Assembly (NCBI GenBank): GCA_947624985.1
Contig: CANQMO010000004.1
Span: forward strand, 1-64,000
Origin: an uncultured Oscillospiraceae bacterium
GTDB lineage: Bacteria > Bacillota > Clostridia > Oscillospirales > Oscillospiraceae
DNA length: 64,000 bases
Reading direction: 5' to 3'
Positions 1 through 64,000 of the stretch are shown piece after piece (the first letter of the stretch is position 1; each line of letters starts with the position of its first letter). The notes below the pieces were generated by a model. It did no database searches and had not been told where the DNA came from. It was given only the letters and a program-made list of their open reading frames with translations. The translations under genes and the position numbers were made by a program.

Positions 1-785
1 ACCTCATGGCCCTGGGCCTTGATGAAGGTATAGGCCATGCCGCCGCCGATGATGATCTTGTCGGCCTTGTTCAGCAGATTCTCGATGACGCCGATCTTAT
101 CGGAGACCTTGGCGCCGCCCAGAATGGCCACGAAGGGCCGGGCGGGATCGTCCAGAGCCTTGCCCATGATGGACAGCTCCTTGCCGATCAGGAAGCCGGA
201 GACGGCGGGAAGATACTCCGCCACGCCGGCGGTGGTGGCGTGGGCGCGGTGCACCGTGCCAAAGGCGTCGGACACGAAAAGCTCCGCCATACTGGCCAGC
301 TCCTTGGCAAAGGCCGGGTCGTTCTTGGTCTCGCCCTTCTCAAAACGGGTGTTTTGCAGCAGCATGATCTGGCCGGGCTGCAAGGCGGCGGCCTTGGCCT
401 TGGCGTCGGGGCCCACTACGTCGTCGGCCAGGATGACGCTCTTTCCAAGCAGCTCTCCCAGGCGCTGGGCCACAGGCTCCATGCGCAGCTCCGCCAGGGA
501 CTTCTTCCACTTCTCCTCGGTGAGGGTGGCGGGGTCCTTGCCCTTCTCGGTCTGCTTTTTCACCCACTTTTCAAAGTTGGGTTCGGGCTTTCCCAAATGA
601 GAGCAGGCGATAACGGCGGCGCCGTTGTCCAGCAGGTACTGGATGGTGGGCAGAGCGGCGCGGATACGCTTGTCGTCCGTGATGGCGTTGGTCTTCTTGT
701 CCCGGGGTACGTTGAAGTCGCAGCGAAGCAGGACCTTCTTGCCCTTCACATCCACCTGGGTCACGTTTTTCTTGTTGTAGTTCAT
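1..785 (-). CDS. pgk: Phosphoglycerate kinase (C-terminus outside window)
   Basis: Cytosolic glycolytic enzyme that transfers phosphate from 1,3-bisphosphoglycerate to ADP. The first 261 codons are visible; the rest of the C-terminal nucleotide-binding half lies beyond the left edge. Seen: the substrate-loop motif RCDFNVP at residues 21-27, the SHLGKP loop, and the GGAKVSDKI motif around residue 220. The ATG at 785 has GGAGGAAG just upstream (791-798), which fixes the start. The gene follows trmL by 36 nt on the same strand with no terminator between them, so co-transcription with trmL is likely. This is unusual company, because pgk more often follows gap. Identification is firm. Confidence 0.95.
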
Positions 786-821
786 GCGTACTTCCTCCAT
801 TACTAATGGTTTTTAAACAGT

Positions 822-1316
822 TTAAAAGTCCTCCGCCACAGCCATGATCCCCGTCCGCAGCAGTCCGGGGAACCCTTGCTGGCGCAAGGCTTCATACAAA
901 AGGATGGACGCGGAGCTCGCCAGATTCAGGCTCCTGGCCCGGGCCCGCATGGGGATACGCAGGCACCGGTCCCGATACCGCTCCAGAAGCGGCTCCGGCA
1001 GTCCCGACGTCTCCCGGCCGAACATCAGCGCCGCGTCCGGCCCAAAGGACGCCTCCGCATAGCTTCTCGGCGCCTTGGTGGACAAAAGCCACAGATCCCC
1101 GTCCCCGTTCTTCGCCAGATACTCCTCCACATCCTCATAGACATGCACATCCACCAAATGCCAGTAGTCCAGACCGGCCCGCTTTACGGCGGCGTCCGAG
1201 ATATCGAAGCCCAGGGGCCTGATGAGGTGCAAACTGGCGCCGGTGGCGGCGCAGGTCCGGGCGATGGCCCCTGTGTTCTGGGGTATCTCCGGGGCGTACA
1301 GGACGATGCTGTTCAT
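822..1316 (-). CDS. trmL: tRNA (cytidine/uridine-34 2'-O)-methyltransferase TrmL
   Basis: SPOUT-fold RNA methyltransferase that methylates the ribose of the wobble nucleotide of certain leucine tRNAs, using S-adenosylmethionine. At 164 residues it has the length usual for the minimal SPOUT TrmL/YibK family. Seen: the N-terminal PEIPQNTGAIARTC motif, MFGRETSGLP at about 110-119, and the SLNLASSASILLYE motif that forms the knotted cofactor site. The ATG is preceded by GGAGAG at normal distance. A sigma-A promoter sits about 50-80 nt upstream, and pgk follows. The family is clear; the exact tRNA substrate is inferred from the family. Confidence 0.93.
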   Translation of the reverse strand: MNSIVLYAPEIPQNTGAIARTCAATGASLHLIRPLGFDISDAAVKRAGLDYWHLVDVHVYEDVEEYLAKNGDGDLWLLSTKAPRSYAEASFGPDAALMFGRETSGLPEPLLERYRDRCLRIPMRARARSLNLASSASILLYEALRQQGFPGLLRTGIMAVAEDF

Positions 1317-1366
1317 AAAAGCTGTCTCTCCAAAACCGCCTATTTCTCCACTATTACCACCTAAAC

Positions 1367-1394
1367 ATTATATACAAACACCGCTTTTTTTCAA
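1367..1394 (-). promoter_or_regulatory. Sigma-A promoter for trmL-pgk
   Basis: On the minus strand, -35 TTGAAA (1394-1389), a 16-nt spacer and a perfect -10 TATAAT (1372-1367). The predicted start near 1360 gives a leader of about 45 nt before the trmL ATG. Confidence 0.75.
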
Positions 1395-1626
1395 GGGGCT
1401 CGCTCCCGTTTTTTTAATATTGTGGAAAACGTAGATAAGTTTGCCAAGGCGCTCCCCTGTGCCCCGGCGCAGGTCCGGCTTTGCGTCGGAAAGCGCCGCC
1501 GCGCCCCGCCCGTCCGTCCCCTAACGGCGGTCACACCCGGTCCGCGGCGGGGTTTTATGTGAATATTTATCCCTTTTCCCGCTGAAAAGCCCCGCTGATT
1601 TGTATAACTTGCAAGAATGTGCAGTT
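1395..1626. other. Intergenic spacer between divergent trmL and ABC operons
   Basis: No reading frame with a ribosome binding site or recognisable protein, and no tRNA-like fold. The stretch is GC-rich in its middle part and AT-rich from about 1555. At 1560-1574 there is TGAATATTTAT, which resembles half of an ArgR box. The rest shows nothing I can name. Confidence 0.5.
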
Positions 1627-1663
1627 TTATTCATTTTTCGGTGAATAATCTATTGCTTATTCA
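1627..1663. repeat. TTATTCA / TGAATAA half-sites over the promoter
   Basis: TTATTCA at 1627-1633, its inverse TGAATAA at 1642-1648, and TTATTCA again at 1657-1663, so starts are spaced exactly 15 bp. The third copy overlaps the -35 box of the promoter at 1653-1681. TGAAT/ATTCA half-sites are the hallmark of ArgR/AhrC boxes, although the spacing here is not the standard 4 nt. Candidate operator. Confidence 0.4.
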
Positions 1664-1681
1664 TCTCTGGCGGAATATAAT
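1653..1681 (+). promoter_or_regulatory. Sigma-A promoter for polar amino acid ABC operon
   Basis: -35 TTGCTT (1653-1658), 17-nt spacer, -10 TATAAT (1676-1681). The predicted start near 1688 leaves a leader of about 60 nt before the binding-protein gene. Confidence 0.8.
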
Positions 1682-1747
1682 TCAGCCATCGACCGGATAA
1701 TGGTCCTTTAAAACAACAAACAATTTTATGGAAGGATGGATTTGAAA

Positions 1748-2617
1748 ATGAAGAAGATCATCGCTATGCTGCTGGCTCTGGTCATGGTCCTGTCTCTGGG
1801 CGCTATGGCCTTTGCCGCGGAAGAGGAAGAAGCCGCCGACGAGGTCGAGATCCCCGAGATCCCCGAGTATCTGACCGGTCTGGACCTGCCCGAGTTCACC
1901 ACCATCGAGGAAGGCAAGCTCATCATGAGCACCAACGCCTCCTTCCCTCCCTATGAGATGGTCGCCGACGGCGAGGGCTTTGCCGGCACCGGCTTTGAGG
2001 GCATCGACGTGGAGATCGCCTGGTATCTGGCTCAGGCCACCGGCCTGGAGCTGGTCATCGACGACATGGAGTTCCCCTCCGCCCTGATCGCGGTACAGGA
2101 CAACAAGTCCGACATGATGCTCGCGGGCCTTACCTACAACGAGGAGCGCGACGAGGTCATGGACTTCTCCACCAGCTACGCCAACGGCGTGCAGGTGGTC
2201 ATCGTCCCCGAGGACTCTGACATCGAGACCGTCGACGACCTGGCCAACGCCGAGATGATCGGCACCCAGAGCGGCACCACCGGTTACATCTACTGCTCCG
2301 ACACGCCTGAGAACGGCGGCTACGGCGAGGACCACGTCACCGCTTATGAAAACGGCGCTACCGCCGTGCAGGCCCTGCTGAACGGCCAGATCGACGCGGT
2401 GGTCATCGACAACGGCCCTGCCCAGGAATATGTGGCCGCCAACCCCGGTCTGAAGATCCTGGACACTGAGTTCACCAACGAGGACTACTGCCTGGCCGTC
2501 GACCAGGACAACACCCAGCTTCTGGACGCGCTCAACACCGTCCTGGAGGCCATGATCGACAATGGCCTGGTGGAAGAGATCGTCTCCCACTATGTCAGCG
2601 CCGACGAGGCCGAGTGA
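1748..2617 (+). CDS. Polar amino acid ABC transporter substrate-binding protein
   Basis: Exported solute receptor (SBP_bac_3 family) that delivers an amino acid to the permease encoded next. The ATG at 1748 is preferred over the in-frame ATG at 1736 because it begins a clean signal peptide (MKKIIAMLLALVMVLSLG, cleavage after AFA) and lies 8 nt behind GGATGG. There is no lipobox cysteine, so attachment to the cell is not obvious. Mature residues 23-45 are very acidic, then come family motifs ASFPPYE, GFEGIDVEIA and MLAGLTYNEER. A hairpin follows and then permease and ATPase genes. Substrate unknown; ArgR-like half-sites at the promoter hint at arginine or another basic amino acid (inference). 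Confidence 0.9.
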   Translation: MKKIIAMLLALVMVLSLGAMAFAAEEEEAADEVEIPEIPEYLTGLDLPEFTTIEEGKLIMSTNASFPPYEMVADGEGFAGTGFEGIDVEIAWYLAQATGLELVIDDMEFPSALIAVQDNKSDMMLAGLTYNEERDEVMDFSTSYANGVQVVIVPEDSDIETVDDLANAEMIGTQSGTTGYIYCSDTPENGGYGEDHVTAYENGATAVQALLNGQIDAVVIDNGPAQEYVAANPGLKILDTEFTNEDYCLAVDQDNTQLLDALNTVLEAMIDNGLVEEIVSHYVSADEAE

Positions 2618-2630
2618 TCTATCCGCTTTG

Positions 2631-2658
2631 AAAAGGGCGGCCATTGGCCGCCCTTTTT
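2631..2658 (+). terminator. Hairpin between binding protein and permease genes
   Basis: GGGCGGCC (2635-2642), loop ATT, GGCCGCCC (2646-2653), then five T. It fits an intrinsic terminator. In the middle of an operon it probably lets only part of the transcripts continue, so the binding protein is made in excess. Confidence 0.85.
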
Positions 2659-2685
2659 CCCTGTATGCTGCAAAGAGGTGTGAAT

Positions 2686-3453
2686 ATGGATCTGTCCGGG
2701 CTCTATGAGAGCTTATCCGCCCTGCCGGTGGGTGATCTGACCGCATGGCAGAGCTTTTTTGTAAAGTTTTACCGCGCCTGGTTTTTGAACGACCGCTGGC
2801 TCCAGTATTTCGACGGACTTCTGGCCACCATCGAGGTGACGGTCATCGCCCTGGCCATCGGCGTGGTGCTGGGCGTGATCGTGGCCATCGTCCGCACGGC
2901 CTACGCCCAGCGGCGGCCCGGCACGCACAATCCCATCCTGGCCGTCGTCAATTTCATCTTCAAGATCTATGTGACCGTCATCCGGGGCACCCCCATGATG
3001 GTGCAGCTGCTGATCATGGGCTTCGTAGTATTCTCCTCCAGCCGGAACTTCACGCTGGTGGGCGCGCTGACTTTGGGTATTAACTCCGGCGCCTATGTGT
3101 CCGAGATCATCCGGGGCGGGCTCATGAGCCTGGACCCGGGCCAGGCGGAGGCGGGCCGTTCCCTTGGCCTGGGTTACATACAGACCATGCGGTTCATCGT
3201 GATCCCTCAGGCCTTCAAAACTATCCTCCCCTCTCTGGGCAATGAGTTCATCGTGCTTTTGAAGGACACCTCCCTGATCAGTGTCATCGGCGGCAAGGAG
3301 ATCGTATACTTCGCCCGGGCCATCGTGGCCCGGACCTATGAAGCCATGTTCCCCTACATCATCACCGCCATCATGTACCTGATCATGGTGATGGGCTTCA
3401 GCTACTTACAGAGCATTCTGGAAAGGAGGCTGCGCGAAAGTGATAGACGTTAA
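2686..3453 (+). CDS. Polar amino acid ABC transporter permease
   Basis: Membrane subunit of the HisM/GlnP family (BPD_transp_1), 255 residues, with several hydrophobic spans and the ATPase-contact loop [22 protein letters not shown] at about 164-185. The start at 2686 follows AAAGAGGTG; an in-frame ATG at 2644 lies inside the terminator hairpin and has no ribosome binding site. The last 14 nt overlap the ATPase gene, so the two are translationally coupled. Acts in the cytoplasmic membrane with the binding protein at 1748 and the ATPase at 3440. Confidence 0.92.
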
Positions 3454-4165
3454 GGGCCTTACCAAGGCGTTCGGGGACAACGTGGTCCTCAAGGGTATCG
3501 ACGAGCACATCTATCCCGGAGAAAAGGTGGTCATCATCGGCCCCTCCGGCGGCGGCAAGAGCACGTTCCTGCGCTGCCTGAACCTGCTGGAGACCCCCAC
3601 CAGCGGCACCATCACCTTCAAGGGCGTGGACATCACCGACCCCAGGAGCAATATCAACAAGCACCGCCAGAAGATGGGCATGGTGTTCCAGCACTTCAAC
3701 CTGTTCCCCCACATGACCATCATGCGCAACCTGACCCTGGCCCCCACCCAGCTGCTGAAAAAGTCAAAGGAGGAGGCCGAGGCCAAGGCCATGCAGCTTC
3801 TGGAGCGGGTGGGCCTGGCGGACCGGGCCGCGTCCTACCCCGGCCAGCTGTCCGGCGGCCAGAAGCAGCGTGTGGCCATCGTGCGGGCGCTGTGCATGGA
3901 GCCGGAGGTCATGCTCTTTGACGAGCCCACCTCCGCCCTGGACCCGGAGATGGTGGGCGAGGTGCTGGACGTGATGAAGGGCCTTGCCCAGGACGGCATG
4001 ACCATGGTGGTGGTCACCCACGAGATGGGTTTCGCCAAGGAAGTGGGCGACCGGGTGCTGTTCATGGACGGGGGCGTCATCGCTGAGCAGAATACGCCGG
4101 AGGCATTCTTCGACCATCCCCAGACGGACCGGGCCCAGGCATTCCTCGCCAAGGTCCTCATGTAA
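3440..4165 (+). CDS. Polar amino acid ABC transporter ATP-binding protein
   Basis: GlnQ-type ATPase that energises the importer. All catalytic motifs are present: Walker A GPSGGGKS at 34-41, signature LSGGQKQR, Walker [13 protein letters not shown] and the switch His in VVVTHEMGF. 241 residues is the normal length for this group. It starts with GTG at 3440 behind GGAGG (3425-3429) and overlaps the permease gene by 14 nt. It is the last gene of the operon; no clear intrinsic terminator follows before the next promoter at 4329. Confidence 0.94.
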
Positions 4166-4328
4166 GACGCCCGCCGTGGACCGGCGCGATCTGGTACGTT
4201 TTCCTGACGGGACCGGCTGCGCGCGCATTTTTCCGCTTTTGTCAATTCTTTATTCGTTTTATTGACTAAAAAGGAAAAGCGCCGCCGGGGTACGGGCTGA
4301 TAATTCCTACAAACATGATTTTGGCGCA

Positions 4329-4357
4329 TTGACATTTGACTGGGAAAAAACTATATT
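4329..4357 (+). promoter_or_regulatory. Sigma-A promoter for the liv operon
   Basis: Perfect -35 TTGACA (4329-4334), 17-nt spacer, -10 TATATT (4352-4357). A leader of about 70 nt precedes the livK-like ATG. The rest of the gap 4166-4434 shows no other feature. Confidence 0.88.
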
Positions 4358-4434
4358 TATCATAACTTTATTATATTGATTTCATCTGAGGCGACCGCTT
4401 CAGTGGAATAAATTCATGGAAAGAGGTAACAAGA

Positions 4435-5583
4435 ATGAAACGCACTACCAAGAAGCTGCTCTCCTTCGTCATGGTCCTGACCATGCTGATGAGCCTGTGC
4501 TCCGTTTTCGCTCTGGCTGACGAGGGCGAGGCCTTCAAGATTGGTGGCACCGGTCCCCTGACCGGCGGCGCCGCGATCTACGGCAACGCCGCCGCCAACG
4601 GCGCCCAGATCGCTGTGGACGAGATCAATGCCGAGGGCGGCATCCAGTTCGAGCTGAAATATGAAGACGACGCCCACGACGCCGAGAAGGCCGTCAACGC
4701 CTACAACGCCCTGAAGGACTGGGGCATGCAGATCTCTCTGGGCTCCGTCACCACCGCTCCCTGCAACGCCACCTCCGCGGAGACCTTCAACGACCGTATC
4801 TTCGCCCTGACGCCCTCCGCTTCCGCTGTCACCGTGACCGACGGCAAGGACAACCAGTTCCAGATGTGCTTCGCCGACCCCAACCAGGGCTCCGCTTCCG
4901 CGCAGTACATCTTCGATCAGGATCTGGGCTCCAAGATCGCCGTGATCTGGAAGAACGACGAGGACTATTCCACCGGTATCCGCAACACCTTTGTTGAGAA
5001 GGCTGAGGAGCTGGGTCTGGAGATCGTCTCCGAGACCACCTTTGCCGCCGGCAACGACACCGACTTCACCGTGCAGCTGACCGAGGCCCAGAACGCCGGC
5101 GCCGACCTGGTGTTCCTGCCTATGTACTATCAGCCCGCCTCCCTCATCCTGTCCCAGGCTGCCGCTATGGGCTATGAGCCCAAGTGGTTCGGCGTGGACG
5201 GCATGGACGGCATCCTGACCATGGAGGGCTTCGATCCCGCTATGGCCGAGGGCGTCATGCTGCTGACCCCCTTCAACGCCGACGCGGAGGACGAGCGCAC
5301 CCAGGCTTTCGTGGCGAAGTATCAGGAGCTCTATGACGAGGTCCCCAATCAGTTCGCCGCTGACGCTTACGACTGCGTTTACGCTTACAAGCAGGCTCTC
5401 GAGGCCGCTGGCGCTACCCCCGACATGAGCGCCGAGGAGATCAACGATCTGATGATGGAGCAGTTCACCTCCATGACCTTCGACGGCCTGACCGGCGAGG
5501 GCATGACCTGGGACGCCACCGGCGCGGTGTCCAAGAGCCCCAAGGGCATGGTCATCCAGGACGGCGCGTACGTTGGCCTGTAA
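4435..5583 (+). CDS. livK: Branched-chain amino acid ABC transporter substrate-binding protein
   Basis: Exported receptor of the LivK/LivJ group (Peripla_BP_6 fold), 382 residues. Signal peptide at residues 1-28 ending in VFALA; no lipobox. The mature part shows the typical start FKIGGTGPLTGGAAIYG and the NPNQGS-type ligand loop. Behind GGAAAGAGGTAAC the ATG is well placed. It leads the operon livK-livH-livM-livG-livF, with a hairpin after its stop codon. Leucine, isoleucine or valine is the likely cargo, but members of this family also bind other amino acids or amides. Confidence 0.9.
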   Translation: MKRTTKKLLSFVMVLTMLMSLCSVFALADEGEAFKIGGTGPLTGGAAIYGNAAANGAQIAVDEINAEGGIQFELKYEDDAHDAEKAVNAYNALKDWGMQISLGSVTTAPCNATSAETFNDRIFALTPSASAVTVTDGKDNQFQMCFADPNQGSASAQYIFDQDLGSKIAVIWKNDEDYSTGIRNTFVEKAEELGLEIVSETTFAAGNDTDFTVQLTEAQNAGADLVFLPMYYQPASLILSQAAAMGYEPKWFGVDGMDGILTMEGFDPAMAEGVMLLTPFNADAEDERTQAFVAKYQELYDEVPNQFAADAYDCVYAYKQALEAAGATPDMSAEEINDLMMEQFTSMTFDGLTGEGMTWDATGAVSKSPKGMVIQDGAYVGL

Positions 5584-5603
5584 TCGCATACATCTCAATC
5601 CCC

Positions 5604-5638
5604 GGCCGGAGCAGAGGCTTCATGCGTCTGCTCCGGCC
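5604..5638 (+). terminator. Hairpin between livK and livH
   Basis: Perfect 12-bp stem GGCCGGAGCAGA (5604-5615) with 5627-5638, 11-nt loop. T-rich sequence follows only after an interruption (TTACCGGATTTTT), so partial termination or 3' end protection of the livK message is more likely than full termination. Confidence 0.7.
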
Positions 5639-5701
5639 TTACCGGATTTTTCGCACTCCCCTATTTCCCGCAAATGACCTGTAAGGGGGCAAACCAAGCC
5701 T

Positions 5702-6586
5702 ATGATGACATTTCTGAACTATATCCTCAGCGGGATCAGCCTGGGCAGCATATACGCCATCATCGCCCTGGGCTACACCATGGTCTACGGCATTGCCAAA
5801 ATGCTGAACTTCGCCCACGGCGACGTGATCATGGTGGGCGCGTACATATGCTTTTTCGCCGTCTCCCGCTACTCCCTGCCGCCGCTTGTGGGCGTGATCG
5901 CCGCCATGGCCGTATGCACCGTGCTGGGCATTGTCGTGGAGCGGCTGGCCTATAAGCCTCTGCGGGCGGCGCCCAGCCTGGCGGTGCTGATCACCGCCAT
6001 CGGCGTGAGCTATTTTCTGCAAAACGGCGCGCAGCTGCTCTGGACGCCCAATCCCAAGGTATTCTCCTCCGTGGTGGGTACCGGCAGGCTCGCCCTCTTC
6101 GGCGGACAGCTCACCGTCTCTTATGTTACCATCACCACCATCGCGTCCTGTATCGTTATCATGGTCGCCCTGAGCTGGTTCACGGGCAACACCAAAATGG
6201 GCAAGGCCATGCGTGCCTGCTCCGAGGATAAGGGCGCGGCTCAGCTGATGGGCATCAACGTCAACTCTACGATCTCCGTCACCTTCGCCATAGGCTCCGC
6301 TCTGGCGGCCGTTGCCGGCGTTCTGCTGTGCTCGGCCTACCCCACGCTGGTGCCTACCACAGGTGCCATGCCGGGTATCAAGGCTTTCACCGCCGCCGTT
6401 TTCGGCGGTATCGGCTCCATACCGGGAGCATTTCTTGGCGGACTGCTGCTTGGCGTCATCGAGATCTTCGCCAAGGCGTATATCTCTACCCAGCTGTCCG
6501 ACGCCGTCGTGTTCGCCGTGCTGATCATCGTTCTGCTGGTGAAGCCCGCCGGGCTTCTGGGCAAACAGGTCAGCGAGAAAGTCTGA
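5702..6586 (+). CDS. livH: Branched-chain amino acid ABC permease LivH
   Basis: One of two membrane subunits of the Liv importer (BPD_transp_2 family), 294 residues with about eight hydrophobic segments. Seen: N-terminal SGISLGSIYAIIALGYTMVYG and the conserved KMLNFAHGD loop, both diagnostic for LivH, and the contact-loop motif GKAMRACSEDKGAAQLMGI. The start is ATG at 5702 (a second ATG follows directly) behind GGGGG. LivM follows after 9 nt. Confidence 0.94.
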   Translation: MMTFLNYILSGISLGSIYAIIALGYTMVYGIAKMLNFAHGDVIMVGAYICFFAVSRYSLPPLVGVIAAMAVCTVLGIVVERLAYKPLRAAPSLAVLITAIGVSYFLQNGAQLLWTPNPKVFSSVVGTGRLALFGGQLTVSYVTITTIASCIVIMVALSWFTGNTKMGKAMRACSEDKGAAQLMGINVNSTISVTFAIGSALAAVAGVLLCSAYPTLVPTTGAMPGIKAFTAAVFGGIGSIPGAFLGGLLLGVIEIFAKAYISTQLSDAVVFAVLIIVLLVKPAGLLGKQVSEKV

Positions 6587-6595
6587 GGTGCGGAC

Positions 6596-7684
6596 ATGAA
6601 AAACATGAAGCTGAACAGAAACGCCCGTAAGAATTTCATCACCTACGGGCTTGTCATAGCGGCCTACGCCATTTTGCAGACTATGTCGGTCACCGGCAGC
6701 ATCTCCTCCTCCCTGAGGGGGATGCTCGTGCCCATATGCGCCTATGTGGTCATGGCCGTATCCCTGAACCTGACGGTGGGCGTTTTGGGAGAGCTGAGCC
6801 TGGGCCACGCGGGCTTCATGAGCGTGGGCGCCTTCACCGGCGTCACCGCCGCCATGGCCCTGCAAAACACCGTTCCCTCCCCCACCCTGCGCCTGTGTAT
6901 AGGCATGGTCACCGGCGCCGTCTTTGCCGCCATCGCCGGCGTCCTCATCGGCATCCCGGTGCTGCGGCTCAAAGGCGACTATCTGGCCATCGTTACCCTG
7001 GCCTTCGGGGAGATCATCAAGAGCATTATCAACAACCTCTATGTGGGCGTGGACGAGAACGGTCTGCAAATGAGCCTGCTCACCAATAAGCTGGCCCTCG
7101 CCGACGGCGGTAAGGTCATCATCTCCGGCCCTATGGGGATCACGACGATCGAAAAGCTCTCCACCTTTACGGCCGGCTTTATTCTGGTCATGCTCACGCT
7201 ATTCATCGTGTTCAACCTGGTGAACAGCCGCTCCGGCCGGGCCATCATGGCCATCCGGGACAACCGGATCGCCGCGGAGAGCGTTGGCGTCAACATCGTG
7301 AAATACCGGCTCATGGCCTTCGTGACCTCCGCCGCGCTGGCGGGCGCGGCCGGCACCCTTTTCGCCATGAACTACTCCACCATCATCGCCAATAAGTTCG
7401 ATTTCAACACCTCCATCCTGGTGCTGGTGTTCGTGGTGCTGGGCGGCCTGGGCAACATGCTGGGCTCCATCATCGCGGCGGCGGCTCTGACCATCCTGCC
7501 GGAGGCCCTGCGTCAGTTCGCCGACTACCGTATGCTCATCTACGCCATCGTGCTGATCCTTGTCATGCTCATCACCAATAATCCGACCCTGAAGGGTTAT
7601 CTGGACGTTGCCAAGGGAAAGCTCACCGGCGCGGGAAAGAAACCGGTCCCGCAGACGACGGAGGGAGGTGCCGGCAATGAGTGA
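6596..7684 (+). CDS. livM: Branched-chain amino acid ABC permease LivM
   Basis: Second membrane subunit of the Liv importer, 362 residues. The LivM hallmark GELSLGHAGFMSVGAF lies near residues 64-79, and the ATPase-contact loop GRAIMAIRDNRIAAESVGVN near 213-232. C-terminal residues after about 340 form a basic, poorly conserved tail. Its last 8 nt overlap the livG start, indicating coupled translation. Partners are LivH, LivG, LivF and the receptor at 4435. Confidence 0.94.
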   Translation: MKNMKLNRNARKNFITYGLVIAAYAILQTMSVTGSISSSLRGMLVPICAYVVMAVSLNLTVGVLGELSLGHAGFMSVGAFTGVTAAMALQNTVPSPTLRLCIGMVTGAVFAAIAGVLIGIPVLRLKGDYLAIVTLAFGEIIKSIINNLYVGVDENGLQMSLLTNKLALADGGKVIISGPMGITTIEKLSTFTAGFILVMLTLFIVFNLVNSRSGRAIMAIRDNRIAAESVGVNIVKYRLMAFVTSAALAGAAGTLFAMNYSTIIANKFDFNTSILVLVFVVLGGLGNMLGSIIAAAALTILPEALRQFADYRMLIYAIVLILVMLITNNPTLKGYLDVAKGKLTGAGKKPVPQTTEGGAGNE

Positions 7685-8516
7685 GAAAGTAAGACTTGTC
7701 CCTGTTCCCAGCCGGAGCGTCATCCCCGAGCGGGACATCGACAAAAACCCCATTCTGGAGACCCATCACCTGGGTATCGACTTCGGCGGCCTGCGGGCGG
7801 TGGACGACTTCAACCTGACCATCGGCCGGACCGAGATCGCCGGTCTCATCGGCCCTAACGGCGCCGGCAAGACCACCATTTTCAATCTGCTGACCAATGT
7901 CTATCAGCCCACCCGGGGCACCATCCTGCTGGACGGTAAATCCACCAAGGGGCTTAAGACCAGCCAGGTCTGCAAGCTGGGTATCGCCCGGACCTTCCAG
8001 AACATCCGTCTTTTCAGCAACATGACCGTCATGGAGAACATTCTGGTGGGCCTGCACGACGAGATGGACTATAACACCCTGACCGGTATCCTGCGCCTGC
8101 CCTCTTTCTACCGCAGCGAGCGCATTGCCCGGGAGCGGGTCATGGAGCTTCTGAGTATCTTCAATATGGAGGATACCGCCGACGCGGAGGCGGGCTCTCT
8201 CCCCTACGGCGCCCAGCGCCGTCTGGAGATCCTCCGGGCCCTGGCCACCAATCCCAGCCTGCTGCTGCTGGACGAGCCGGCCGCCGGCATGAACCCCTCC
8301 GAGACGGAGGAGCTCATGGAGAATATTCGCCGTATCCGGGATATGTTCCAGATCGCGGTGCTGCTCATCGAGCACGATATGAACCTGGTCATGGGTATCT
8401 GCGAGGGTATCTGCGTGCTGAACTACGGCATGGTCATCGCCAAGGGCGACCCGGACGAGATCAAGAACAACCCCGTGGTCATCGAGGCGTATCTCGGCAA
8501 AAAGGGGGCGAAATGA
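7677..8516 (+). CDS. livG: Branched-chain amino acid ABC ATP-binding protein LivG
   Basis: ATPase subunit, 279 residues. Walker A GPNGAGKTT, the LivG-specific RTFQNIRLF, signature LPYGAQRRLEI and Walker B LLLLDEPAAGMNP are all present. I chose ATG 7677 because GGGAGGTG stands directly upstream; the longer in-frame extension is Arg-rich read-through of livM sequence. The first 30 residues before the Walker region (MSEKVRLVPVP and on) are longer than in most LivG proteins and look disordered. Next gene livF starts 1 nt after the stop. Confidence 0.93.
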   Translation: MSEKVRLVPVPSRSVIPERDIDKNPILETHHLGIDFGGLRAVDDFNLTIGRTEIAGLIGPNGAGKTTIFNLLTNVYQPTRGTILLDGKSTKGLKTSQVCKLGIARTFQNIRLFSNMTVMENILVGLHDEMDYNTLTGILRLPSFYRSERIARERVMELLSIFNMEDTADAEAGSLPYGAQRRLEILRALATNPSLLLLDEPAAGMNPSETEELMENIRRIRDMFQIAVLLIEHDMNLVMGICEGICVLNYGMVIAKGDPDEIKNNPVVIEAYLGKKGAK

Positions 8517-8517
8517 A

Positions 8518-9216
8518 ATGCTGACCGTTGAGAACATCGACGTCTTTTATGGCGCCATCCACGCCATCAAGGGCATATCCTTCAACGTGAACGAGGGCGA
8601 AGTCGTGGCGCTGATCGGCGCCAATGGCGCGGGCAAATCCACTACTTTGAAGACCATCTCCGGTATCATGCACCCCCGCAATGGCAAGATCACCTTCCTG
8701 GACGAGGACATCACCCGCACCGAGGGCCACAAGCTCCCCGCAAAGGGTCTGGCGCAGGTGCCTGAGGGCCGCCGGATCTTCCAGCAGATGACCGTTATGG
8801 AGAATCTGGAAATGGGCGCCTACATCCAGAAAAAGGTCTCCGCCGAGGACTTTGACAATGTGTTTTCCCACTTCCCCCGCCTCAAGGAGCGGCGCAGTCA
8901 GATCGCCGGCACCCTGTCCGGCGGCGAGCAACAGATGTTGGCCATGGGCCGTGCGCTCATGAGCCGTCCCAAGCTGCTCATGCTGGATGAGCCCTCCATG
9001 GGCCTGGCCCCCATCCTGGTGGAGGAGATCTTCAACATCATTCAGGAGTTCCACACCTCCGGCACCACCATCCTGCTGGTGGAGCAGAACGCGGAAATGG
9101 CCCTTCAGATCGCCGACCGGGCCTATGTGCTGGAGACCGGCAAGATCGCCCTGTCCGGCACCGGCAAGGAGCTTTCCGAAAGCGACGAGATCAGAAAGGC
9201 GTATCTGGGCGGTTAA
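8518..9216 (+). CDS. livF: Branched-chain amino acid ABC ATP-binding protein LivF
   Basis: Second ATPase of the Liv importer, 232 residues, the standard LivF length. Walker A GANGAGKST at about 34-42, LivF-type QVPEGRRIFQQMTV, signature LSGGEQQ, Walker B LLMLDEPSMGLAP. ATG at 8518 overlaps the GGGGG-rich end of livG and lies one base after its stop. It closes the operon, and a 12-bp hairpin follows at 9232. Confidence 0.95.
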   Translation: MLTVENIDVFYGAIHAIKGISFNVNEGEVVALIGANGAGKSTTLKTISGIMHPRNGKITFLDEDITRTEGHKLPAKGLAQVPEGRRIFQQMTVMENLEMGAYIQKKVSAEDFDNVFSHFPRLKERRSQIAGTLSGGEQQMLAMGRALMSRPKLLMLDEPSMGLAPILVEEIFNIIQEFHTSGTTILLVEQNAEMALQIADRAYVLETGKIALSGTGKELSESDEIRKAYLGG

Positions 9217-9231
9217 CTGATCCTAAAGACG

Positions 9232-9260
9232 AGTGGGGACCTGTTTTACAGGTCCCCACT
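9232..9260 (+). terminator. Hairpin after livF
   Basis: Perfect 12-bp stem AGTGGGGACCTG / CAGGTCCCCACT around loop TTTTA, 16 nt after the livF stop. No T-run follows, so it may work as an RNA 3' end stabiliser together with the terminator at 9358. Its core is shared with the hairpin at 59979-60012. Confidence 0.65.
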
Positions 9261-9283
9261 TCGTCGCAGTCTGTCAAAGAAGG

Positions 9284-9318
9284 TTGAGTGGGAGCGAAGC
9301 CCGGTCAGGGCGAGCCGC
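9284..9318 (+). repeat. 35-bp dispersed intergenic repeat, copy 1
   Basis: Begins TTGAGTGGGAGCGAAG and ends GGCGAGCCGC. An exact inverse copy lies at 43036-43070. The core contains its own small inverted repeat, GCCC-GGTCA-GGGC. It lies in the gap between two convergent operons and is not part of any gene. Confidence 0.85.
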
Positions 9319-9357
9319 GTCGTCAATGCACGCGGACCAGGTCTCCCTTTGCCGCAA

Positions 9358-9407
9358 AACACCAAAAAAGGGCGCATGGAACTTTCCATGCGCCCTTTTT
9401 TGGTGTT
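9358..9407. terminator. Bidirectional terminator between livF and the minus-strand ABC operon
   Basis: Long near-perfect stem: AACACCAAAAAAGGGCGC pairs with 9390-9407 and the stem continues through ATGGAA/TTCCAT with loop CT. T-runs on both strands fit termination of the livF transcript and of the minus-strand transcript ending at 9416. Confidence 0.9.
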
Positions 9408-9415
9408 TTTCCATT

Positions 9416-10210
9416 TTATGCCAGCAGAACCTTGTCGCTTTGGATGCTGCTGCCGCTGATCTCCGCGAACTTGTCCAGCAGGTCCCGCATAGTCAGCTTC
9501 TTCTTCTCTTCCCCCGCCGCGTCGAAGATGATCTTGCCCTCGTTCATCATGATGAGCCGGTTTCCGTGGGCGATGGCGTCTTTCATGTTGTGGGTGACCA
9601 TGAAGGCGGTCAGGTGATACTTATTGATAATGGCCTCGGTGGTATCCAGCACCTTCTCCGCGGTCTTGGGGTCCAGCGCGGCGGTGTGTTCGTCCAGAAG
9701 CAGCAGTTTGGGCTGCTGGAGCGTGGCCATCAGCAGGGTCAGCGCCTGCCGCTGACCGCCGGAGAGCAGACCCACCTTGGCGGTCATGCGGTCCTCCAGG
9801 CCCAGGTCCAGGGTCCTCAAAAGCTCCCGGTACTCCTCCTGCTCCGCTTTGGTTATACCGGGCCGCAGGGTCCGCCGGGACCCCCGCCGCTTGGCCAGAG
9901 CCAGATTCTCCTGGATCTGCATGGTGGCGGCGGTGCCGGTCATGGGGTCCTGGAACACCCGGCCCAGATACCTGGCCCGCTTGTGCTCCGGCAGGGCCGT
10001 CACGTCCTTGCCGTCGATGAGGATGGAGCCGGAATCCACGGACCAGACCCCGGCGATGGCGTTCAGCACTGTGGATTTACCCGCGCCGTTGGAGCCGATG
10101 ACCGTGACGAAATCCCCCTCCGCCAGGTGCAGGTTCACGCCGTTGAGCGCGCGCTTTTCGTTGACCGTGCCGGGGTTGAAGGTCTTATAGATGTTGTTGA
10201 TGTCAAGCAT
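9416..10210 (-). CDS. ABC transporter ATP-binding protein (TrpZ-like)
   Basis: ATPase of an importer whose receptor belongs to the ABC_sub_bind (TrpX) family; 264 residues. Walker A GSNGAGKST at about 39-47, Q-loop with RVFQDPMTGT, signature LLSGGQRQALTL, Walker B LLLLDEHTAALDP (a His replaces the more usual Pro after DE, as common in this subfamily), and switch His in MVTHNM. It starts 8 nt inside the permease gene. Related systems carry tryptophan or tyrosine; the substrate here is inferred only from family resemblance. Confidence 0.88.
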   Translation of the reverse strand: MLDINNIYKTFNPGTVNEKRALNGVNLHLAEGDFVTVIGSNGAGKSTVLNAIAGVWSVDSGSILIDGKDVTALPEHKRARYLGRVFQDPMTGTAATMQIQENLALAKRRGSRRTLRPGITKAEQEEYRELLRTLDLGLEDRMTAKVGLLSGGQRQALTLLMATLQQPKLLLLDEHTAALDPKTAEKVLDTTEAIINKYHLTAFMVTHNMKDAIAHGNRLIMMNEGKIIFDAAGEEKKKLTMRDLLDKFAEISGSSIQSDKVLLA

Positions 10211-11153
10211 CGGCTTTGGCCTCCTTCCTGGCCTTGGTGAAGTACTTTTCCTTCCAGTATGGCACCGACAGGAAAATGGCCACGATAGCGGCGGAGATGA
10301 GCTTCAGGTAGTTGGCATTGATGTTGCTGAGACTGATCACCGCCTGGATCACCACATAATAAATGACTGCGCCCAGCGATACCGCCAGCAGCTTTAGGGC
10401 AAAGTTACGGAATATCCGGGAGAACAGGGCCTCGCCGATGATCACCGCCGCCAGGCCGATGACGATGGCTCCCTTGCCCATGCTGGAGTCGGCAAAGCTC
10501 TGGAACTGAGCCAGCAGCGCGCCGGACATGGCCACCAGACCGTTGGAGATCATCAGCCCCAGCACGATGGTCACGTCGGTATTGATACCCTGGGCCCGGG
10601 CCATATGGGGATTCGCGCCGGTAGCCCGCAGGGAGCTTCCAAGCTCCGTGCCGAAAAACCAGTACAGGATGAAGATGACGCCGACGGTGACCAGTCCCAC
10701 CACCACGATGGGGTGGCGGAAGAAGGGCCGCTTGCCGCTGGCCACGTCCTGCACGAACCGCAGGGAGACCCAGAGCTTATCCAGATTCTTCGGATCAATG
10801 ACGTTGATGGCCACATTGGCCTTCATGCCCATGATGGCCAGGTTCACAGACCACAGGCCCAGCTGGGTCAAAATACCGGCCAGGATGGCCGGGATGCCGC
10901 AGAACGTGTGCAGCAGGCCCGTTACAAGGCCCGCCAGCACGCCCACACCAAAGGCCGCCAGCAGCGCGGCGGGCACCGGTACCCCCGATCCGAACAGTAC
11001 CACGAACGTGGCCCCGCCGGTGCAGAAGGAGCCGTCCACCGTCAGGTCGGCCAGGTCAAGGATCTTGAAAGTGATATATACGCCGATGGCCATTATGCCC
11101 CAGATCAGCCCCTGGGACGCGGCGCCCGGCAGCGCGCTGATGAATCCGCTCAT
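10203..11153 (-). CDS. ABC transporter permease (TrpY-like, BPD_transp_2)
   Basis: Membrane subunit, 316 residues with about eight to nine hydrophobic segments. It begins MSGFISALPGAASQGLIWGIMAIGVYITFKILD-like sequence typical of permeases paired with ABC_sub_bind receptors (key residues: ILDLADLTVDG loop near 40-50). The start at 11153 follows GGGGGAAAC; a longer in-frame extension is rejected because it would run through the terminator at 11214. The ATPase gene overlaps its 3' end by 8 nt. Works with the receptor encoded at 11289. Confidence 0.87.
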   Translation of the reverse strand: MSGFISALPGAASQGLIWGIMAIGVYITFKILDLADLTVDGSFCTGGATFVVLFGSGVPVPAALLAAFGVGVLAGLVTGLLHTFCGIPAILAGILTQLGLWSVNLAIMGMKANVAINVIDPKNLDKLWVSLRFVQDVASGKRPFFRHPIVVVGLVTVGVIFILYWFFGTELGSSLRATGANPHMARAQGINTDVTIVLGLMISNGLVAMSGALLAQFQSFADSSMGKGAIVIGLAAVIIGEALFSRIFRNFALKLLAVSLGAVIYYVVIQAVISLSNINANYLKLISAAIVAIFLSVPYWKEKYFTKARKEAKADA

Positions 11154-11213
11154 GCAGTTTCCCCCTAACGTATCGTGCGCAGATAGATGTGAAAAATCAT
11201 AATTAGTACGCCA

Positions 11214-11251
11214 AAAACAGTGGAAAGAGAACATTCCCTTTCCACTGTTTT
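11214..11251 (-). terminator. Hairpin between binding protein and permease genes
   Basis: AAAACAGTGGAAAG (11214-11227) pairs perfectly with 11238-11251 around a 10-nt loop, with a U-run on the minus strand (complement of 11213-11217). It lies 37 nt behind the receptor gene stop and repeats the receptor-hairpin-permease layout seen at 2631 and 5604. Confidence 0.85.
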
Positions 11252-11288
11252 TTCGGTTCCGTCGTATGTATCAGACGGTCAAAAAGCC

Positions 11289-12317
11289 TTACTCGGCGGC
11301 CTCCTCGGCCTCCGCGTCGGCTTCGGCCTCTTCGCCCTCGGCTTCGGCCTCGTCCTCGGAGCCGTCGTCAAGCTCTACGGCCTCGTAGTCCTCGGGAGCT
11401 TCCACGCCAAGAGCCTCGCAGATAGCGGGGTTGTACTTGGGAGTGAAGGTGGCGGCATAGCCGATGGGGGTCTCGGCGACGTCCTGCTCGCCGGTCAGGA
11501 TCTTTGCGGCCATCTCGCCGGTGGCATAGCCCAGGTCATAGTAGCTGATGGAAAGCGTGGCGACGCCGCAGCCCTTGCAGATACCTTCCTCGCCGCAGAA
11601 CACGGGGACCTTGCCGTTGCAGATATTGTCCACGATACCGGTGTTGGAAGCCACGGTGTTGTCGGTGGGGACGTACAGCACGTCGGACTCGTCCGCTGCG
11701 GTCTGGCAGACGGCGGCCATATCGTTGGAGTCGGAGAACGGATACTGGGTGCAGGTGTAGCCCATATCCTCCAGGTAGCCCTGAACGGTGTCCACCTGAT
11801 ACTGGCTGTTGGGCTCATTGGAGCAGTACAGCAGACCCACGGTCTCCGCGTCGGGATACCACTCTTGGATCATGGCGGCCTGCTGGTCCAGAGGCGCCAG
11901 GTCGGAGGTGCCGGAGACATTGGTGCCCACGGTGCCGTCGAAGTCGTCAATGCTCAGAGCCACGCCGTACTCGGTGACGGAGGTGCCCAGCACGGGGATA
12001 TCGGCGGTGGCGGTGGCGGCGGCCTGGAGGGCCGGGGTGGCGTTGGCCATGATCAGGTCCACGCCCTCGGACACGAAGCCGTTGACGATGGTGGCGCAGG
12101 TGGCGGGATCATTGGCGGCGTTCTGCTCGTCAAAGGTCACCTGACCGGGCAGCAGCTCCTCCAGAGCGTCCTTAAAGCCCTGGGTGGCGGCGTCCAGCGC
12201 CTCGTGGGGCACCAGTTGGCAAATGCCGACGGTGTAGCTCTCCTCATCGGCGAAGGCCACGGCGGACAGACCCAGGACCATGACCAGCGCAAGAGCGATA
12301 GCAAGGATCTTCTTCAT
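11289..12317 (-). CDS. ABC transporter substrate-binding protein (TrpX-like, ABC_sub_bind)
   Basis: Exported receptor, 342 residues. Signal peptide MKKILAIALALVMVLGLSA ending at VAFA; no lipobox. The body matches the ABC_sub_bind family: YTVGICQLVPHEALDAA near the start, then alternating motifs such as VGLLYCSNEPNS and a PVFCGEEG segment. The last 30 residues or so are almost only Glu, Asp and Ala, an acidic tail that is not needed for the fold. It is transcribed first from the strong promoter at 12381-12409, followed by a hairpin and the permease and ATPase genes. Confidence 0.88.
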   Translation of the reverse strand: MKKILAIALALVMVLGLSAVAFADEESYTVGICQLVPHEALDAATQGFKDALEELLPGQVTFDEQNAANDPATCATIVNGFVSEGVDLIMANATPALQAAATATADIPVLGTSVTEYGVALSIDDFDGTVGTNVSGTSDLAPLDQQAAMIQEWYPDAETVGLLYCSNEPNSQYQVDTVQGYLEDMGYTCTQYPFSDSNDMAAVCQTAADESDVLYVPTDNTVASNTGIVDNICNGKVPVFCGEEGICKGCGVATLSISYYDLGYATGEMAAKILTGEQDVAETPIGYAATFTPKYNPAICEALGVEAPEDYEAVELDDGSEDEAEAEGEEAEADAEAEEAAE

Positions 12318-12380
12318 CTTGTCGATTTCCTTTCAGGCTTGATATGGTGCATACGGATACACCTTTGATTTACACCTCAT

Positions 12381-12409
12381 ATTCTATTACTTTAAATGAA
12401 TGATGTCAA
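12381..12409 (-). promoter_or_regulatory. Sigma-A promoter for TrpX-like ABC operon
   Basis: Minus strand: -35 TTGACA (12409-12404), 17-nt spacer, -10 TAGAAT (12386-12381). A 12-nt direct repeat TATTACTTTAAA (12385-12396 and 12460-12471, read on plus) touches the -10 box. Confidence 0.85.
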
Positions 12410-12475
12410 TGTGCAGTTTCTCCAAAAACCACACATCGACATCAGATACTTTGTTACAATATTACTTTAAAGTGC

Positions 12476-13705
12476 TCACTTCAAAATGACCTTCCGGTAG
12501 CTCTTCTTCCCCCGCCGGAGCAGCACGCCCGCTCTGAGCTTTTCCTCCGGGACCACAAGGAACAGATCGGCGACCTTTTCCCCGTCCAGCGTAACGCCTC
12601 CCTGGGAGATGTTCTGCCGGGCCTCGGAGTTGGACTTGCAAAGCCCCGCCTTCACCAGCAGCGCCTTCACGTCCATGCCGCCGCCGGTGAGGTCCGCCTC
12701 GGACAGCTCCGTCACCGGGGCGTCGTCCCCGCCGGCGCCGGCGCCGAACAGGGCCCGGGCGGCGGACTGGGCCTTATCAGCCTCGGCCTCGCCGTGGACC
12801 ATCCTGGTCAGCTCATAGGCCAGGATCTCCTTGGCCTCGTTGATCTTCTGGTCCTTCCAGTGGTCCATCCGCTCGATCTCGTCCATGGGCAGGAAGGTGA
12901 GCATACGGATACACTTCATCACGTCCTCGTCGCCCACGTTCCGCCAGTACTGGTAAAAATCGTAAGGCGAGGTCTTATTGGGGTCCAGCCACACGGCGTT
13001 GCCGGCGGTCTTGCCCATCTTCTTGCCCTGGGAGTCGGTGAGCAGGTTCACGGTCATGGCGTAGGCGTCCTTGCCCAGCTTCCGGCGGATGAGCTCCGTG
13101 CCGCCCAGCATATTGCTCCACTGGTCGTTGCCCCCGAGCTGCATGTTGCAGCCCAGGGTCTGGAACATGTGATAGAAGTCGTAGGACTGCATGATCATAT
13201 AGTTGAACTCCAGGAAAGAGAGGCCCTTTTCCATCCGCTGCTTATAGCACTCGGCCCGGAGCATGTTGTTCACGGAAAAGCAGGCGCCCACCTCCCGCAA
13301 AAGCTCCACATAGTTCAGCTCCAGCAGCCAGTCGGCGTTATTGACCATCATGGCCTGACCGGGCCCCTCGCCGAAGTCGATGAACTTCTCCATCTGGCGC
13401 TTGAAGCACTCGGCGTTGTAGTCGATGGTCTGTTTGGTGAGCATTTTGCGCATATCGGTCCGGCCGGAGGGGTCGCCGATCATGGTGGTTCCGCCGCCGA
13501 TGAGGGCGATGGGGCGGTTGCCGGCCATCTGCATGCGCTTCATCAGCGTCAGGGCCACGAAGTGACCGGCGGTCAGGCTGTCCGCCGTGCAGTCGAAGCC
13601 GATGTAAAAGGTGGCCTTGCCGCCGTTGATGAGGTCCTTGACCTCCTGCTCGTCCGTCACCTGGGCGATGAGCCCCCGGGCGGTCAGTTCTTCATACAGG
13701 GTCAT
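12476..13705 (-). CDS. tyrS: Tyrosyl-tRNA synthetase
   Basis: Charges tRNA-Tyr; 409 residues, normal TyrS length. Class I signatures: the HIGH equivalent TAGHFVAL at 45-52 and the KMSKS equivalent KKMGKT around 232. Tyrosine pocket motifs GFDCTADSL and QLGGNDQWSN are present, and an S4-like RNA-binding domain fills the last 65 residues. It lies 13 nt after recN and looks like the tail of that operon. I see no T-box leader, so control through uncharged tRNA is not supported here. Confidence 0.96.
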   Translation of the reverse strand: MTLYEELTARGLIAQVTDEQEVKDLINGGKATFYIGFDCTADSLTAGHFVALTLMKRMQMAGNRPIALIGGGTTMIGDPSGRTDMRKMLTKQTIDYNAECFKRQMEKFIDFGEGPGQAMMVNNADWLLELNYVELLREVGACFSVNNMLRAECYKQRMEKGLSFLEFNYMIMQSYDFYHMFQTLGCNMQLGGNDQWSNMLGGTELIRRKLGKDAYAMTVNLLTDSQGKKMGKTAGNAVWLDPNKTSPYDFYQYWRNVGDEDVMKCIRMLTFLPMDEIERMDHWKDQKINEAKEILAYELTRMVHGEAEADKAQSAARALFGAGAGGDDAPVTELSEADLTGGGMDVKALLVKAGLCKSNSEARQNISQGGVTLDGEKVADLFLVVPEEKLRAGVLLRRGKKSYRKVILK

Positions 13706-13718
13706 TTTTCCGTTCTCC

Positions 13719-15407
13719 TCAAACCAGTTTTCGTTTCCACGCGTCCGCCGCGTCCAGTTGTTCCTCGGCGGAGGCGCTGGTGATGTCCGTCACATTGTCC
13801 CCGCCGGTCAGGCGGGCGATCTCCCGGCGCCGTCCGGCCCGGTCCAGTTCGGTCACGGTGGTATAGGTCCTGCCGGACCGCTCGGCCTTTTCAATAAGGT
13901 ACTGGCTGTCGGCCATGGCCGCGATCTGGGGTAGGTGGCTGACGCAAAGCACCTGCCGGTGCCGGGCGGTGAGGGCCAGCTTCTCCCCCACACGGCTGGC
14001 GGCCACGCCGGACACGCCGGTGTCGATCTCGTCGAATACGGCCGTGGGCACCGGGTCATTTTCACCGAACACGGTCTTGAGCGCCAGCATGATCCGGCTG
14101 AGCTCGCCGCCGGAGGCGATCCGGGCGATCCGGCCCGGGTCCTGGCCCGCGTTGGCGCTCATGAGAAAGCACACGCTGTCCGCGCCTTTGGGCCCGAAGC
14201 CGGGGCGGCCCGCCAGCGGCGTCATTTCCGTCACGAACCGCACCGAGGGCATGGAGAGCTCCTTCAGCTCCCGTTCCACCCGCTTTGCCAGGGTCTGGCC
14301 GGCCTTCCGGCGGACGGCGGACAGCTTTTCCGCGGCGGCCAGACAGTCCTTTTCAAGCGCCCCGCGTTTTTCATAGAGCCGCGCCAGAGCCTCGTCGCCA
14401 TATTCGATCTCCGCCAGCCGGGCGGCGGATTCCTCGTACAGGGCCAGCAGCGCCGCCTCGTCCGCGGCGGAAAACTTCTTTTCCAGCCGCCGCAGCTGGG
14501 CGAGCCGGCCCTCTACCCGGTCAAATTCCTCCGGGGAGAAGTCCAGACTGTCCCACACGTCCCGGACCCGCTCGGCGGCGTCCTGCAAAAGGCTCACCGC
14601 CTCCGCCAGGGTCTTGTCCGCCTCGGCCAGATCGGCGCTCCAGCCTCTGGCCCGGGAGAGACAGCCCCGCGCCTGTCCGGCCAGCTCCACGGCGGAGCCC
14701 TCGTCCCCGTACAGGGCTGTGAAAGCGCCCTCCGCCGCCTCCCGGAGCTTCTCGCCGTTGCGGAGAAGCTGGGAACGGCTCTCCAGTTCCTCCTCCTCCC
14801 CGGCCTTCAGCCCGGCCTTTTCCAGCTCCTGCACCCGATAGGTCAGGCTCTCGGCAAGCCGGCGGCGCGTCTCGTCGTCCAGAGAAAGGCGCTCTATCTC
14901 CCGTTCATTGGCCTGATAGGCCCCATAGGCGGCCCGATAGGCGCTCATCTCCGCCCCGTCGCCGGCAAAGGCGTCCAGATAGTCGATGTGCCGGTTCTCG
15001 TCCAGAAGCTGGCGTCCGTCGTTCTGGCCGTGGATGTCCACCAGCAGCGCCCCCAGCGAGCGAAGCTGCGCCACGGTCACGGGCACGCCGTTGACCCGGC
15101 ACGCGCCCTTGCCGTCGGCGGAGACGGTCCGCTGGACGATCAGCGCCCCGTCCTCCGGCTCCACGCCGTTTTCGGCGCACCAGCCCAGGGCCGTGTCCGC
15201 GTCGAACACGGCGGCCGCCAGACACTTGTCCGCCCCGGAGCGCACCAGATCCCGGCTGGTCCGTCCGCCGGTGACGGCATACAGCGCGTCGATGACGATA
15301 GACTTGCCCGCGCCGGTCTCGCCGGTCAGCACGTTCAGTCCCTGCCGGAACTCCACGTCCGCCCGCTCCACCACCGCGATATTCTCGATGTGGAGGCTTC
15401 TGAGCAT
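13719..15407 (-). CDS. recN: DNA repair protein RecN
   Basis: SMC-like ATPase that acts early in double-strand break repair; 562 residues. Walker A GETGAGKS at 29-36, long central coiled coil (roughly 155-370), then the signature ASGGELSRIMLALK and Walker B FDEIDTGVSG. Start at 15407 (MLRSLHIENIAV) follows AGAGGTAAGG; the longer frame lacks a ribosome binding site and would overlap argR. Its place between argR and tyrS follows the common Firmicutes order argR-recN. Confidence 0.96.
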   Translation of the reverse strand: MLRSLHIENIAVVERADVEFRQGLNVLTGETGAGKSIVIDALYAVTGGRTSRDLVRSGADKCLAAAVFDADTALGWCAENGVEPEDGALIVQRTVSADGKGACRVNGVPVTVAQLRSLGALLVDIHGQNDGRQLLDENRHIDYLDAFAGDGAEMSAYRAAYGAYQANEREIERLSLDDETRRRLAESLTYRVQELEKAGLKAGEEEELESRSQLLRNGEKLREAAEGAFTALYGDEGSAVELAGQARGCLSRARGWSADLAEADKTLAEAVSLLQDAAERVRDVWDSLDFSPEEFDRVEGRLAQLRRLEKKFSAADEAALLALYEESAARLAEIEYGDEALARLYEKRGALEKDCLAAAEKLSAVRRKAGQTLAKRVERELKELSMPSVRFVTEMTPLAGRPGFGPKGADSVCFLMSANAGQDPGRIARIASGGELSRIMLALKTVFGENDPVPTAVFDEIDTGVSGVAASRVGEKLALTARHRQVLCVSHLPQIAAMADSQYLIEKAERSGRTYTTVTELDRAGRRREIARLTGGDNVTDITSASAEEQLDAADAWKRKLV

Positions 15408-15412
15408 GGCCC

Positions 15413-15868
15413 TTACCTCTTGTAGGCCCGGCGAAGCTGGGCGCACAGGCGCTCCGCCGCGGCGGCGTTGCGCAGCACGATGATGGCCGTGTCGTCGCCG
15501 GCCACGGAGCCGAGGATGGAGTCGTCGCCCATGGCGTCGATGGACGCGCAGACCGCCGAGGCAAGCCCCGGCAGGGTCTTGACCACCACCGTGTGCAGGG
15601 CGTGTTCAAAGCCCACGCAGCCCTCCCGGAAGATCTCCTCCAGCCGGCGGGTCGCCTCCCCGGAGGCGTCCTGGTCGGCCTGGGCATAACGGTAGTGGCC
15701 GTCGGGGCCGATCTCCTTGACCAGGCGCAGTTCCTTGATGTCCCGGGACACCGTGGCCTGGGTGCTGGTCACCCCCCGGGCCTGCAACGCCTCCAGCATT
15801 TGGCTCTGGGTCTCGATATTCTCCTCCGCGATGATGTCCAGTATCACGCTCTGTCTGGATGTTTTCAT
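15413..15868 (-). CDS. argR: Arginine repressor ArgR/AhrC
   Basis: Arginine-responsive hexameric transcription factor, 151 residues. Winged-helix domain 1-70 with STQATVSRDIKELRLVK; C-terminal oligomerisation and arginine-binding domain with the GDDSILGSVAGDDTA motif near 121-135. Start codon overlaps the end of nadK by 4 nt and recN follows after 5 nt. Possible targets in this window are the TGAAT/ATTCA half-sites at 1560-1663, which is an untested inference. Confidence 0.95.
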   Translation of the reverse strand: MKTSRQSVILDIIAEENIETQSQMLEALQARGVTSTQATVSRDIKELRLVKEIGPDGHYRYAQADQDASGEATRRLEEIFREGCVGFEHALHTVVVKTLPGLASAVCASIDAMGDDSILGSVAGDDTAIIVLRNAAAAERLCAQLRRAYKR

Positions 15869-16719
15869 TCCCGTTCCCCCAATTTCTCAAAAGCTGTCTC
15901 GTAGAAACTTCTTGTCCCGAGATCCGCCATCAGCAGTCTGTATTCCGATTTCGTCACGGTCACCCGGTCCCCGTCCAGCAGGTCCGTCAGTCCCCGTCCG
16001 TCCACGCTCAGCACGCACCGGCGTCCTTCGCCCACATCGGCGGGGATCACCGTCACCGTCCGCTCCGGGCCCAGCACAAAGGATCTGGCCGCCAGCATAT
16101 GGGCGCAGATGGGCGTCAGCACGATCGCCTCCGCCCCCGGCTCCACCAGCGGGCCGCCCGCCGCCATGGAGTAAGCGGTGGAGCCTGTAGGCGAGCTGAC
16201 GATCACCCCGTCGCCGGAGAAGGCCAGGATGCGGTCCCCGTCCCCCATGGCCGTCAGGTGCACGCTCTGTACGATGCCGGAGATGACCACGTCGTTCAGG
16301 GCCGTGTCGAAAAATACCCGCTTTCCGTCACGGCGTATCTCCACGTCCAGCATCATCCGGGGCACAGGGGTAAAATCCCCCGCCGCCGCCTTTTGCAAAA
16401 GTCCCACGTTCTCCCGATCCAGTTCCGTCAGAAAGCCCGTGTGGCCCAGATTCACACCCACCAGCGGAGCGCTGTGGCGCATGACCTGCGGCGCTATGCG
16501 CAGGATCGTGCCGTCGCCGCCAAGGGTCACCAGCAGGTCGGCGTCCGTCAGCGCCGTCTCCAGTTCCTCCGTGGCGAAGGGGGGCTCCGCCCCGCCCTCG
16601 GCGCACACGGGACTGACCACCACCCGGCAGCCCGCCGCCTCCAGCATGGTCCGCACCTGCTCCGTGCAGGCAAAGCCCTCGTCCCGCCGGGCGTTGGGGC
16701 ACAAAACGATCTTTCTCAT
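15865..16719 (-). CDS. nadK: NAD kinase
   Basis: Phosphorylates NAD to NADP; 284 residues. The family motif LGGDGTILR occurs at 66-74, and the second diagnostic stretch GSTAYSMAAGGP near 180 forms the active site. Start and stop overlap both neighbours by 4 nt (tlyA before, argR after), so the genes dxs-tlyA-nadK-argR-recN are translated as a tightly coupled block. Confidence 0.95.
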   Translation of the reverse strand: MRKIVLCPNARRDEGFACTEQVRTMLEAAGCRVVVSPVCAEGGAEPPFATEELETALTDADLLVTLGGDGTILRIAPQVMRHSAPLVGVNLGHTGFLTELDRENVGLLQKAAAGDFTPVPRMMLDVEIRRDGKRVFFDTALNDVVISGIVQSVHLTAMGDGDRILAFSGDGVIVSSPTGSTAYSMAAGGPLVEPGAEAIVLTPICAHMLAARSFVLGPERTVTVIPADVGEGRRCVLSVDGRGLTDLLDGDRVTVTKSEYRLLMADLGTRSFYETAFEKLGERE

Positions 16720-17537
16720 CTTTCCGCTCCTTTCGGGCTCTCCCCCGCCAGCGTCTCATGGGAACGGCGGACCACCGCCGCGCAGTCCGGCTCAATACCG
16801 GTGCCGGCCCTGTCCAGCCAGGCCAGATATTCGATGTTCCCCTCCGGGCCACGGACCGGCGAAAAGGTCAGGCCCCGCAAGGCAAAGCCCGTCTCCGCCG
16901 AATCCTGTATGAAGCGCTCCAGCACCTCCCGGTGTACCTCCGGGTCCCGGACCACGCCCTTTTTGCCCACCTTCTCCCGGCCGGCCTCAAACTGGGGCTT
17001 CACAAGGCAGACCGCCTGTCCCGCCGGGGCGAGAACGCTCCGCACCGCCGGCAGCACCAGCCGCAGAGAGATGAAGGACATGTCCATCACCGCCAGATCC
17101 ATGGCCTCCGGGAACATGGCCCGCGTGAGGTCCCGGGCGTTGGTGCGCTCCATGACCGTGACGCGCTCGTCGTTCCGAAGGCTCCAGGCGAGCTGCCCAT
17201 AGCCCACATCCACGGCGTACACATGCCGGGCGCCCCGCTGCAAAAGGCAGTCGGTGAAGCCTCCGGTGGAGGCGCCGCAGTCCACGCACACGAGCCCCGC
17301 CGGGTCGATGGAAAACTCGTCCAGCGCCTTCTCCAGCTTCAGTCCGCCACGGCTCACATAGGGGAGCTTCGCCCCCCGAAATTCCACCGCCGCGCCCTCT
17401 TTCAGCGTGGTCCCGGGCCGGGTCTGCCTCTCTCCGTCCACATAGATGGCGCCCGCCAGGATAAGGGCCTTGGCCCGCTCCCGGCTCTCGGCATAACCCA
17501 GTTCAAATACCCGCTGATCAAGTCTCGTCTTTGCCAT
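16716..17537 (-). CDS. tlyA: TlyA-family rRNA 2'-O-methyltransferase
   Basis: Two-domain protein of 273 residues: an S4 RNA-binding domain at about 4-64 followed by an FtsJ-type methyltransferase domain with the S-adenosylmethionine motif VDCGASTGGFTDCLL at 85-99. Mycobacterial TlyA methylates 16S and 23S rRNA and was first named a haemolysin; an rRNA target here is inferred from the family. The gene overlaps the end of dxs by 20 nt. Confidence 0.92.
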   Translation of the reverse strand: MAKTRLDQRVFELGYAESRERAKALILAGAIYVDGERQTRPGTTLKEGAAVEFRGAKLPYVSRGGLKLEKALDEFSIDPAGLVCVDCGASTGGFTDCLLQRGARHVYAVDVGYGQLAWSLRNDERVTVMERTNARDLTRAMFPEAMDLAVMDMSFISLRLVLPAVRSVLAPAGQAVCLVKPQFEAGREKVGKKGVVRDPEVHREVLERFIQDSAETGFALRGLTFSPVRGPEGNIEYLAWLDRAGTGIEPDCAAVVRRSHETLAGESPKGAER

Positions 17538-19371
17538 GCTCCTGCTCCATCACGGCCCGGGCGATGCCCTCGCCGTCCAGCATCATCTTGTGGCGCAGGG
17601 CCTCCGGCGCGCCGTGCTGCAATATACCGCTGCCCAGATTGATGAGCCTGCCCCAGCGCAGACACAGTCCCTGCTCCTGCGCCGCGGCCAGCAGCCGCCC
17701 GCCGACGCACCCGCTCCGGCAGGTCTCCTCCGGCACCAGCAGGGCCCCGGTCTTTTTCAGCGAGTCCATGACCGCCCCGGTCTCCAGCGGGCAAAGCTGG
17801 TTGAGCTTCGCCACTTCCGCGTTGATCCCCTGCTTCGCCAGCAGACCGGCCGCCGCCAGGGCCTCGTTGATCTCCGTGCCGTAGGCGGCGATGGTCACGT
17901 CCCCGCCGGTGCGCACGACCACAGCGGGCTTTTTGGACGTGTCCCGCCGGAATCCGCCCTCGCCGCCCCGGGGATACCGCACGGCCACGGGGCCCGTATC
18001 CTCCAGCACCGCCCTTCGCAGCATGCTGCGAAGCTCCGCGAAGCTGGCGGGCGCGTATATCTTCATGCCCGGCACGCTGCTGAGATACGCCACATCGAAG
18101 GCCCCCTGGTGGGTCTCCCCATCCCGGCCCACGATACCCGCCCGGTCCACGCCGAACACCACATGCAGCCCCATCAGGGCCACATCGTGGATGAGCATAT
18201 CGTAGCTTCTCTGCAAAAATGTGGAATACACCGCGAACACCGGCTTCATCCCCTGGGCCGCCATACCCGCCGCCATGGCGCAGGCATGTTCCTCGGCGAT
18301 ACCCACGTCGAAGAACCGGTCCGGATAAGCCTCCTGGAAGCCGATGAGGCCCGTGCCCTCCTTCATGGCGGCGGTGACGGCCACCACGGACCCGTCCTCC
18401 CCGGCAAGCTCCGTCAGGGTCCTGCCGAACACGGAGGAGAAATCCTCCCCCGTATACCGGGGCACGCCGCTTTTCGCGTCAAAGGCGCCCACCCCGTGGA
18501 ATGCCTCCGGGGCCTTCTCCGCCGGAGGGAAGCCCTTGCCCTTTTTCGTGATCACATGCACCAGCACCGGCGCTTTGTAGTCCCTGGCCCAGCGCAGGGC
18601 GTTCTCCACCTTGCGCACGTCGTGGCCGTCGATGGGGCCGATGTACTCAAACCCGAAATCGTCAAAGACGTTCTCCGGTATGACCCGCTCCTTCAGCCAG
18701 CGCTTCGCCCGGCTCAGGGCCGAGGAGATGTGGGGCGCGCGCGGTATCAGAGAGGTCCTGTACCACTTTTTGAATTTGATGTACTCCACCCGGGTGCGCA
18801 TACGGCTGAGCATGTCGGCCAGCCCTCCTACGCCCTCGTTGATACTCATGCCGTTGTCGTTGAGGACGACCACCAGCGGCTCGCCGCTGTGGCCCGCGTC
18901 GGACAGGCCCTCAAAGGCCATGCCGCCGTTGAGCGCCCCGTCGCCGATGAGGGCCGCCACGGCGTAATCCTCCCCCCTGGCCGTCCGGGCCCGGGCCATG
19001 CCCAGCGCCACCGACACGGAGTTGGACGCGTGCCCCGCTACAAAGGCGTCGTGCACGCTCTCATAGGGCCGGGGAAATCCCGCCATGCCGCCCAGCTCCC
19101 GAAAGGCGCTGAAATCCTTCCGGCCCGTGAGCAGCTTGTGGGTATAGCACTGGTGGCCCACGTCGAATACCAGCCGGTCCCGGCCGGTGTCGTATACCCG
19201 GTGCAGCGCCACCGTCAGCTCCACCGCCCCCAGATTGGAGGCCAGATGGCCCCCGTGCTCCGACAGCGACGCGATGAGAAATTCCCGTATCTCCCGGCAA
19301 AGATCGTCCAGCGCCTCCGGAGGAAGCGCCCGCACGTCGGCCGGGCTATGAATGTTTTCCAGCAGGCCCAT
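17518..19371 (-). CDS. dxs: 1-deoxy-D-xylulose-5-phosphate synthase
   Basis: First enzyme of the non-mevalonate isoprenoid pathway; joins pyruvate and glyceraldehyde 3-phosphate with thiamine diphosphate as cofactor. 617 residues, full length. Seen: FDVGHQCYTHKLLTGR near 69-84, the thiamine-binding GDGALNGG at 143-150, and the central EEHACAMAAGMA motif of the pyrimidine domain. It stands next to ispA, which uses the pathway product. Its promoter (19423-19451) carries a 31-bp palindrome, so it may be separately regulated from the upstream genes. Confidence 0.96.
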   Translation of the reverse strand: MGLLENIHSPADVRALPPEALDDLCREIREFLIASLSEHGGHLASNLGAVELTVALHRVYDTGRDRLVFDVGHQCYTHKLLTGRKDFSAFRELGGMAGFPRPYESVHDAFVAGHASNSVSVALGMARARTARGEDYAVAALIGDGALNGGMAFEGLSDAGHSGEPLVVVLNDNGMSINEGVGGLADMLSRMRTRVEYIKFKKWYRTSLIPRAPHISSALSRAKRWLKERVIPENVFDDFGFEYIGPIDGHDVRKVENALRWARDYKAPVLVHVITKKGKGFPPAEKAPEAFHGVGAFDAKSGVPRYTGEDFSSVFGRTLTELAGEDGSVVAVTAAMKEGTGLIGFQEAYPDRFFDVGIAEEHACAMAAGMAAQGMKPVFAVYSTFLQRSYDMLIHDVALMGLHVVFGVDRAGIVGRDGETHQGAFDVAYLSSVPGMKIYAPASFAELRSMLRRAVLEDTGPVAVRYPRGGEGGFRRDTSKKPAVVVRTGGDVTIAAYGTEINEALAAAGLLAKQGINAEVAKLNQLCPLETGAVMDSLKKTGALLVPEETCRSGCVGGRLLAAAQEQGLCLRWGRLINLGSGILQHGAPEALRHKMMLDGEGIARAVMEQEHGKDET

Positions 19372-19422
19372 ATGTTACACCAATTTATGTTATGCTTTTT
19401 TCTTTTCGTGACAGGTCCCATT

Positions 19423-19451
19423 ATCATAGCAAAATACACCTTGAAATTCAA
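19423..19451 (-). promoter_or_regulatory. Putative dxs promoter
   Basis: Minus strand: -35 TTGAAT (19451-19446), 17-nt spacer, -10 TATGAT (19428-19423). Predicted start near 19416, 45 nt before the dxs ATG. The -35 box and most of the spacer are inside the palindrome at 19431-19461. Confidence 0.6.
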
Positions 19452-19461
19452 GGTGTATTTT
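19431..19461. repeat. 31-bp perfect palindrome on the dxs promoter
   Basis: AAAATACACCTTGAA, one central base, then its exact reverse complement. It is placed where a repressor would block the -35 box. It could instead serve as a weak terminator for xseA-xseB-ispA transcripts, but the stem is AT-rich and no clean U-run follows. Confidence 0.7.
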
Positions 19462-19490
19462 GAATATTTTCATTACAAAATGAATACTTT

Positions 19491-20306
19491 TCAGTTGCTT
19501 CTCCCGGCCAGTTCCGTTGTCAGGGCCCGGAGAAAGGCCGTGTCATGAAAGCCGTTCAGCAGCGTCAGGGCCCGTTTCGTGTACGTCTCCGCCAGGGCCT
19601 GGCACTGTTCCGCACCCAGCAGGGCGCAGAATCCGTCCCCGTCCAGCAGGTCGTCCCGGCACTGAAAGGCCATGCCCAGCGCCCGGCCGAATCCCCAGGC
19701 CCGCTCCACCGTCTTTTCCTCCGCGCCGGCGCAGGCGGCGCCCATAGCGCAGGCGGCGGCCATCAGCGCGGCGGTCTTGCGCTCGTCCGTAGCGGTCAGC
19801 CTCTCCGCCGTGACCGGGTCCTCTCCCAGGTCCAGAAACTGTCCGCCGCAGATACCGGCCGCGCCCGCGGCATAGCTCAAAATGCGGCAGCAGCGAAACC
19901 GCTCCGCCTCCCCGACGGGCGCTTCGCATACGGCGGCGAAGGCCTCCGCCTGTAAGCAGTCCCCCGCCAGCACCGCCGTGGTCTCGCCGAATTTTTTGTG
20001 GCTGGCGGGCCGTCCGCGGCGCTCGTCGTCGTCGTCCATGCAGGGCAGGTCGTCGTGGATCAGGCTGTAGGTGTGCAGCATCTCTATGCCGCAGGCGGCG
20101 GGCAGAGCGTCCTCCGGGTCCAGGCCGCACACCCGGGCAAACTCCAGGCACAGCACGGGCCGGACCCGTTTGCCCCCGGCCAGCAGACTGTATCGCATGG
20201 CCTCCCGGAGCCCGTCGGCGCCGTCATGGGCGGCGCTGAATCGGCCGGTCAGCCAGTACTCCACCATGGCGCGGTAATATTCGTATCTGTCGTCCATATC
20301 GCTCAC
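19491..20306 (-). CDS. ispA: Farnesyl/geranyl diphosphate synthase
   Basis: Trans-prenyl transferase that condenses isopentenyl diphosphate with allylic diphosphates; 271 residues, somewhat shorter than the usual 290-300. First Asp-rich motif HDDLPCMDDDD and second motif CRDDLLD are intact, as is the GGKRVRPVL substrate motif. It begins with GTG at 20306, overlapping the xseB stop by 4 nt; an in-frame ATG three codons later is the alternative. It lies 119 nt before dxs. Confidence 0.92.
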   Translation of the reverse strand: MSDMDDRYEYYRAMVEYWLTGRFSAAHDGADGLREAMRYSLLAGGKRVRPVLCLEFARVCGLDPEDALPAACGIEMLHTYSLIHDDLPCMDDDDERRGRPASHKKFGETTAVLAGDCLQAEAFAAVCEAPVGEAERFRCCRILSYAAGAAGICGGQFLDLGEDPVTAERLTATDERKTAALMAAACAMGAACAGAEEKTVERAWGFGRALGMAFQCRDDLLDGDGFCALLGAEQCQALAETYTKRALTLLNGFHDTAFLRALTTELAGRSN

Positions 20307-20527
20307 TCGAAGGGCATCTCCTCAGGGGAGCCGTCCGGGCCCTTGCGCAGCTGGACAACCTTCTGCTCCGCCTCGTCCAGCAGCTTGCCGCAGGAGCGGA
20401 TCAGCCCGGCCCCCTCTTCAAAAAGCCCCAGACTCTCCGCCAGAGGCGCGTCGCCCTTTTCCAGCAGCTTCACGATCTCCTCCAGCCGGGCCAGGGACTG
20501 CTCAAAGCTCATCTCTTTTTTACACAC
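20303..20527 (-). CDS. xseB: Exodeoxyribonuclease VII small subunit
   Basis: 74-residue helical protein that joins XseA in exonuclease VII, which degrades single-stranded DNA. The family pattern SFEQSLARLEEIVKLLEKGD and LFEEGAGLI is clear. I use GTG at 20527 because GGAGG lies 6 nt upstream, in the end of xseA; an ATG at 20512 has only a weak site. It overlaps xseA by 8 nt and ispA by 4 nt. Confidence 0.92.
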   Translation of the reverse strand: MCKKEMSFEQSLARLEEIVKLLEKGDAPLAESLGLFEEGAGLIRSCGKLLDEAEQKVVQLRKGPDGSPEEMPFE

Positions 20528-21722
20528 GGTGTACCTCCTCCACGGCGCAGTCCAGACTGCCGCCGGTCAATTTCACGCTGATCCTGTCGCCGGGCGCCAC
20601 GGCGTCCGCCGAGCGGATGGCCGCGCCGTCCTTCTCCGCGATGGCATAGCCCCGCCCCAGCACCTTCAGGGGGCTCAGGGCGTCCAGCTTTGCCGCCAGC
20701 TGCACGAAGCCGCGGCGCTTCTCTCCCGTCAGCTTCTCCCCCACGCCCGCCAGACTGGTCCGGGCGTAATCCAGGGCCATGCGCTTGGCCCCCAAGTATA
20801 CCTCCGGGTCCGTCAGGGCGGGCCGGGCGGCCAGATCCTCCAGCCGGCGGCCGAGCCCGTCCAGCTTTCCCTTCATAGCCTGTCCCAGCCGGATGCCGGT
20901 CTGGGAAACCCAGGCCGCCACATCCTCTCTGTCCGGTCCCACGATCTCCGCGGCGTTGGAGGGCGTGGCCGCCCGCCGGTCCGCCACATAATCCGCTATG
21001 GTAACGTCCGGCTCATGGCCCACGGCGGAGACGACCGGTATCTCGGACTCGTAGATGGCCCGGGCCACCCGCTCGTCGTTGAATGCCCACAGATCCTCGA
21101 TGGACCCGCCCCCGCGGCCGGTTATGATCACGTCCGCCACCTGATGACGGTTGGCATAGCGGATGGCGCCCACGATCTCCGGCGGCGCTTCCGTCCCCTG
21201 CACCCGCACGGGCAGGACCAGTATTTTCGCCAGCGGCCAGCGCCGGCCCAGCACCCGGATGATGTCGTGGACCGCCGCCCCCGCGCCGCTGGTGATCACC
21301 GCCACCCGGCGTGGATAGGCCGGCAGGGGCTTTTTGTGGGCCCGGTCAAAAAGGCCCTCGGCATCCAGCTTGGCCAGAAGCTGCTCAAAGGCCACCTGTA
21401 GATCGCCCGTGCCCTCCGGCATAAGGCCCGACACATAAAGCTGATACGCCCCGTCCCGGGAATACACGCCGATCCGGCCCGTAGCCGTGACGGACATGCC
21501 GCTCTCCGGGCGAAAGCGCAGCTTCTCCGCGCTGGAGCGGAACATCACGCACCGCAGAGCGCTCTGGGCGTCCTTCAGGGTGAAATAGTGATGGCCGGAG
21601 GGATATATCTTGTAGTTGGAAAGCTCCCCCTTCACCGCCACGCGGTTCAAAATGGGGTCCGATTCCAAAAGCCCTTTTACCCGCTCGTTCAGCGCCGAGA
21701 CGGAGAATACCGTCTCATTCAT
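20520..21722 (-). CDS. xseA: Exodeoxyribonuclease VII large subunit
   Basis: Catalytic subunit of exonuclease VII, 400 residues, close to the usual 400-450. N-terminal OB fold (1-100) with GELSNYKIYPSGHHYFTLKD, then the nuclease core with ITSGAGAAVHDI, the GRGGGSIEDLWAFND motif and SAVGHEPDVTIAD, all characteristic. The ATG lies 8 nt inside the end of nusB. Confidence 0.95.
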   Translation of the reverse strand: MNETVFSVSALNERVKGLLESDPILNRVAVKGELSNYKIYPSGHHYFTLKDAQSALRCVMFRSSAEKLRFRPESGMSVTATGRIGVYSRDGAYQLYVSGLMPEGTGDLQVAFEQLLAKLDAEGLFDRAHKKPLPAYPRRVAVITSGAGAAVHDIIRVLGRRWPLAKILVLPVRVQGTEAPPEIVGAIRYANRHQVADVIITGRGGGSIEDLWAFNDERVARAIYESEIPVVSAVGHEPDVTIADYVADRRAATPSNAAEIVGPDREDVAAWVSQTGIRLGQAMKGKLDGLGRRLEDLAARPALTDPEVYLGAKRMALDYARTSLAGVGEKLTGEKRRGFVQLAAKLDALSPLKVLGRGYAIAEKDGAAIRSADAVAPGDRISVKLTGGSLDCAVEEVHRV

Positions 21723-22191
21723 CGCCCTGTTCCTTTTCGTCCCGGTCCGCGGCCCGGCCCCGGTAGAAGCCGCCCAGCACGCCGTTGATGAAGGCCACCA
21801 CCTCGTCGTCCTCGTAGCCCTTGGCCAGCTCCACCGCCTCGTCCATGGCGGCGGCGTCCGGCACGTCCGGCATGTAGAGTATCTCGAACATGGCCTGGCG
21901 CAGGATCGCCGCGGCGCTGCGGCTGATACGCTCGGCGCGCCAGCCTTTGGCGTAGCGGCTGATGAGCTCGTCCAGCTCCGCTTTGTGCTCCGCCACGCCG
22001 GTCACGCTCCGGCGGATGAATTCCATATCTCTTTTGGAGGGGCGTTCCCCGTACAGGTCCCCCTCCGCCTTCATGCTGGCATAGTGCTCCGGCTCAAAAA
22101 ACGCTTCCACCGCCCCGGCGGGGTCCAGGCCCCCGTTGGCCACGGAAAAGCCGAGCTGGATGGCGATCTCTCTCGCTGCTGTTCTGGTCAT
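21715..22191 (-). CDS. nusB: Transcription antitermination factor NusB
   Basis: 158-residue all-helical RNA-binding protein that joins the rRNA antitermination complex. Begins MTRTAAREIAIQLGFS; the C-terminal half carries the conserved LRQAMFEILYMPDVPDAAAMDEAVELAKGYEDDEVVAFINGVLG-type pattern (key residues NGVLG at the end). The middle has an insertion with DLYGERPSKRDMEF, common in Clostridia. It is preceded by a hairpin at 22246 and overlaps xseA by 8 nt. Confidence 0.93.
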   Translation of the reverse strand: MTRTAAREIAIQLGFSVANGGLDPAGAVEAFFEPEHYASMKAEGDLYGERPSKRDMEFIRRSVTGVAEHKAELDELISRYAKGWRAERISRSAAAILRQAMFEILYMPDVPDAAAMDEAVELAKGYEDDEVVAFINGVLGGFYRGRAADRDEKEQGDE

Positions 22192-22245
22192 GGCGCCTCC
22201 AAATACAATAAGGACTTCGCTCCCGTTTTCTTTTGGATAAACTTA

Positions 22246-22267
22246 GGAGCCCCGCTGCGGGGGCTCC
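22246..22267 (-). terminator. Hairpin between asp23 and nusB
   Basis: GGAGCCCC / GGGGCTCC with a 6-nt loop, 18 nt behind the asp23 stop on the minus strand. There is no U-run, so it is at best a weak terminator. Confidence 0.4.
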
Positions 22268-22285
22268 ATTTATGGCGTTTTGTGC

Positions 22286-22645
22286 TTATTTGTCGAAGGA
22301 TATCCCCGTCACATGGACGTTCACGACCGTGTCCATGCCGGTGACGGACTCCACCTCGCTGCACACCGCGTCCTGCACATGCACGGCCGTGTCGGTAATG
22401 CTGCCGGAAGCTTTGACCACGATGAGCACGTCGATGGTGATCTTCTCGTCGATGAACCGGATCTTCAGACCCTTCACCGGGTTTTTCCGGCCGAATATCT
22501 CCACCAGCTCCGGCGTGTTGGGGCTGCCGAGCCCCGCGACGCCCTCCGCCTCGGTGACGGCTGCGCCCACCATAAAGGCGATCACATCCTCCGAGATGTT
22601 GACGGTGCCCTTTTCTTCCTGCTTGACGATATAGTTCTCGGCCAT
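22286..22645 (-). CDS. Asp23/Gls24 family envelope stress response protein
   Basis: 119-residue Asp23-family protein. Members are abundant, membrane-associated via partners, and linked to cell-envelope stress in Staphylococcus and relatives. Family traits seen: GTVNISEDVIAFMVGAAVTEAEGV at the start and a C-terminal VNVHVTGI. ATG at 22645 follows GGAGGGTAAG; the in-frame start seven codons earlier has no such site. Its position before nusB is conserved in many Clostridia. Has its own promoter at 22677. Confidence 0.9.
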   Translation of the reverse strand: MAENYIVKQEEKGTVNISEDVIAFMVGAAVTEAEGVAGLGSPNTPELVEIFGRKNPVKGLKIRFIDEKITIDVLIVVKASGSITDTAVHVQDAVCSEVESVTGMDTVVNVHVTGISFDK

Positions 22646-22676
22646 CGCCTTACCCTCCAAATCCACAGTTGAAAGT

Positions 22677-22685
22677 ATTATAACA
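22677..22685 (-). promoter_or_regulatory. Extended -10 promoter before asp23-nusB
   Basis: Minus strand TG-T-TATAAT; no convincing -35. It separates the housekeeping genes from the sporulation operon upstream. Confidence 0.6.
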
Positions 22686-22713
22686 CAATGGCGCGAAAAA
22701 GAAAAGGGGCAGT

Positions 22714-23274
22714 TTACTCGGTCACTTCGATGATATTGAGAGCCTGGGCCGTATAGTCCGTGTTGGAGACCACCGCCTCGGTGATCTGGGCGACCTGCGT
22801 ATCGGTGAGGCCCTCCACCGGGGCGGGCACCGCCACGGTCACGCCCTCGTCGGATACGAACACCACGCAGTCGGCAAAGTTTTTCGCCAGAAGCTGGTTC
22901 TCCAGCAGGCTCTCCTGCATGTTCCAGGCGGCCATGGCGTTGATCTGGCGCATGGACTCGTCGATCACGTCCTGGCTGGTCTCCTCTCCGGCGCAGGCCT
23001 GCTCCAGAAGCTCCAGCGCCTCGTCCCGGGAGGACTGGCGGGTGAGGCGGGCCTCGTCAAAGTAGGCGTTGACCGCCACGTTCTGGGCAGGCTCGTTTGC
23101 GGACGCGCTCATGTACTCCTCCTGGGCCGCCAGCATGGCCGCGTCCTCCGCCGCCACCATGGCGGAGTCAGCGGTGCCCCAGCGGCTGTTGTACGACCAG
23201 TTCAGATACACCGCCGCGCCTACGAACACCAGCACGGCGATCACGACGATATTACGTTTCAGATTCCTTTTCAA
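22714..23274 (-). CDS. spoIIIAH: Stage III sporulation protein AH
   Basis: Mother-cell membrane protein whose extracellular domain binds forespore SpoIIQ in the engulfment channel. 186 residues (B. subtilis about 218): one N-terminal membrane segment at 8-25, an Ala/Glu-rich linker, and a C-terminal YscJ/FliF-like ring-building domain with NFADCVVFVSDEGVTVAV-type strands (key: DCVV, EGVTV). Last gene of the spoIIIA operon; its start overlaps spoIIIAG by 4 nt. Confidence 0.93.
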   Translation of the reverse strand: MKRNLKRNIVVIAVLVFVGAAVYLNWSYNSRWGTADSAMVAAEDAAMLAAQEEYMSASANEPAQNVAVNAYFDEARLTRQSSRDEALELLEQACAGEETSQDVIDESMRQINAMAAWNMQESLLENQLLAKNFADCVVFVSDEGVTVAVPAPVEGLTDTQVAQITEAVVSNTDYTAQALNIIEVTE

Positions 23275-23627
23275 GATGGTTCCCTCCCATTTTCATTCAT
23301 TTTAAAAATCACGATCCTGTCGGCGCCCAGTCCGGTATAGCACCGCATCGCCTCCGTTATGTCCAGCCGCACCGTGCCGCTGTCCGCCCCCTGGCAGATC
23401 ACAGCCGCGCCGTTTTCTGAAAGCAGTACCTTTGAGCGCCCCACCCCTTCCATCGACGACAGCAGCGCCTCCAGCCGGGCCTCCTCCGTAAGAGAGGCGC
23501 CCGTCTCCACCGGCGCGGCGGACCCGCCGGCGGGCCAGAGCAGCAGCCCCAGCCCTACGGCGGCCACCAAAAGCACATACTTCCAGCGGTCCAGCCGCTC
23601 CCTGAAAGCCTCTCTCCGCTCAGCCAT
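23271..23627 (-). CDS. spoIIIAG: Stage III sporulation protein AG
   Basis: Ring-forming component of the SpoIIIA-SpoIIQ channel. 118 residues, about half the B. subtilis length, because the linker between the membrane segment (17-32) and the ring domain is short. Seen: LEALLSSMEGVGRSKVLL, the usual ring-domain entry, and AVICQGADS. ATG 23627 overlaps spoIIIAF by 8 nt; longer in-frame starts would lie deep inside spoIIIAF. Confidence 0.88.
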   Translation of the reverse strand: MAERREAFRERLDRWKYVLLVAAVGLGLLLWPAGGSAAPVETGASLTEEARLEALLSSMEGVGRSKVLLSENGAAVICQGADSGTVRLDITEAMRCYTGLGADRIVIFKMNENGREPS

Positions 23628-24090
23628 CGTCCGACCAGCTCTGCCGCTCCGGCGGTATGCCGAGCTCCGACTCGATGACGCCGGCGAGCCAGGCGCTGTA
23701 AGGCGCGTCCACCGCCGCCGTCCAGGGATACCAGACATGGGCGCTCTCATCCCAGCGCGCCGACAGGGTAACGCCTTTCACGGCAAGTTCCGCCTCAGCC
23801 GCTTTGGCTAATATATATGCCTCGCACCGGTCCTCTATGTATGTCCTATCCAGCATTTTTGCCTCCTCCTCGGCCTGGCCGGTTATTTGCCGGGCACGCT
23901 GCTCATATTGGGCCACAGCCGCCGCCAGGGCCTGGTAATCCAGCTTTACGAGCGGCCCCGCCACCGCCAGAGCGCACATGAGCCCGCACACCAGCCCCGT
24001 CACCTGCCGCACACGTCCCTTCGGCGTCAGGGCCATGGCGACGGAGGCCAGCAGCGAAGCCGCCGTCACCCCCATGATCCACTGTCTCAT
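23620..24090 (-). CDS. spoIIIAF: Stage III sporulation protein AF
   Basis: Membrane-anchored member of the SpoIIIA complex, 156 residues. Two hydrophobic segments in the first 50 residues (MRQWIMGVTAASLLASVA and GLVCGLMCALAVAGPLV), then a helical stretch and a small C-terminal ring-like domain containing WYPWTAAVD and a typical ending with ELGIPPE. Starts at ATG 24090, overlapping spoIIIAE by 4 nt. Confidence 0.85.
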   Translation of the reverse strand: MRQWIMGVTAASLLASVAMALTPKGRVRQVTGLVCGLMCALAVAGPLVKLDYQALAAAVAQYEQRARQITGQAEEEAKMLDRTYIEDRCEAYILAKAAEAELAVKGVTLSARWDESAHVWYPWTAAVDAPYSAWLAGVIESELGIPPERQSWSDDG

Positions 24091-25151
24091 CCCGTGGCCA
24101 CCTCCGCCGAGATCACGATGGATATGAACAGCATGGTCCCCGCGCTGCCCACCAGGCCCAGCGCCATGCCGTAGGCCGTGCCGATGTTGCCGATGAGCCC
24201 CGCCAGCCGCCCCTCCGCGAAGGGCTCCGCGATACAGGCGGCCGCCTTGAACATCAGATAGTGCAGCCCCAGGCCCAGAACGGGTCCCACGCACACGCAG
24301 AGCACCGCCGCCAGGCCGAAAAGGCCCACCGCCCCCCGCAGCAGCGCCGCCCCGGCCACATAGGTGTCCGCCGCGTCCGCCAGTATGGACCCCACCACGG
24401 GAAGGGCCGCCGATATGGCGGATTTGGCAAGGCTCCCGGCCACCTTGTCGGCGCTGCCCGCCACCGCCCCCGTCACCGTCAGCGCCAGGGTGAACACGCC
24501 TGTCAGCGCCGCCAGAAGGGTCGTGCACACCCACCCAGTCAGCTTCACCGGCCCCGACAGCGTCCCGGTGGGAAGCGCCGCGTTGGCGGTGCTGACGGCG
24601 GCGTAGGCGTATATCACCGGCAGGATCACCTGAACGCCCGCCGCCATGAGGATATCCATAAAAAGGGCGGACGCCGCGTACCGGGCGGCCGCCGCGGCCC
24701 CGTGGCCCCCCGCCGCGGCGGAGGCGGCGATGGTGGGCAGAAGGGCCCGGGAGAAGTCCTGTAGCTCCAGAAGCGCCGTCTGCGTCTGGCCGAGAAAGGA
24801 GCGTATGTCCCCTGCGCAGGCGCTCAGGATGGCCAGCGCCCCGCCCAGCACCACATACTCCGAGGTCTTGCCCTGCTCGGTGAGCGCCCCGGCCAGGGAG
24901 CAGAGCAGCGCCACCGCCAGGGCCACGCAGGCGCTTTTCGCCGCGGCGGACACATGGGACCCCAGCGCCCCCAGCGTCCACTGCCATATCCGCTGCCACG
25001 TTCCGCCGGAGGACATGTCCTGTACCGTCGCGTCCCCCAGTATCTCCCGGGCCGACTCCGGCAGCGCCTGCTCCACCTCGTCCGTCTCCGCCGCCAGCGC
25101 CGGTGTGGAGAGGATAAGACAGCATATGAGGAAAATAAAGAAAGTTCTCAT
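24087..25151 (-). CDS. spoIIIAE: Stage III sporulation protein AE
   Basis: Multi-spanning mother-cell membrane protein of the SpoIIIA secretion-like complex; 354 residues. Signal-like N-terminus MRTFFIFLICCLILSTPALA, then at least six hydrophobic helices; the family motif ILPVIYAYAAVS and a later KAAACIAEPFAEG are visible. ATG 25151 overlaps spoIIIAD by 4 nt. Reading frames extending farther upstream belong to antisense-like translation of spoIIIAD. Confidence 0.92.
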   Translation of the reverse strand: MRTFFIFLICCLILSTPALAAETDEVEQALPESAREILGDATVQDMSSGGTWQRIWQWTLGALGSHVSAAAKSACVALAVALLCSLAGALTEQGKTSEYVVLGGALAILSACAGDIRSFLGQTQTALLELQDFSRALLPTIAASAAAGGHGAAAAARYAASALFMDILMAAGVQVILPVIYAYAAVSTANAALPTGTLSGPVKLTGWVCTTLLAALTGVFTLALTVTGAVAGSADKVAGSLAKSAISAALPVVGSILADAADTYVAGAALLRGAVGLFGLAAVLCVCVGPVLGLGLHYLMFKAAACIAEPFAEGRLAGLIGNIGTAYGMALGLVGSAGTMLFISIVISAEVATG

Positions 25152-25534
25152 GATATCTCGCTTATCATCTGCAAAAGGGAGCGTATAAGGGGCAGCGCCG
25201 TCACGATGGCGCAGCCCGCGCCGCAAAGCTCCACCGCCGAGGCGACGGCGCTCTGGCCCGCGTCCTTGCACAGGTCCGCCGCCAACCGGGTCACCACGCC
25301 GATACCCACGCACTTGATGACGGGGCTCACGATGGCGGGGCTGAGCCCGGTCTGCTCCCCCGCCAGATCGATGACGTCCCGAAGCTGGGCGAAAAGCTCC
25401 GCGGCCAGCCCCGCCGTCATGACGCATATGGCCAGGCTCAGGGCCAGGGCGAGCTCCGGGGCGTTTTTCTTCAAAAGCAGCGCCACCAGAGCCCCCGCCA
25501 GACCCAGCGCCGCCGCCTGGACCAGGACCGTCAT
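25148..25534 (-). CDS. spoIIIAD: Stage III sporulation protein AD
   Basis: 128-residue membrane protein with four hydrophobic segments, of the SpoIIIAC/AD family. Conserved SPVIKCVGIGVVTRLAADLCKDAGQSAVASAVELCGAG-type region (key residues KCVGI, KDAG, ELCG). Overlaps spoIIIAC and spoIIIAE by 4 nt each. Confidence 0.94.
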   Translation of the reverse strand: MTVLVQAAALGLAGALVALLLKKNAPELALALSLAICVMTAGLAAELFAQLRDVIDLAGEQTGLSPAIVSPVIKCVGIGVVTRLAADLCKDAGQSAVASAVELCGAGCAIVTALPLIRSLLQMISEIS

Positions 25535-25728
25535 CCCAGATCAAACAGCCGCCGGATGAGGTCGAACAGTTCCGCGATCCGCTGCACCAGTATCACCAGC
25601 ACCACCACCAGACCGGCTATGGTGGTCATGAGGGCCTGTTCGTCCCGCCCGGAGCGGGTCAGAAGCAGGTTCAGCACCGCCACCAGAATGCCCACCGCCG
25701 CTATTCGGAATATGAGATCAACGTCCAT
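25531..25728 (-). CDS. spoIIIAC: Stage III sporulation protein AC
   Basis: 65-residue protein with two membrane segments (about 5-23 and 33-50), the smallest SpoIIIA subunit. The family pattern LIFRIAAVGILVAVLN and GRDEQALMTTIAG is clear. Lies 16 nt after spoIIIAB and overlaps spoIIIAD by 4 nt. Confidence 0.94.
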   Translation of the reverse strand: MDVDLIFRIAAVGILVAVLNLLLTRSGRDEQALMTTIAGLVVVLVILVQRIAELFDLIRRLFDLG

Positions 25729-25744
25729 TTCGTCCCGTCCCTGG

Positions 25745-26242
25745 TCACAACAGCAGCACCGCCAATACCGCCGCTCCGGCTGCCGGCACGCCTATGTACA
25801 TCCGGCCCCGCTCCCGCAGGGCGTCCTCCGCCGCGGCCCGGGCCCGGTCCATCTCCGCCCGGCAGGCGCTCACCGCCGCCAGCTGCTCCTCGGCCCCGTA
25901 CCGGCCCAGCACCGTCCCCAGTGGCAGCAGTATCCGCCGCTCCCGGACCGGCAGCGCTCCCAGCGCCTCCCGCCAGATCTCGTCCACTTCCCGCCGGCCC
26001 AGACCGTCCAGCCCCTTCCGGACCCGGCGGCAGAGGTCCGCCGCCTCCCCATCCAGCTGCGCGGACAGCTTTTCAAAGAGCTCCGGCAGGGGCGTGCGGA
26101 ACCGGCCCAGTTCAAATTCCAGCAGCGTCAGCATCCGCACGAGCTCCCCCCGGCGAAGGCCGGTGTGCCGCAGCCCATCCACCGCCGTCAGGCCCGCCAG
26201 CAGCCCGGCCGCCGTGACCAGCGCCGCCCCCGCTAACCGCAT
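25745..26242 (-). CDS. spoIIIAB: Stage III sporulation protein AB
   Basis: 165 residues: N-terminal membrane segment (3-19), a helical GspF-like body with LRRGELVRMLTLLEFEL, and a C-terminal hydrophobic helix ending in VLAVLLL. Relatives are related to type II secretion membrane proteins and partner the ATPase SpoIIIAA. ATG at 26242 overlaps spoIIIAA by 10 nt. Confidence 0.9.
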   Translation of the reverse strand: MRLAGAALVTAAGLLAGLTAVDGLRHTGLRRGELVRMLTLLEFELGRFRTPLPELFEKLSAQLDGEAADLCRRVRKGLDGLGRREVDEIWREALGALPVRERRILLPLGTVLGRYGAEEQLAAVSACRAEMDRARAAAEDALRERGRMYIGVPAAGAAVLAVLLL

Positions 26243-27111
26243 GGAGCCGCCTCCACCGTGTACCGGCGCGTCCCGGAGCGGTTCTCCACCCAGACCCGCC
26301 GCCGGAACACGCCCGCCGCCAGCAGCGCCCGGCATGTGCCGCTGTCCCGCTGGTCCCGGGCCCCGTGGGCCGTGGCCAGTATCCTGGCGCCGCTGCCCGC
26401 CGCTTCCAAAATGGCCCGGGCGTCCGCCGGGCCCGCTATCTCGTCCACCGCCACGATCTGGGGATTCATGGCCCGCACCAGCAGTCCCACAGCCTGGGCT
26501 TTGGCCGCGCCGGTCATCACGTCCGTGCAGGGGCCCACGTCAAAGGACGGTTCCCCGCCCCAGGCGTCCGCGATCTCTCCCCGCTCGTCCGCCACCGCCA
26601 CCCGGCAGCCGTCCCGGGACAGCAGCCGCACCAGCTCCCGCAGCAGCGTGGTCTTACCGGCGCCCGGCGGAGATACGATGAGCGTCGAGGCGAAGCCGCC
26701 CGCCGTCAGCGCGTCCCATATGCCCCCGGCGCAGCCAGGTATCGCCCGGGGGATGCGCAGGGACAGCGACGACACGTCGCGCACCCCCTCCATGCCGCCC
26801 GCGCCGTCCACCGCCGTACCACACACGCCCACCCGGACCCCGCCGGGCCCGGCGAGAAACCCCCGGCGCAGCTGCTCCCCCGCGGCGTGCAGCGAGGCGC
26901 CCGAGGCCGCCTCCAGCACCCGGCGCAGGTCCTGCTCCGTCACGGGGCCGGTCCCCAGGGCGTATTCCCCGCCTCCGATCAGCGCCGTGGCCTCCCGGCC
27001 CCGGCGCAGGCGTATCTCCTCGCAGCGCTCCCGGCCGTCCCGGTCCAGCGCCTCCGCCGCCCGGCGCAGCCCCGCCGGCAGCAGCGCCGCCGCCGCCATG
27101 AATCCGTCCAT
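26233..27111 (-). CDS. spoIIIAA: Stage III sporulation protein AA (secretion-type ATPase)
   Basis: Cytoplasmic ATPase of the SpoIIIA complex, required for forespore sigma-G activity in B. subtilis. 292 residues. Walker A SPPGAGKTT at 147-155, ADERGEIAD following, Walker B PQIVAVDEI, and LATAHG sensor. First gene of the eight-gene operon. Upstream on the minus strand is a sequence resembling a sigma-E promoter, as expected for mother-cell expression. Confidence 0.95.
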   Translation of the reverse strand: MDGFMAAAALLPAGLRRAAEALDRDGRERCEEIRLRRGREATALIGGGEYALGTGPVTEQDLRRVLEAASGASLHAAGEQLRRGFLAGPGGVRVGVCGTAVDGAGGMEGVRDVSSLSLRIPRAIPGCAGGIWDALTAGGFASTLIVSPPGAGKTTLLRELVRLLSRDGCRVAVADERGEIADAWGGEPSFDVGPCTDVMTGAAKAQAVGLLVRAMNPQIVAVDEIAGPADARAILEAAGSGARILATAHGARDQRDSGTCRALLAAGVFRRRVWVENRSGTRRYTVEAAPCG

Positions 27112-27133
27112 GACCTCATCTCCTCACGGGACA

Positions 27134-27163
27134 AGTCTATGCGGCCTGTCCCGCCGTCTATGA
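27134..27163 (-). promoter_or_regulatory. Possible sigma-E promoter of spoIIIA
   Basis: Minus strand: TCATAGA (27163-27157) and CATAGACT (27141-27134), with 15 nt between. This resembles the sigma-E consensus (ATATT-type -35, CATACA-type -10) only partly. Supported mainly by its position 20 nt before spoIIIAA. Confidence 0.35.
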
Positions 27164-27199
27164 CTGGCCAAGTGTTAACACACTGTTCACATCAATATG

Positions 27200-27228
27200 T
27201 TGACTTTGATTGTGGGATTTGGTAACAT
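27200..27228 (+). promoter_or_regulatory. Sigma-A promoter for ABC exporter operon
   Basis: -35 TTGACT (27200-27205), 17-nt spacer, -10 TAACAT (27223-27228). A 10-bp palindrome GTGTTAACAC (27172-27181) lies just upstream and could be an operator. Confidence 0.6.
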
Positions 27229-27284
27229 ATTTCAGTATATTTTGTATTTGTATAGCAATTCTGAAAGGAGCATGACCCACCTCT

Positions 27285-29030
27285 ATGCGAGAAATCCTCA
27301 CAGGCTACTGGGGAAAGTACAAAAACTCCCTGATCCTGACTCCCATCTTCGTTCTGCTGGAGACCGTGGTGACGCTGGCTCTGCCCACGCTCATGTCGAA
27401 CATCGTGGACAAGGGCGTCGCCACCGGCGACAGGCAGTACATCATCCTCTGCGGCCTTGCCATGACGGCGCTGGCCGTCGTGAGCGCCGTGTCCGGCTTT
27501 ATCAGCACCTGGAACGCCTCCCGGGCGGCCAACGGCTTCGGCTCCAACCTGCGCGAGGCCATGTACCGCCACATACAGGAGTTTTCCTTCGCGGACATCG
27601 ACCGGTTCTCCACCGCCAGCCTCATCACCCGCACCACCAGCGACGTCCGGCAGCTGCAGACCGCGGTGCAGATGATGCTGCGCACCTTTATCCAGGCCCC
27701 GTTCCAGCTTCTGGTGGCCATGACCATCGTGATCACCTACTCCTGGCGGCTGGCGCTCATCTATATGATCGCGGTGCCGGTGCTTTTCATAGGCGTGGTC
27801 ACGGTCATGACTCTGGTGGATAAGCTTTTCCTCACCGTGCAGCAGAAGCTGGACGCCATGAACGCGGACATTCAGGAGAATCTGATCGCCATCCGGGTGG
27901 TGAAGGCCTTCGTCCGCCAGCGGTACGAGCGGCAGAAATTCAAAAAGGCAAACGACGAGCTGACCCGGGCCAATCTGCGGGCCGTGGGCGTCATCATCGC
28001 CATGAGCCCTCTGGCCACCATCGTTCTGAACGCGGTGACCCTGTGCATTTACTGGTTCGGCGGGCGGATGGTGGCCCGGGGGACCATCGAGTCCGGCCAG
28101 CTTTTGGCGGTCATCAGCTACCTGAACCAGATCATGATGAGCGTGATGATGTTCTCCATGGTGCTCATGCAGTACACCCGCTCCCGGGCCTGCGGCAAGC
28201 GTATCGCGGAGGTGCTGGACGCGCAGCCGGATATCCGCAACAGGCCGGACGCCCTTCCGCGCACCATCGCGAAGGATCACGGCTCCGTGGAATTCAGGGA
28301 CGTCACCTTCCGCTATTCCCGCACCGGCAACGGCGAGGACGTGCTGCGGAACGTCACCTTCTCCGCCGCCCCCGGCGAGACGGTGGCCATCGTGGGCGGC
28401 ACCGGCTCCGGCAAATCCAGCCTCGTGAATCTGATCCCCCGGTTTTATGACGTGACCGAGGGGGCGGTGCTGGTGGACGGCGTGGACGTGCGGGACTACC
28501 GTATCGAGGATCTGCGCGACGCCGTGGGCATGGTACTGCAAAACAACGTGCTGTTCTCCGGCACCATCCGGGAAAACATCGCCTGGGGCAAGCAGGACGC
28601 CACGGACGAGCAGATCATCGCCGCGCTGAAAAACGCCCAGGCCTGGGACTTCGTCTCCCAAATGCCGGACGGTCTGGACACCTATATCCAGCAGGGAGGC
28701 ACCAACGTCTCCGGCGGACAGAAGCAGCGGCTGTGTATCGCCCGCGCCATGCTGAAAAAACCGCCCATCCTCATTTTGGACGACAGCACCAGTGCCGTGG
28801 ACTCCGACACGGAAGGCCGTATCCGGGAGAGCTTTTCCCGGGAACTGGCGGACACCACCGTGTTCATCATCGCCCAGCGGATCTCCTCCGTGGTGGGCGC
28901 GGACAAGATCATCGTCCTGGACGAGGGCGGCGTGGAGGCGGTCGGCACCCACAGCGAGCTCATGGAGCGCAGCCCCATCTACCGGGACATCTACACTTCA
29001 CAGGTGGAGGAGGCGCTGTCGAATGGCTGA
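27285..29030 (+). CDS. ABC exporter half-transporter, degenerate-site subunit
   Basis: 581-residue fusion of a six-helix ABC exporter membrane domain (1-320) and an ATPase domain. Walker A GGTGSGKS at 371-378, signature VSGGQKQR, Walker B ILILDD with Asp500 where the catalytic Glu normally stands. This Glu-to-Asp change marks the degenerate site of heterodimeric multidrug exporters of the BmrC/LmrC/TM287 kind. The partner at 29023 has the complete site. The start at 27285 is 14 nt from AAAGGAG, longer than usual, but no better in-frame codon exists. Substrate unknown. Confidence 0.9.
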   Translation: MREILTGYWGKYKNSLILTPIFVLLETVVTLALPTLMSNIVDKGVATGDRQYIILCGLAMTALAVVSAVSGFISTWNASRAANGFGSNLREAMYRHIQEFSFADIDRFSTASLITRTTSDVRQLQTAVQMMLRTFIQAPFQLLVAMTIVITYSWRLALIYMIAVPVLFIGVVTVMTLVDKLFLTVQQKLDAMNADIQENLIAIRVVKAFVRQRYERQKFKKANDELTRANLRAVGVIIAMSPLATIVLNAVTLCIYWFGGRMVARGTIESGQLLAVISYLNQIMMSVMMFSMVLMQYTRSRACGKRIAEVLDAQPDIRNRPDALPRTIAKDHGSVEFRDVTFRYSRTGNGEDVLRNVTFSAAPGETVAIVGGTGSGKSSLVNLIPRFYDVTEGAVLVDGVDVRDYRIEDLRDAVGMVLQNNVLFSGTIRENIAWGKQDATDEQIIAALKNAQAWDFVSQMPDGLDTYIQQGGTNVSGGQKQRLCIARAMLKKPPILILDDSTSAVDSDTEGRIRESFSRELADTTVFIIAQRISSVVGADKIIVLDEGGVEAVGTHSELMERSPIYRDIYTSQVEEALSNG

Positions 29031-31014
29031 GAGCAGAAAAAGCATATGGGCCCAGCTGAAAGAGCGCCTGGCCGTGGACAATGTGGACGTCAACGACGAG
29101 AAGATATACAAAAACATGGCCCACGGCGGGCCCGGCGGCGGGCGGGATTACCGCAAGCCCCGGGACGCCAAGGGCACTTTGGTCCGTATCCTGGGCTACG
29201 CCGGGAAAAACAAAGGGCTTTTCGTGCTGGTGCTGGTGATGATGCTCATCTCCACCGGCTGCTCCCTGGCGGCCAGCTACTATCTGCGGCCCCTCATCGA
29301 CGATTACATCGTCCCGCTCATCACCAGCCCTGAAAAGGACTTCTCCGCCCTGGCCCGGCAGCTCGGTATCCTGGCCGGTATCTATCTGGCCAGCGCCGTG
29401 GCCACCTACTTCACCTCCCGCACCTGCATGACCCTGGCCCAGTGGGCCACCAACGCTCTGCGCCGGGACCTGTTCTCCGCATTGCAGGACCTGCCCGTCT
29501 GCTTCTTCGACGAGCACACCCACGGGGAGCTCATGAGCCGGTTCTCCAACGACGCGGACAACGTGCAGATGTGTCTGGAGCAGGGGATCGTGCAGTTTCT
29601 GTCCGGTATCATCACCTTCGTGGGCACCGTGGCGCTGATGATCAGCCTCAGCTGGAAGCTGTTCCTCATCACCCTTCTGACCATCGGCCTGTCCTTCGCC
29701 CTGGTGAAGGGCATTGGCCGCTACTCCCGTATCCTCTTTAAAAAGCAGCAGGCGTCTCTGGGGGCCCTGAACGGCTACATCGAGGAAATGCTGGACGGGC
29801 TGAAGGTTGTCAAGGCCTTCAACTACGAGGAGCGGGCCAAGGCAGGCTTCGGCCAGCGCAACGACGAGTACCGGGAAAACGCCATTTTCGCCAACTTCCT
29901 GGGCAGTATCATCTTCCCCACCATGAACGCCGTCATGAACATCTGCTACGCGGTCACCGCCGTGCTTGGCGGATTCATGACCGTGGCCGGTTCTTTCACC
30001 ATCGGCTCGCTGGGGGTATACCTCAACTACATCCGCCAGGTGACCATGCCCATCAACATGATGAGCAACCAGGCCATCAACCTGTTCTCCGCCATCGCGG
30101 GCGCGGAGCGTATCTTCGCCATCATCGACGCCGAGCCGGAGCCGGACGGCGGCGAGGTCACCCTCGTCACCGTGGACCGGGCGGAGGACGGGACCCTCAC
30201 CGAGACCGGCCACGGAGAGCGGACCGGCTTCTGGGCCTGGAAGATACCTCAGCCCGACGGGTCGTTCCAGTTCCGGGAGGTCAGGGGCGGCGTCCGGCTG
30301 GAGGACGTGCACTTCTCCTATGTGCCGGAAAAGCCCGTTTTGAAGGGGATCACCGTCTGGGCCGACCCGGGCCAGAAGATCGCCTTCGTGGGCTCCACCG
30401 GCGCGGGCAAGACCACCATCACCAACCTGATCAACCGCTTTTACGAGATCGACAGCGGGCGTATCCTCTTTGACGGCATAGACGTGAAGGACATCAAAAA
30501 AGCCGGCCTGCGCCGGAGCATGGGCATCGTGCTACAGGATACGAACCTGTTCACCGGCACGGTGATGGAGAACATCCGCTACGGCAAGCTGGACGCCACG
30601 GACGAGGAGTGTATCGCCGCCGCCAAGTCCGCCAACGCCCACGGCTTCATCACCCGCCTGCCCAACGGCTACCAGACCATGATCACCGGCAACGGTCAGA
30701 ACCTGTCCCAGGGCCAGCGGCAGCTTCTGGCCATCGCCCGGACCGCCGTGGCCAAACACCCGGTGCTGATCCTGGACGAGGCCACGAGCTCCATCGACAC
30801 CCGCACGGAAAAGCTCATCGACCGGGGCATGGACGCGCTCATGGAGGGCCGGACCGTGTTCGTGATCGCCCACCGGCTCAGCACCGTCCGCAACGCCCGG
30901 GCCATCGTGGTCATCGAGCAGGGGCAGATCGTGGAGCGAGGCAGCCACGAGGAGCTGCTGGATAAACAGGGCCGGTACTACATGCTCTACACCGGCCAGA
31001 GCGAATTGGACTGA
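29023..31014 (+). CDS. ABC exporter half-transporter, canonical-site subunit
   Basis: 663 residues, partner of the gene before (8-nt overlap). Cytosolic N-terminal extension of about 60 residues with a Gly-rich stretch, membrane domain about 62-360, then ATPase domain: Walker A GSTGAGKT at 457-464, signature LSQGQRQ (Gln instead of Gly), Walker B VLILDEATSS with catalytic Glu586. Between membrane and ATPase domains there is an extra segment of about 60 residues (after AEPEPDGGE, with FWAWKIPQPDG) absent in most exporters. Probably exports a drug, lipid or peptide; the sequence does not say which. Confidence 0.9.
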   Translation: MAESRKSIWAQLKERLAVDNVDVNDEKIYKNMAHGGPGGGRDYRKPRDAKGTLVRILGYAGKNKGLFVLVLVMMLISTGCSLAASYYLRPLIDDYIVPLITSPEKDFSALARQLGILAGIYLASAVATYFTSRTCMTLAQWATNALRRDLFSALQDLPVCFFDEHTHGELMSRFSNDADNVQMCLEQGIVQFLSGIITFVGTVALMISLSWKLFLITLLTIGLSFALVKGIGRYSRILFKKQQASLGALNGYIEEMLDGLKVVKAFNYEERAKAGFGQRNDEYRENAIFANFLGSIIFPTMNAVMNICYAVTAVLGGFMTVAGSFTIGSLGVYLNYIRQVTMPINMMSNQAINLFSAIAGAERIFAIIDAEPEPDGGEVTLVTVDRAEDGTLTETGHGERTGFWAWKIPQPDGSFQFREVRGGVRLEDVHFSYVPEKPVLKGITVWADPGQKIAFVGSTGAGKTTITNLINRFYEIDSGRILFDGIDVKDIKKAGLRRSMGIVLQDTNLFTGTVMENIRYGKLDATDEECIAAAKSANAHGFITRLPNGYQTMITGNGQNLSQGQRQLLAIARTAVAKHPVLILDEATSSIDTRTEKLIDRGMDALMEGRTVFVIAHRLSTVRNARAIVVIEQGQIVERGSHEELLDKQGRYYMLYTGQSELD

Positions 31015-31017
31015 CGT

Positions 31018-31605
31018 ATGGATCTTTTCAAGGAAAACCCCAATACCGCCGATACCTGGGAGAGGCTGCGGGCCGACTGCGCCGGCTGCGGCCGCTGCGA
31101 GCTTGCCCGGACCCGCCATCATCTGGTGTTCGGCGTGGGCAGCGAGACGGCGGACGTGATGTTCATCGGCGAAGGTCCCGGCGAGCAGGAGGACCTTCAG
31201 GGTGACCCCTTCGTGGGGCCCGCCGGGAAGCTGCTGGACACCATGCTGGCCATTATCGGCCTGGACCGGAGCCAGGTCTATATCGCCAATATCGTCAAGT
31301 GCCGCCCGCCCCGGAACCGGGACCCGCTGCCCGACGAGCAGGCCGCCTGTATCGGCTGGCTGGACCGGCAGATCGCGCTGGTGGACCCGGCGATCCTCGT
31401 CTTTCTGGGGCGTATCGCGGCCATGGCGTATATCAGGCCGGATTTCCGTATCACCAAGGAGCACGGCCAGTGGTTCGACGTGGAGGGTCGCCGCGCCATA
31501 GCCATGTACCACCCCTCCGCCCTGCTCCGGGACCCCTCCAAGCGCCCGGAGACCTTCGTGGACCTGAAAACACTACAGCGGGAGATCAAAAGCCTCAATG
31601 TTTGA
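31018..31605 (+). CDS. Family 4 uracil-DNA glycosylase (Fe-S)
   Basis: Removes uracil from DNA at the start of base excision repair. 195 residues. Iron-sulphur cluster ligands of family 4 are seen as Cys21, Cys24, Cys95 and Cys111 (Cys27 is an extra one). Active-site motif GEGPGEQEDLQG at 51-62 and HPSALLRDP near 165 fit UDGa-type enzymes. Lies 3 nt after the exporter gene and overlaps the next gene by 8 nt, so it is co-transcribed with them. Confidence 0.93.
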   Translation: MDLFKENPNTADTWERLRADCAGCGRCELARTRHHLVFGVGSETADVMFIGEGPGEQEDLQGDPFVGPAGKLLDTMLAIIGLDRSQVYIANIVKCRPPRNRDPLPDEQAACIGWLDRQIALVDPAILVFLGRIAAMAYIRPDFRITKEHGQWFDVEGRRAIAMYHPSALLRDPSKRPETFVDLKTLQREIKSLNV

Positions 31606-32500
31606 ACTGCATCCGGTCACGCTGGACGACAAAGCGTGGATCGACCCTATCGTACTGGCGGAGAACTCCCCCAGCGCGGACTATAATTTCGGCAACATCT
31701 TTCTCTGGGATGAGACATACCACCAGCAGGTGGGCAGGATAGGCCGGCGGCTGATCGCCAGGCTCGGCTATGAGCGGCGCCCCTTCTTCGCCTGGCCCGT
31801 CGGCAGCGGGGACGTGGCGAGCGTGCTGGCGGAGCTGCGCGCCTACGCGGACGGGCAGGGCTTCCCCCTCGTGCTGCGGGGCGTGACGGCGGACCATCTG
31901 CCTCTGGTGCGGGCCCTGTGGGGCGACGGGTGCGCCGTCACGGCGGAGCGGGACCTGTGGGACTACCTCTACGACGCCGAGAAGCTGGACACCCTGACCG
32001 GGAAGCACCTGCACGGCAAGCGCAACCACATCAACCGCTTCCAGCAGGAGAACCGCTGGCGCTTCGCCCCGCTGTCGGCGGAGAGCATTCCCGCCTGCAA
32101 GCGGATGCTGGACCGGTGGATGGAGACCTGCGGCGAGGACGAGAGCGACGGCATCGAGGACGAGTACCGGGCCATCCAGCGGGCGTTCGCTCACTTCGAC
32201 GCGCTGGGTCTGGACGGGGGCGTGCTGTGGGTGGACGAGGAGCCCGTGGCCTTTTCCATCGGGGAGATGACCTCCGCCGACACCTTTGACACCCACTTTG
32301 AAAAGGCATACGCCACCGTCAACGGGGCCTATCCCATGATAAACCGGGAATTCGTGCGGTACATACGCGCCATTCACCCCCAGGTCCGCTATATCAACCG
32401 GGAGGACGACATGGGCCGTCCCTCCCTGCGCCAGTCCAAACTCAGCTATCATCCCGACAGGATGGTAGAAAAATATAAGGTGGTGTTTCCCCATGCGTGA
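31598..32500 (+). CDS. DUF2156 domain protein (phosphatidylglycerol lysyltransferase C-terminal-like)
   Basis: 300-residue soluble protein of the DUF2156 family, which shares a doubled GNAT fold with the catalytic domain of MprF and with Fem-type aminoacyl transferases. Seen: LYDAEKLDTLTGKHLHGKRNHINRF-like block (key residues KLxxLxGKxxxxKRNHINRF), and near the end INREDDMGRPSLRQSK, both typical. No membrane segments, unlike MprF. Substrate unknown; aminoacyl-tRNA dependent transfer is only a family-level idea. Overlaps both neighbours by 8 nt. Confidence 0.85.
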   Translation: MFELHPVTLDDKAWIDPIVLAENSPSADYNFGNIFLWDETYHQQVGRIGRRLIARLGYERRPFFAWPVGSGDVASVLAELRAYADGQGFPLVLRGVTADHLPLVRALWGDGCAVTAERDLWDYLYDAEKLDTLTGKHLHGKRNHINRFQQENRWRFAPLSAESIPACKRMLDRWMETCGEDESDGIEDEYRAIQRAFAHFDALGLDGGVLWVDEEPVAFSIGEMTSADTFDTHFEKAYATVNGAYPMINREFVRYIRAIHPQVRYINREDDMGRPSLRQSKLSYHPDRMVEKYKVVFPHA

Positions 32501-33347
32501 TCCCATGATCCGTCCCTGGCGGCAGGACGACCTGCCCCGCCTCGCCTCCCTCTGGCAGGAGGCCTTCGGCGACGACAGGGCGTACATAGATAAATATCAC
32601 TCCCTGTTTTTGAAGCCGGGCTCCTGCCTGGTGGCGGAAGTGGACGGCAAGCCGGTCTCGGCCATGTACATCATGCCTGGCCCCATGTTGTTCCCGCCCT
32701 CCGGCAAGTCCGTGCCCACCATCTACACCTACGCGCTGGCGACGGACCCTGCCTACCGCGGCCGGGGTATCGGCACGGCGGTATACAAGGCCTGCTCCGC
32801 GCTGGCCCTGAGCCGGGCGGACGCGGCATGCGTGCTGCCCTCCGGGCCAGAGCTTTACCCCTTCTATGAAAAGGCAAACGGCTGCGTGCCGGTGAGCTTC
32901 ATACGGGAGGCCACCTTCACCCGGGACGACCTGAAAGCCGTCCGCGCCGCCGAAGCGGTGCCCATCACCGCCGGGGAATACTATCTGCGCCGCAAGTCCA
33001 TCCTCCGTGGCCGGCCCTACGCGGTCATGGGCGGAGAATATCTGGCGCTGGAGACCTATCACATGAGGCGTTTTGGCGGCGGCTTCTTCTCTCTGGACGG
33101 CGACGTGGCCGCCGTGGAGATGGACCACGGCGTATGCCGGGTGCCGGAGCTTCTGGACGCGGACAGCGACGGTATGGAGGCCATCGCGGCCATCGCCGCC
33201 ATGTTCCCCGCGGACAGCTACGTCGTGCGCACGCCGGTGTTCTTTTCCGCCCCGGGCACGGTCCGCCCGTTCATGCTGGCCGCGCTGGAGCCGGAGCTGG
33301 ACACGCTGCTGCCGGACGATCTCTGGTGGGGCTTTGCCTTCGACTGA
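32493..33347 (+). CDS. GNAT family N-acetyltransferase
   Basis: 284 residues. N-terminal GNAT domain with MIRPWRQDDLPRLASLWQEAFGD and the acetyl-CoA motif LATDPAYRGRGIGTAVYKA at about 81-99. The C-terminal part (about 150-284) is a second, less conserved domain as in Eis-like two-domain acetyltransferases. Acceptor unknown. Last gene of the operon that starts at 27285; the following 225-nt gap contains a terminator-like hairpin. Confidence 0.85.
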   Translation: MRDPMIRPWRQDDLPRLASLWQEAFGDDRAYIDKYHSLFLKPGSCLVAEVDGKPVSAMYIMPGPMLFPPSGKSVPTIYTYALATDPAYRGRGIGTAVYKACSALALSRADAACVLPSGPELYPFYEKANGCVPVSFIREATFTRDDLKAVRAAEAVPITAGEYYLRRKSILRGRPYAVMGGEYLALETYHMRRFGGGFFSLDGDVAAVEMDHGVCRVPELLDADSDGMEAIAAIAAMFPADSYVVRTPVFFSAPGTVRPFMLAALEPELDTLLPDDLWWGFAFD

Positions 33348-33494
33348 GCGCATGGTCATGCTTTTTTGCAACTTTCACAAAACTTAATATTTTTGTAACA
33401 GGTTTTTACTTTATTTTGTAATATACGGTCTGTAGAATGATTCTTGCAAGAGTCAGTTTCATCTTTTTCATTTTGTCCTCAATCCATAGGGAAT

Positions 33495-33531
33495 CGCCGG
33501 ACCAGGGTCACAGGGTCCGGCGGTTTTCTTT
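33495..33531 (+). terminator. Terminator-like hairpin in front of the TetM-Rae1 fusion gene
   Basis: CGCCGGACC (33495-33503) pairs with GGTCCGGCG (33514-33522), loop 10 nt, followed by GTTTTCTTT. It lies 148 nt after the GNAT gene and 42 nt before the fusion gene. It either ends the upstream operon or acts as an attenuator in the fusion gene leader. An AT-rich, promoter-like stretch at 33385-33440 precedes it, as does a small open frame from ATG 33437 to TGA 33568 that lacks a ribosome binding site. Confidence 0.75.
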
Positions 33532-33572
33532 GGCCGGGCCTTTCAGGCGGACCGTTCTTGGGAGTTGAATAT

Positions 33573-36125
33573 ATGAAGGATCTAACGATCGGGATACTGG
33601 CCCATGTGGACGCGGGAAAGACCACGCTGGCGGAGGGGATGCTCTATCTCACGGGCATGATACGCAGGCTGGGCCGGGTGGACCACCGGGACACCTGTCT
33701 GGACACACACGACCTGGAGCGGGCGCGGGGTATCACCATCTTCTCCAAGCAGGCGGTGCTGAACGTCGGCGGCGACCGGATCACGCTGCTGGACACGCCG
33801 GGGCATGTGGACTTCTCTCCGGAGGCGGAGCGGGTCTTACAGGTGCTGGACTACGCCATTCTGGTCATCAGCGGCACGGACGGGGTCCAGGCCCACACGG
33901 AGACCGTCTGGACCCTGCTGCGCCGGTACAGGGTGCCGGCGTTCCTGTTCGTCACGAAGATGGACGTGGCCAGCGCGGACAAGGCCGCGCTGCTGGCGGA
34001 TATCCGTTCCCGGCTCGGGGAGGCATGCGTGGACTTCACAGCCCCCGCGCCGGAGCGGGACGAAGCCGTGGCCATGCTGGACGAGGCGGCGCTGGACGCC
34101 TATATGGCCGCCGGGACCGTCCCGGACGGCGAGATCGTCCGGCTGGTCAGAGAGCGGAAGCTGTTCCCCTGCTATTTCGGCTCGGGCCTGAAGCTGGACG
34201 GCGTGGACAGCTTTCTCTCCGCGCTGGAGCGCTACACCGCCGCGCCTCCCTGCCCCGCCGTATTCGGGGCGAGGGTCTATAAAATAGGCCGGGACGCCCA
34301 GGGCAGCCGCCTCACCTATCTGAAAGTCACTGGCGGGAGCCTGGGCGTGCGGATGGGCGTGCGCTATCTGCCTCTGGGGGGCAGGTCGCCGCTGGAGGAG
34401 AAGATCAGCCAGATCCGGCTTTACTCCGGCATGAAGTATGAAACGGCGGACACGGTCCCGGCGGGCCGGGTCTGCGCCGTGACGGGGCTGACCGGCACCT
34501 GGCCCGGACAGGGGCTCGGCGCGGAGCCGGACGGGGACGAGCCGTATCTGACCCCCGCCATGGGCTACCGGATCGTGCTGCCCAAGGGCTGCGACGCCCG
34601 GGTCTTTCTGCCGAAGCTGAAGCAGCTGGAGGAGGAAGAGCCGCAGCTGCACATCCTCTGGCAGGAGGCACTGGGCGAGATCCATGTGCAGCTTATGGGC
34701 GCGGTGCAGATCGAGGTGCTGAAAAGCCTCATCCGGGACCGGTTCGACGTGGAGGTGGATATCGACGCGGGCCGGGTGCTGTACCGGGAGACCATCGCGG
34801 GGCCCGTGGAGGGCGTGGGGCATTTTGAGCCCCTGCGCCACTACGCGGAGGTCCACCTGCTTCTGGAGCCCGGCGAGCCGGGCAGCGGCGTGGTGCTGGA
34901 CACGGTCTGCCCCGAGGACGTGCTGGACCGGAACTGGCAGCGGCTCATCCTGACCCATCTGGAGGAAAAGCAGCACCTGGGCGTGCTGACCGGCTCGCCG
35001 CTGACGGACGTGAAGATCACGCTGCTGACAGGCCGTGCCCACTTGAAGCACACTGAGGGCGGGGATTTCCGCCAGGCCACCTACCGGGCGGTGCGCCAGG
35101 GGCTCATGCAGGCGAAAAGCGTGCTTTTGGAGCCATGGTATGCCTTTCGGCTGGAGGTGCCCGCCGACCAGATCGGACGGGCCATCACCGACGTCCGGGC
35201 CATGGGCGGCGTCCATGAAAGCCCCGTCCCCGCCGGGGACGACCGGATGGCCCTGTCCGGCGCGGCGCCCGTGTCCGCCATGGGCGATTACGCCGTGCAG
35301 GTGGCGGCCTACACCGGCGGCAGAGGGCGGTTCACCTGCCATGTGGAGGGCTGCCGGCCCTGCCATGACGCCCAGGCGGTCATCAAGGCCGCGGGCTACG
35401 ACCCGGAGGCGGACCTGGAAAATACCCCCGACAGCGTTTTTTGCGCCCACGGAGGCGGTTTCACCGTCAAGTGGGACCGGGTATTTGAGTATATGCACCT
35501 GGAAAGCTGTCTCAAAGACCCCGACCGGCCCACGGAGGCCGCCCCGGCCCGGCCCCGGCGGGAGCCGGATATCGACGAGGCGGAGCTGGAGGCCATCATG
35601 GTCCGGGAATTCGGTCCCATCCGCCGCAAACAGTACGCCGCCCCCCAGATCAACAGCGCAGCGGGTATCGAATACAGCGCCCGCAAGACGAAAGAGCACA
35701 TCATCGTGGACGGCTACAACGTGATCTTCGCCTGGGACGAGCTGAAGGGCCTGGCGGGACAAGGGCTAGACCTGGCCCGGCATAAGCTTCTGGATATGCT
35801 GGCAAACTACCAGGGCTACACAAAATGCGATCTTGTGGTGGTCTTTGACGCCTACAAGGTCCCCGGCGGTCAGGGGTCCCGGGAGAGCAGCGGCGCGGTG
35901 CATGTGGCTTACACCAAAGAGGGCGAGACGGCGGATATGTACATCGAGCGGCTGGTGAACGACATCGGCAAGAACGAGACGGTCCGGGTTGTCACCTCCG
36001 ACCGGCTGGTCCAGCTGGGCGCTTTCCGGTCCGGGGTGCTGCGCACCTCCTCCGGCGAGTTCAGATCCGAGGTGGACTGGGTCCTGGACCAGATCGCTCA
36101 GGCGGTGAAAAGGACGCAGTTCTGA
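33573..36125 (+). CDS. TetM/EF-G-like ribosome-binding GTPase fused to a Rae1-type NYN endonuclease
   Basis: 850 residues. Residues 1-650 form a translational GTPase of the ribosomal-protection (TetM/TetW) type: G1 AHVDAGKTT 10-18, switch I RGITIF 52-57, G3 DTPGHVDF 74-81 with catalytic His78, G4 TKMD 128-131, then domains II to V. After a charged linker (about 655-705) comes a complete NYN/PIN-like domain (708-845) matching B. subtilis Rae1/YacP: VDGYN with Asp713, FDAYKV with Asp759, ETAD with Asp788, TSD with Asp810, all acidic positions kept. Rae1 cuts mRNA in the ribosomal A site. ATG 33573 follows GGGAG; the longer frame passes through a terminator. Likely a ribosome-stress factor, not necessarily tetracycline resistance. 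Confidence 0.88.
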   Translation: MKDLTIGILAHVDAGKTTLAEGMLYLTGMIRRLGRVDHRDTCLDTHDLERARGITIFSKQAVLNVGGDRITLLDTPGHVDFSPEAERVLQVLDYAILVISGTDGVQAHTETVWTLLRRYRVPAFLFVTKMDVASADKAALLADIRSRLGEACVDFTAPAPERDEAVAMLDEAALDAYMAAGTVPDGEIVRLVRERKLFPCYFGSGLKLDGVDSFLSALERYTAAPPCPAVFGARVYKIGRDAQGSRLTYLKVTGGSLGVRMGVRYLPLGGRSPLEEKISQIRLYSGMKYETADTVPAGRVCAVTGLTGTWPGQGLGAEPDGDEPYLTPAMGYRIVLPKGCDARVFLPKLKQLEEEEPQLHILWQEALGEIHVQLMGAVQIEVLKSLIRDRFDVEVDIDAGRVLYRETIAGPVEGVGHFEPLRHYAEVHLLLEPGEPGSGVVLDTVCPEDVLDRNWQRLILTHLEEKQHLGVLTGSPLTDVKITLLTGRAHLKHTEGGDFRQATYRAVRQGLMQAKSVLLEPWYAFRLEVPADQIGRAITDVRAMGGVHESPVPAGDDRMALSGAAPVSAMGDYAVQVAAYTGGRGRFTCHVEGCRPCHDAQAVIKAAGYDPEADLENTPDSVFCAHGGGFTVKWDRVFEYMHLESCLKDPDRPTEAAPARPRREPDIDEAELEAIMVREFGPIRRKQYAAPQINSAAGIEYSARKTKEHIIVDGYNVIFAWDELKGLAGQGLDLARHKLLDMLANYQGYTKCDLVVVFDAYKVPGGQGSRESSGAVHVAYTKEGETADMYIERLVNDIGKNETVRVVTSDRLVQLGAFRSGVLRTSSGEFRSEVDWVLDQIAQAVKRTQF

Positions 36126-36148
36126 ATATTTTTGCAAAGAGGTGCCTC

Positions 36149-37006
36149 ATGCGCATCATCGACACATATCTGGACATCCCGACAGCTTTTGAAAACGGTT
36201 CGTTCTCCCCTGCCCGCTGGCAGAACTATATCGACAGCGCCATCCCCGGCGCCCGATCTATGCTGGAGACGGACGCGGAGTCGGTCCTTGCCGCGGGCTC
36301 TTTTACTTGGAAAAAGGACTATCTTCCCGTTTTGAACGCCCTGCCCGGCCATGCGGAACGGTGCCGGACCGCCCATGACAGCTTCCTTCTCGTCACGGAA
36401 GGGCTGGGCCAGGCCATCCGCGACAAATTCGGCAGGAGTATGAACGTGGATGTCTATCTCTACCTGGGCCTTTGCAACGGCGCGGGCTGGGTCACGTCCC
36501 TGCACGGCCGGACGGTCGTCCTGCTGGGGCTGGAGAAGATCGTGGAGCTGGACTGGTGCTCCCTGGACGATATGCGCGGTCTGGTCTGGCACGAGCTGGG
36601 CCACGTCTATCAGGGGCAGTACGGCGTGCTGGAACGCAGATATGAACGCGCCGCCGACCAGTTTCTCTGGCAGCTTTTCACCGAGGGCGTGGCCATGGTC
36701 TTTGAGCAGACCCTGGCGGGCGACGAGGGATACTACCACCAGGACAGGGACGGCTGGAAGGCCTGGTGCGACGAACATTTCGAGGATATAAAGGCGGACT
36801 TTCGCCGTGACCTGGACTCGATGACATCCGCCGGCCAGCGCTGGTTTGGCGACTGGGTCCGTTACCGGGGCCATGGCGACGTGGGCTATTACCTGGGCAG
36901 TCGGTTCGTGCGGTATATCCTCACCATGCACCCGTTCGACGACATCCTCCGCTTCGACATAGGGGATGTGTCCCGGCTGTTCGATATGTTTTTGGAGCAG
37001 GCATGA
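36149..37006 (+). CDS. HELGH zinc-metallopeptidase-like protein
   Basis: 285 residues, no signal peptide and no membrane segment, so probably cytoplasmic. The zincin motif WHELGHVYQ lies at about 149-157, and FTEGVAMVFEQ about 30 residues later supplies a plausible third ligand Glu. I do not recognise the family with certainty; a DUF2268-like or other gluzincin relationship is possible. The C-terminal half is rich in aromatic and acidic residues. It stands 23 nt after the GTPase-endonuclease gene behind AGAGGTG and 1 nt before ylmH, so it is co-transcribed with two ribosome-related genes. Substrate unknown. Confidence 0.65.
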   Translation: MRIIDTYLDIPTAFENGSFSPARWQNYIDSAIPGARSMLETDAESVLAAGSFTWKKDYLPVLNALPGHAERCRTAHDSFLLVTEGLGQAIRDKFGRSMNVDVYLYLGLCNGAGWVTSLHGRTVVLLGLEKIVELDWCSLDDMRGLVWHELGHVYQGQYGVLERRYERAADQFLWQLFTEGVAMVFEQTLAGDEGYYHQDRDGWKAWCDEHFEDIKADFRRDLDSMTSAGQRWFGDWVRYRGHGDVGYYLGSRFVRYILTMHPFDDILRFDIGDVSRLFDMFLEQA

Positions 37007-37007
37007 G

Positions 37008-37754
37008 ATGGACAAAGACCTGGAAAAACGCATAGAGGAATTATCCGCCCGGTGCGAAAAGCAGAGCGTGGTCACGGCCACCGGCTTTCTCACCATGGCC
37101 GAGCAAGCGGAGGTCTCCGCTTGGGCCAAGCGCCTCGCGGACGTGACGCTGTGTCTTAACGGGGGCGACGAGCTCTGCGAGCGCAAGTGCGCCTTCTTCC
37201 TTCCCTACTATATCGACGAGGCGGACTTTGACCCGGCGGAGCATATCCGCGCCGTACAGGCGACGGCCTATTTCGGCGAGCCCACCCACCGGGACTACAT
37301 GGGCGCGGCGCTGGGCCTGGGCATTCGCCGGGAGTGGATCGGGGACTTCCGAGTGCTGGGCGATAAGGCGTATATCTTCTGTCTGCCGTCGGTGGAAAAG
37401 CTCCTCACGGAGGAACTGACCCAGGCGGGCCGGGTGAGCCTCAAAACGGCCCCTATCCCCCTTTCCCAGGTCCCCAAGCCGGAGCGGAAGGTGAAGAAGA
37501 TGACCTTCACGGTGAAGAGCCTGCGGCTGGACGCGGTAGCGGGGGATATGTTCGGCATGAGCCGCACCGCCGCGGCGGAACTGATCCGGGCCGGGGCGGT
37601 CAGCCTCAACTACGCCCTGTGCGTCCACGTTGACGCGCCGGTCTCGGAGGGGGACGTGATCTCCATCCGGGGCCGGGGCAAGGGAGCCGTGACCGCCGTA
37701 GGCGGCCAGTCGAGAAAGGACCGGACCTTCGTGGAGGCGGAGATCTATCTTTAA
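37008..37754 (+). CDS. ylmH: YlmH family S4 RNA-binding protein
   Basis: 248 residues. N-terminal YlmH domain (with FLTMAEQAEV and FFLPYYIDEADFDP-type motifs; key: FLPYY), and a C-terminal S4 domain at about 180-248 with SLRLDAVAGDMFGMSRTAAAELI and VNYALCVH-like end. In B. subtilis YlmH binds the large subunit with peptidyl-tRNA and can act with RqcH in ribosome-associated quality control. There ylmH sits in the sepF-divIVA cluster, whereas here it follows a ribosome GTPase-endonuclease and a peptidase. Start at ATG 37008; the 3' end is part of the terminator. Confidence 0.9.
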   Translation: MDKDLEKRIEELSARCEKQSVVTATGFLTMAEQAEVSAWAKRLADVTLCLNGGDELCERKCAFFLPYYIDEADFDPAEHIRAVQATAYFGEPTHRDYMGAALGLGIRREWIGDFRVLGDKAYIFCLPSVEKLLTEELTQAGRVSLKTAPIPLSQVPKPERKVKKMTFTVKSLRLDAVAGDMFGMSRTAAAELIRAGAVSLNYALCVHVDAPVSEGDVISIRGRGKGAVTAVGGQSRKDRTFVEAEIYL

Positions 37755-37776
37755 GATCTCCGCCTCCATTTTTTTT
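37732..37776 (+). terminator. Strong intrinsic terminator at the end of ylmH
   Basis: 15-bp perfect stem (37732-37746 with 37754-37768), 7-nt loop containing the ylmH stop region, then eight T. It clearly ends the 33573-37754 operon. Confidence 0.95.
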
Positions 37777-37805
37777 GTATTTTTTCTTTCCGCCTGCGCA
37801 AACTA
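37777..37805 (+). promoter_or_regulatory. Possible sigma-G/F promoter of spoVAD
   Basis: GTATT (37777-37781), 17 nt, CAAACTA (37799-37805). This is near the forespore consensus (GHATR, about 18 nt, CATNHTA) with one mismatch in each box. The predicted start falls at the spoVAD ATG itself. Confidence 0.4.
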
Positions 37806-37810
37806 GGGCC

Positions 37811-38830
37811 ATGGAAACGAAACGATTGGGTAAACAGACCGTCCACCTGACCATGCAGCCGGGCGTTGCCGCGGCGGCGTGTGTGGGCGGCAAAAAAGAG
37901 GGCGAGGGCCCTCTGCGCAAATTTTTCGACTATCTGAGCGACGACTCCCGGTTCGGCGCAAAAAGCTGGGAGAAGGCGGAGAGCGCCATGCTGAAGATGT
38001 GCTACTCCATCGCCTGCGACAAGGCCAAGGTCACCTCCGGCGACGTGGAGTATGTGTTTTCCGGGGACCTTCTCAACCAGTGCGCCGGTTCGGCCTACGC
38101 CATGCGGGAGTGCGGCGTGCCCTACTTTGGGCTGTACGGGGCCTGTTCCACCATGGCCGAGAGCCTGTCTCTGGCGGCCATGATGATCGACGGGGGCTTT
38201 TGCGACGTGGCCGCCGCGGCCACCAGCAGCCACTTCTGCTCCGCCGAGCGGCAGTACCGCTTCCCCCTGCAATACGGCAGCCAGCGGCCCCCCACGGCCC
38301 AGTGGACCGTCACCGGTGCGGGCGCGCTGATCCTGAAGGCCGACGGTCCGGCGCCCTATGTGACGCACATCACCACCGGCGTCATCACCGACGCGGGGGT
38401 GACGGATATGAACAACATGGGCGCGGCCATGGCCCCGGCGGCTTATGAGACACTGTCCGCCCATTTCCGGGACACGGGCCGGGGCCCGGATTACTACGAC
38501 GCCATCGTCACCGGCGATCTGGGCGTGGTGGGCTCCCATATCCTGACAGACCTGTTCTTGCGGGACGGTATCGACCTGGGCGTGGGCTATATGGACTGCG
38601 GACGGCTCATCTACTCCACCAACGGTCAGGACGCCCACGCCGGCGGCTCCGGCTGCGGGTGCAGCGCGTCGGTGCTGTGCGGCCACCTGCTGCACGGCAT
38701 GCTGGAGCACAACTGGAACAAGCTGCTCTTCGCCGCCACGGGGGCCATGATGAGCCCCACCACCAACCAGCAGGGCGAGAGCATCCCCGCCATCTGCCAC
38801 GCGGTGGCTCTGGAAAATACGAGATGTTAA
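37811..38830 (+). CDS. spoVAD: Stage V sporulation protein AD
   Basis: Inner spore membrane protein of the dipicolinate uptake and release machinery; 339 residues with a thiolase-like fold that binds dipicolinic acid. Conserved segments: KSWEKAES, SGDLLNQC, FGLYGACSTMAESL with the thiolase-type Cys, AERQYRFPLQYG, and SGCGCSASV. Start at ATG 37811 has no usable ribosome binding site (only AGGG 3 nt away), and a putative sigma-G -10 box ends 6 nt upstream, so a leaderless message is possible. spoVAC, usually directly upstream, is missing. Confidence 0.95.
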   Translation: METKRLGKQTVHLTMQPGVAAAACVGGKKEGEGPLRKFFDYLSDDSRFGAKSWEKAESAMLKMCYSIACDKAKVTSGDVEYVFSGDLLNQCAGSAYAMRECGVPYFGLYGACSTMAESLSLAAMMIDGGFCDVAAAATSSHFCSAERQYRFPLQYGSQRPPTAQWTVTGAGALILKADGPAPYVTHITTGVITDAGVTDMNNMGAAMAPAAYETLSAHFRDTGRGPDYYDAIVTGDLGVVGSHILTDLFLRDGIDLGVGYMDCGRLIYSTNGQDAHAGGSGCGCSASVLCGHLLHGMLEHNWNKLLFAATGAMMSPTTNQQGESIPAICHAVALENTRC

Positions 38831-38845
38831 AGGCAGGGTCCGGAC

Positions 38846-39217
38846 ATGAATGAGACTGTGATGACATTTCTAAAGACGTTTCTGGTGGGCGGAGCGCTGT
38901 GCCTCATAGGCCAGCTTCTCATCGACCTGACCAAACTGACCCCGGCCCGTATCCTGACCGCCTATGTGGTGGCGGGCGTGATACTGGGGGCCGTGGGGCT
39001 CTATCAGCCCCTGGCCGACTGGGCCGGAGCCGGGGCTACCGTGCCCCTGACGGGCTTCGGGAACCTTCTGGCCAAGGGCGTGAAGGAGGCCGTGGCGGAA
39101 AAGGGCGTCATCGGCGCCTTCACCGGGGGCTTCACCTCTGCCGCCGGCGGTATCTGCGCCGCCATCTTCTTCGGCATCATCGTGGCCACCATTTTCAAAA
39201 GCAAAGAAAAGTATTAA
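38846..39217 (+). CDS. spoVAE: Stage V sporulation protein AE (SpoVAEb type)
   Basis: 123-residue membrane protein with four hydrophobic segments. Family motifs: FLVGGALCLIGQLLIDLTKLTPARILT near the start and GFGNLLAKGVKEAVAEKGVIGAFTGG in the middle (key: GFGNxLAKGV). Works with SpoVAC and SpoVAD in moving dipicolinate into the forespore. Starts 15 nt after spoVAD; a terminator follows. Confidence 0.94.
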   Translation: MNETVMTFLKTFLVGGALCLIGQLLIDLTKLTPARILTAYVVAGVILGAVGLYQPLADWAGAGATVPLTGFGNLLAKGVKEAVAEKGVIGAFTGGFTSAAGGICAAIFFGIIVATIFKSKEKY

Positions 39218-39219
39218 AA

Positions 39220-39246
39220 GGAAAGCGCCCGCTCCGGGCGCTTTCC
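39220..39246. terminator. Bidirectional terminator between spoVAE and the anti-sigma gene
   Basis: Perfect 12-bp stem GGAAAGCGCCCG / CGGGCGCTTTCC, loop CTC. A-rich before and T-rich after, placed between convergent genes ending at 39217 and 39254. Confidence 0.88.
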
Positions 39247-39253
39247 CTTTGAT

Positions 39254-40108
39254 TCATTCCTCCACGGGAGGCGGTACTTCGGGAGGCGGTACTTCCAGAC
39301 TCCAGTCCATCTCCTGTCCGGAGGACGCCGGGGCCTTGTCCAACAGCTCGCCGTCGTAGGTCCAATACTCCTCGTGTCCGTCCGGGTAGAGCAGGTATAC
39401 ATAGTCATCCGCGAAGTCATAGCCCGCCGAGCCGCCGCCCTCCAGATCGTGCAGCGCCTGTTCCCAGTCCCAGAAAGCCCGCACATAGCCAGGTGACTTC
39501 CGGGTCTCATCCTCCGCCGTCCAGACGGTCTCCCCGTTGAAGGTCACGGCGTCGATCTTATCCTCCACGGGCACGAACCAGAAATCACTTCTCTCATGTC
39601 CTTTTACGCTTACCCATTCCAGCACGGGATGCTTCATCTCGATGTTGACGGTATGGCCGTCGCCTGATATCCGGCTTTTGGTGGTAGACGATCCGCCATA
39701 GGTGTAGGTCCAGCGGACGAAGGCCCTCTCCCCCTCCGGCGTGTCGATCAGGCACACGTCCCTGACCTCAACCGCGCTCACCGGCACGATATACCACTGG
39801 CTCAGGGCCGCGATGGCTCCCGCGGCGGCGGCCGCCGCCAGCACCGCAGCCAGGATGATGGCGACGATCTTCTTCCGCTTCTGCCGTTTCATCATGGCCC
39901 GGAAACGACCCAGCGTGGTCTTGTCCTTCCCCGGGGCCTTGGGCAAGACCTCCTTCATGACCTCATACTCCGCCCGGCAGCTTGCGCACGCCGTCAAATG
40001 CTCTCCCACCGCCGCGCCGGTCTCGGCGCTGACCACACCGTCGTGGTACAGCGGCAGCAGGTCCCGCACCACCGCACAGGGCAGCGGGGCATTTTTATTC
40101 TCGTTCAT
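39254..40108 (-). CDS. Membrane-anchored anti-sigma factor (zf-HC2)
   Basis: 284 residues. N-terminal zinc-binding anti-sigma domain with His37, Cys41 and Cys44 in EHLTACASC and Cys11 upstream, basic juxtamembrane stretch RQKRKK at 75-80, one membrane segment 81-103, and an extracytoplasmic domain of about 180 residues of unknown fold. The extreme C-terminus holds a short direct repeat (EVPPP twice). The gene overlaps the sigma factor gene by 4 nt, the classical pairing. It should hold the ECF sigma factor at the membrane until a signal arrives. Confidence 0.85.
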   Translation of the reverse strand: MNENKNAPLPCAVVRDLLPLYHDGVVSAETGAAVGEHLTACASCRAEYEVMKEVLPKAPGKDKTTLGRFRAMMKRQKRKKIVAIILAAVLAAAAAAGAIAALSQWYIVPVSAVEVRDVCLIDTPEGERAFVRWTYTYGGSSTTKSRISGDGHTVNIEMKHPVLEWVSVKGHERSDFWFVPVEDKIDAVTFNGETVWTAEDETRKSPGYVRAFWDWEQALHDLEGGGSAGYDFADDYVYLLYPDGHEEYWTYDGELLDKAPASSGQEMDWSLEVPPPEVPPPVEE

Positions 40109-40614
40109 GATCTTCCTTCCTTTCGCAATGCCTCCAATATGGTCTTGCGTGCCCGGTGGTAGGTGACCCGGGCCCAGCCCTCCGTTTTGCCGAACAGCGC
40201 GGCGATCTCCCCAAAGGACAGCTCCCCATAGGCCCGCAGAGAAAATACCTCCCGGTAGGGCTCGTCCAGCCGGTGCAGGGCCCGGTGCACCGCCATGAAC
40301 AGGTCCCGATCCTCCGCCGCCTGCTCCGGCCCGGCGGCCTCCGGGGCCGGGTCCCAGTCAAGCGGCGTCTCCCGGCCCAGCTTCTTGCGCCGGTTGTACC
40401 AGATATTCCTGGCGATGGCGCACAGCCAGGTGTAGAGGCTGCTCTGGCCGGCGAAGCTGCGGCGGGTCCCCATGGCCTTCAAAAAGGTCTCCTGGGTCAC
40501 GTCCTGGGCGTCCGTCTCGCTGTGGCACAGGGCCAGGGCGTAGCGGTACACGGCCTCGTACTCGGCGCACAGCGCCTGCTCTGAGAGCTCCGGCTCTTTC
40601 TTTTTTCGCGTCAC
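40105..40614 (-). CDS. ECF-type RNA polymerase sigma factor
   Basis: About 169 residues with sigma-70 regions 2 (YRYALALCHSETDAQDVTQETFLKA, RSFAGQSSLYTWLCAIARN) and 4 (LDEPYREVFSLRAYGELSFGEIAALFGKTEGWARVTYHRARK; key residues noted only). GTG at 40614 is chosen because AAGGGGGCGG precedes it; a longer frame would contain the promoter. Probably controls its own operon through the TGTAAC element at 40668-40674. Confidence 0.88.
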   Translation of the reverse strand: MTRKKKEPELSEQALCAEYEAVYRYALALCHSETDAQDVTQETFLKAMGTRRSFAGQSSLYTWLCAIARNIWYNRRKKLGRETPLDWDPAPEAAGPEQAAEDRDLFMAVHRALHRLDEPYREVFSLRAYGELSFGEIAALFGKTEGWARVTYHRARKTILEALRKEGRS

Positions 40615-40640
40615 AGCCCCGCCCCCTTTCCTGTCCGGAC

Positions 40641-40674
40641 GTCTATTAGACAATCCAGCGGCAAAAACGTTACA
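40641..40674 (-). promoter_or_regulatory. Candidate self-regulated ECF promoter
   Basis: Minus strand: TGTAACG (40674-40668), 16 nt, then GTCTAATAGAC (40651-40641), itself an 11-bp palindrome. ECF -35 boxes commonly have the AAC core, and the site lies 27-60 nt before the sigma gene. Confidence 0.5.
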
Positions 40675-40725
40675 AAATATCCGCGCCGCCCGATCCCGGA
40701 CGGCGCGGTACATATTCTCTTCGGC

Positions 40726-41154
40726 TCAGCCTCTCATGACCGCCAGGGTCCTGTCAGCGGCGGCGCGCAGGTATTCCTCCAGCCGCAGATCCGCCGTGCC
40801 CGCCACATATACCCCGCAGCTGGCGGTGGGGATCAGTATCTTCACCGCGTCCGCGCCGGACACCGCCGCCGCCATGGCGGGAGACACCTCCCCCATAATA
40901 CCGTCGGCCAGGATCATGCCGATGGGGCCCAGGATCACGTCCGCCCGGGCCGCGTTATAGATGACGGCGTTCTCCCCGGTGGCGCCCCGGGCCGCCCCGG
41001 CCCGCAGCATGGCGGCGGTGGCCGCCGCGTTGGTCCCCACGGCCGCCAGCTCCCATCCGGCGGGGATATCCCCCGCCAGAAGCTTCACGAGCTGCGCGCC
41101 TATGCCGCCCCCCTGGGCGTCCACAACAAGGGCGACCTTTTTCTTATCTTGCAT
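40726..41154 (-). CDS. DUF3842 family protein
   Basis: 142-residue cytosolic protein of unknown function, widespread in Clostridia. It opens with KKVALVVDAQGGGIGAQLVKLL, a Rossmann-like Gly-rich loop, and later has the family features GENAVIYNAARADVILGPIGMI-like (key: NA..ADVI.GP) and ILIPTASCGVYVAGT. I prefer ATG 41154 because homologues begin there; a GTG at 41172 overlapping the phosphorylase stop by 4 nt is possible. Follows pdp directly and is co-transcribed with it. Confidence 0.8.
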   Translation of the reverse strand: MQDKKKVALVVDAQGGGIGAQLVKLLAGDIPAGWELAAVGTNAAATAAMLRAGAARGATGENAVIYNAARADVILGPIGMILADGIMGEVSPAMAAAVSGADAVKILIPTASCGVYVAGTADLRLEEYLRAAADRTLAVMRG

Positions 41155-41168
41155 GGCGCCGCTTCCCG

Positions 41169-42473
41169 TCACTTGACCACGCCCTTGACGTAGGGCGCCC
41201 GCTCCACCTTCTCCGGTACGATCTCATAGCAGGCCCGGAGCATCCCGACAGCCTCCTCAGCCGCTTCGTCCGTGCGGGCGAACACCGTGGCCAGCCGCTG
41301 TCCGGCCTCCACCGGGTCGCCCACCTTTTTGTACAGCGCGACGCCCACGCCCAGGTCGATGGTATCTCCCTTGGCCGCCCGGCCGCCGCCCAGGCGCATG
41401 CTCACAAGGCCCACGTCCTCGGCTTGGATATGCTTCACATACCCGCCGGCGTCGGCCAGAACGTCCCGGCGCACAGGGGCGAGAGGCAGAAGGGACTTGT
41501 CATACACCGCGGCGTTGTCGCCCCCCTGGGCCTTGACGAACGCCGCGAACTTTTCCAGAGCCGCGCCGCTGGATACGGCCTTTTCCAGCATATCGCGGGC
41601 CGTCTCATCGTCCGGCGCCACGCCGCTCTCCCGCAGTATCTGGGTCCCCAGGGCCAGGCACAGGTCCATGAGCTCGCCCCGGTACTCCCCCCGGAGCACC
41701 GCCAGGGCCTCGTGGGCCTCGATGGCGTTGCCCACGGTGCTGCCCAGCGGCTCGTCCATGTCCGTCACGACGGCCACGACCTTTTTCCCCGCCCGGCGGC
41801 CTACCTCCACCAGCGCTCCGGCCAGATCGAAGGCCGCCTTCTCCGTCTGCATGAAGGCCCCGGAGCCGCACTTCACGTCCAGCACGATCACGTCCGCGCC
41901 CACCGCCAGCTTCTTGCACAGGATACTGCTCACGATCAGCGGCAGGCTGGGCACCGTGCCCGTCACGTCCCGGAGGGCATACAGCTTCTTGTCCGCCGGG
42001 CAGATATCCGCCGTCTGGCCGGCGATGGCAAAGCCAACCTGGTTCACCTGGCGGATGAACGCCTCTTCCGTCATCTCCACGGAGAAGCCCGGAAAGCTCT
42101 CCAGCTTGTCGATGGTGCCGCCGGTGTGGCCCAGGCCCCGGCCCGACAGCTTCGCCATCTTCACCCCGCAGGCCGCCACCATGGGGCACAGCAGCATGCT
42201 GGTCTTGTCCCCCACGCCGCCGGTGGAGTGCTTGTCGGCCTTCACCCCGTCGATACCGGACAGGTCGATACGCTCGCCGGAGTCCAGCATGGCCATGGTG
42301 AGCTGGTACGTCTCGTCCATGTCCATGCCCGCGAAATAGATCGCCATCGCCATGGCGCTCATCTGGTAGTCCGGGATGTCGCCCTTCGTATAGCCGTCGA
42401 TCATCCAGCGGATCTCCTGGCCTGTGAGAGCCCCGCCGTCCCGTTTTTTCACGATAAGGTCATTCATTCGCAT
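41169..42473 (-). CDS. pdp: Pyrimidine-nucleoside phosphorylase
   Basis: Splits thymidine, deoxyuridine and uridine with phosphate, feeding nucleoside salvage. 434 residues. Thymidine-phosphorylase signature with DKHSTGGVGDK at 80-90, plus DVKCGSGAFMQ and the C-terminal PYNP domain after 345. ATG 42473 follows GGGGGTG; the GTG three codons earlier is possible. The choice between DeoA and Pdp follows the Firmicutes context. Promoter at 42541 is flanked by a 10-bp inverted repeat. Confidence 0.93.
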   Translation of the reverse strand: MRMNDLIVKKRDGGALTGQEIRWMIDGYTKGDIPDYQMSAMAMAIYFAGMDMDETYQLTMAMLDSGERIDLSGIDGVKADKHSTGGVGDKTSMLLCPMVAACGVKMAKLSGRGLGHTGGTIDKLESFPGFSVEMTEEAFIRQVNQVGFAIAGQTADICPADKKLYALRDVTGTVPSLPLIVSSILCKKLAVGADVIVLDVKCGSGAFMQTEKAAFDLAGALVEVGRRAGKKVVAVVTDMDEPLGSTVGNAIEAHEALAVLRGEYRGELMDLCLALGTQILRESGVAPDDETARDMLEKAVSSGAALEKFAAFVKAQGGDNAAVYDKSLLPLAPVRRDVLADAGGYVKHIQAEDVGLVSMRLGGGRAAKGDTIDLGVGVALYKKVGDPVEAGQRLATVFARTDEAAEEAVGMLRACYEIVPEKVERAPYVKGVVK

Positions 42474-42527
42474 AACGCGCACCCCCGTCTGGCAGCCCGC
42501 CGGCCGCGTGTCTTTTGTGGAAATCTT

Positions 42528-42583
42528 CCTACTATTTGTCAGTATAGCACAAGTTTTTTGATTTGTATATCAAAAATAGTAGG
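42528..42583. repeat. 10-bp inverted repeat flanking the pdp promoter
   Basis: CCTACTATTT (42528-42537) and AAATAGTAGG (42574-42583), 36 bp apart, bracket the -10 box. The second arm lies in the last codons of the small gene upstream. Candidate operator or RNA structure. Confidence 0.5.
42541..42549 (-). promoter_or_regulatory. Extended -10 promoter for pdp
   Basis: Minus strand TG-C-TATACT; a weak -35 TATACA lies 17 nt upstream. Start near 42534 gives a leader of about 60 nt. Confidence 0.55.
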
Positions 42584-42923
42584 GTTTTCCGCCCATCCAC
42601 AGCACATGGTTCTTCTGCGCGGGCGGCTCGGCTTCCGCTTTCGGAGCGGCAGGCGCCGTTTTCCCGCCCAGGGGCTTTTCAGCGGCGTACTGAGGCCGCT
42701 GGGGGAAGCGGACCATATCCATGGGCGAGATACGCCGGGTCAGCCGCAGGCGGCCTCCCTCCGGCTCCGGCACCCCCAGATAGCCGCTCTTCTCCCCGTA
42801 GACGGACAGCCGCACCACCCGGCCCACGTCCCGCATATCCGCCCGCATGACCGTGACGGCCCCCTGCCGCTCCACCGTCAGCGTGCCCTCCTCGTTCCCG
42901 TCGATATAGATCGGTATCTGCAT
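42570..42923 (-). CDS. Hypothetical protein, 117 residues
   Basis: I do not recognise a family. The N-terminal 75 residues (MQIPIYIDGNEEGTLTVE and on) look like a small beta-rich domain; VTVMRADMRDVGRVVRLSVYG and LRLTRRISPMDM follow. Residues 85-105 are Ala/Pro/Lys-rich and probably disordered, and the C-terminus ends WMGGKPYYF. No signal peptide or membrane segment. ATG 42923 lies 7 nt behind GGGGG; a longer in-frame start lacks a ribosome binding site. GC content and codon choice match the neighbours. Confidence 0.7.
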   Translation of the reverse strand: MQIPIYIDGNEEGTLTVERQGAVTVMRADMRDVGRVVRLSVYGEKSGYLGVPEPEGGRLRLTRRISPMDMVRFPQRPQYAAEKPLGGKTAPAAPKAEAEPPAQKNHVLWMGGKPYYF

Positions 42924-42982
42924 ATCAAAACCCCCATTTTGCTTATTTAAACTGCACGGCGGAAGTGAATCCCGCCGGCAGG

Positions 42983-43037
42983 AAGTCAAAAGCCTTCACA
43001 CAGCGGCTTTTGACTTTGACGCACGGGAATGCCGTGC
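42983..43037. repeat. Two hairpins in the gap beside repeat copy 2
   Basis: AAGTCAAAAGCC pairs with GGCTTTTGACTT (42983-42994, 43005-43016); GCACGG pairs with CCGTGC (43021-43026, 43032-43037). Together with the repeat at 43036 and the terminator at 43077, most of the gap 42924-43122 is able to fold. Confidence 0.6.
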
Positions 43038-43070
43038 GGCTCGCCCTGACCGGGCTTCGCTCCCACTCAA
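43036..43070 (-). repeat. 35-bp dispersed intergenic repeat, copy 2
   Basis: Exact reverse complement of 9284-9318. Identity ends sharply at both edges; the surrounding bases are unrelated. Confidence 0.85.
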
Positions 43071-43076
43071 CGTCAA

Positions 43077-43116
43077 ACCCCCGTTCATATGCCTACCAAA
43101 GCATATGAACGGGGGT
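43077..43116 (-). terminator. Terminator behind mazF
   Basis: Perfect 16-bp stem ACCCCCGTTCATATGC (43077-43092) with 43101-43116, 8-nt loop, 6 nt after the mazF stop, followed on the minus strand by a short U-run. Confidence 0.8.
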
Positions 43117-43122
43117 CACGAT

Positions 43123-43485
43123 TTACGACAGAGACTGGTTCAGGCCGAAGCTGACGGCGATGGCGTCGTCCACCCGGGTCATGGCGGCGCCCGAGAGCTT
43201 GCCCATCCGCTCCCGCAGACGGGATTTGTCCAGGGTGCGTATCTGCTCCAGCAGGATCACGCTGTCCCGGGTGAGCCCGCTGTCGGGGGCCTGTATCTCG
43301 ATGTGGGTCGGCAGCCGTGCCTTGCCCACCTGGGATGTGATGGCCGCCGCGATGACCGTGGGGCTGTGGCGGTTGCCCGTGTCGTTCTGTATGATAAGCA
43401 CCGGCCGCAGGCCGCCCTGCTCCGAGCCCACGACGGGGCTGAGATCGGCATAGAAAATGTCTCCGCGTCGAACCGGATTTGTCAT
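43123..43485 (-). CDS. mazF: MazF/EndoA-type mRNA endoribonuclease
   Basis: 120-residue toxin of the MazF (PemK) family, close to B. subtilis NdoA, which cuts mRNA at a short specific sequence. Seen: [21 protein letters not shown]-like start (key: RRGDI.YADL.P..GSEQGG.RP), IIQND at 32-36, and [15 protein letters not shown]. In Bacillus the order is alr-ndoAI-ndoA; here alr precedes but the 98-nt gap has no antitoxin gene. A separate or absent antitoxin is inferred. Confidence 0.93.
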
Positions 43486-43583
43486 GTGAGCACCTTCCGT
43501 GAAAGAGTCGCCCGGTACATTCTATGTACGGACATGCCTCTATTCTCCCACGAAAGGAATGTTTTTATACCATTCCGGCGTTC

Positions 43584-44705
43584 TCAGTCAACATATACTC
43601 GGGGCACACGGGGGCTCACGGCGCACAAAAGCTCGTAGTGGATGGTACCGGCCAGGTCCGCCACGTCCCCGGCGGGGACGGTCCTGCCGAATATCTCCGC
43701 CACGTCGCCGCTTTTCACCCCCAGACCCGTCACGTCCGCCATGCACATGTCCATGCAGATACGGCCCACCTGCCGGGCCCGCCTGCCGCCGAAGTCCAGG
43801 CTCATTTTATTGGACAGCGCCCGGTGCAGGCCGTCCGCGTAGCCGATGGGCAGCACGGCGATGTCGCTGGGCCGCTCCACGGTAAAGGTCCGTCCGTAGC
43901 TGATGGTGTCCCCCGGCGCGTGGCGCTGGACATATGCCGTCCGGCTGAAGAGGCTCATGGCCGGGATCAGCTCGACGTCTCCCCTGTCCGTCCCGGGATA
44001 CAGGCCGTACAGGGCCACGCCGGGCCGCACCATGTCCATATAGGTCTCCGGGAAGGACAGCATGGCCCCGGAGTTGGTGCAGTGGTGGATCTCAAACCGC
44101 TCCCCCGTCCGGTCCTCGATGGCGGTGAAGCCCGCCCGGAAACGGGAAAGCTGTTCCCAGGTGAAGTCCCGCACGCCCACGTCGCCGTCGGATACGCAAA
44201 AGTGGGTGAATACCCCCTCGGGCCGCAGGCGGGGCAGCTTCACGGCCTTGACGGCGTCGTCCAGCTCCGTCTCCCCGTAGGCCCGGAAGCCCGTCCGGCC
44301 CATGCCGGTCTCCAGCTTGAGGTGGACCTTCAGCTTCCGGCCCGTACCGGCCAGGGCGTCGTTCATGGCCTGAGCGGTCGCGTAATCGCCCACCGCCTGG
44401 GTGATATCGTTCTCCGCCAGCACGGGGGCGTATCCCGGCATGGTGTAGCCCAGAATGAGGATGGGCAGTTTGATCCCCGCCCGGCGCAGCTCCATCGCCT
44501 CGTCCAGACAGGCCACCGCCAGATAGTCGCAGCCAAGCTCCGCCAGCAGCCGTGATACCCGCACGGCCCCATGGCCGTAAGCGTTGGCCTTCACCACGCC
44601 CAGATACCGGCAGCCGGGGGAGAGCCTTGCCCGCATGGCCCGGTAGTTGTGTTCGATAGCCCCCAGGCTTATCTCCGCCCACGTCCTCTTTTTCGCGTCG
44701 TCCAT
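43584..44705 (-). CDS. alr: Alanine racemase
   Basis: PLP enzyme that makes D-alanine for peptidoglycan; 373 residues. PLP-lysine motif VVKANAYGHGA with Lys39, second catalytic Tyr in ISYGRTF near 265, and RICMDMCMADVT at the C-terminal domain. ATG 44705 stands behind AGGAGAAAG; longer frames run antisense-like through the lipoprotein gene. Neighbours (lipoprotein before, mazF after) resemble the Bacillus ydcC-alr-ndoA arrangement. Confidence 0.96.
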   Translation of the reverse strand: MDDAKKRTWAEISLGAIEHNYRAMRARLSPGCRYLGVVKANAYGHGAVRVSRLLAELGCDYLAVACLDEAMELRRAGIKLPILILGYTMPGYAPVLAENDITQAVGDYATAQAMNDALAGTGRKLKVHLKLETGMGRTGFRAYGETELDDAVKAVKLPRLRPEGVFTHFCVSDGDVGVRDFTWEQLSRFRAGFTAIEDRTGERFEIHHCTNSGAMLSFPETYMDMVRPGVALYGLYPGTDRGDVELIPAMSLFSRTAYVQRHAPGDTISYGRTFTVERPSDIAVLPIGYADGLHRALSNKMSLDFGGRRARQVGRICMDMCMADVTGLGVKSGDVAEIFGRTVPAGDVADLAGTIHYELLCAVSPRVPRVYVD

Positions 44706-44743
44706 CTTTCTCTTTCTCCTTTGTACAGCACTGTGTATCGTTC

Positions 44744-45304
44744 TCAGCTGATCTCCCAGCCGGTGATGATGCTCTTGATGACGGTCCTGCCCTCCGAGGC
44801 CACCTCCATGGCCACGGGAGAATACGTCTCCTGGTCCAGCCAGAGCGTGAGGACCGAGTTCTCCCCCACATAGAGCCGGGCGGCGATGTAGTCCCCATCC
44901 CACCACAGAAGCTCCACATAGGCGCTGGCCATGGCGTCCATCATCACCGGCACGGCGCTCATGGCCGTGAGCCCCTCTGCGTCCAGCGGTCCGGCTCCCA
45001 GCAGCGCCCCGTCGAATTCCACCTGGGTCTCGCCCCGTTTCGCGTGGGCCCTGACGCCGGCGATGAGCTCCGGGGAGAGCACCTCCACTACGGTCTGCTG
45101 TCCGTCATAGGACACATCCAGCTTATAGTCCTCCACCGTCTCGCCGTAGTCCGCCGTCAGCGCCGCTTGAAAATGTATGCTCCCGGCCTCGGTCACAGCC
45201 TGCCGCAGCGCGCCGAAGCCCTCCTCCAGCCGTTCCTCCCGCTCCCCGCACCCGGGCAGGAGCAGCAGGGTCATCATCAGTGCGGAAACGATGGCTTTCC
45301 GCAT
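44744..45304 (-). CDS. Putative lipoprotein (LolA-like/YdcC-like)
   Basis: 186 residues. Lipoprotein signal with lipobox LLPGC, Cys19 being the lipidation site. The mature part looks like a beta-rich LolA/LppX-type lipid-binding fold: repeated strands such as IHFQAALTADY, QQTVVEVLSPE, and a C-terminal WLDQETYSPVAMEVASEGRTVIKS-like stretch (key: LDxExxxPVxxE). Position between nnrD and alr matches B. subtilis ydcC, which is also a lipoprotein. Function unknown. Confidence 0.75.
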   Translation of the reverse strand: MRKAIVSALMMTLLLLPGCGEREERLEEGFGALRQAVTEAGSIHFQAALTADYGETVEDYKLDVSYDGQQTVVEVLSPELIAGVRAHAKRGETQVEFDGALLGAGPLDAEGLTAMSAVPVMMDAMASAYVELLWWDGDYIAARLYVGENSVLTLWLDQETYSPVAMEVASEGRTVIKSIITGWEIS

Positions 45305-45316
45305 GGGTAACGCTCC

Positions 45317-46834
45317 TTATCGTATGATCTCCTTTTCCGCCTCGGGCAGGAATTCTATGATATCCCCCGCCTTAAGGGCGTATTCGCCGTATTTCGCCGC
45401 GGCCAGGTCCCCGGCCCGGGCATGGAGCCAGCAGGCCGTCACCACCGCCCGGCGGGGCGACATCTGCCCCAGCAGGGCGCCGATCACCCCCGCCAGCACG
45501 TCCCCCGTTCCGCCGGAGGCCATGCCGGGATTGCCCGCGTCGATGATATATCCCTTCCCGTCCGGGAAGGCGCAGACGGTCCTGTAGCCTTTCAGCACCA
45601 GGGCGCAGCCGTACTCCCGGGCAAAATCCAAAGCGTCCGTGAGCCGGTCCTCCACGGGCCTGCCGAGCAGCCGGGCAAACTCCCCCTCGTGGGGCGTGAG
45701 CACCACCGGGCCCGCCGCCTCTTTCAAAAGGGAGCGGTCCTTCCCGATGGCCCACAGGGCGTCCGCGTCCGCCACCAGAGGGCCCGCCGCCGTCCGCAGG
45801 ACAGCCCCGGTCAGCGCCGCTGTATCCCCGTCTCTGCCAAGGCCGGGCCCGATCACGCACACGTCGCACCCGTCCAGCCGGTCCTCCAGACCGTTCACCG
45901 CTTCGGCGCCGAAACGGCCCCGCTCGTTGGACGGCATGGGAATGACCATGGCCTCGTCGTTTTTGACGGCTTCGATATCATATATATCCGCGGGAACGCC
46001 CAGATAGACCAGCCCCGCTCCGGCGCGTACCGCCCCACGGGCGCACAGACCGGCCGCGCCGGTATAGCCCCGGCTGCCGGCCAGGATGAGAAGCTTTCCG
46101 TAGTCCCCTTTGTGGGTGAGCGGCCGCCGGACGGGCAGCGCCAGGTCCCCGGCGTGGATGGCGTACAGCCCGCAGCCGGCCCCGGCCAGGATATCCTCCG
46201 GCAGGCCGATGTCCGCTATCTTCAACTCGCCCCGGTATGTACAGCCCGGCTCCACGAAGTGCCCGGGCTTGGCCATGGAAAAGGTCACCGTGCACCGGGC
46301 CGTCACCGCCTCCCCCGGCACGGCTCCCGTATCCGCCGACACGCCGCTGGGGACGTCCGCCGACGCCACGGGCCGTCCCGCGCCGTTCATCAGCCGCGCC
46401 GCCGCCAGCGCGTCGCCGGCGAGAGGGCGGCTCAGCCCCACGCCAAACAGCGCGTCCACCAGCACACCGGCGTTCTTCACGATCTCCCACAGGCTCTCGT
46501 CCTCCGCCGAAAAGTCCTCCAGCGTGCCGCCGGCGGACTGTAGCTCCCGCTCCATGGCGCGGGCGTCCTCCGTCATCTTCTCCCGCGGGCCGACCAGAAA
46601 GGCCCGAACAGAAAAGCCCATATCCATCAAAATGCGGGCCGCCGCCAGACCGTCGCCGCCGTTGTTGCCGGGGCCGCAGAACACCGCCGCGCTCCGCTTC
46701 GATCCGGCAAGCGCCGCCGCCGCCTCGGCCAGCGCCGTGGCGGCCGCCTCCATCAGCTTCAACGACGGTATGCCCCGGCCGTGGATGGCCTCGGCGTCCG
46801 CCGCTCTCATCTTTTTCGCGTCCGATAACTCCAT
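45317..46834 (-). CDS. nnrD: Bifunctional NAD(P)H-hydrate epimerase / ADP-dependent dehydratase
   Basis: Repairs hydrated NADH and NADPH. 505 residues: YjeF N-terminal epimerase domain 1-215 (FCGPGNNGGDGLAAARIL at about 51-68, DALFGVGLSRP) and C-terminal kinase-like dehydratase domain 225-500 (KGDYGKLLILAGSRGYTGAA, GPGLGRD, MASGGTGDVLAGVIGALLG). First gene of the nnrD-lipoprotein-alr-mazF operon behind a near-consensus promoter at 46861-46889. Confidence 0.95.
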   Translation of the reverse strand: MELSDAKKMRAADAEAIHGRGIPSLKLMEAAATALAEAAAALAGSKRSAAVFCGPGNNGGDGLAAARILMDMGFSVRAFLVGPREKMTEDARAMERELQSAGGTLEDFSAEDESLWEIVKNAGVLVDALFGVGLSRPLAGDALAAARLMNGAGRPVASADVPSGVSADTGAVPGEAVTARCTVTFSMAKPGHFVEPGCTYRGELKIADIGLPEDILAGAGCGLYAIHAGDLALPVRRPLTHKGDYGKLLILAGSRGYTGAAGLCARGAVRAGAGLVYLGVPADIYDIEAVKNDEAMVIPMPSNERGRFGAEAVNGLEDRLDGCDVCVIGPGLGRDGDTAALTGAVLRTAAGPLVADADALWAIGKDRSLLKEAAGPVVLTPHEGEFARLLGRPVEDRLTDALDFAREYGCALVLKGYRTVCAFPDGKGYIIDAGNPGMASGGTGDVLAGVIGALLGQMSPRRAVVTACWLHARAGDLAAAKYGEYALKAGDIIEFLPEAEKEIIR

Positions 46835-46860
46835 TGCTCTCCTCCGTTTCTCGCGTGTAT

Positions 46861-46889
46861 ATTATAGCCCCGCGGTAAAAATACGTCAA
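46861..46889 (-). promoter_or_regulatory. Sigma-A promoter for nnrD-alr-mazF operon
   Basis: Minus strand: -35 TTGACG (46889-46884), 17-nt spacer, -10 TATAAT (46866-46861); start about 20 nt before the nnrD ATG. Confidence 0.88.
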
Positions 46890-46901
46890 TTTCAATTATA
46901 G

Positions 46902-46930
46902 TTGCTAAAAGAGGGTTTTTATGTTATAAA
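46902..46930 (+). promoter_or_regulatory. Sigma-A promoter for pheST
   Basis: -35 TTGCTA (46902-46907), 17-nt spacer, -10 TATAAA (46925-46930). The leader of about 60 nt is too short for a T-box. Confidence 0.72.
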
Positions 46931-46995
46931 ATAAGGTTAGCGTGCTTTTTCTTTGGTTTATTATTTCGTATAGACATACAAGGAGCGCATTTCAC

Positions 46996-48021
46996 ATGGA
47001 AGAAAAACTGCGGCAGCTGCGGGAGGAATCCCTGCAGGCCATCCGCCAGGCGGGCGCGCTGGACGCGCTGGACGCCGTGCGGGTGAAGTATCTGGGCAAG
47101 AAGGGCGAGCTCACCGCCGTCCTGAAGCAGATGGGCGGCCTGTCCGCCGAGGAGCGGCCCCGGATGGGTCAGCTGGCCAATTCCATCCGCGAGGAAGTGA
47201 CCGAGGCGTTGGAGGAAGGGCGCAGGGCGCTGAGCGAGAAAGCGCTTGAAGCGCGTCTTGCCGCCGAGCGGGAGGACGTGACCATCCCCGGCACGCCCGT
47301 GGCCATTGGCCGGGAGCACCCCCTGACCCGGGTCATCAACGAGTTTTCCGAGATCGCCATCGGCATGGGCTTCACCATCGCCGAGGGCCCGGAGGTAGAG
47401 CTGGCCAGCTACAACTTTGACAAGCTCAACACCGCCGAGGGCCACCCCGCCCGGGACCGGCAGGACACCTTCTATTTTACCGACGACGATTCCGTACTGC
47501 TGCGGACCCAGACCAGTCCCGTGCAGATCCATGTGATGGAGACCTATCCCCTGCCCATCCGTATCATCGCCCCGGGCCGGGTCTACCGCAAGGACGAGGT
47601 GGACGCCACCCACAGCCCCATGTTCCACCAGATAGAGGGTCTGGTGGTGGATGAGGGCGTCACCTTCGGCGATCTGAAGGGCACGCTCAACGAGCTGGTC
47701 CACCGGCTGTACGGCAACGACCTGCGCACCCGCTTCCGTCCTCACCACTTCCCCTTCACCGAGCCAAGCTGTGAGATGGACGTGGAGTGCTTCAAGTGCC
47801 ACGGCGCCGGCTGCCCCGTCTGCAAGGGCGAGGGCTGGGTAGAGCTGCTGGGCGGCGGCATGGTCCACCCCAAGGTCCTGTCCGGCTGCGGTATCGACAC
47901 GGACAGGTACTCCGGCTTCGCCTTCGGCTTCGGCTCCGACAGGCTGGCTATGTTCCGCTACAACATCAGCGACCTGCGGCTGCTCTTTGAAAACGACGTG
48001 CGGTTTTTGGAGCAGTTCTGA
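46996..48021 (+). CDS. pheS: Phenylalanyl-tRNA synthetase alpha subunit
   Basis: Catalytic class II subunit, 341 residues. N-terminal coiled coil that binds tRNA (1-90), then motif 1 region (HPLTRVINEFSEIAIGMGF), motif 2 (VYRKDEVDATHSPMFHQIEG-type; key: YRxDExDATHSPxFHQxEG) and motif 3 (GFAFGFGSDRLAMFRY). Also a CFKCHGAGCPVCKGEGW Cys-rich loop, common in clostridial PheS. ATG 46996 follows AGGAG; the longer frame has no ribosome binding site. Confidence 0.97.
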   Translation: MEEKLRQLREESLQAIRQAGALDALDAVRVKYLGKKGELTAVLKQMGGLSAEERPRMGQLANSIREEVTEALEEGRRALSEKALEARLAAEREDVTIPGTPVAIGREHPLTRVINEFSEIAIGMGFTIAEGPEVELASYNFDKLNTAEGHPARDRQDTFYFTDDDSVLLRTQTSPVQIHVMETYPLPIRIIAPGRVYRKDEVDATHSPMFHQIEGLVVDEGVTFGDLKGTLNELVHRLYGNDLRTRFRPHHFPFTEPSCEMDVECFKCHGAGCPVCKGEGWVELLGGGMVHPKVLSGCGIDTDRYSGFAFGFGSDRLAMFRYNISDLRLLFENDVRFLEQF

Positions 48022-48036
48022 AGGAGGTTAGGAAAA

Positions 48037-50415
48037 ATGGATCTTTCAAGAGAATGGCTGAATGACTATACAAAAATAGACGTCCCCGACCGGGAATTCT
48101 GCGAGGCCATGACCATGTCCGGCTCCAAGGTGGAGGGCGTGTCCGTCACCGGCGCCGGTATCTCGAACGTGGTGGCGGGCAAGGTCACCTTCATGAGCCC
48201 CCACCCGGACTCCGACCATATGTGGGTGTGCAAGGTGGACGCGGGACAGGCCCATGACCTGACCATCGTCACCGGCGCGCAGAACGTGTCCGTGGGCGAC
48301 ATGGTGCCCGTGGCCCTGGACGGGGCTAAGCTGCCCGGCGGCGTGGAGATACGCTGTTCCAAGCTCCGGGGCGTTATGAGCGAGGGCATGCTCTGCTCTC
48401 TGGCCGAGCTGGGTCTGGACACCCACGACTACCCCTATGCCATCGAAAACGGTATCTTCATCATGCAAGAGCCCTGCGACCCCGGCGACGACATCATAAA
48501 GGTCCTGGGCCTGGGTGACAGCGTGGTCGAATTTGAGATCACCAATAACCGGCCCGACTGTTTGAGCATTATCGGTCTGGCCCGGGAGGCCGCCGCCACC
48601 TTCGGCACGGAGCTGCATGTGGCCACGCCCGCCGTGAAGGGGTCCGGGGACGACATCCGCAACTACCTGACCATCCAGATCGACGAGCCCGGCCTGTGCC
48701 CCCGGTACACCGCCCGTATGGTGAAGAACGTCCGGATCGAACCCTCCCCCGCCTGGCTCCGCCGGCGGCTGCGCGCCTGCGGTATCCGGCCCATCAACAA
48801 CATCGTGGACATCACGAACTACGTCATGCAGGAGTACGGCCAACCCATGCACGCCTTTGACTACAGCTGCGTGGGCGGCAATAAGATCGTCGTCCGCCGG
48901 GCGGCTCCGGGCGAGACCCTGATGACCCTGGACGGCAATACCCGCAACCTGACGGACAATATGCTGGTCATCGCCGACGCCGAAAAGCCCATAGGCGTGG
49001 CCGGCGTCATGGGCGGCGGCAACTCCGAGATCGTGGACGACACCAGCTGCATCGTGTTCGAGTCCGCCAATTTCAACGGCACCTCCATACGCAAGACCGC
49101 CATCGCTCTGGGCATGCGCACGGACGCCTCCGGCAAATTTGAGAAGGGTCTGGACCCGGAGGGGACTGTCCCCGCCGTGCAGCGGGCCTGCGAGCTGGTG
49201 GAAATGCTGGGCGCGGGCGACGTGATCGACGGCATGATCGACGTGGTGGCGGCGCCCCATGTGGAAAAAACCGTACAGCTGGAGCCCGACAAGGTAAACG
49301 CCCTGCTGGGCGCCGACATCAGTCGGGAGTACATGGTAAGCGTTCTGGAAAAGCTCGGCTTCACGGTCAAGGGCGACACCATCCACGTCCCCTCCTGGCG
49401 CAGCGACATCGAGCACTACGCCGACATCGCCGAGGAGGTGGCCCGGTTCTACGGCTACGACGTAGTGGAGCCCACCATGCTCCGTGGCAAGACCGCTCAG
49501 GGCGGCTGGAGCGAGAAGCAGAAGTTCGACAACCGTCTGGCCAGTCTCTGCCAGGCCATGGGCTTCAACGCCATCCTCACCTACTCCTTCGGCAGCCGCA
49601 GCGCCTGGGACAAGATCCGGCTCCCCGCCGACTCCCCTCTGCGCAACGCCCTCATCATCCAAAACCCCTTGGGCGAGGACCGGAGCGTCATGCGCACCAC
49701 CCCCATGCCCTCCATGCTGGACGTCATGGCCACCAATGCGGCCAAGCGCAATCCCTCCGTGCGGCTGTACGAGCGGGCCACGGTGTACTACCCCAGGACC
49801 GACGGCCCTCTGGCCGACGAGGTCCAGTGGCTCATGCTGGGCGAGTATGGCGGCGGCGCGGACTTCTTCCAGCTGAAGGGCTGCGTGGAGGCCATCCTGA
49901 AGGACATGCGGGTGGAGAACGCGGTCTTCACCGCCGAGCGGTCGGACCCCTCCTTCCACCCCGGACGCTGCGCCAGGATCGAGGCGGCGGGTGAGACCAT
50001 CGGCGTCATCGGCCAGGTCCATCCCACCGTGTGCGACACATACGGTCTGGATCACCGGAGCTTTTACGCCCAGCTGAACATCCCCGCTATGCGCTCTCAC
50101 CAGGGCCCGGAGCGGGTGTTCACCGCCCTGCCCCGCTTCCCCGCCGTCAGCCGGGACATCGCCCTGGTCTGCGGCGAGGACGTGACCGTGGCCGCGCTGG
50201 TGGATACCATCACCGCCGCCGGCAAGCCCTATCTGGAGGACGTGAAGCTCTTTGACGTTTACAAGGGCGCGCCCATCCCCGCCGGACAGAAGAGCGTGGC
50301 CTTCTCCCTCACGCTGCGCGCCGCCGATCAGACCCTCACCGAGGAGCACACCGCCGAGACCATGAACGCCATTCTGGACGCTCTGGCCCGGGAGCACGGC
50401 GCCAGTATCCGCTGA
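48037..50415 (+). CDS. pheT: Phenylalanyl-tRNA synthetase beta subunit
   Basis: 792 residues, complete: EMAP-like tRNA-binding fold at about 40-155 (HPDSDHMWVCKVDAG), B3/B4 editing domain 210-390, B5 domain 405-475, catalytic-like core, and C-terminal FDX-ACB anticodon-binding domain 700-792 (FPAVSRDIALVC). Starts 15 nt after pheS behind GAAGGAGGT. Forms an alpha2-beta2 tetramer with PheS. Confidence 0.97.
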   Translation: MDLSREWLNDYTKIDVPDREFCEAMTMSGSKVEGVSVTGAGISNVVAGKVTFMSPHPDSDHMWVCKVDAGQAHDLTIVTGAQNVSVGDMVPVALDGAKLPGGVEIRCSKLRGVMSEGMLCSLAELGLDTHDYPYAIENGIFIMQEPCDPGDDIIKVLGLGDSVVEFEITNNRPDCLSIIGLAREAAATFGTELHVATPAVKGSGDDIRNYLTIQIDEPGLCPRYTARMVKNVRIEPSPAWLRRRLRACGIRPINNIVDITNYVMQEYGQPMHAFDYSCVGGNKIVVRRAAPGETLMTLDGNTRNLTDNMLVIADAEKPIGVAGVMGGGNSEIVDDTSCIVFESANFNGTSIRKTAIALGMRTDASGKFEKGLDPEGTVPAVQRACELVEMLGAGDVIDGMIDVVAAPHVEKTVQLEPDKVNALLGADISREYMVSVLEKLGFTVKGDTIHVPSWRSDIEHYADIAEEVARFYGYDVVEPTMLRGKTAQGGWSEKQKFDNRLASLCQAMGFNAILTYSFGSRSAWDKIRLPADSPLRNALIIQNPLGEDRSVMRTTPMPSMLDVMATNAAKRNPSVRLYERATVYYPRTDGPLADEVQWLMLGEYGGGADFFQLKGCVEAILKDMRVENAVFTAERSDPSFHPGRCARIEAAGETIGVIGQVHPTVCDTYGLDHRSFYAQLNIPAMRSHQGPERVFTALPRFPAVSRDIALVCGEDVTVAALVDTITAAGKPYLEDVKLFDVYKGAPIPAGQKSVAFSLTLRAADQTLTEEHTAETMNAILDALAREHGASIR

Positions 50416-50457
50416 GCAAATTTTAATACTTTTGTAACATCTTATTGGTTATAAGCA

Positions 50458-50466
50458 TGCTATAAT
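50458..50466 (+). promoter_or_regulatory. Extended -10 promoter for ireB
   Basis: TG-C-TATAAT at 50458-50466; no strong -35. A TTTTGTAACA sequence (50431-50440) lies upstream. The start near 50473 gives a short leader containing TAAAGGAGGG. Confidence 0.65.
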
Positions 50467-50498
50467 GAGGTAACAAACTGTAAAGGAGGGATACGAGC

Positions 50499-50741
50499 AT
50501 GGAGGAATCCACCCGCAAGTTCAAGGTCATGGACCACAGCGCGGAGATCCGGGAGATCATGTCCAGCGTGTACAGCGCTCTGCTGGTAAAGGGCTACAAC
50601 CCCATCAACCAGATCGTGGGCTACATCCTCTCCGAGGACCCCACATACATCACCAACTACAACAACGCCCGGGCGCTCATCGGCCGGCTGGACCGGGACG
50701 ATCTGTTGCAGGAGCTCGTCTCCTCCTACCTGCAAAAGTAA
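50499..50741 (+). CDS. ireB: IreB family regulatory phosphoprotein
   Basis: 80-residue protein of the IreB/YrzL (DUF965) family. In Enterococcus, IreB is phosphorylated near its N-terminus by the Ser/Thr kinase IreK and lowers cephalosporin resistance. Conserved core: VYSALLVKGYNPINQIVGYILSEDPTYIT and NNARALIG (key: YNPINQIVGY, DPTYIT). N-terminal Thr5 is the candidate phosphosite. Usually linked to ruvX and alaS, but here alone behind pheT with its own promoter and terminator. Confidence 0.95.
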   Translation: MEESTRKFKVMDHSAEIREIMSSVYSALLVKGYNPINQIVGYILSEDPTYITNYNNARALIGRLDRDDLLQELVSSYLQK

Positions 50742-50778
50742 AATAAAAACAAGCGGCTCTGCCGCTTGTTTTTATTTT
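50740..50778. terminator. Bidirectional terminator behind ireB
   Basis: Perfect 18-bp stem AAAATAAAAACAAGCGGC with 50761-50778, loop TCT, overlapping the ireB stop codon; T-rich arms on both strands. Confidence 0.93.
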
Positions 50779-50806
50779 AGACCGCCGCGGCCCGCGCGAC
50801 GCAAAG

Positions 50807-50831
50807 CGCCTCCGCCTTTCAGGCGGAGGCG
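50807..50831 (-). terminator. Hairpin behind the aminotransferase gene
   Basis: Perfect 11-bp GC stem CGCCTCCGCCT / AGGCGGAGGCG, loop TTC, 57 nt after the stop at 50888; no U-run on the minus strand. Confidence 0.6.
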
Positions 50832-50887
50832 TTCACGTTTTTACTGATAGGAGTTTTCCGCTCCGGCGGCAAGCTCTTCAGGGCTTA

Positions 50888-52024
50888 TCATTGCGCGTTT
50901 ACCCAAGCCTCCAGCCGGTCCATGCCCTCTTTCAGCTCGGCGTCGGAGCAGCAGTAACTCATGCGCATATACCCCTCCGTGCCGAAGTACACGCCGGGGA
51001 TGAACCCCACCCCGGCCTCCGCCAGCAGCCTTTTGCACAGCCGCAGGGAGTCGCCGTCGTAGGGCGCGGTGGGCAAAAACAGATAAAACGCCCCCTCCGG
51101 CTCCTGTACCTGCCAGCCCATGGCTTTGAGCCTGCCATACACATAGTCGCGCCGTTTTTTGAATATCTCCCGCACCGGCGCCACGTCCGTTTTCAGCGCC
51201 TGCACACACGCCCGCTGCAAAAGCGAGGGCGCGGAGGTGACGCAGTACTGGTGGAACACCTGTAGCCGGTCCCGCAGGGGCGCGTCGGCCAGAACATATC
51301 CCAGCCGCCAGCCGGTCATGGCGTAGGGCTTGGAAAAGCTCTGGATCACCACGATACGCTCCCGCATGTCCTGGTACTCGCTGAAGCTGTGGTACTCCCC
51401 CGAATAGACCAGTTCACGGTACACGTCGTCGCACAGCACGAATACCGGCTTGTCTGCCAGAACGCCGTGTACGGCGTCCAGCGTCCTCTTGGTGTAAATG
51501 CACCCGGTGGGGTTGTTGGGCGAGGTCAGGATGATGGCTTTCGTGCGGGCTGTGATGGCGTTTTCCAGGGCCTCCGGGTCGATCTGGAAGCCGTTCTTCT
51601 CCGTGGGCAGATACACCGGCTTGCCCCGGAAAAGCCGCACCACGGACTCATACAGCCCGAAGGCGGGCGTGGGGATGATCACCTCGTCGCCGGGATTCAA
51701 AATGGTCGCCAGCGTGATGAACAGCCCCTCCGTGGCGCCGTCGGTGAGAATGATCTCGTCGGGAGAGTAGTGCAGGTCATGGTGCCGCGCCTCATACTCG
51801 GAGATGGCCTGTAGCGTGAAGGGAAAGCCGTTGCCGGGGGGATAGTGGGTCTCGTCGGCGTTCAGGGCGGATATGACCTCCGCCTTAACGGCCTCCGGTG
51901 TGGCCAGATCCGGCTCCCCCAGCGTAAAGCCGATGGCGCCGGGCGTATCCCGGACCAGATAAGTGAATTGCCGGATGCCGGAAAGCTGCTCGTTGGCTGC
52001 GGCGGTGTTCAGGACAAGTTCCAT
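50888..52024 (-). CDS. PLP-dependent aminotransferase, class I/II
   Basis: 378 residues, fold type I, AspC/PatA-like subgroup Igamma. PLP lysine is Lys232 in SFSKPYAMTGWRLGY; other cofactor residues in TDGATEG (95-101), SPNNPTG (168-174) and CDDVYRELVY (198-207). Likely transfers amino groups between an amino acid and a keto acid; substrate not deducible. It follows the orphan binding lipoprotein by 12 nt and is probably translated from the same message. Confidence 0.9.
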   Translation of the reverse strand: MELVLNTAAANEQLSGIRQFTYLVRDTPGAIGFTLGEPDLATPEAVKAEVISALNADETHYPPGNGFPFTLQAISEYEARHHDLHYSPDEIILTDGATEGLFITLATILNPGDEVIIPTPAFGLYESVVRLFRGKPVYLPTEKNGFQIDPEALENAITARTKAIILTSPNNPTGCIYTKRTLDAVHGVLADKPVFVLCDDVYRELVYSGEYHSFSEYQDMRERIVVIQSFSKPYAMTGWRLGYVLADAPLRDRLQVFHQYCVTSAPSLLQRACVQALKTDVAPVREIFKKRRDYVYGRLKAMGWQVQEPEGAFYLFLPTAPYDGDSLRLCKRLLAEAGVGFIPGVYFGTEGYMRMSYCCSDAELKEGMDRLEAWVNAQ

Positions 52025-52036
52025 GTTCCTCTCCTC

Positions 52037-53671
52037 TCAGGCGCCCGTCTCCGTGACGGGCTCAAAGGCCATATAGGCGTCCACGCTGCCGATGCCGAAC
52101 AGGCCGCCGGCGGCGGTCAGAATATCCTCATACCCTGTCCAGGAATCATCCCGGAGGGCCTGGATATCGCTGTGGTAGATCAGCACCATATAGGGACACT
52201 CGTCATAGACGATCTGTTGGAGCTGATAGGCGGCGTTTTGCGCGGCCATCTCGTCGGCGGCGGTGCAAAGCTGCTCATATGTGCTCTCATATGCCTCGCT
52301 GTACCAGCCGGTCAGGCTGTTGTTGGCGGCGCGGAAGCGCCGGGCGGCCAGCACGGGATTGGCGTCGCCCCGCCAGCTGAGCATGCACATGTCCCAGTTG
52401 GCCTTTGGCGTGCATGTGCCGGTCACCGGGCCGTCCACCACTTTGATATCCACCTGCGCGCCGATGGTCTCCAGCCCCTCCTTGAGGATGGTGGCCGCCG
52501 TGGAGGACCAGCTGTCCTGGGAGCTGGTGTACAGGCTCAGCACCAGCGGGTCGCCGGTGACGATGTTCTCCAGCTTGCCGTCCTCGTCCCGGTCGTAGTA
52601 CCCCTCCGAATAACAGACATTCAGCGCGTCCGACGGGCTCATGCCCCGCAGATTCACCGTACTGTTGAAGTAATCGGTCCCGGGCCCGGCCCAGACGCTG
52701 CCGATCATCCCCGCGTCGCCGGAGGACATGGACAGCATCCACGCCCTGTCGGTACAGTATTCCACCATGACCCGCATATTCGCCGAGGTAAAGACGCCCT
52801 TGCGGGTGTTGAAGGCCACGCCCCAGATATCCGATCCGGGCAGGTACGCCTGTATGAGCCGCACGCCCGGCACGCCTTCCAGGGTGGTCAGCTGCACGTC
52901 CGAAAGGCCCATGGCCCCGTCCACCTCTCCGGAGGATACCGCGCGGCCTGCCACCGTCTCCGTGGAGTAATAGAGGAAGCGCACGCTCCCCAGCTTCGCC
53001 GCGCCGCCAAAGTAGTTGGCCCGGGCACGGAAAGTCCAGCTGATCTCCTGGGGACCCGTCTCCACCATATCCCGGACAAAGGGCCCGGAGCCGATCATCT
53101 CGCTGTTATCAAAGCTGCGCAAATCGGCCTGGGCGCTCCAGATGTGCCGGGGCAGGATGGGCACGGGGTTGTCGCGCATGTCGCTTTTCACATAGTCGGT
53201 GGTTATGACCAGCGTATAGTCGTCGGGACAGCGGATATCGCTGATACCGTCAAAGCAGGGATCGAAGTTCTGGGAATTGATCATCATGGTCTCGTAGGTG
53301 TACTTCACATCCGCCGATGTGACGGGCACGCCGTCGGAGAAGGTCACCCCCTTGCGCAGCCGTATGGTCCAGGTGAGCTGATCACTGGATAGGCTGTAAT
53401 CCTCCGCCAGACAGTTGACCGGATCCCCATTGGCGTCGATCCGCCACAGGGGGTCGTATACGAGAAGGAAAAACTCCTGCGCCAGCCGGCTGTCGGCGTA
53501 AAGGGGGTTCAGTGTGTCGGCCATCTCCGTCACGGCGATGGTCATCTCCGCGCCATCCTGGAGCACAGCCTTTTCCGGCTCGCTGCCGCAGGCGGAAAGA
53601 AACAGCAGCGCGCCGCCCAGAGCCAGCGCCGCCGTCTTTTTTATGTAATTTCTCAGTGTACCTGCTCTCAT
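52037..53671 (-). CDS. Peptide/nickel-type ABC substrate-binding lipoprotein (SBP_bac_5)
   Basis: 544 residues. Lipoprotein signal with FLSAC lipobox, Cys28. The mature protein is a family 5 receptor like OppA or DppA: MADTLNPLYA near 48-57, LTWTIRLRKGVTFSDGVPVTSADV (key: W.F.LR.GV.FsDG.P.tA.DV) and a long two-lobed body. No Opp/Dpp permease or ATPase genes are adjacent, so it must use components coded elsewhere or act as a sensor. Followed directly by an aminotransferase gene. Confidence 0.9.
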   Translation of the reverse strand: MRAGTLRNYIKKTAALALGGALLFLSACGSEPEKAVLQDGAEMTIAVTEMADTLNPLYADSRLAQEFFLLVYDPLWRIDANGDPVNCLAEDYSLSSDQLTWTIRLRKGVTFSDGVPVTSADVKYTYETMMINSQNFDPCFDGISDIRCPDDYTLVITTDYVKSDMRDNPVPILPRHIWSAQADLRSFDNSEMIGSGPFVRDMVETGPQEISWTFRARANYFGGAAKLGSVRFLYYSTETVAGRAVSSGEVDGAMGLSDVQLTTLEGVPGVRLIQAYLPGSDIWGVAFNTRKGVFTSANMRVMVEYCTDRAWMLSMSSGDAGMIGSVWAGPGTDYFNSTVNLRGMSPSDALNVCYSEGYYDRDEDGKLENIVTGDPLVLSLYTSSQDSWSSTAATILKEGLETIGAQVDIKVVDGPVTGTCTPKANWDMCMLSWRGDANPVLAARRFRAANNSLTGWYSEAYESTYEQLCTAADEMAAQNAAYQLQQIVYDECPYMVLIYHSDIQALRDDSWTGYEDILTAAGGLFGIGSVDAYMAFEPVTETGA

Positions 53672-53700
53672 CCGCCTCAGCCGCCTTTCAGTGTCCGCAA

Positions 53701-53729
53701 AAGGGCCGTGGGTTTATTCCACGGCCCTT
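53701..53729 (-). terminator. Terminator between surface-protein and SBP genes
   Basis: Perfect 11-bp stem AAGGGCCGTGG / CCACGGCCCTT, 7-nt loop, followed on the minus strand by TTTT. No promoter is visible between it and the SBP gene, so read-through may drive the latter. Confidence 0.8.
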
Positions 53730-53761
53730 GCTGTCATTCGCTGGTCTTATTCGCTTGTCGC

Positions 53762-56398
53762 TCAGCGCTGTCCGCCCTTGCGCCGCTTCACCATGATGAT
53801 GAGCACAACGGCCAGAGCCAGCACCAGCACAGCCAGCAGCACCACATAAAGGACGATGTTGTTGCTATCGCCGGTCACAGGGGAGTTGCCGCCGACAGGG
53901 GTCGGCGTGCTGGCCGCGGGCGCGGTGCCCGCCAATGTGACCTTCAGCGTCACATTGGAGCCGTCAGCCAGGGTGACCACAAAGCCATACAGGCCGTTGT
54001 TCCACACACCGCGGTTCTTGTTGACCATGTCGGGTTTCAGCGTCAGGCGCAGGTCCTTGACGGAATAGTCGGTGTTGAGAGTCGCCTCTTTCAGCCCGTT
54101 GGAGCCGTAGTTGATATACAGCTTCTGGGGCGCGCTGGCAAAGTCGACCCAGAGCTCCTGCGTACGGTCCGCCCAGGTGACTTCCTTCACATTGGGAGCC
54201 TGCGTAGTCTCGGGCACGGCCGTCTGGATGGGGTCGGGGGCCTTCACGGAGATGGTGACGGTCTCCACCTTGTCGGACGCGACGGCCACATCGCCGTTGG
54301 CGGCGGTAAAGGTGATGTCGATCCGATGCTCACCGGCGGTCAGGGCGTCCAGATAGCTGTTGAGAAGCTGGATCGTCTTGCCGCCGTTGGACAGGACGTA
54401 ATGGGTGTTCTCGGCCAGCAGGCTGCCGTCCATGGAGATGGTGGCAACAGGGAGGTTATAAGAGAAGTACAGCGGATCGGTGCCGCCGGTGGTCCACATC
54501 AGCGTATCCACATGGCCAGGATCGGCGGCGGGGATCTCCGTCCAGTTGGCGGTCAGCGTGACGTTCTCCGTCACCGTGAAGGTGCCGCCGGGCTGGTAGG
54601 ACTGCTCGCCCAGCTGCCAGCTGGCGAAGTTGTAGCCCTCGCGGGTGAAATTGCAGTTGGGGACGGTGAACGTGCCGTTCAGATCCCAATAGACATTCGC
54701 CATCTCGCCGGTACCGCCGTTGGCGTTGAAGCTGATCACGGGCCTGTCGCCCCACTGGGCGGTGAAGGTCACGTCCGCGGCGGTCATGGTGTAGCTGGCG
54801 CCCGGGGCATAGTCGGTGCCGTTCTGGTCCTTCCAGCCGGTGAAGCACTTGCTCTCAGCCGGCGCGGGGAAGGCGTTCGCCGCCACGGTGATGGTATCGC
54901 CTTCCTTGGCGGGTTCGGCGCTGACCGTGTTGGAGCCGCCGTCCGAATAAGTCACGTTATAGGTAGTGATCTCCGGGCCGGGGAGCATGGGGTTCTGCAG
55001 CCCGCCGTTGCCGGGCTCCTCCGAGGTCTCAGGCTCCGGCGTGCTGGTCGAATCGGACACGCTCTCGCTCCACTGGGCCACGAAAACCAGCTCTCCGGTG
55101 ACGCCGCCCTCGGCGGGGTACGCGCTGCCGGCCGTATACATCTGATCCTCCGGGGTCTGAGCGCTCTTCAGCTTCCAGCCGTCAAATTTGTGTCCCTCAT
55201 AGACCCACTCGGCCGGGCAGCCAGCCAGTGTGATCTGCTGGTTGGGGGAAGCGGCCTCGGTCACATCTTCCAGACCCTCCACGCCGGACTTGTAGGTGAC
55301 GGTGTAGAACTGGGGCGCGGCAGGCAGCGTGATCTGATTCCAGACGGCGCTGATCTGCATATCGCCCGTGACGGTGATGGTATCGTAGGGCTGCTTGGTC
55401 TCACCGTTCACGTCCCAGCCGGCGAACTCATACCCATCGCGGCTATAGCCGTTTTCGGGCAGCTGGATCTGAGAGTTGGGAGCAAGATCATACTGGTCGG
55501 CCACAACGCCGGTGTGAGGATCGGCGTTGGCGCTGAAAATGACGTCGTAAGTCTCAACAGGCTCCTCCGTGGGCTCCGGCGTGTGCTCCACAGGCACCTC
55601 AGTGGGCTCGGGGGGCTGGGTACCGCCGTCGGCAGAGGGATCGCCCGGGTCATCGTCGCTGCCGCTGGGCAGGCCGGGAGGCAGCATGTTGCTGATGCCG
55701 TTGCTGGAGCCTTCATCCTCGGATTCGCCCTCTCCGGGGTCCACGTTGGGGTCGGCCGCCTGGGGCAGAGACATATTGGTCGCTTCCACAGAGCCGCTGG
55801 CAGTCACCGTGATGAGGCTGACGGGAGCGCCGCTCTCGCCCACCTGGACCACCTTGTCGCCGGAAACGCCGCTCTCACCGCAGGTGAGGACCTTATCCAC
55901 ATTGGAATCCACCGCCGCCTGCGCGTTATAGCAGGTATCGGGCGCGATGGCGATGACCACGCAGGCGCCCTCCAGCTTGTAGGCGTCCACAGTGGCGTTG
56001 ATAGCGTCGGTCTGGTCCTCCGGGCCCACAGGCAGGAACACTACCTTGCACTGGGCGCCGGCGCCGTCTGCCACGTCACAGGTGGGCGCAGCGCCCATCC
56101 CCGGCCAGATGAATTCATAGCCGCCGGGCGCGGGACCCTGATCCACGTCAGCATAGACATAGCTGTATCCTTCGCCGCTCTGCTCAAAGTCCAGTCCGTT
56201 GATGTCGATCACAACGACGTTCTTGTCGGACTGGCTCTCCTTGATCATACCGATCTGCTCGGCAGTGAGCACGTCGCCGGCGACCGCCACGATCGCCAGA
56301 CCTCCTGCCCCCTCCGCGGCAAACGCCTGTACGCCAAGGCATACAAACATCCCCACGAGGATAGCCAACACTACGAGCGAACACAATACTTTTTTCAT
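53762..56398 (-). CDS. Cell-surface protein with InlB-type repeats and variant sortase signal
   Basis: 878 residues. Signal peptide 1-28 (MKKVLCSLVVLAILVGMFVC to AFA), an N-terminal domain of about 160 residues I cannot assign, an acidic and Pro-rich linker (about 190-260), four InlB_B (Listeria-Bacteroides) repeats each ending in a W such as FVAQW or LTANW (about 265-610), two modules resembling CBM_X2 (about 620-820), a Thr/Pro linker, SPVTGD, a membrane segment and RRKGGQR. This is a wall-anchoring signal with SPVTG in place of LPXTG. ATG 56398 follows AGGAGG. Codon use is less GC-rich than neighbours. Probably adhesion; partner unknown. Confidence 0.85.
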   Translation of the reverse strand: MKKVLCSLVVLAILVGMFVCLGVQAFAAEGAGGLAIVAVAGDVLTAEQIGMIKESQSDKNVVVIDINGLDFEQSGEGYSYVYADVDQGPAPGGYEFIWPGMGAAPTCDVADGAGAQCKVVFLPVGPEDQTDAINATVDAYKLEGACVVIAIAPDTCYNAQAAVDSNVDKVLTCGESGVSGDKVVQVGESGAPVSLITVTASGSVEATNMSLPQAADPNVDPGEGESEDEGSSNGISNMLPPGLPSGSDDDPGDPSADGGTQPPEPTEVPVEHTPEPTEEPVETYDVIFSANADPHTGVVADQYDLAPNSQIQLPENGYSRDGYEFAGWDVNGETKQPYDTITVTGDMQISAVWNQITLPAAPQFYTVTYKSGVEGLEDVTEAASPNQQITLAGCPAEWVYEGHKFDGWKLKSAQTPEDQMYTAGSAYPAEGGVTGELVFVAQWSESVSDSTSTPEPETSEEPGNGGLQNPMLPGPEITTYNVTYSDGGSNTVSAEPAKEGDTITVAANAFPAPAESKCFTGWKDQNGTDYAPGASYTMTAADVTFTAQWGDRPVISFNANGGTGEMANVYWDLNGTFTVPNCNFTREGYNFASWQLGEQSYQPGGTFTVTENVTLTANWTEIPAADPGHVDTLMWTTGGTDPLYFSYNLPVATISMDGSLLAENTHYVLSNGGKTIQLLNSYLDALTAGEHRIDITFTAANGDVAVASDKVETVTISVKAPDPIQTAVPETTQAPNVKEVTWADRTQELWVDFASAPQKLYINYGSNGLKEATLNTDYSVKDLRLTLKPDMVNKNRGVWNNGLYGFVVTLADGSNVTLKVTLAGTAPAASTPTPVGGNSPVTGDSNNIVLYVVLLAVLVLALAVVLIIMVKRRKGGQR

Positions 56399-56483
56399 AA
56401 GGCTAAACCTCCTGAATCCGATCTGCTCCAACTCATGTAATCTTTTTGTTAATAATTGTTATTTCCGTCCGGATTCGGTTACA

Positions 56484-56512
56484 ATTTTATCATCATTTTT
56501 TCGCCTTGTCAA
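56484..56512 (-). promoter_or_regulatory. Sigma-A promoter for the surface-protein gene
   Basis: Minus strand: perfect -35 TTGACA (56512-56507), 17-nt spacer, -10 TAAAAT (56489-56484). Leader of about 80 AT-rich nt. Confidence 0.88.
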
Positions 56513-56561
56513 CGAGATAATCCTATTTTTTTAAATTTTGCCGGAATATTTTTACTTTTTG

Positions 56562-57974
56562 TCATGTCTCCGCCCCGCTGACCGGGCGAACTTCGGACAA
56601 TGTGTTCACCCAATAGCGTTTTTTGACCAGCGCCAGGCCCACCACGTCCTTGATGAGGACGGTGGAGACGCTCAGGGCGTACACTGCCACGATACCCAGG
56701 CCGGTCCGGTGGGCCAGCACCCAGGCCACCGGCACGTTCACCACCCAGGAGAAGCAGCTGTCGAACAGGAAGGTCACCAGCGTCCGGCCACCGGAGCGCA
56801 TGGTGAAGTAGCAGCCGTTTGCCAGACAGTCGAAGGGCAGCATGGCCGCCATGACACAGATGATCCGCCCGGCCAGACTGCGCACATCCTGGCTGGTGTT
56901 GTAAAACCGGGGGAACACCCACGCCAGCATGACCATCACCACGCTGATGAGCGCGGCCATCCCCACCTCCATGGCCAGCAGCTTCCGGTCCGTGTCCACG
57001 GCCTCCTCCGTTTGGCCCGCTCCGAGCTGCTGGCCCACGATGATACCGATGGCGGTGCCCAGGCTGAAGGCCACCGCCGTGAACATGTCGAAAAGCACAT
57101 AGGCGATGTTCAGCGCCGCCATGACCGTGATACCCCGGGTGGAGTAGATCTGGTTCAGCATGGCGGTGCCCATGCACCACAGCGCCTCATTGGCCGTCAG
57201 CGGCAGGCTCCGGCGGGTGATGTCCCGGAACATCGCCCGGCCCATGGGCGCGCCGTCGAACATGTTCCTGGTGAAAAGGACTTTGTCCTTGTGGACATGG
57301 CTCCAGAGTATATTCACGGCGGCCTCCGCGAACCGGGCGATCACCGTGGCCAGAGCGGCGCCCCGGGCTCCCAGGGCCGGCGCGCCCAGCTTGCCGAAGA
57401 TCAGCACCCAGTTCAGCGCCAGATTGACCGCTACCGCCAGCCATGAGGCCGCCATGGGCACCATCGCCCGGTCCGCCTCCCGCAGGGTGGTGGCGTAGGC
57501 CATGGACACCGCGAAGGGCGGCATCCCCCACAGCATGACGCGCAGATAGCCTTCCGCGTATCCCATGACCTCCGCCGACTCCGCCGCGCCGCCGGTGATA
57601 TAGCTGCCGATGAGGCGCCTGCCCATCAGCGCGAACACGCCCATGCACACCAGGCACATGAACGCTGCGGTGAACAGCTTGTAGCGGAACGCCGCCTTGA
57701 AGGACTTTTCCCGTCCGGCGCCCCAGAACTGGGCGCAGAAGATACCCGGGCCGGAGACCGTGCCGAAGATGATCAGATTGAAGATGAAAAAAAGCTGCCC
57801 TACGATGGCCACGCCGCTCATGGAGGCGGTGCCCGTCTGGCCCACCATGATGTTGTCCAGCAGCGACACGAAATTCGTCACCACATTTTGCAGCATGATG
57901 GGCAGCGCCACGGACAGCGCCCGGCGGTAAAACCGCCTGTCTCCTATTATTTTATGTATGCCGGTGCTTTTCAT
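56562..57974 (-). CDS. MATE family efflux transporter
   Basis: 470-residue membrane protein with about 12 hydrophobic segments, NorM/DinF superfamily. Typical N-terminal ALPIMLQNVVTNFVSLLDNIMVGQTG and the matching second-half motif IGIIVGQQLGAGQTEEA. Exchanges cations for drugs or metabolites; substrate unknown. ATG 57974 lies behind AAAGGAGG. Driven by a perfect consensus promoter at 58004. Confidence 0.93.
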   Translation of the reverse strand: MKSTGIHKIIGDRRFYRRALSVALPIMLQNVVTNFVSLLDNIMVGQTGTASMSGVAIVGQLFFIFNLIIFGTVSGPGIFCAQFWGAGREKSFKAAFRYKLFTAAFMCLVCMGVFALMGRRLIGSYITGGAAESAEVMGYAEGYLRVMLWGMPPFAVSMAYATTLREADRAMVPMAASWLAVAVNLALNWVLIFGKLGAPALGARGAALATVIARFAEAAVNILWSHVHKDKVLFTRNMFDGAPMGRAMFRDITRRSLPLTANEALWCMGTAMLNQIYSTRGITVMAALNIAYVLFDMFTAVAFSLGTAIGIIVGQQLGAGQTEEAVDTDRKLLAMEVGMAALISVVMVMLAWVFPRFYNTSQDVRSLAGRIICVMAAMLPFDCLANGCYFTMRSGGRTLVTFLFDSCFSWVVNVPVAWVLAHRTGLGIVAVYALSVSTVLIKDVVGLALVKKRYWVNTLSEVRPVSGAET

Positions 57975-58003
57975 GGGTCGTCCTCCTTTGCGCGGCACGG
58001 GCA

Positions 58004-58032
58004 ATTATACTTGCGTGGGGACTGATTGTCAA
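58004..58032 (-). promoter_or_regulatory. Consensus sigma-A promoter for the MATE gene
   Basis: Minus strand TTGACA (58032-58027), 17 nt, TATAAT (58009-58004): a perfect match to consensus. Confidence 0.93.
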
Positions 58033-58050
58033 TGCGCCGAAGGCTTTCAT

Positions 58051-58078
58051 TTGCTTTTCGGCAAAACTGTGTTATGAT
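58051..58078 (+). promoter_or_regulatory. Sigma-A promoter for the M3-type peptidase gene
   Basis: -35 TTGCTT (58051-58056), 16-nt spacer, -10 TATGAT (58073-58078). It lies back to back with the MATE promoter. Confidence 0.62.
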
Positions 58079-58150
58079 AATGTATGGGGACCGCGCCGCG
58101 GCGCACACTAACCGCAGCAGGTCACTCACACAGAGAGGTTTGGAGAATAT

Positions 58151-59953
58151 ATGCATACGATCCTGTCGATCGTCATGGCCATGGTCATGACACTGAGCGC
58201 GTCGCTGAACGTTCTGGGCGTGCGGGACATATTTGACCGGGCCAATGCCCGCGTGGCCGGGACGGACGCGCCTGTCCCGGAGCAGACCGAGGCGGAGGCG
58301 GTCCCTGCCCGGGAGGGTACGGACTGGGCCGACATGGAGTACAGCCACTACGATCCGGAGGCGTTTTATGACCGGACGGACCGGCTGGCGGCGCTGGCCG
58401 AGGGCGAGGACGCCGAGGCGGTGATCGCGCTTTACGACGAGCTCTATGCGGAGTATACCCACATCGACACGCTGGACACCCTGGCGTATATCCACTACTG
58501 CGACGATGTGACGGACCCGTACTGGTCCGACGAGCGTATCTACTGCGACACGATGCTGGCCGCCGCCGGAGACGGTCTTTCCACCGCCTGTCACGCCGTC
58601 ATGACGGGCCCCTGCGCCGATGCCTTTTCCCGGCATGTGGGCGAGGACGCGGCGGCGGTCTTTGCCGACTACGCCCCCATGACGGACCGGGAGACGGAGC
58701 TGATGGACCGGGAGACGGAGCTGGTGGACCAGTACTATACCCTCATGGCGGGCGCGGACCAGGTCACATACACCTATCTTGGCGAGACATGGACCCAGGA
58801 GAAGCTGAACGGCTATCAGGGCACCAATCTGGTCTACAACGACTATGACGGCTATCTGGAAGTGTTTTATGGGCTGCAAAAAGCCGTGAACGACATGGTG
58901 GCCCCGATCTTTACGGAGCTTGTGAAGCTCCGGGCGGAGATCGCCGATATCAACGGCTACGAAAACTATGCGGACATGGTCTATGAGCAGGTCTATGGCC
59001 GGGACTATACCACCGCGGACGCCCAGGCCCTGTGCGACGCGGTGAAGCCGGTGGCGCAGAGCTATTACAGCGACCTGTATTACAGCGATCTGTGGTCGGC
59101 CTCCGGCGCGGTGAGCCCGGCGCTGAGCGCCCAGGAGCAGATCGACGCCCTTGGCCGGATCGTCGGCCAGATCGACCCCATCCTGACGGAGCCCTGGCAG
59201 TTCATGACCGACCACGGCCTGTGCCGCCTCACGGACAGCGCCAATGCCTTTCCCGGCGGCTACACCATCTCCATCAGCGGCTATGACTGCCCGCTGATCT
59301 TCAATTCCATCGCCGGGGACTGCTACGATCTACAGACCCTCTCCCACGAGTTCGGCCACTTCACCAATAACTACTACGCCCCCCTGCCCGATCTTCTCAC
59401 CGCCGTGGGCAGCTTTGACCTTATGGAGATACATTCCACGGGGCTGGAGCTGCTGTTCTCGGAATTTTACGACGACATATACGACCAGGGCGCGGATATC
59501 GCCCGATTCCTGGTACTGGGCGGGATGATGGAGTCCGTCGTCGACGGGTGTATCTTCGACGAGTTCCAGCGGCAGGTCTACGCCGCGCCGGACATGTCCA
59601 TCGAGGAGATGAACCGGCTGTTCGCCCGGATCAGCGGCCAGTACGGCGAGTACGTCCCCTCCGGCGAGAATTACGGCTGGGTCTATGTGTCCCACACCTT
59701 TGAAAGCCCCCTGTACTATATCAGCTACGCCGTCTCCGCCCTGGCCTCCATCCAGATATGGAGTCTGGCCCGGCAGGACCTATCCGCCGGTGTGGAGGTG
59801 TGGAAGGCGGTGCTGAACACGGACGCCTACGCCGACGGGTATATGACCGTCCTGCCGGAATGCGGGCTGCGCCTGTTCACGGAGGAAAACGCCGTGGCGG
59901 AGATATGCGCCCCGCTGCTGGAGGAGCTGGAGCGGCTGAACGCCGCGGCCTGA
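58151..59953 (+). CDS. M3-type oligoendopeptidase with N-terminal hydrophobic segment
   Basis: 600 residues. Zinc site SHEFGHF (His399, Glu400, His403) with Glu426 in LMEIHSTGLE as third ligand, as in family M3 (PepF/thimet). Most PepF enzymes are cytosolic, but residues 1-22 here (MHTILSIVMAMVMTLSASLN) form a hydrophobic stretch like a signal or anchor, without the usual N-terminal Lys/Arg. Residues 30-60 are Glu/Ala-rich. A surface or exported peptidase is therefore possible. ATG follows GGAG at 58142. No obvious partner; a convergent pgsA follows. Confidence 0.83.
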   Translation: MHTILSIVMAMVMTLSASLNVLGVRDIFDRANARVAGTDAPVPEQTEAEAVPAREGTDWADMEYSHYDPEAFYDRTDRLAALAEGEDAEAVIALYDELYAEYTHIDTLDTLAYIHYCDDVTDPYWSDERIYCDTMLAAAGDGLSTACHAVMTGPCADAFSRHVGEDAAAVFADYAPMTDRETELMDRETELVDQYYTLMAGADQVTYTYLGETWTQEKLNGYQGTNLVYNDYDGYLEVFYGLQKAVNDMVAPIFTELVKLRAEIADINGYENYADMVYEQVYGRDYTTADAQALCDAVKPVAQSYYSDLYYSDLWSASGAVSPALSAQEQIDALGRIVGQIDPILTEPWQFMTDHGLCRLTDSANAFPGGYTISISGYDCPLIFNSIAGDCYDLQTLSHEFGHFTNNYYAPLPDLLTAVGSFDLMEIHSTGLELLFSEFYDDIYDQGADIARFLVLGGMMESVVDGCIFDEFQRQVYAAPDMSIEEMNRLFARISGQYGEYVPSGENYGWVYVSHTFESPLYYISYAVSALASIQIWSLARQDLSAGVEVWKAVLNTDAYADGYMTVLPECGLRLFTEENAVAEICAPLLEELERLNAAA

Positions 59954-59970
59954 GCGCCCGGAGCAAGAGA

Positions 59971-60012
59971 AAAAAACAGCCGATGGGGACCTGCTCGCAG
60001 GTCCCCATCGGC
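59971..60012 (-). terminator. Terminator between M3 peptidase and pgsA
   Basis: Perfect 16-bp arms GCCGATGGGGACCTGC (59979-59994) and 59997-60012. On the minus strand a U-run (complement of 59970-59976) follows, so it ends pgsA transcription. Core GGGGACCTG is shared with 9232-9260. Confidence 0.88.
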
Positions 60013-60032
60013 ATAGTAATATCCTTTCGCCG

Positions 60033-60575
60033 TCAGTCGGCGTCGGTCAAAACGTCCTTGTTCTGCCACAGATACACCCCGCCGGACACCACCGTAAGCG
60101 CCGCGCAGAGCCACAGCAGCGCCGCCGCCAGACCGCCCAGCCAGTCCACGTCCACGGCCCGCAGGATCAGGATGGCCGCCAGGGACAGGTCCTGCACCAG
60201 TGTCTTCAGCTTGCCCCAGATGTTGGCGGCCACCACCCGGCCCTGCTCCGCGGCGGACAGCCGGATGCCGGACACGAGAAACTCCCGGAACAGGATGATG
60301 ACCAGCGCCACAGGCGGGATCAGCCGCTCCGGGATCAGCACGATCATCACGGAGTAGTTGAGGATCTTGTCGGCCAGCGGGTCCATGAACTTGCCGAAAT
60401 TGGTCACGAGGTTCCGGCTGCGGGCGATGTGCCCGTCGGCAAGATCCGTGAGCGACGCGGCGATGTACATCACCGCGGCCAGCCAGGCGCACACCGGGCC
60501 GCTCAAGAGCAGGAACAGCACCATCAGCGCCGTCATGGCGATCCGGGCCAGGGTCAGTTTGTTGGGCAGATTCAT
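60033..60575 (-). CDS. pgsA: CDP-diacylglycerol-glycerol-3-phosphate 3-phosphatidyltransferase
   Basis: Integral membrane enzyme that commits CDP-diacylglycerol to phosphatidylglycerol; 180 residues with four to five membrane segments. The CDP-alcohol phosphotransferase motif is intact: DLADGHIARSRNLVTNFGKF then DPLADK (pattern DG..AR........G...D...D). ATG 60575 is 6 nt behind AGGAGG; a GTG two codons earlier is the alternative. Its own promoter lies at 60614. Confidence 0.95.
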   Translation of the reverse strand: MNLPNKLTLARIAMTALMVLFLLLSGPVCAWLAAVMYIAASLTDLADGHIARSRNLVTNFGKFMDPLADKILNYSVMIVLIPERLIPPVALVIILFREFLVSGIRLSAAEQGRVVAANIWGKLKTLVQDLSLAAILILRAVDVDWLGGLAAALLWLCAALTVVSGGVYLWQNKDVLTDAD

Positions 60576-60613
60576 GTCCACCCTCCTTTACAGCCTTTGT
60601 GATTCGCACCCAC

Positions 60614-60642
60614 ATTTTAGTAGACCCTTGCGCAGCTGTCAA
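60614..60642 (-). promoter_or_regulatory. Sigma-A promoter for pgsA
   Basis: Minus strand: TTGACA (60642-60637), 17-nt spacer, TAAAAT (60619-60614); leader about 30 nt. Confidence 0.9.
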
Positions 60643-60662
60643 GCATTATGGAGATTTCTTCC

Positions 60663-60690
60663 TTTACAAGCGCCCAAAAAACATTATAAT
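60663..60690 (+). promoter_or_regulatory. Promoter of gluQ, placed for a leaderless mRNA
   Basis: -35 TTTACA (60663-60668), 16-nt spacer, perfect -10 TATAAT (60685-60690). Only 6 nt separate the -10 box from the ATG at 60697, so transcription should begin at or next to the start codon. Confidence 0.75.
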
Positions 60691-60696
60691 AGTGGT

Positions 60697-61641
60697 ATGG
60701 ATACGCCGTATGTGGGCCGGTTCGCGCCCAGCCCGTCGGGATACATGCACATGGGCAACCTGCTGGCCATGCTTCTGGCATGGCTGGACAGCCGCGCCCG
60801 GGGCGGGCGGATCGTGCTTCGGATGGAGGATCTGGACCCGGTGCGCACCAGCGCCGAATACGCCCGGGCCATCGCGGACGATCTGCGGTGGCTGGGGCTG
60901 GACTGGGACGAGGGCTACCCGGACCCGGATTTCAGCCAGAGCCGGCGCACGGCTCTCTACGAGGACGCCTTCCGGACACTGGAAGCGATGGGCCTGGTCT
61001 ACCCCTGCTGGTGCAGCCGCGCCCAGCGGCTGGCCGCCGCCTCCGCGCCCCACCCCGGCGAAGCCCTGCACGACCCCCGCTGCCGGTGCGCGCGGCTGAC
61101 CGACCAGGAGAAGGCCGCCCTGCTGGCCGCCGGGCGAAAGCCCGCCTGGAAGGTCCGGGTCCCGGACGAGACGGTGACCGTGACCGACGGCCATTATGGG
61201 ACCTATACGCAAAACCTGGCCCGGGACGGCGGCGACTTCATCATCCGCCGGGCGGACGGGGTGTTCGCCTACCAGCTGGCGGTGAGCGTGGACGACATGC
61301 GCATGGGCGTGACAGGGGTGGTCCGGGGGCGGGACCTGCTCAGCTCCGCGCCCCGGCAGGCGTGGCTCATCCGCACCCTGGGCGGCACGCCCCCGGAATA
61401 CTGCCATCTGCCCCTGCTCACAGCCGTAGACGGCGGAGAAAAGCTATCCAAGCGTTTGGGCAGTCTCAGCACCCAGGGCCTTCGCAGGACCGGCACGCCC
61501 CAGGCTCTGGTGGGTCAGCTCGCCTTTCTGGCCGGTCTCCTGCCCAGGCCGGAGCCGGTGTCGCCCCCGGAGCTGCTGCCGGTATTCGACTGGGACAGGA
61601 TACCGAAAGACGACATACCTCTCGATAAGGTCTTTCAATAA
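60697..61641 (+). CDS. gluQ: Glutamyl-Q tRNA(Asp) synthetase
   Basis: Truncated GluRS paralogue (GluQRS/YadB) that attaches glutamate to queuosine in tRNA-Asp; 314 residues, lacking an anticodon-binding domain. HIGH region VGRFAPSPSGYMHMGNL at 6-22, zinc ligands CWC and CRC (about 107-109 and 128-130), and EKLSKRLGS as KMSKS equivalent. The start is fixed by conservation right after the ATG. No ribosome binding site precedes it and the -10 box is 6 nt away: a likely leaderless gene. galK follows after 21 nt. Confidence 0.93.
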   Translation: MDTPYVGRFAPSPSGYMHMGNLLAMLLAWLDSRARGGRIVLRMEDLDPVRTSAEYARAIADDLRWLGLDWDEGYPDPDFSQSRRTALYEDAFRTLEAMGLVYPCWCSRAQRLAAASAPHPGEALHDPRCRCARLTDQEKAALLAAGRKPAWKVRVPDETVTVTDGHYGTYTQNLARDGGDFIIRRADGVFAYQLAVSVDDMRMGVTGVVRGRDLLSSAPRQAWLIRTLGGTPPEYCHLPLLTAVDGGEKLSKRLGSLSTQGLRRTGTPQALVGQLAFLAGLLPRPEPVSPPELLPVFDWDRIPKDDIPLDKVFQ

Positions 61642-61662
61642 ATCAACAAAAGGAGTATCCCC

Positions 61663-62943
61663 ATGGAACGCTATGCTCTACGCCAGCGCCTGACAGAGGG
61701 CGCTCTGAACGAACAGCTTCTGATCCTTTACGGCGCCGCCCGTCTGGAGTCCCAGCGGGCCCGCTATGCCTATGTGCTGGACAGATTCGCCGAGACCTTC
61801 GGCCATCCGGCGGAGGCGTTTTTCAGCGCCCCCGGCCGCACGGAGCTGGGCGGCAACCACACCGACCACCAGCACGGGCGGGTCCTGGCCGCGGGCGTGG
61901 ACCTGGACGATCTGGCGGCCGTGGCCAAAAACGACAGCGGCGTTTTTCGCATCCTGTCCGAGGGCTATCCCATGGTTGAGGTGTCCCTGAACGACCTGTC
62001 GGTCCGGCCGGAGGAACGCAACACCTCCGCCGCTCTAGTCCGGGGCGTGGCGGCCCGGTTCGCGGAAGCGGGCTGTGACTTCGCCGGCGCCGGGATGGAT
62101 GCCTATGTGGTCTCCGACGTGCCCGGCGGCAGCGGGCTGAGCTCCTCCGCCGCCTTTGAAGTGCTCATCGCCACGGCGGTGAACGACCTGTTCTTCGGCG
62201 GCCGGTCCAGCGCGGTAGAGCTGGCGCAGATCGGCCAGTACGCGGAGAACGCCTACTTCGGCAAGCCCTGCGGGCTCATGGACCAGACCGCCTCCTCCGT
62301 AGGCGGCGTGGTGGCCATCGACTTCAAAGACCCGGCCCATCCTGTGGTCGAGCAGATCGATCTGGACCTGCACGCCGCGGGCCACGCCCTGTGTATCCTC
62401 GACTCCGGCGCCGGCCACGGGGATCTGACCGGCGAGTACGCCGCCATCACCGACGAATTGCGGGCCGTCAGCCGCCACTTCGGCAAGGAGGTGCTGCGGG
62501 ACGTGTCCGAGGCGGAATTCTCCGCCGCCATCCCCGCCCTGCGGGCCGAGGCAGGGGACCGGGCCGTGCTGCGGGCCATGCACTATTTTGATGAGAACGA
62601 CCGGGCCCTGGCCCAGTCCATCGCTTTGAAAGCCGGGGACTTTGACGGCTTCCTCCGTCTGGTGGCCGACTCCGGGCGGTCCTCCGCGCTCTACCTGCAA
62701 AACGTGGTCCCCACGGGCCAGACCGCCAATCAGGAGCTTATGCTCACCATCGCGCTGAGCGGCCACATCCTGGGCGGCCGGGGCGCGGTCCGGGTCCACG
62801 GCGGCGGCTTTGGCGGCACCGCCCAGGCCTTTGTGCCTCTGGACATGCTGGAACAGTTCACGACCGCTGTGGAGGCGGTGCTGGGCAAGGGCGCCTGCCA
62901 CGTCCTGTCCATCCGCCCGGTGGGCGGCACAAAGATCGCGTAA
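61663..62943 (+). CDS. galK: Galactokinase
   Basis: First step of the Leloir pathway, phosphorylating galactose with ATP; GHMP kinase, 426 residues, slightly longer than the usual 380-400. Galactokinase signature GRTELGGNHTDHQHG at 58-72, ATP loop VPGGSGLSSSAAFE near 152-165, and the third motif RVHGGGFGGTAQAF near the end. ATG 61663 follows AAAAGGAG. Pairs with galT, 12 nt downstream. Confidence 0.95.
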   Translation: MERYALRQRLTEGALNEQLLILYGAARLESQRARYAYVLDRFAETFGHPAEAFFSAPGRTELGGNHTDHQHGRVLAAGVDLDDLAAVAKNDSGVFRILSEGYPMVEVSLNDLSVRPEERNTSAALVRGVAARFAEAGCDFAGAGMDAYVVSDVPGGSGLSSSAAFEVLIATAVNDLFFGGRSSAVELAQIGQYAENAYFGKPCGLMDQTASSVGGVVAIDFKDPAHPVVEQIDLDLHAAGHALCILDSGAGHGDLTGEYAAITDELRAVSRHFGKEVLRDVSEAEFSAAIPALRAEAGDRAVLRAMHYFDENDRALAQSIALKAGDFDGFLRLVADSGRSSALYLQNVVPTGQTANQELMLTIALSGHILGGRGAVRVHGGGFGGTAQAFVPLDMLEQFTTAVEAVLGKGACHVLSIRPVGGTKIA

Positions 62944-62955
62944 GGAGCGCACGCC

Positions 62956-64000
62956 ATGATCGATACATACATTGCCGAACTCGTCCGCTACGCCCTGGAC
63001 AAGGGCCTCATCGCCGCCGACGACAAAGTCTGGGCCGCCAACAGGCTGCTGGACGCCCTGGGTCTGGACCGCTGGGAGGCGCCGGAGCCGGGCGCGCCCC
63101 GGCCTCTGGAGGATATCCTGAAGGACATTCTGGACTGGGCCGTGGCCAACGGCCGCATTGAGGACGGCGTGGCCAGCCGTGACCTGCTGGACACGGAGCT
63201 CATGGGCCGGCTCACCCCCCGCCCCAGCGAGGTGCGCCGGGATTTCTGGAAGCGGTATGCCCAGAGCCCCGAGGCCGCCACGGACTGGTACTATACCTTC
63301 AGCCAGGACACGGATTACATCCGCCGCTACCGGATCGTGAAGGACATGAAATGGGTCACGCCCACCGAGTACGGCGACCTGGACATCACGGTGAATTTGT
63401 CAAAGCCGGAGAAGGACCCCCGGGCCATCGCCGCAGCGAAAAACGCCCCGCAGAACGCCTACCCGGCCTGCCAGCTTTGCGTGGAGAACGAGGGCTACGC
63501 CGGCCGGCTCGACCACCCCGCCCGGCAGAACCACCGGCTCATCCCCCTGACGCTGGACGGCCAGGACTGGTTTTTCCAGTACTCTCCCTACGTCTACTAT
63601 AACGAGCACTGTATCGTGCTGAACCGCCGTCATGTCCCCATGAAGATAGACCGGTCCACCTTCCGCCGGCAGATGGACTTTCTGCGCCGCTTCCCCCACT
63701 ACTTTCTCGGCAGCAACGCGGACCTGCCCATCGTGGGCGGCTCCATATTGAGCCACGACCACTTCCAGGGGGGCCGGTACACCTTCGCCATGGAAAGGGC
63801 ACCCGTTGAGACGCCCGTCTGCTTCCCCGGCTATGAGGACGTACAGGCCGGGATCGTGAAGTGGCCCATGAGCGTGCTGCGCATCCGCTGCGAGGACCCG
63901 CACCGGCTGGTGGACCTGGCCGACAGGATACTGGCGGCCTGGCGCTCTTATTCGGACCCGGCGGCGGAGATATACGCCGAGACAAAGGGCGAGCCCCACA
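62956..64000 (+). CDS. galT: UDP-glucose-hexose-1-phosphate uridylyltransferase, class II (3' end outside window)
   Basis: Second Leloir enzyme, exchanging galactose 1-phosphate with UDP-glucose. It belongs to the Firmicutes-type class II GalT, not the E. coli type: starts with MIDTYIAELVRYALDKGLI, has DWYYTFSQDTDYIR, CQLCVENEGYAGR, and the catalytic region GGSILSHDHFQGG with the His residues. 348 codons are visible of an expected roughly 500, the rest lying beyond the right edge. ATG follows AAGGAG. Confidence 0.94.
   Translation, partial: MIDTYIAELVRYALDKGLIAADDKVWAANRLLDALGLDRWEAPEPGAPRPLEDILKDILDWAVANGRIEDGVASRDLLDTELMGRLTPRPSEVRRDFWKRYAQSPEAATDWYYTFSQDTDYIRRYRIVKDMKWVTPTEYGDLDITVNLSKPEKDPRAIAAAKNAPQNAYPACQLCVENEGYAGRLDHPARQNHRLIPLTLDGQDWFFQYSPYVYYNEHCIVLNRRHVPMKIDRSTFRRQMDFLRRFPHYFLGSNADLPIVGGSILSHDHFQGGRYTFAMERAPVETPVCFPGYEDVQAGIVKWPMSVLRIRCEDPHRLVDLADRILAAWRSYSDPAAEIYAETKGEPH

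Follow-up and report, generated by a model that had tools for sequence, protein, structure and literature searches.

The window analysed here, a 64,000-nucleotide stretch of contig CANQMO010000004.1 from an uncultured Oscillospiraceae bacterium, contains an open reading frame in which a GTPase and a nuclease domain are joined, with no internal stop (Table 1). The GTPase combines a G domain bearing the catalytic histidine with domains IV and V, making it a translational GTPase of the EF-G fold; EFG_III and EF-G_D2 give matches below their curated Pfam cut-offs only. Beyond domain V lie a C-terminal extension, a linker and the nuclease domain. The latter scores 148.5 bits on NYN_YacP against a curated cut-off of 24.6, placing it within this Pfam family, and a sequence search matches it to the Rae1/YacP crystal chains 5mq8 and 5mq9 at 9.1e-23. 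Structure-comparison matches of the folded model span residues 1-621, and the NYN assignment is a sequence match.

Table 1 Features of the fusion gene, its protein and the upstream region (residues numbered from the fusion ATG)
Feature	Position	Strand	Details and basis
Candidate small RNA	about 33445-33531	+	conserved core CAGTTTCATCTTTTTCATTTTGTCCTC, hairpin, T run; directly upstream of the fusion
GGGAG, ribosome-binding-site-like	33560-33564	+	8 bases 5' of the fusion ATG; direct reading
GTPase-NYN fusion CDS	33573-36125	+	850 residues plus stop; open frame, Pfam, genus orthologues
G domain	33582-34238	+	residues 4-222, P-loop and catalytic His78; Pfam GTP_EFTU 6.9e-46, conservation
Domain IV	34770-35117	+	residues 400-515; Pfam EFG_IV 5.1e-17
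Domain IV tip loop	35040-35072	+	residues 490-500, HLKHTEGGDFR, in place of Tet loop III YYSPVSTPADFR; alignment
Domain V	35121-35369	+	residues 517-599; Pfam EFG_C 2.2e-12
GTPase C-terminal extension	35370-35498	+	residues 600-642, SVFCxHGxGFxVxW segment; alignment
Linker	35499-35699	+	residues 643-709, disordered for most part in the model; pLDDT, variable length
Conserved linker helix motif	35577-35621	+	residues 669-683, xELxxIxxRxxGPxxR; conservation, model helix 669-680
NYN_YacP/Rae1-type nuclease domain	35700-36116	+	residues 710-848, Asp713, Asp759, Asp788, Asp810; Pfam 2.3e-43, 5mq8/5mq9 9.1e-23

The initial annotation of this DNA had described an EF-G/TetM-fold GTPase joined in one frame to a Rae1-type nuclease, with the catalytic residues of both halves intact. 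The open frame, the Pfam matches and the Rae1 chains bear out the joining, the NYN_YacP profile matches the C-terminal domain clearly, and the coordinates and residue numbers given at that time are correct. In the first fusion set, the P-loop, the switch, G3, His78 and the G4 Lys/Asp are kept in 47/47 fusions, as are the four aspartates of the nuclease. A 59-row alignment shows no change at the four aspartates and almost none at His78; it drew on 58 of 68 full fusions (from 80 loci, of which 12 failed a length or motif check). Compared with 10 orthologues of the genus, dN/dS ranges from 0.107 to 0.240 for the NYN domain and from 0.165 to 0.291 for the GTPase; both halves of the fusion are under purifying selection.

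Searched with the protein, 25 of 25 genus genomes contain the fusion, covering at least residues 4-848 at 69-100% identity. It is free of stops in 24 of the 25, ruling out a frameshift between the halves, or a joining made in assembly, as its source. In genome G013 (locus L010), an in-frame TAG lies between the GTPase and NYN halves, either a real stop or possibly an assembly error. The NYN_YacP profile matches exactly once in each of 35 genus genomes, in the long frame for all but G013, whose frame is split by the TAG, and a profile search of the organism's own genome found no second match. As far as these searches indicate, the organism's only Rae1-type nuclease is thus carried at the C-terminus of a translational GTPase encoded on the chromosome.

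The neighbours of the fusion are genes for a uracil-DNA glycosylase, an LPG_synthase_C-like protein, a GNAT protein, YlmH, SpoVAD and SpoVAEB. Among 20 genus loci with short flanks, GNAT is present in 18, the LPG_synthase_C-like gene in 17 and YlmH in 14. The wider gene order is not kept: eight neighbour queries recover only an ABC transporter, in 1 of 28 diverse fused loci, and YlmH lies near the fusion in 24 of 80 named loci. Among the matches listed, the nearest named records come from rabbit-gut Oscillospiraceae assemblies (85% across the C-terminal half in L115), and the best 80 loci of at least 598 matching stretches include Intestinimonas butyriciproducens, Pseudoflavonifractor phocaeensis, Eubacterium sp. 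14-2 and a Herbinix assembly. Judged by its occurrence, the fusion gene is a stable, inherited one; a mobile resistance gene finds no support here, the neighbours being chromosomal. Downstream, at 36149-37006 on the forward strand, a 285-residue protein contains VWHELGHVYQG, which by our own motif reading includes a metallopeptidase-like HExxH motif; it gives no Pfam match at 1e-4 and no NCBIfam match, and occurs in 5 of the 20 genus loci with short flanks.

In the candidate small RNA upstream of the fusion, a conserved pyrimidine-rich stretch with UCCUC is followed by a hairpin and a T run, with conserved TTTGTAAC boxes upstream. Of 35 genus genomes, 19 contain the 25-base core, each a single time; 11 of these copies lie immediately upstream of the fusion and the other 8 on a different contig. 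The copies were chosen by the core itself, and its invariance is partly a product of this selection. The reversed core pattern gives 0 matches in the same 35 genomes. The terminator-like hairpin forms 15 pairs, and at 6 of these both sides have changed (16 of the 19 copies aligned). Rfam contains no match for the element at gathering score, and at E up to 1 its sole match is a chance-level microRNA. With a model of the element, other genera of the family yield full-length copies scoring 43-81 bits, and 10 of the 15 family genomes searched have a match at E <1e-4, many weaker matches being likely due to chance. A second, weaker copy lies about 200 bases away in L244, L245 and L246. The UCCUC stretch could pair with ribosome-binding sites. 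Two genus loci (L005, L006) lack the element, and in both the ATG of the fusion adjoins or overlaps the stop codon of GNAT (TGATGAA), an arrangement in which GNAT and the fusion may be translationally coupled.

Across the class, the same 293 genomes were searched for NYN_YacP and for the GTPase subfamily, and the results were cross-tabulated. A subfamily frame of >780 residues with an NYN match is found in 99 genomes (G121 and G246 read through one stop), and split or cut frames of the fusion in 4 more, giving a fused total of 103. An unfused GTPase accompanies a stand-alone NYN in 13 genomes and stands without an NYN_YacP match in 6 (6 of the 19 with an unfused GTPase), namely G084, G087, G113, G127, G234 and G344; NYN_YacP without a subfamily GTPase is found in 76, and neither in 95. 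G317 enters this table as a sub-cut-off NYN match. The pair is therefore dispensable over the class, and neither member needs the other.

A second NYN match is present in only 4 of the 103 fused genomes (G177, G230, G264 and G340, the last seen at 174 residues), against an NYN match in 89 of the 190 non-fused genomes, 59 of which are seen as stand-alone frames of 168-216 residues. The Fisher p for fused against stand-alone is 2e-16, or 5e-9 with the 59 only, both uncorrected for kinship. A 451-residue NYN frame in G241 is possibly a cut fusion, and counting it as fused would make the totals 104 and 88 in place of 103 and 89. Judged by this near-exclusive occurrence, fused and stand-alone Rae1 replace each other, and both states are contained in each of five families (f42, f43, f47, f48 and f67). 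Outside the class, the GTPase search finds a subfamily frame of 877-909 residues in 12 of 288 phylum genomes and one of 651-657 residues in 3.

In the NYN tree, which has 140 columns only and an unsettled bootstrap, 123 of 123 fused rows fall in one clade (support 100/99); the only other rows in it are L083, L205 and L042, which are genuinely stand-alone, and three fusions that are broken or cut. The fused GTPase rows likewise form one clade (69/69, support 99) alongside four truncated copies, and 17 genuine unfused GTPases fall outside it. Rough as the trees are, the simplest reading would be a single fusion event with some later loss or exchange. A secondary splitting of the fusion is not claimed for G265 and G281, where the stand-alone NYN rows lie inside the fused NYN clade and the GTPases lie outside the fused GTPase clade.

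Between H642 and V712, the linker measures 64-107 residues in the 59 fusions and is mostly variable, and in the folded model its pLDDT falls below 50 at residues 651-667 and 684-705. A helix motif is embedded within it, conserved at E671 (57 of 59), L672 (58), I675 (57), R678 (54), G681 (57) and P682 (49); the aligned unfused GTPases end upstream of this motif, which may be a docking site.

These data bear on whether the two halves work together at all. The GTPase could be an auxiliary of translocation, recycling or assembly and the NYN domain could independently process rRNA, tRNA or mRNA, the fusion coupling no more than their amounts. Each half is indeed found without the other, in 6 and 76 of the 293 genomes, the linker is long and disordered, and a role of NYN proteins in rRNA and tRNA maturation has been proposed (Anantharaman and Aravind 2006, as cited in PMC4342817). 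The rarity with which fused and stand-alone Rae1 co-occur and the single clade of 123 fused NYN rows imply, however, that the tether is kept, and the linker helix motif is conserved in 54-58 of 59 fusions, making separate work of the halves an unlikely explanation.

The GTPase resembles the Tet ribosomal-protection proteins, and the fusion might be a protection protein against tetracycline, or another A-site drug, with a nuclease attached, the GTPase freeing drug-stalled ribosomes and the nuclease removing the mRNA. The EF-G/TetM fold and the domain order agree with this, and TetM-type models match strongly in E-value (tet_protect 3.6e-109). The scores nevertheless remain far below the curated cut-offs: 365.7 against 775 bits for tet_protect, 215.1 against 1100 for tet_protect_M_W and 295.5 against 900 for Otr(A). 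The EF-G equivalog TIGR00484 gives 242.7 of 659.4 bits, and a separate EF-G-type gene is present in the organism's genome (C8, 696 residues).

The sharpest differences are located at the tip of domain IV and behind domain V, and they extend across the whole subfamily. HTxGGDFR occupies the tip in 47/47 fusions and 14/14 unfused relatives where aligned Tet proteins show YYSPVSTPADFR; among the frames compared, YYSPVS occurs in 12, each of 644-662 residues and Tet only. His490 of the fusion presumably corresponds to the tip histidine of EF-G, judging from motif spacing and the EF-G sequence. The SVFCxHGxGFxVxW extension is common to fused and unfused members and missing from the aligned Tet proteins; C624 within it is invariant. 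The tip loop is of the same length as that of Tet(M), without deletions. Loop III of Tet(M) acts at the tetracycline site of the 30S subunit, and its variants S508A and S508A/P509A/V510A can be active, as described in PMC4750697. Since the letters of loop III are thus not strictly needed and some can be changed, HTxGGDFR makes a protection role less likely, though still conceivable.

The GTPase tree, built by a quick method with long-branch and composition warnings and thinned to 110 of 161 rows, separates 90 subfamily rows from the Tet side by a branch of support 100. Eighteen Tet and Tet-like rows group at support 86, leaving the subfamily outside the known-Tet clade; it adjoins this group rather than the two EF-G-type proteins used as outgroup, a position that would also be expected if it arose from a protection protein. 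By scores, alignment and tree, the GTPase is placed as a subfamily of its own, sister to the Tet ribosomal-protection proteins without belonging to them. Two paralogous unfused GTPases of the subfamily (L096, L097) occur in one genome, G163, which also has a stand-alone Rae1.

A canonical Tet protein scores above its cut-off in 20 genomes, 6 of which also have the fusion (G082, G088, G100, G192, G254 and G313). Atkinson 2015 (BMC Genomics, PMC4342817) places such fusions in the Tet subfamily. The co-occurrence with a canonical Tet, the subfamily-wide tip loop and extension, the low scores and the vertical, genus-wide occurrence beside chromosomal genes nonetheless make a protection protein quite improbable. 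The initial annotation had warned that a tetracycline-resistance label would miss the nuclease. The warning was fair, but its own name for the GTPase, ribosomal-protection, is unsupported, the Tet tip loop being missing and the clade separate. Labelling this gene tetracycline-resistance in gut genomes is probably wrong, and such mislabelling bears on resistance surveys. The remaining possibility, that only the GTPase works and the NYN domain persists as a regulatory RNA-binding relic, is highly implausible, as the four acidic positions are invariant (59/59 rows) and dN/dS is as low for the NYN domain as for the GTPase.

The fusion is most likely a housekeeping, one-piece replacement of Rae1 rather than an antibiotic-resistance gene, judging from the genomes compared here. 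In function, the preferred reading is an mRNA cutter of the Rae1 kind that is targeted to ribosomes and does not serve drug resistance, with a probability of roughly 0.6; that it binds ribosomes and cleaves mRNA is inferred. In EF-G-like factors, domain IV extends into the A site. B. subtilis Rae1 is an endoribonuclease of the ribosomal A site, according to PMC6613710 and PMC12320835. The initial annotation had the GTPase body dock on the stalled ribosome and the tethered nuclease cut the mRNA. If the A site is where Rae1 cuts, the two steps are unlikely to be simultaneous, since such GTPases place domain IV in that same site. Domain IV and Rae1 would probably compete for the A site and hence act in turn, which fits the disordered linker of 64-107 residues. 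The GTPase would come first and the tethered NYN domain after it, because both cannot easily occupy the A site at once.

The order of events proposed for this cutter is less sure. In its GTP form, the fusion would occupy the factor site of a paused ribosome whose A site is free, and would probe the decoding centre with the HTxGGDFR loop of domain IV. GTP hydrolysis would cause the GTPase to move or leave, allowing the NYN domain on its flexible linker to enter the A site and cut the mRNA, after which decay and ribosome rescue could follow. A more tentative extension is that the HTxGGDFR subfamily as a whole represents a distinct class of translational GTPases bringing Rae1 to paused ribosomes, in some clostridia as a separate partner and in many others within one chain that has its own linker motif. 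If the GTPase is the partner of Rae1, the fusion names the factor, and the question of how Rae1 is recruited becomes testable with one protein.

The architecture itself has been in print since 2015. Tet proteins with a YacP-like NYN domain, for which a resistance role was suggested, are described from ten clostridial species in Atkinson 2015 (PMC4342817), and the protein studied here has the same Tet/EF-G-like GTPase and YacP-like NYN domain in one frame, likewise in clostridia, which limits the surprise of the fusion. A literature search, covering the Rae1 literature in part, found no later work on it. Relative to the ten species of Atkinson 2015, the fusion is here traced over 293 class and 299 phylum genomes; it shows a tip loop of its own, sister genes without the nuclease, and an exclusion of stand-alone Rae1 except in 4 of 103 genomes. 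The present analysis adds this extent and exclusion, along with the tip loop, the linker motif and the unfused sisters.

Among known systems, elongation factor G shares its fold with the GTPase, and Tet(M)/Tet(O)-type proteins (3j9y) share the EF-G-like fold, the G motifs and the domain order. The latter nonetheless reach about 190 bits to the fusion protein, against 531-620 for its unfused kin, and the fusion differs from them by HTxGGDFR in place of YYSPVSTPADFR, by its C-terminal extension and by scores under the curated cut-offs. B. subtilis Rae1/YacP (5mq8, 5mq9) has in common with the fusion the NYN fold (judged by sequence), all four acidic residues and the VDGYN and TSD motifs; it stands alone and is cotranscribed with rlmB (yacO), as stated in PMC6613710, whereas here the domain is the C-terminal part of a GTPase. 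If the proposed function is right, the fusion would work like ribosome-rescue nucleases of other kinds, RelE toxins among them, in directing an mRNA cut to a stalled ribosome. SmrB acts on collided ribosomes as a rescue nuclease, and in yeast Hbs1-Dom34 with Cue2 the mRNA is cut at the stalled ribosome beside an EF-Tu-like GTPase. The fusion, likened to SmrB, RelE and Hbs1-Dom34/Cue2 in its action, differs from them in having GTPase and nuclease in one chain. Should the more tentative reading of the HTxGGDFR subfamily hold, it would give bacteria a one-piece equivalent of the mRNA cleavage that GTPases guide in ribosome quality control.
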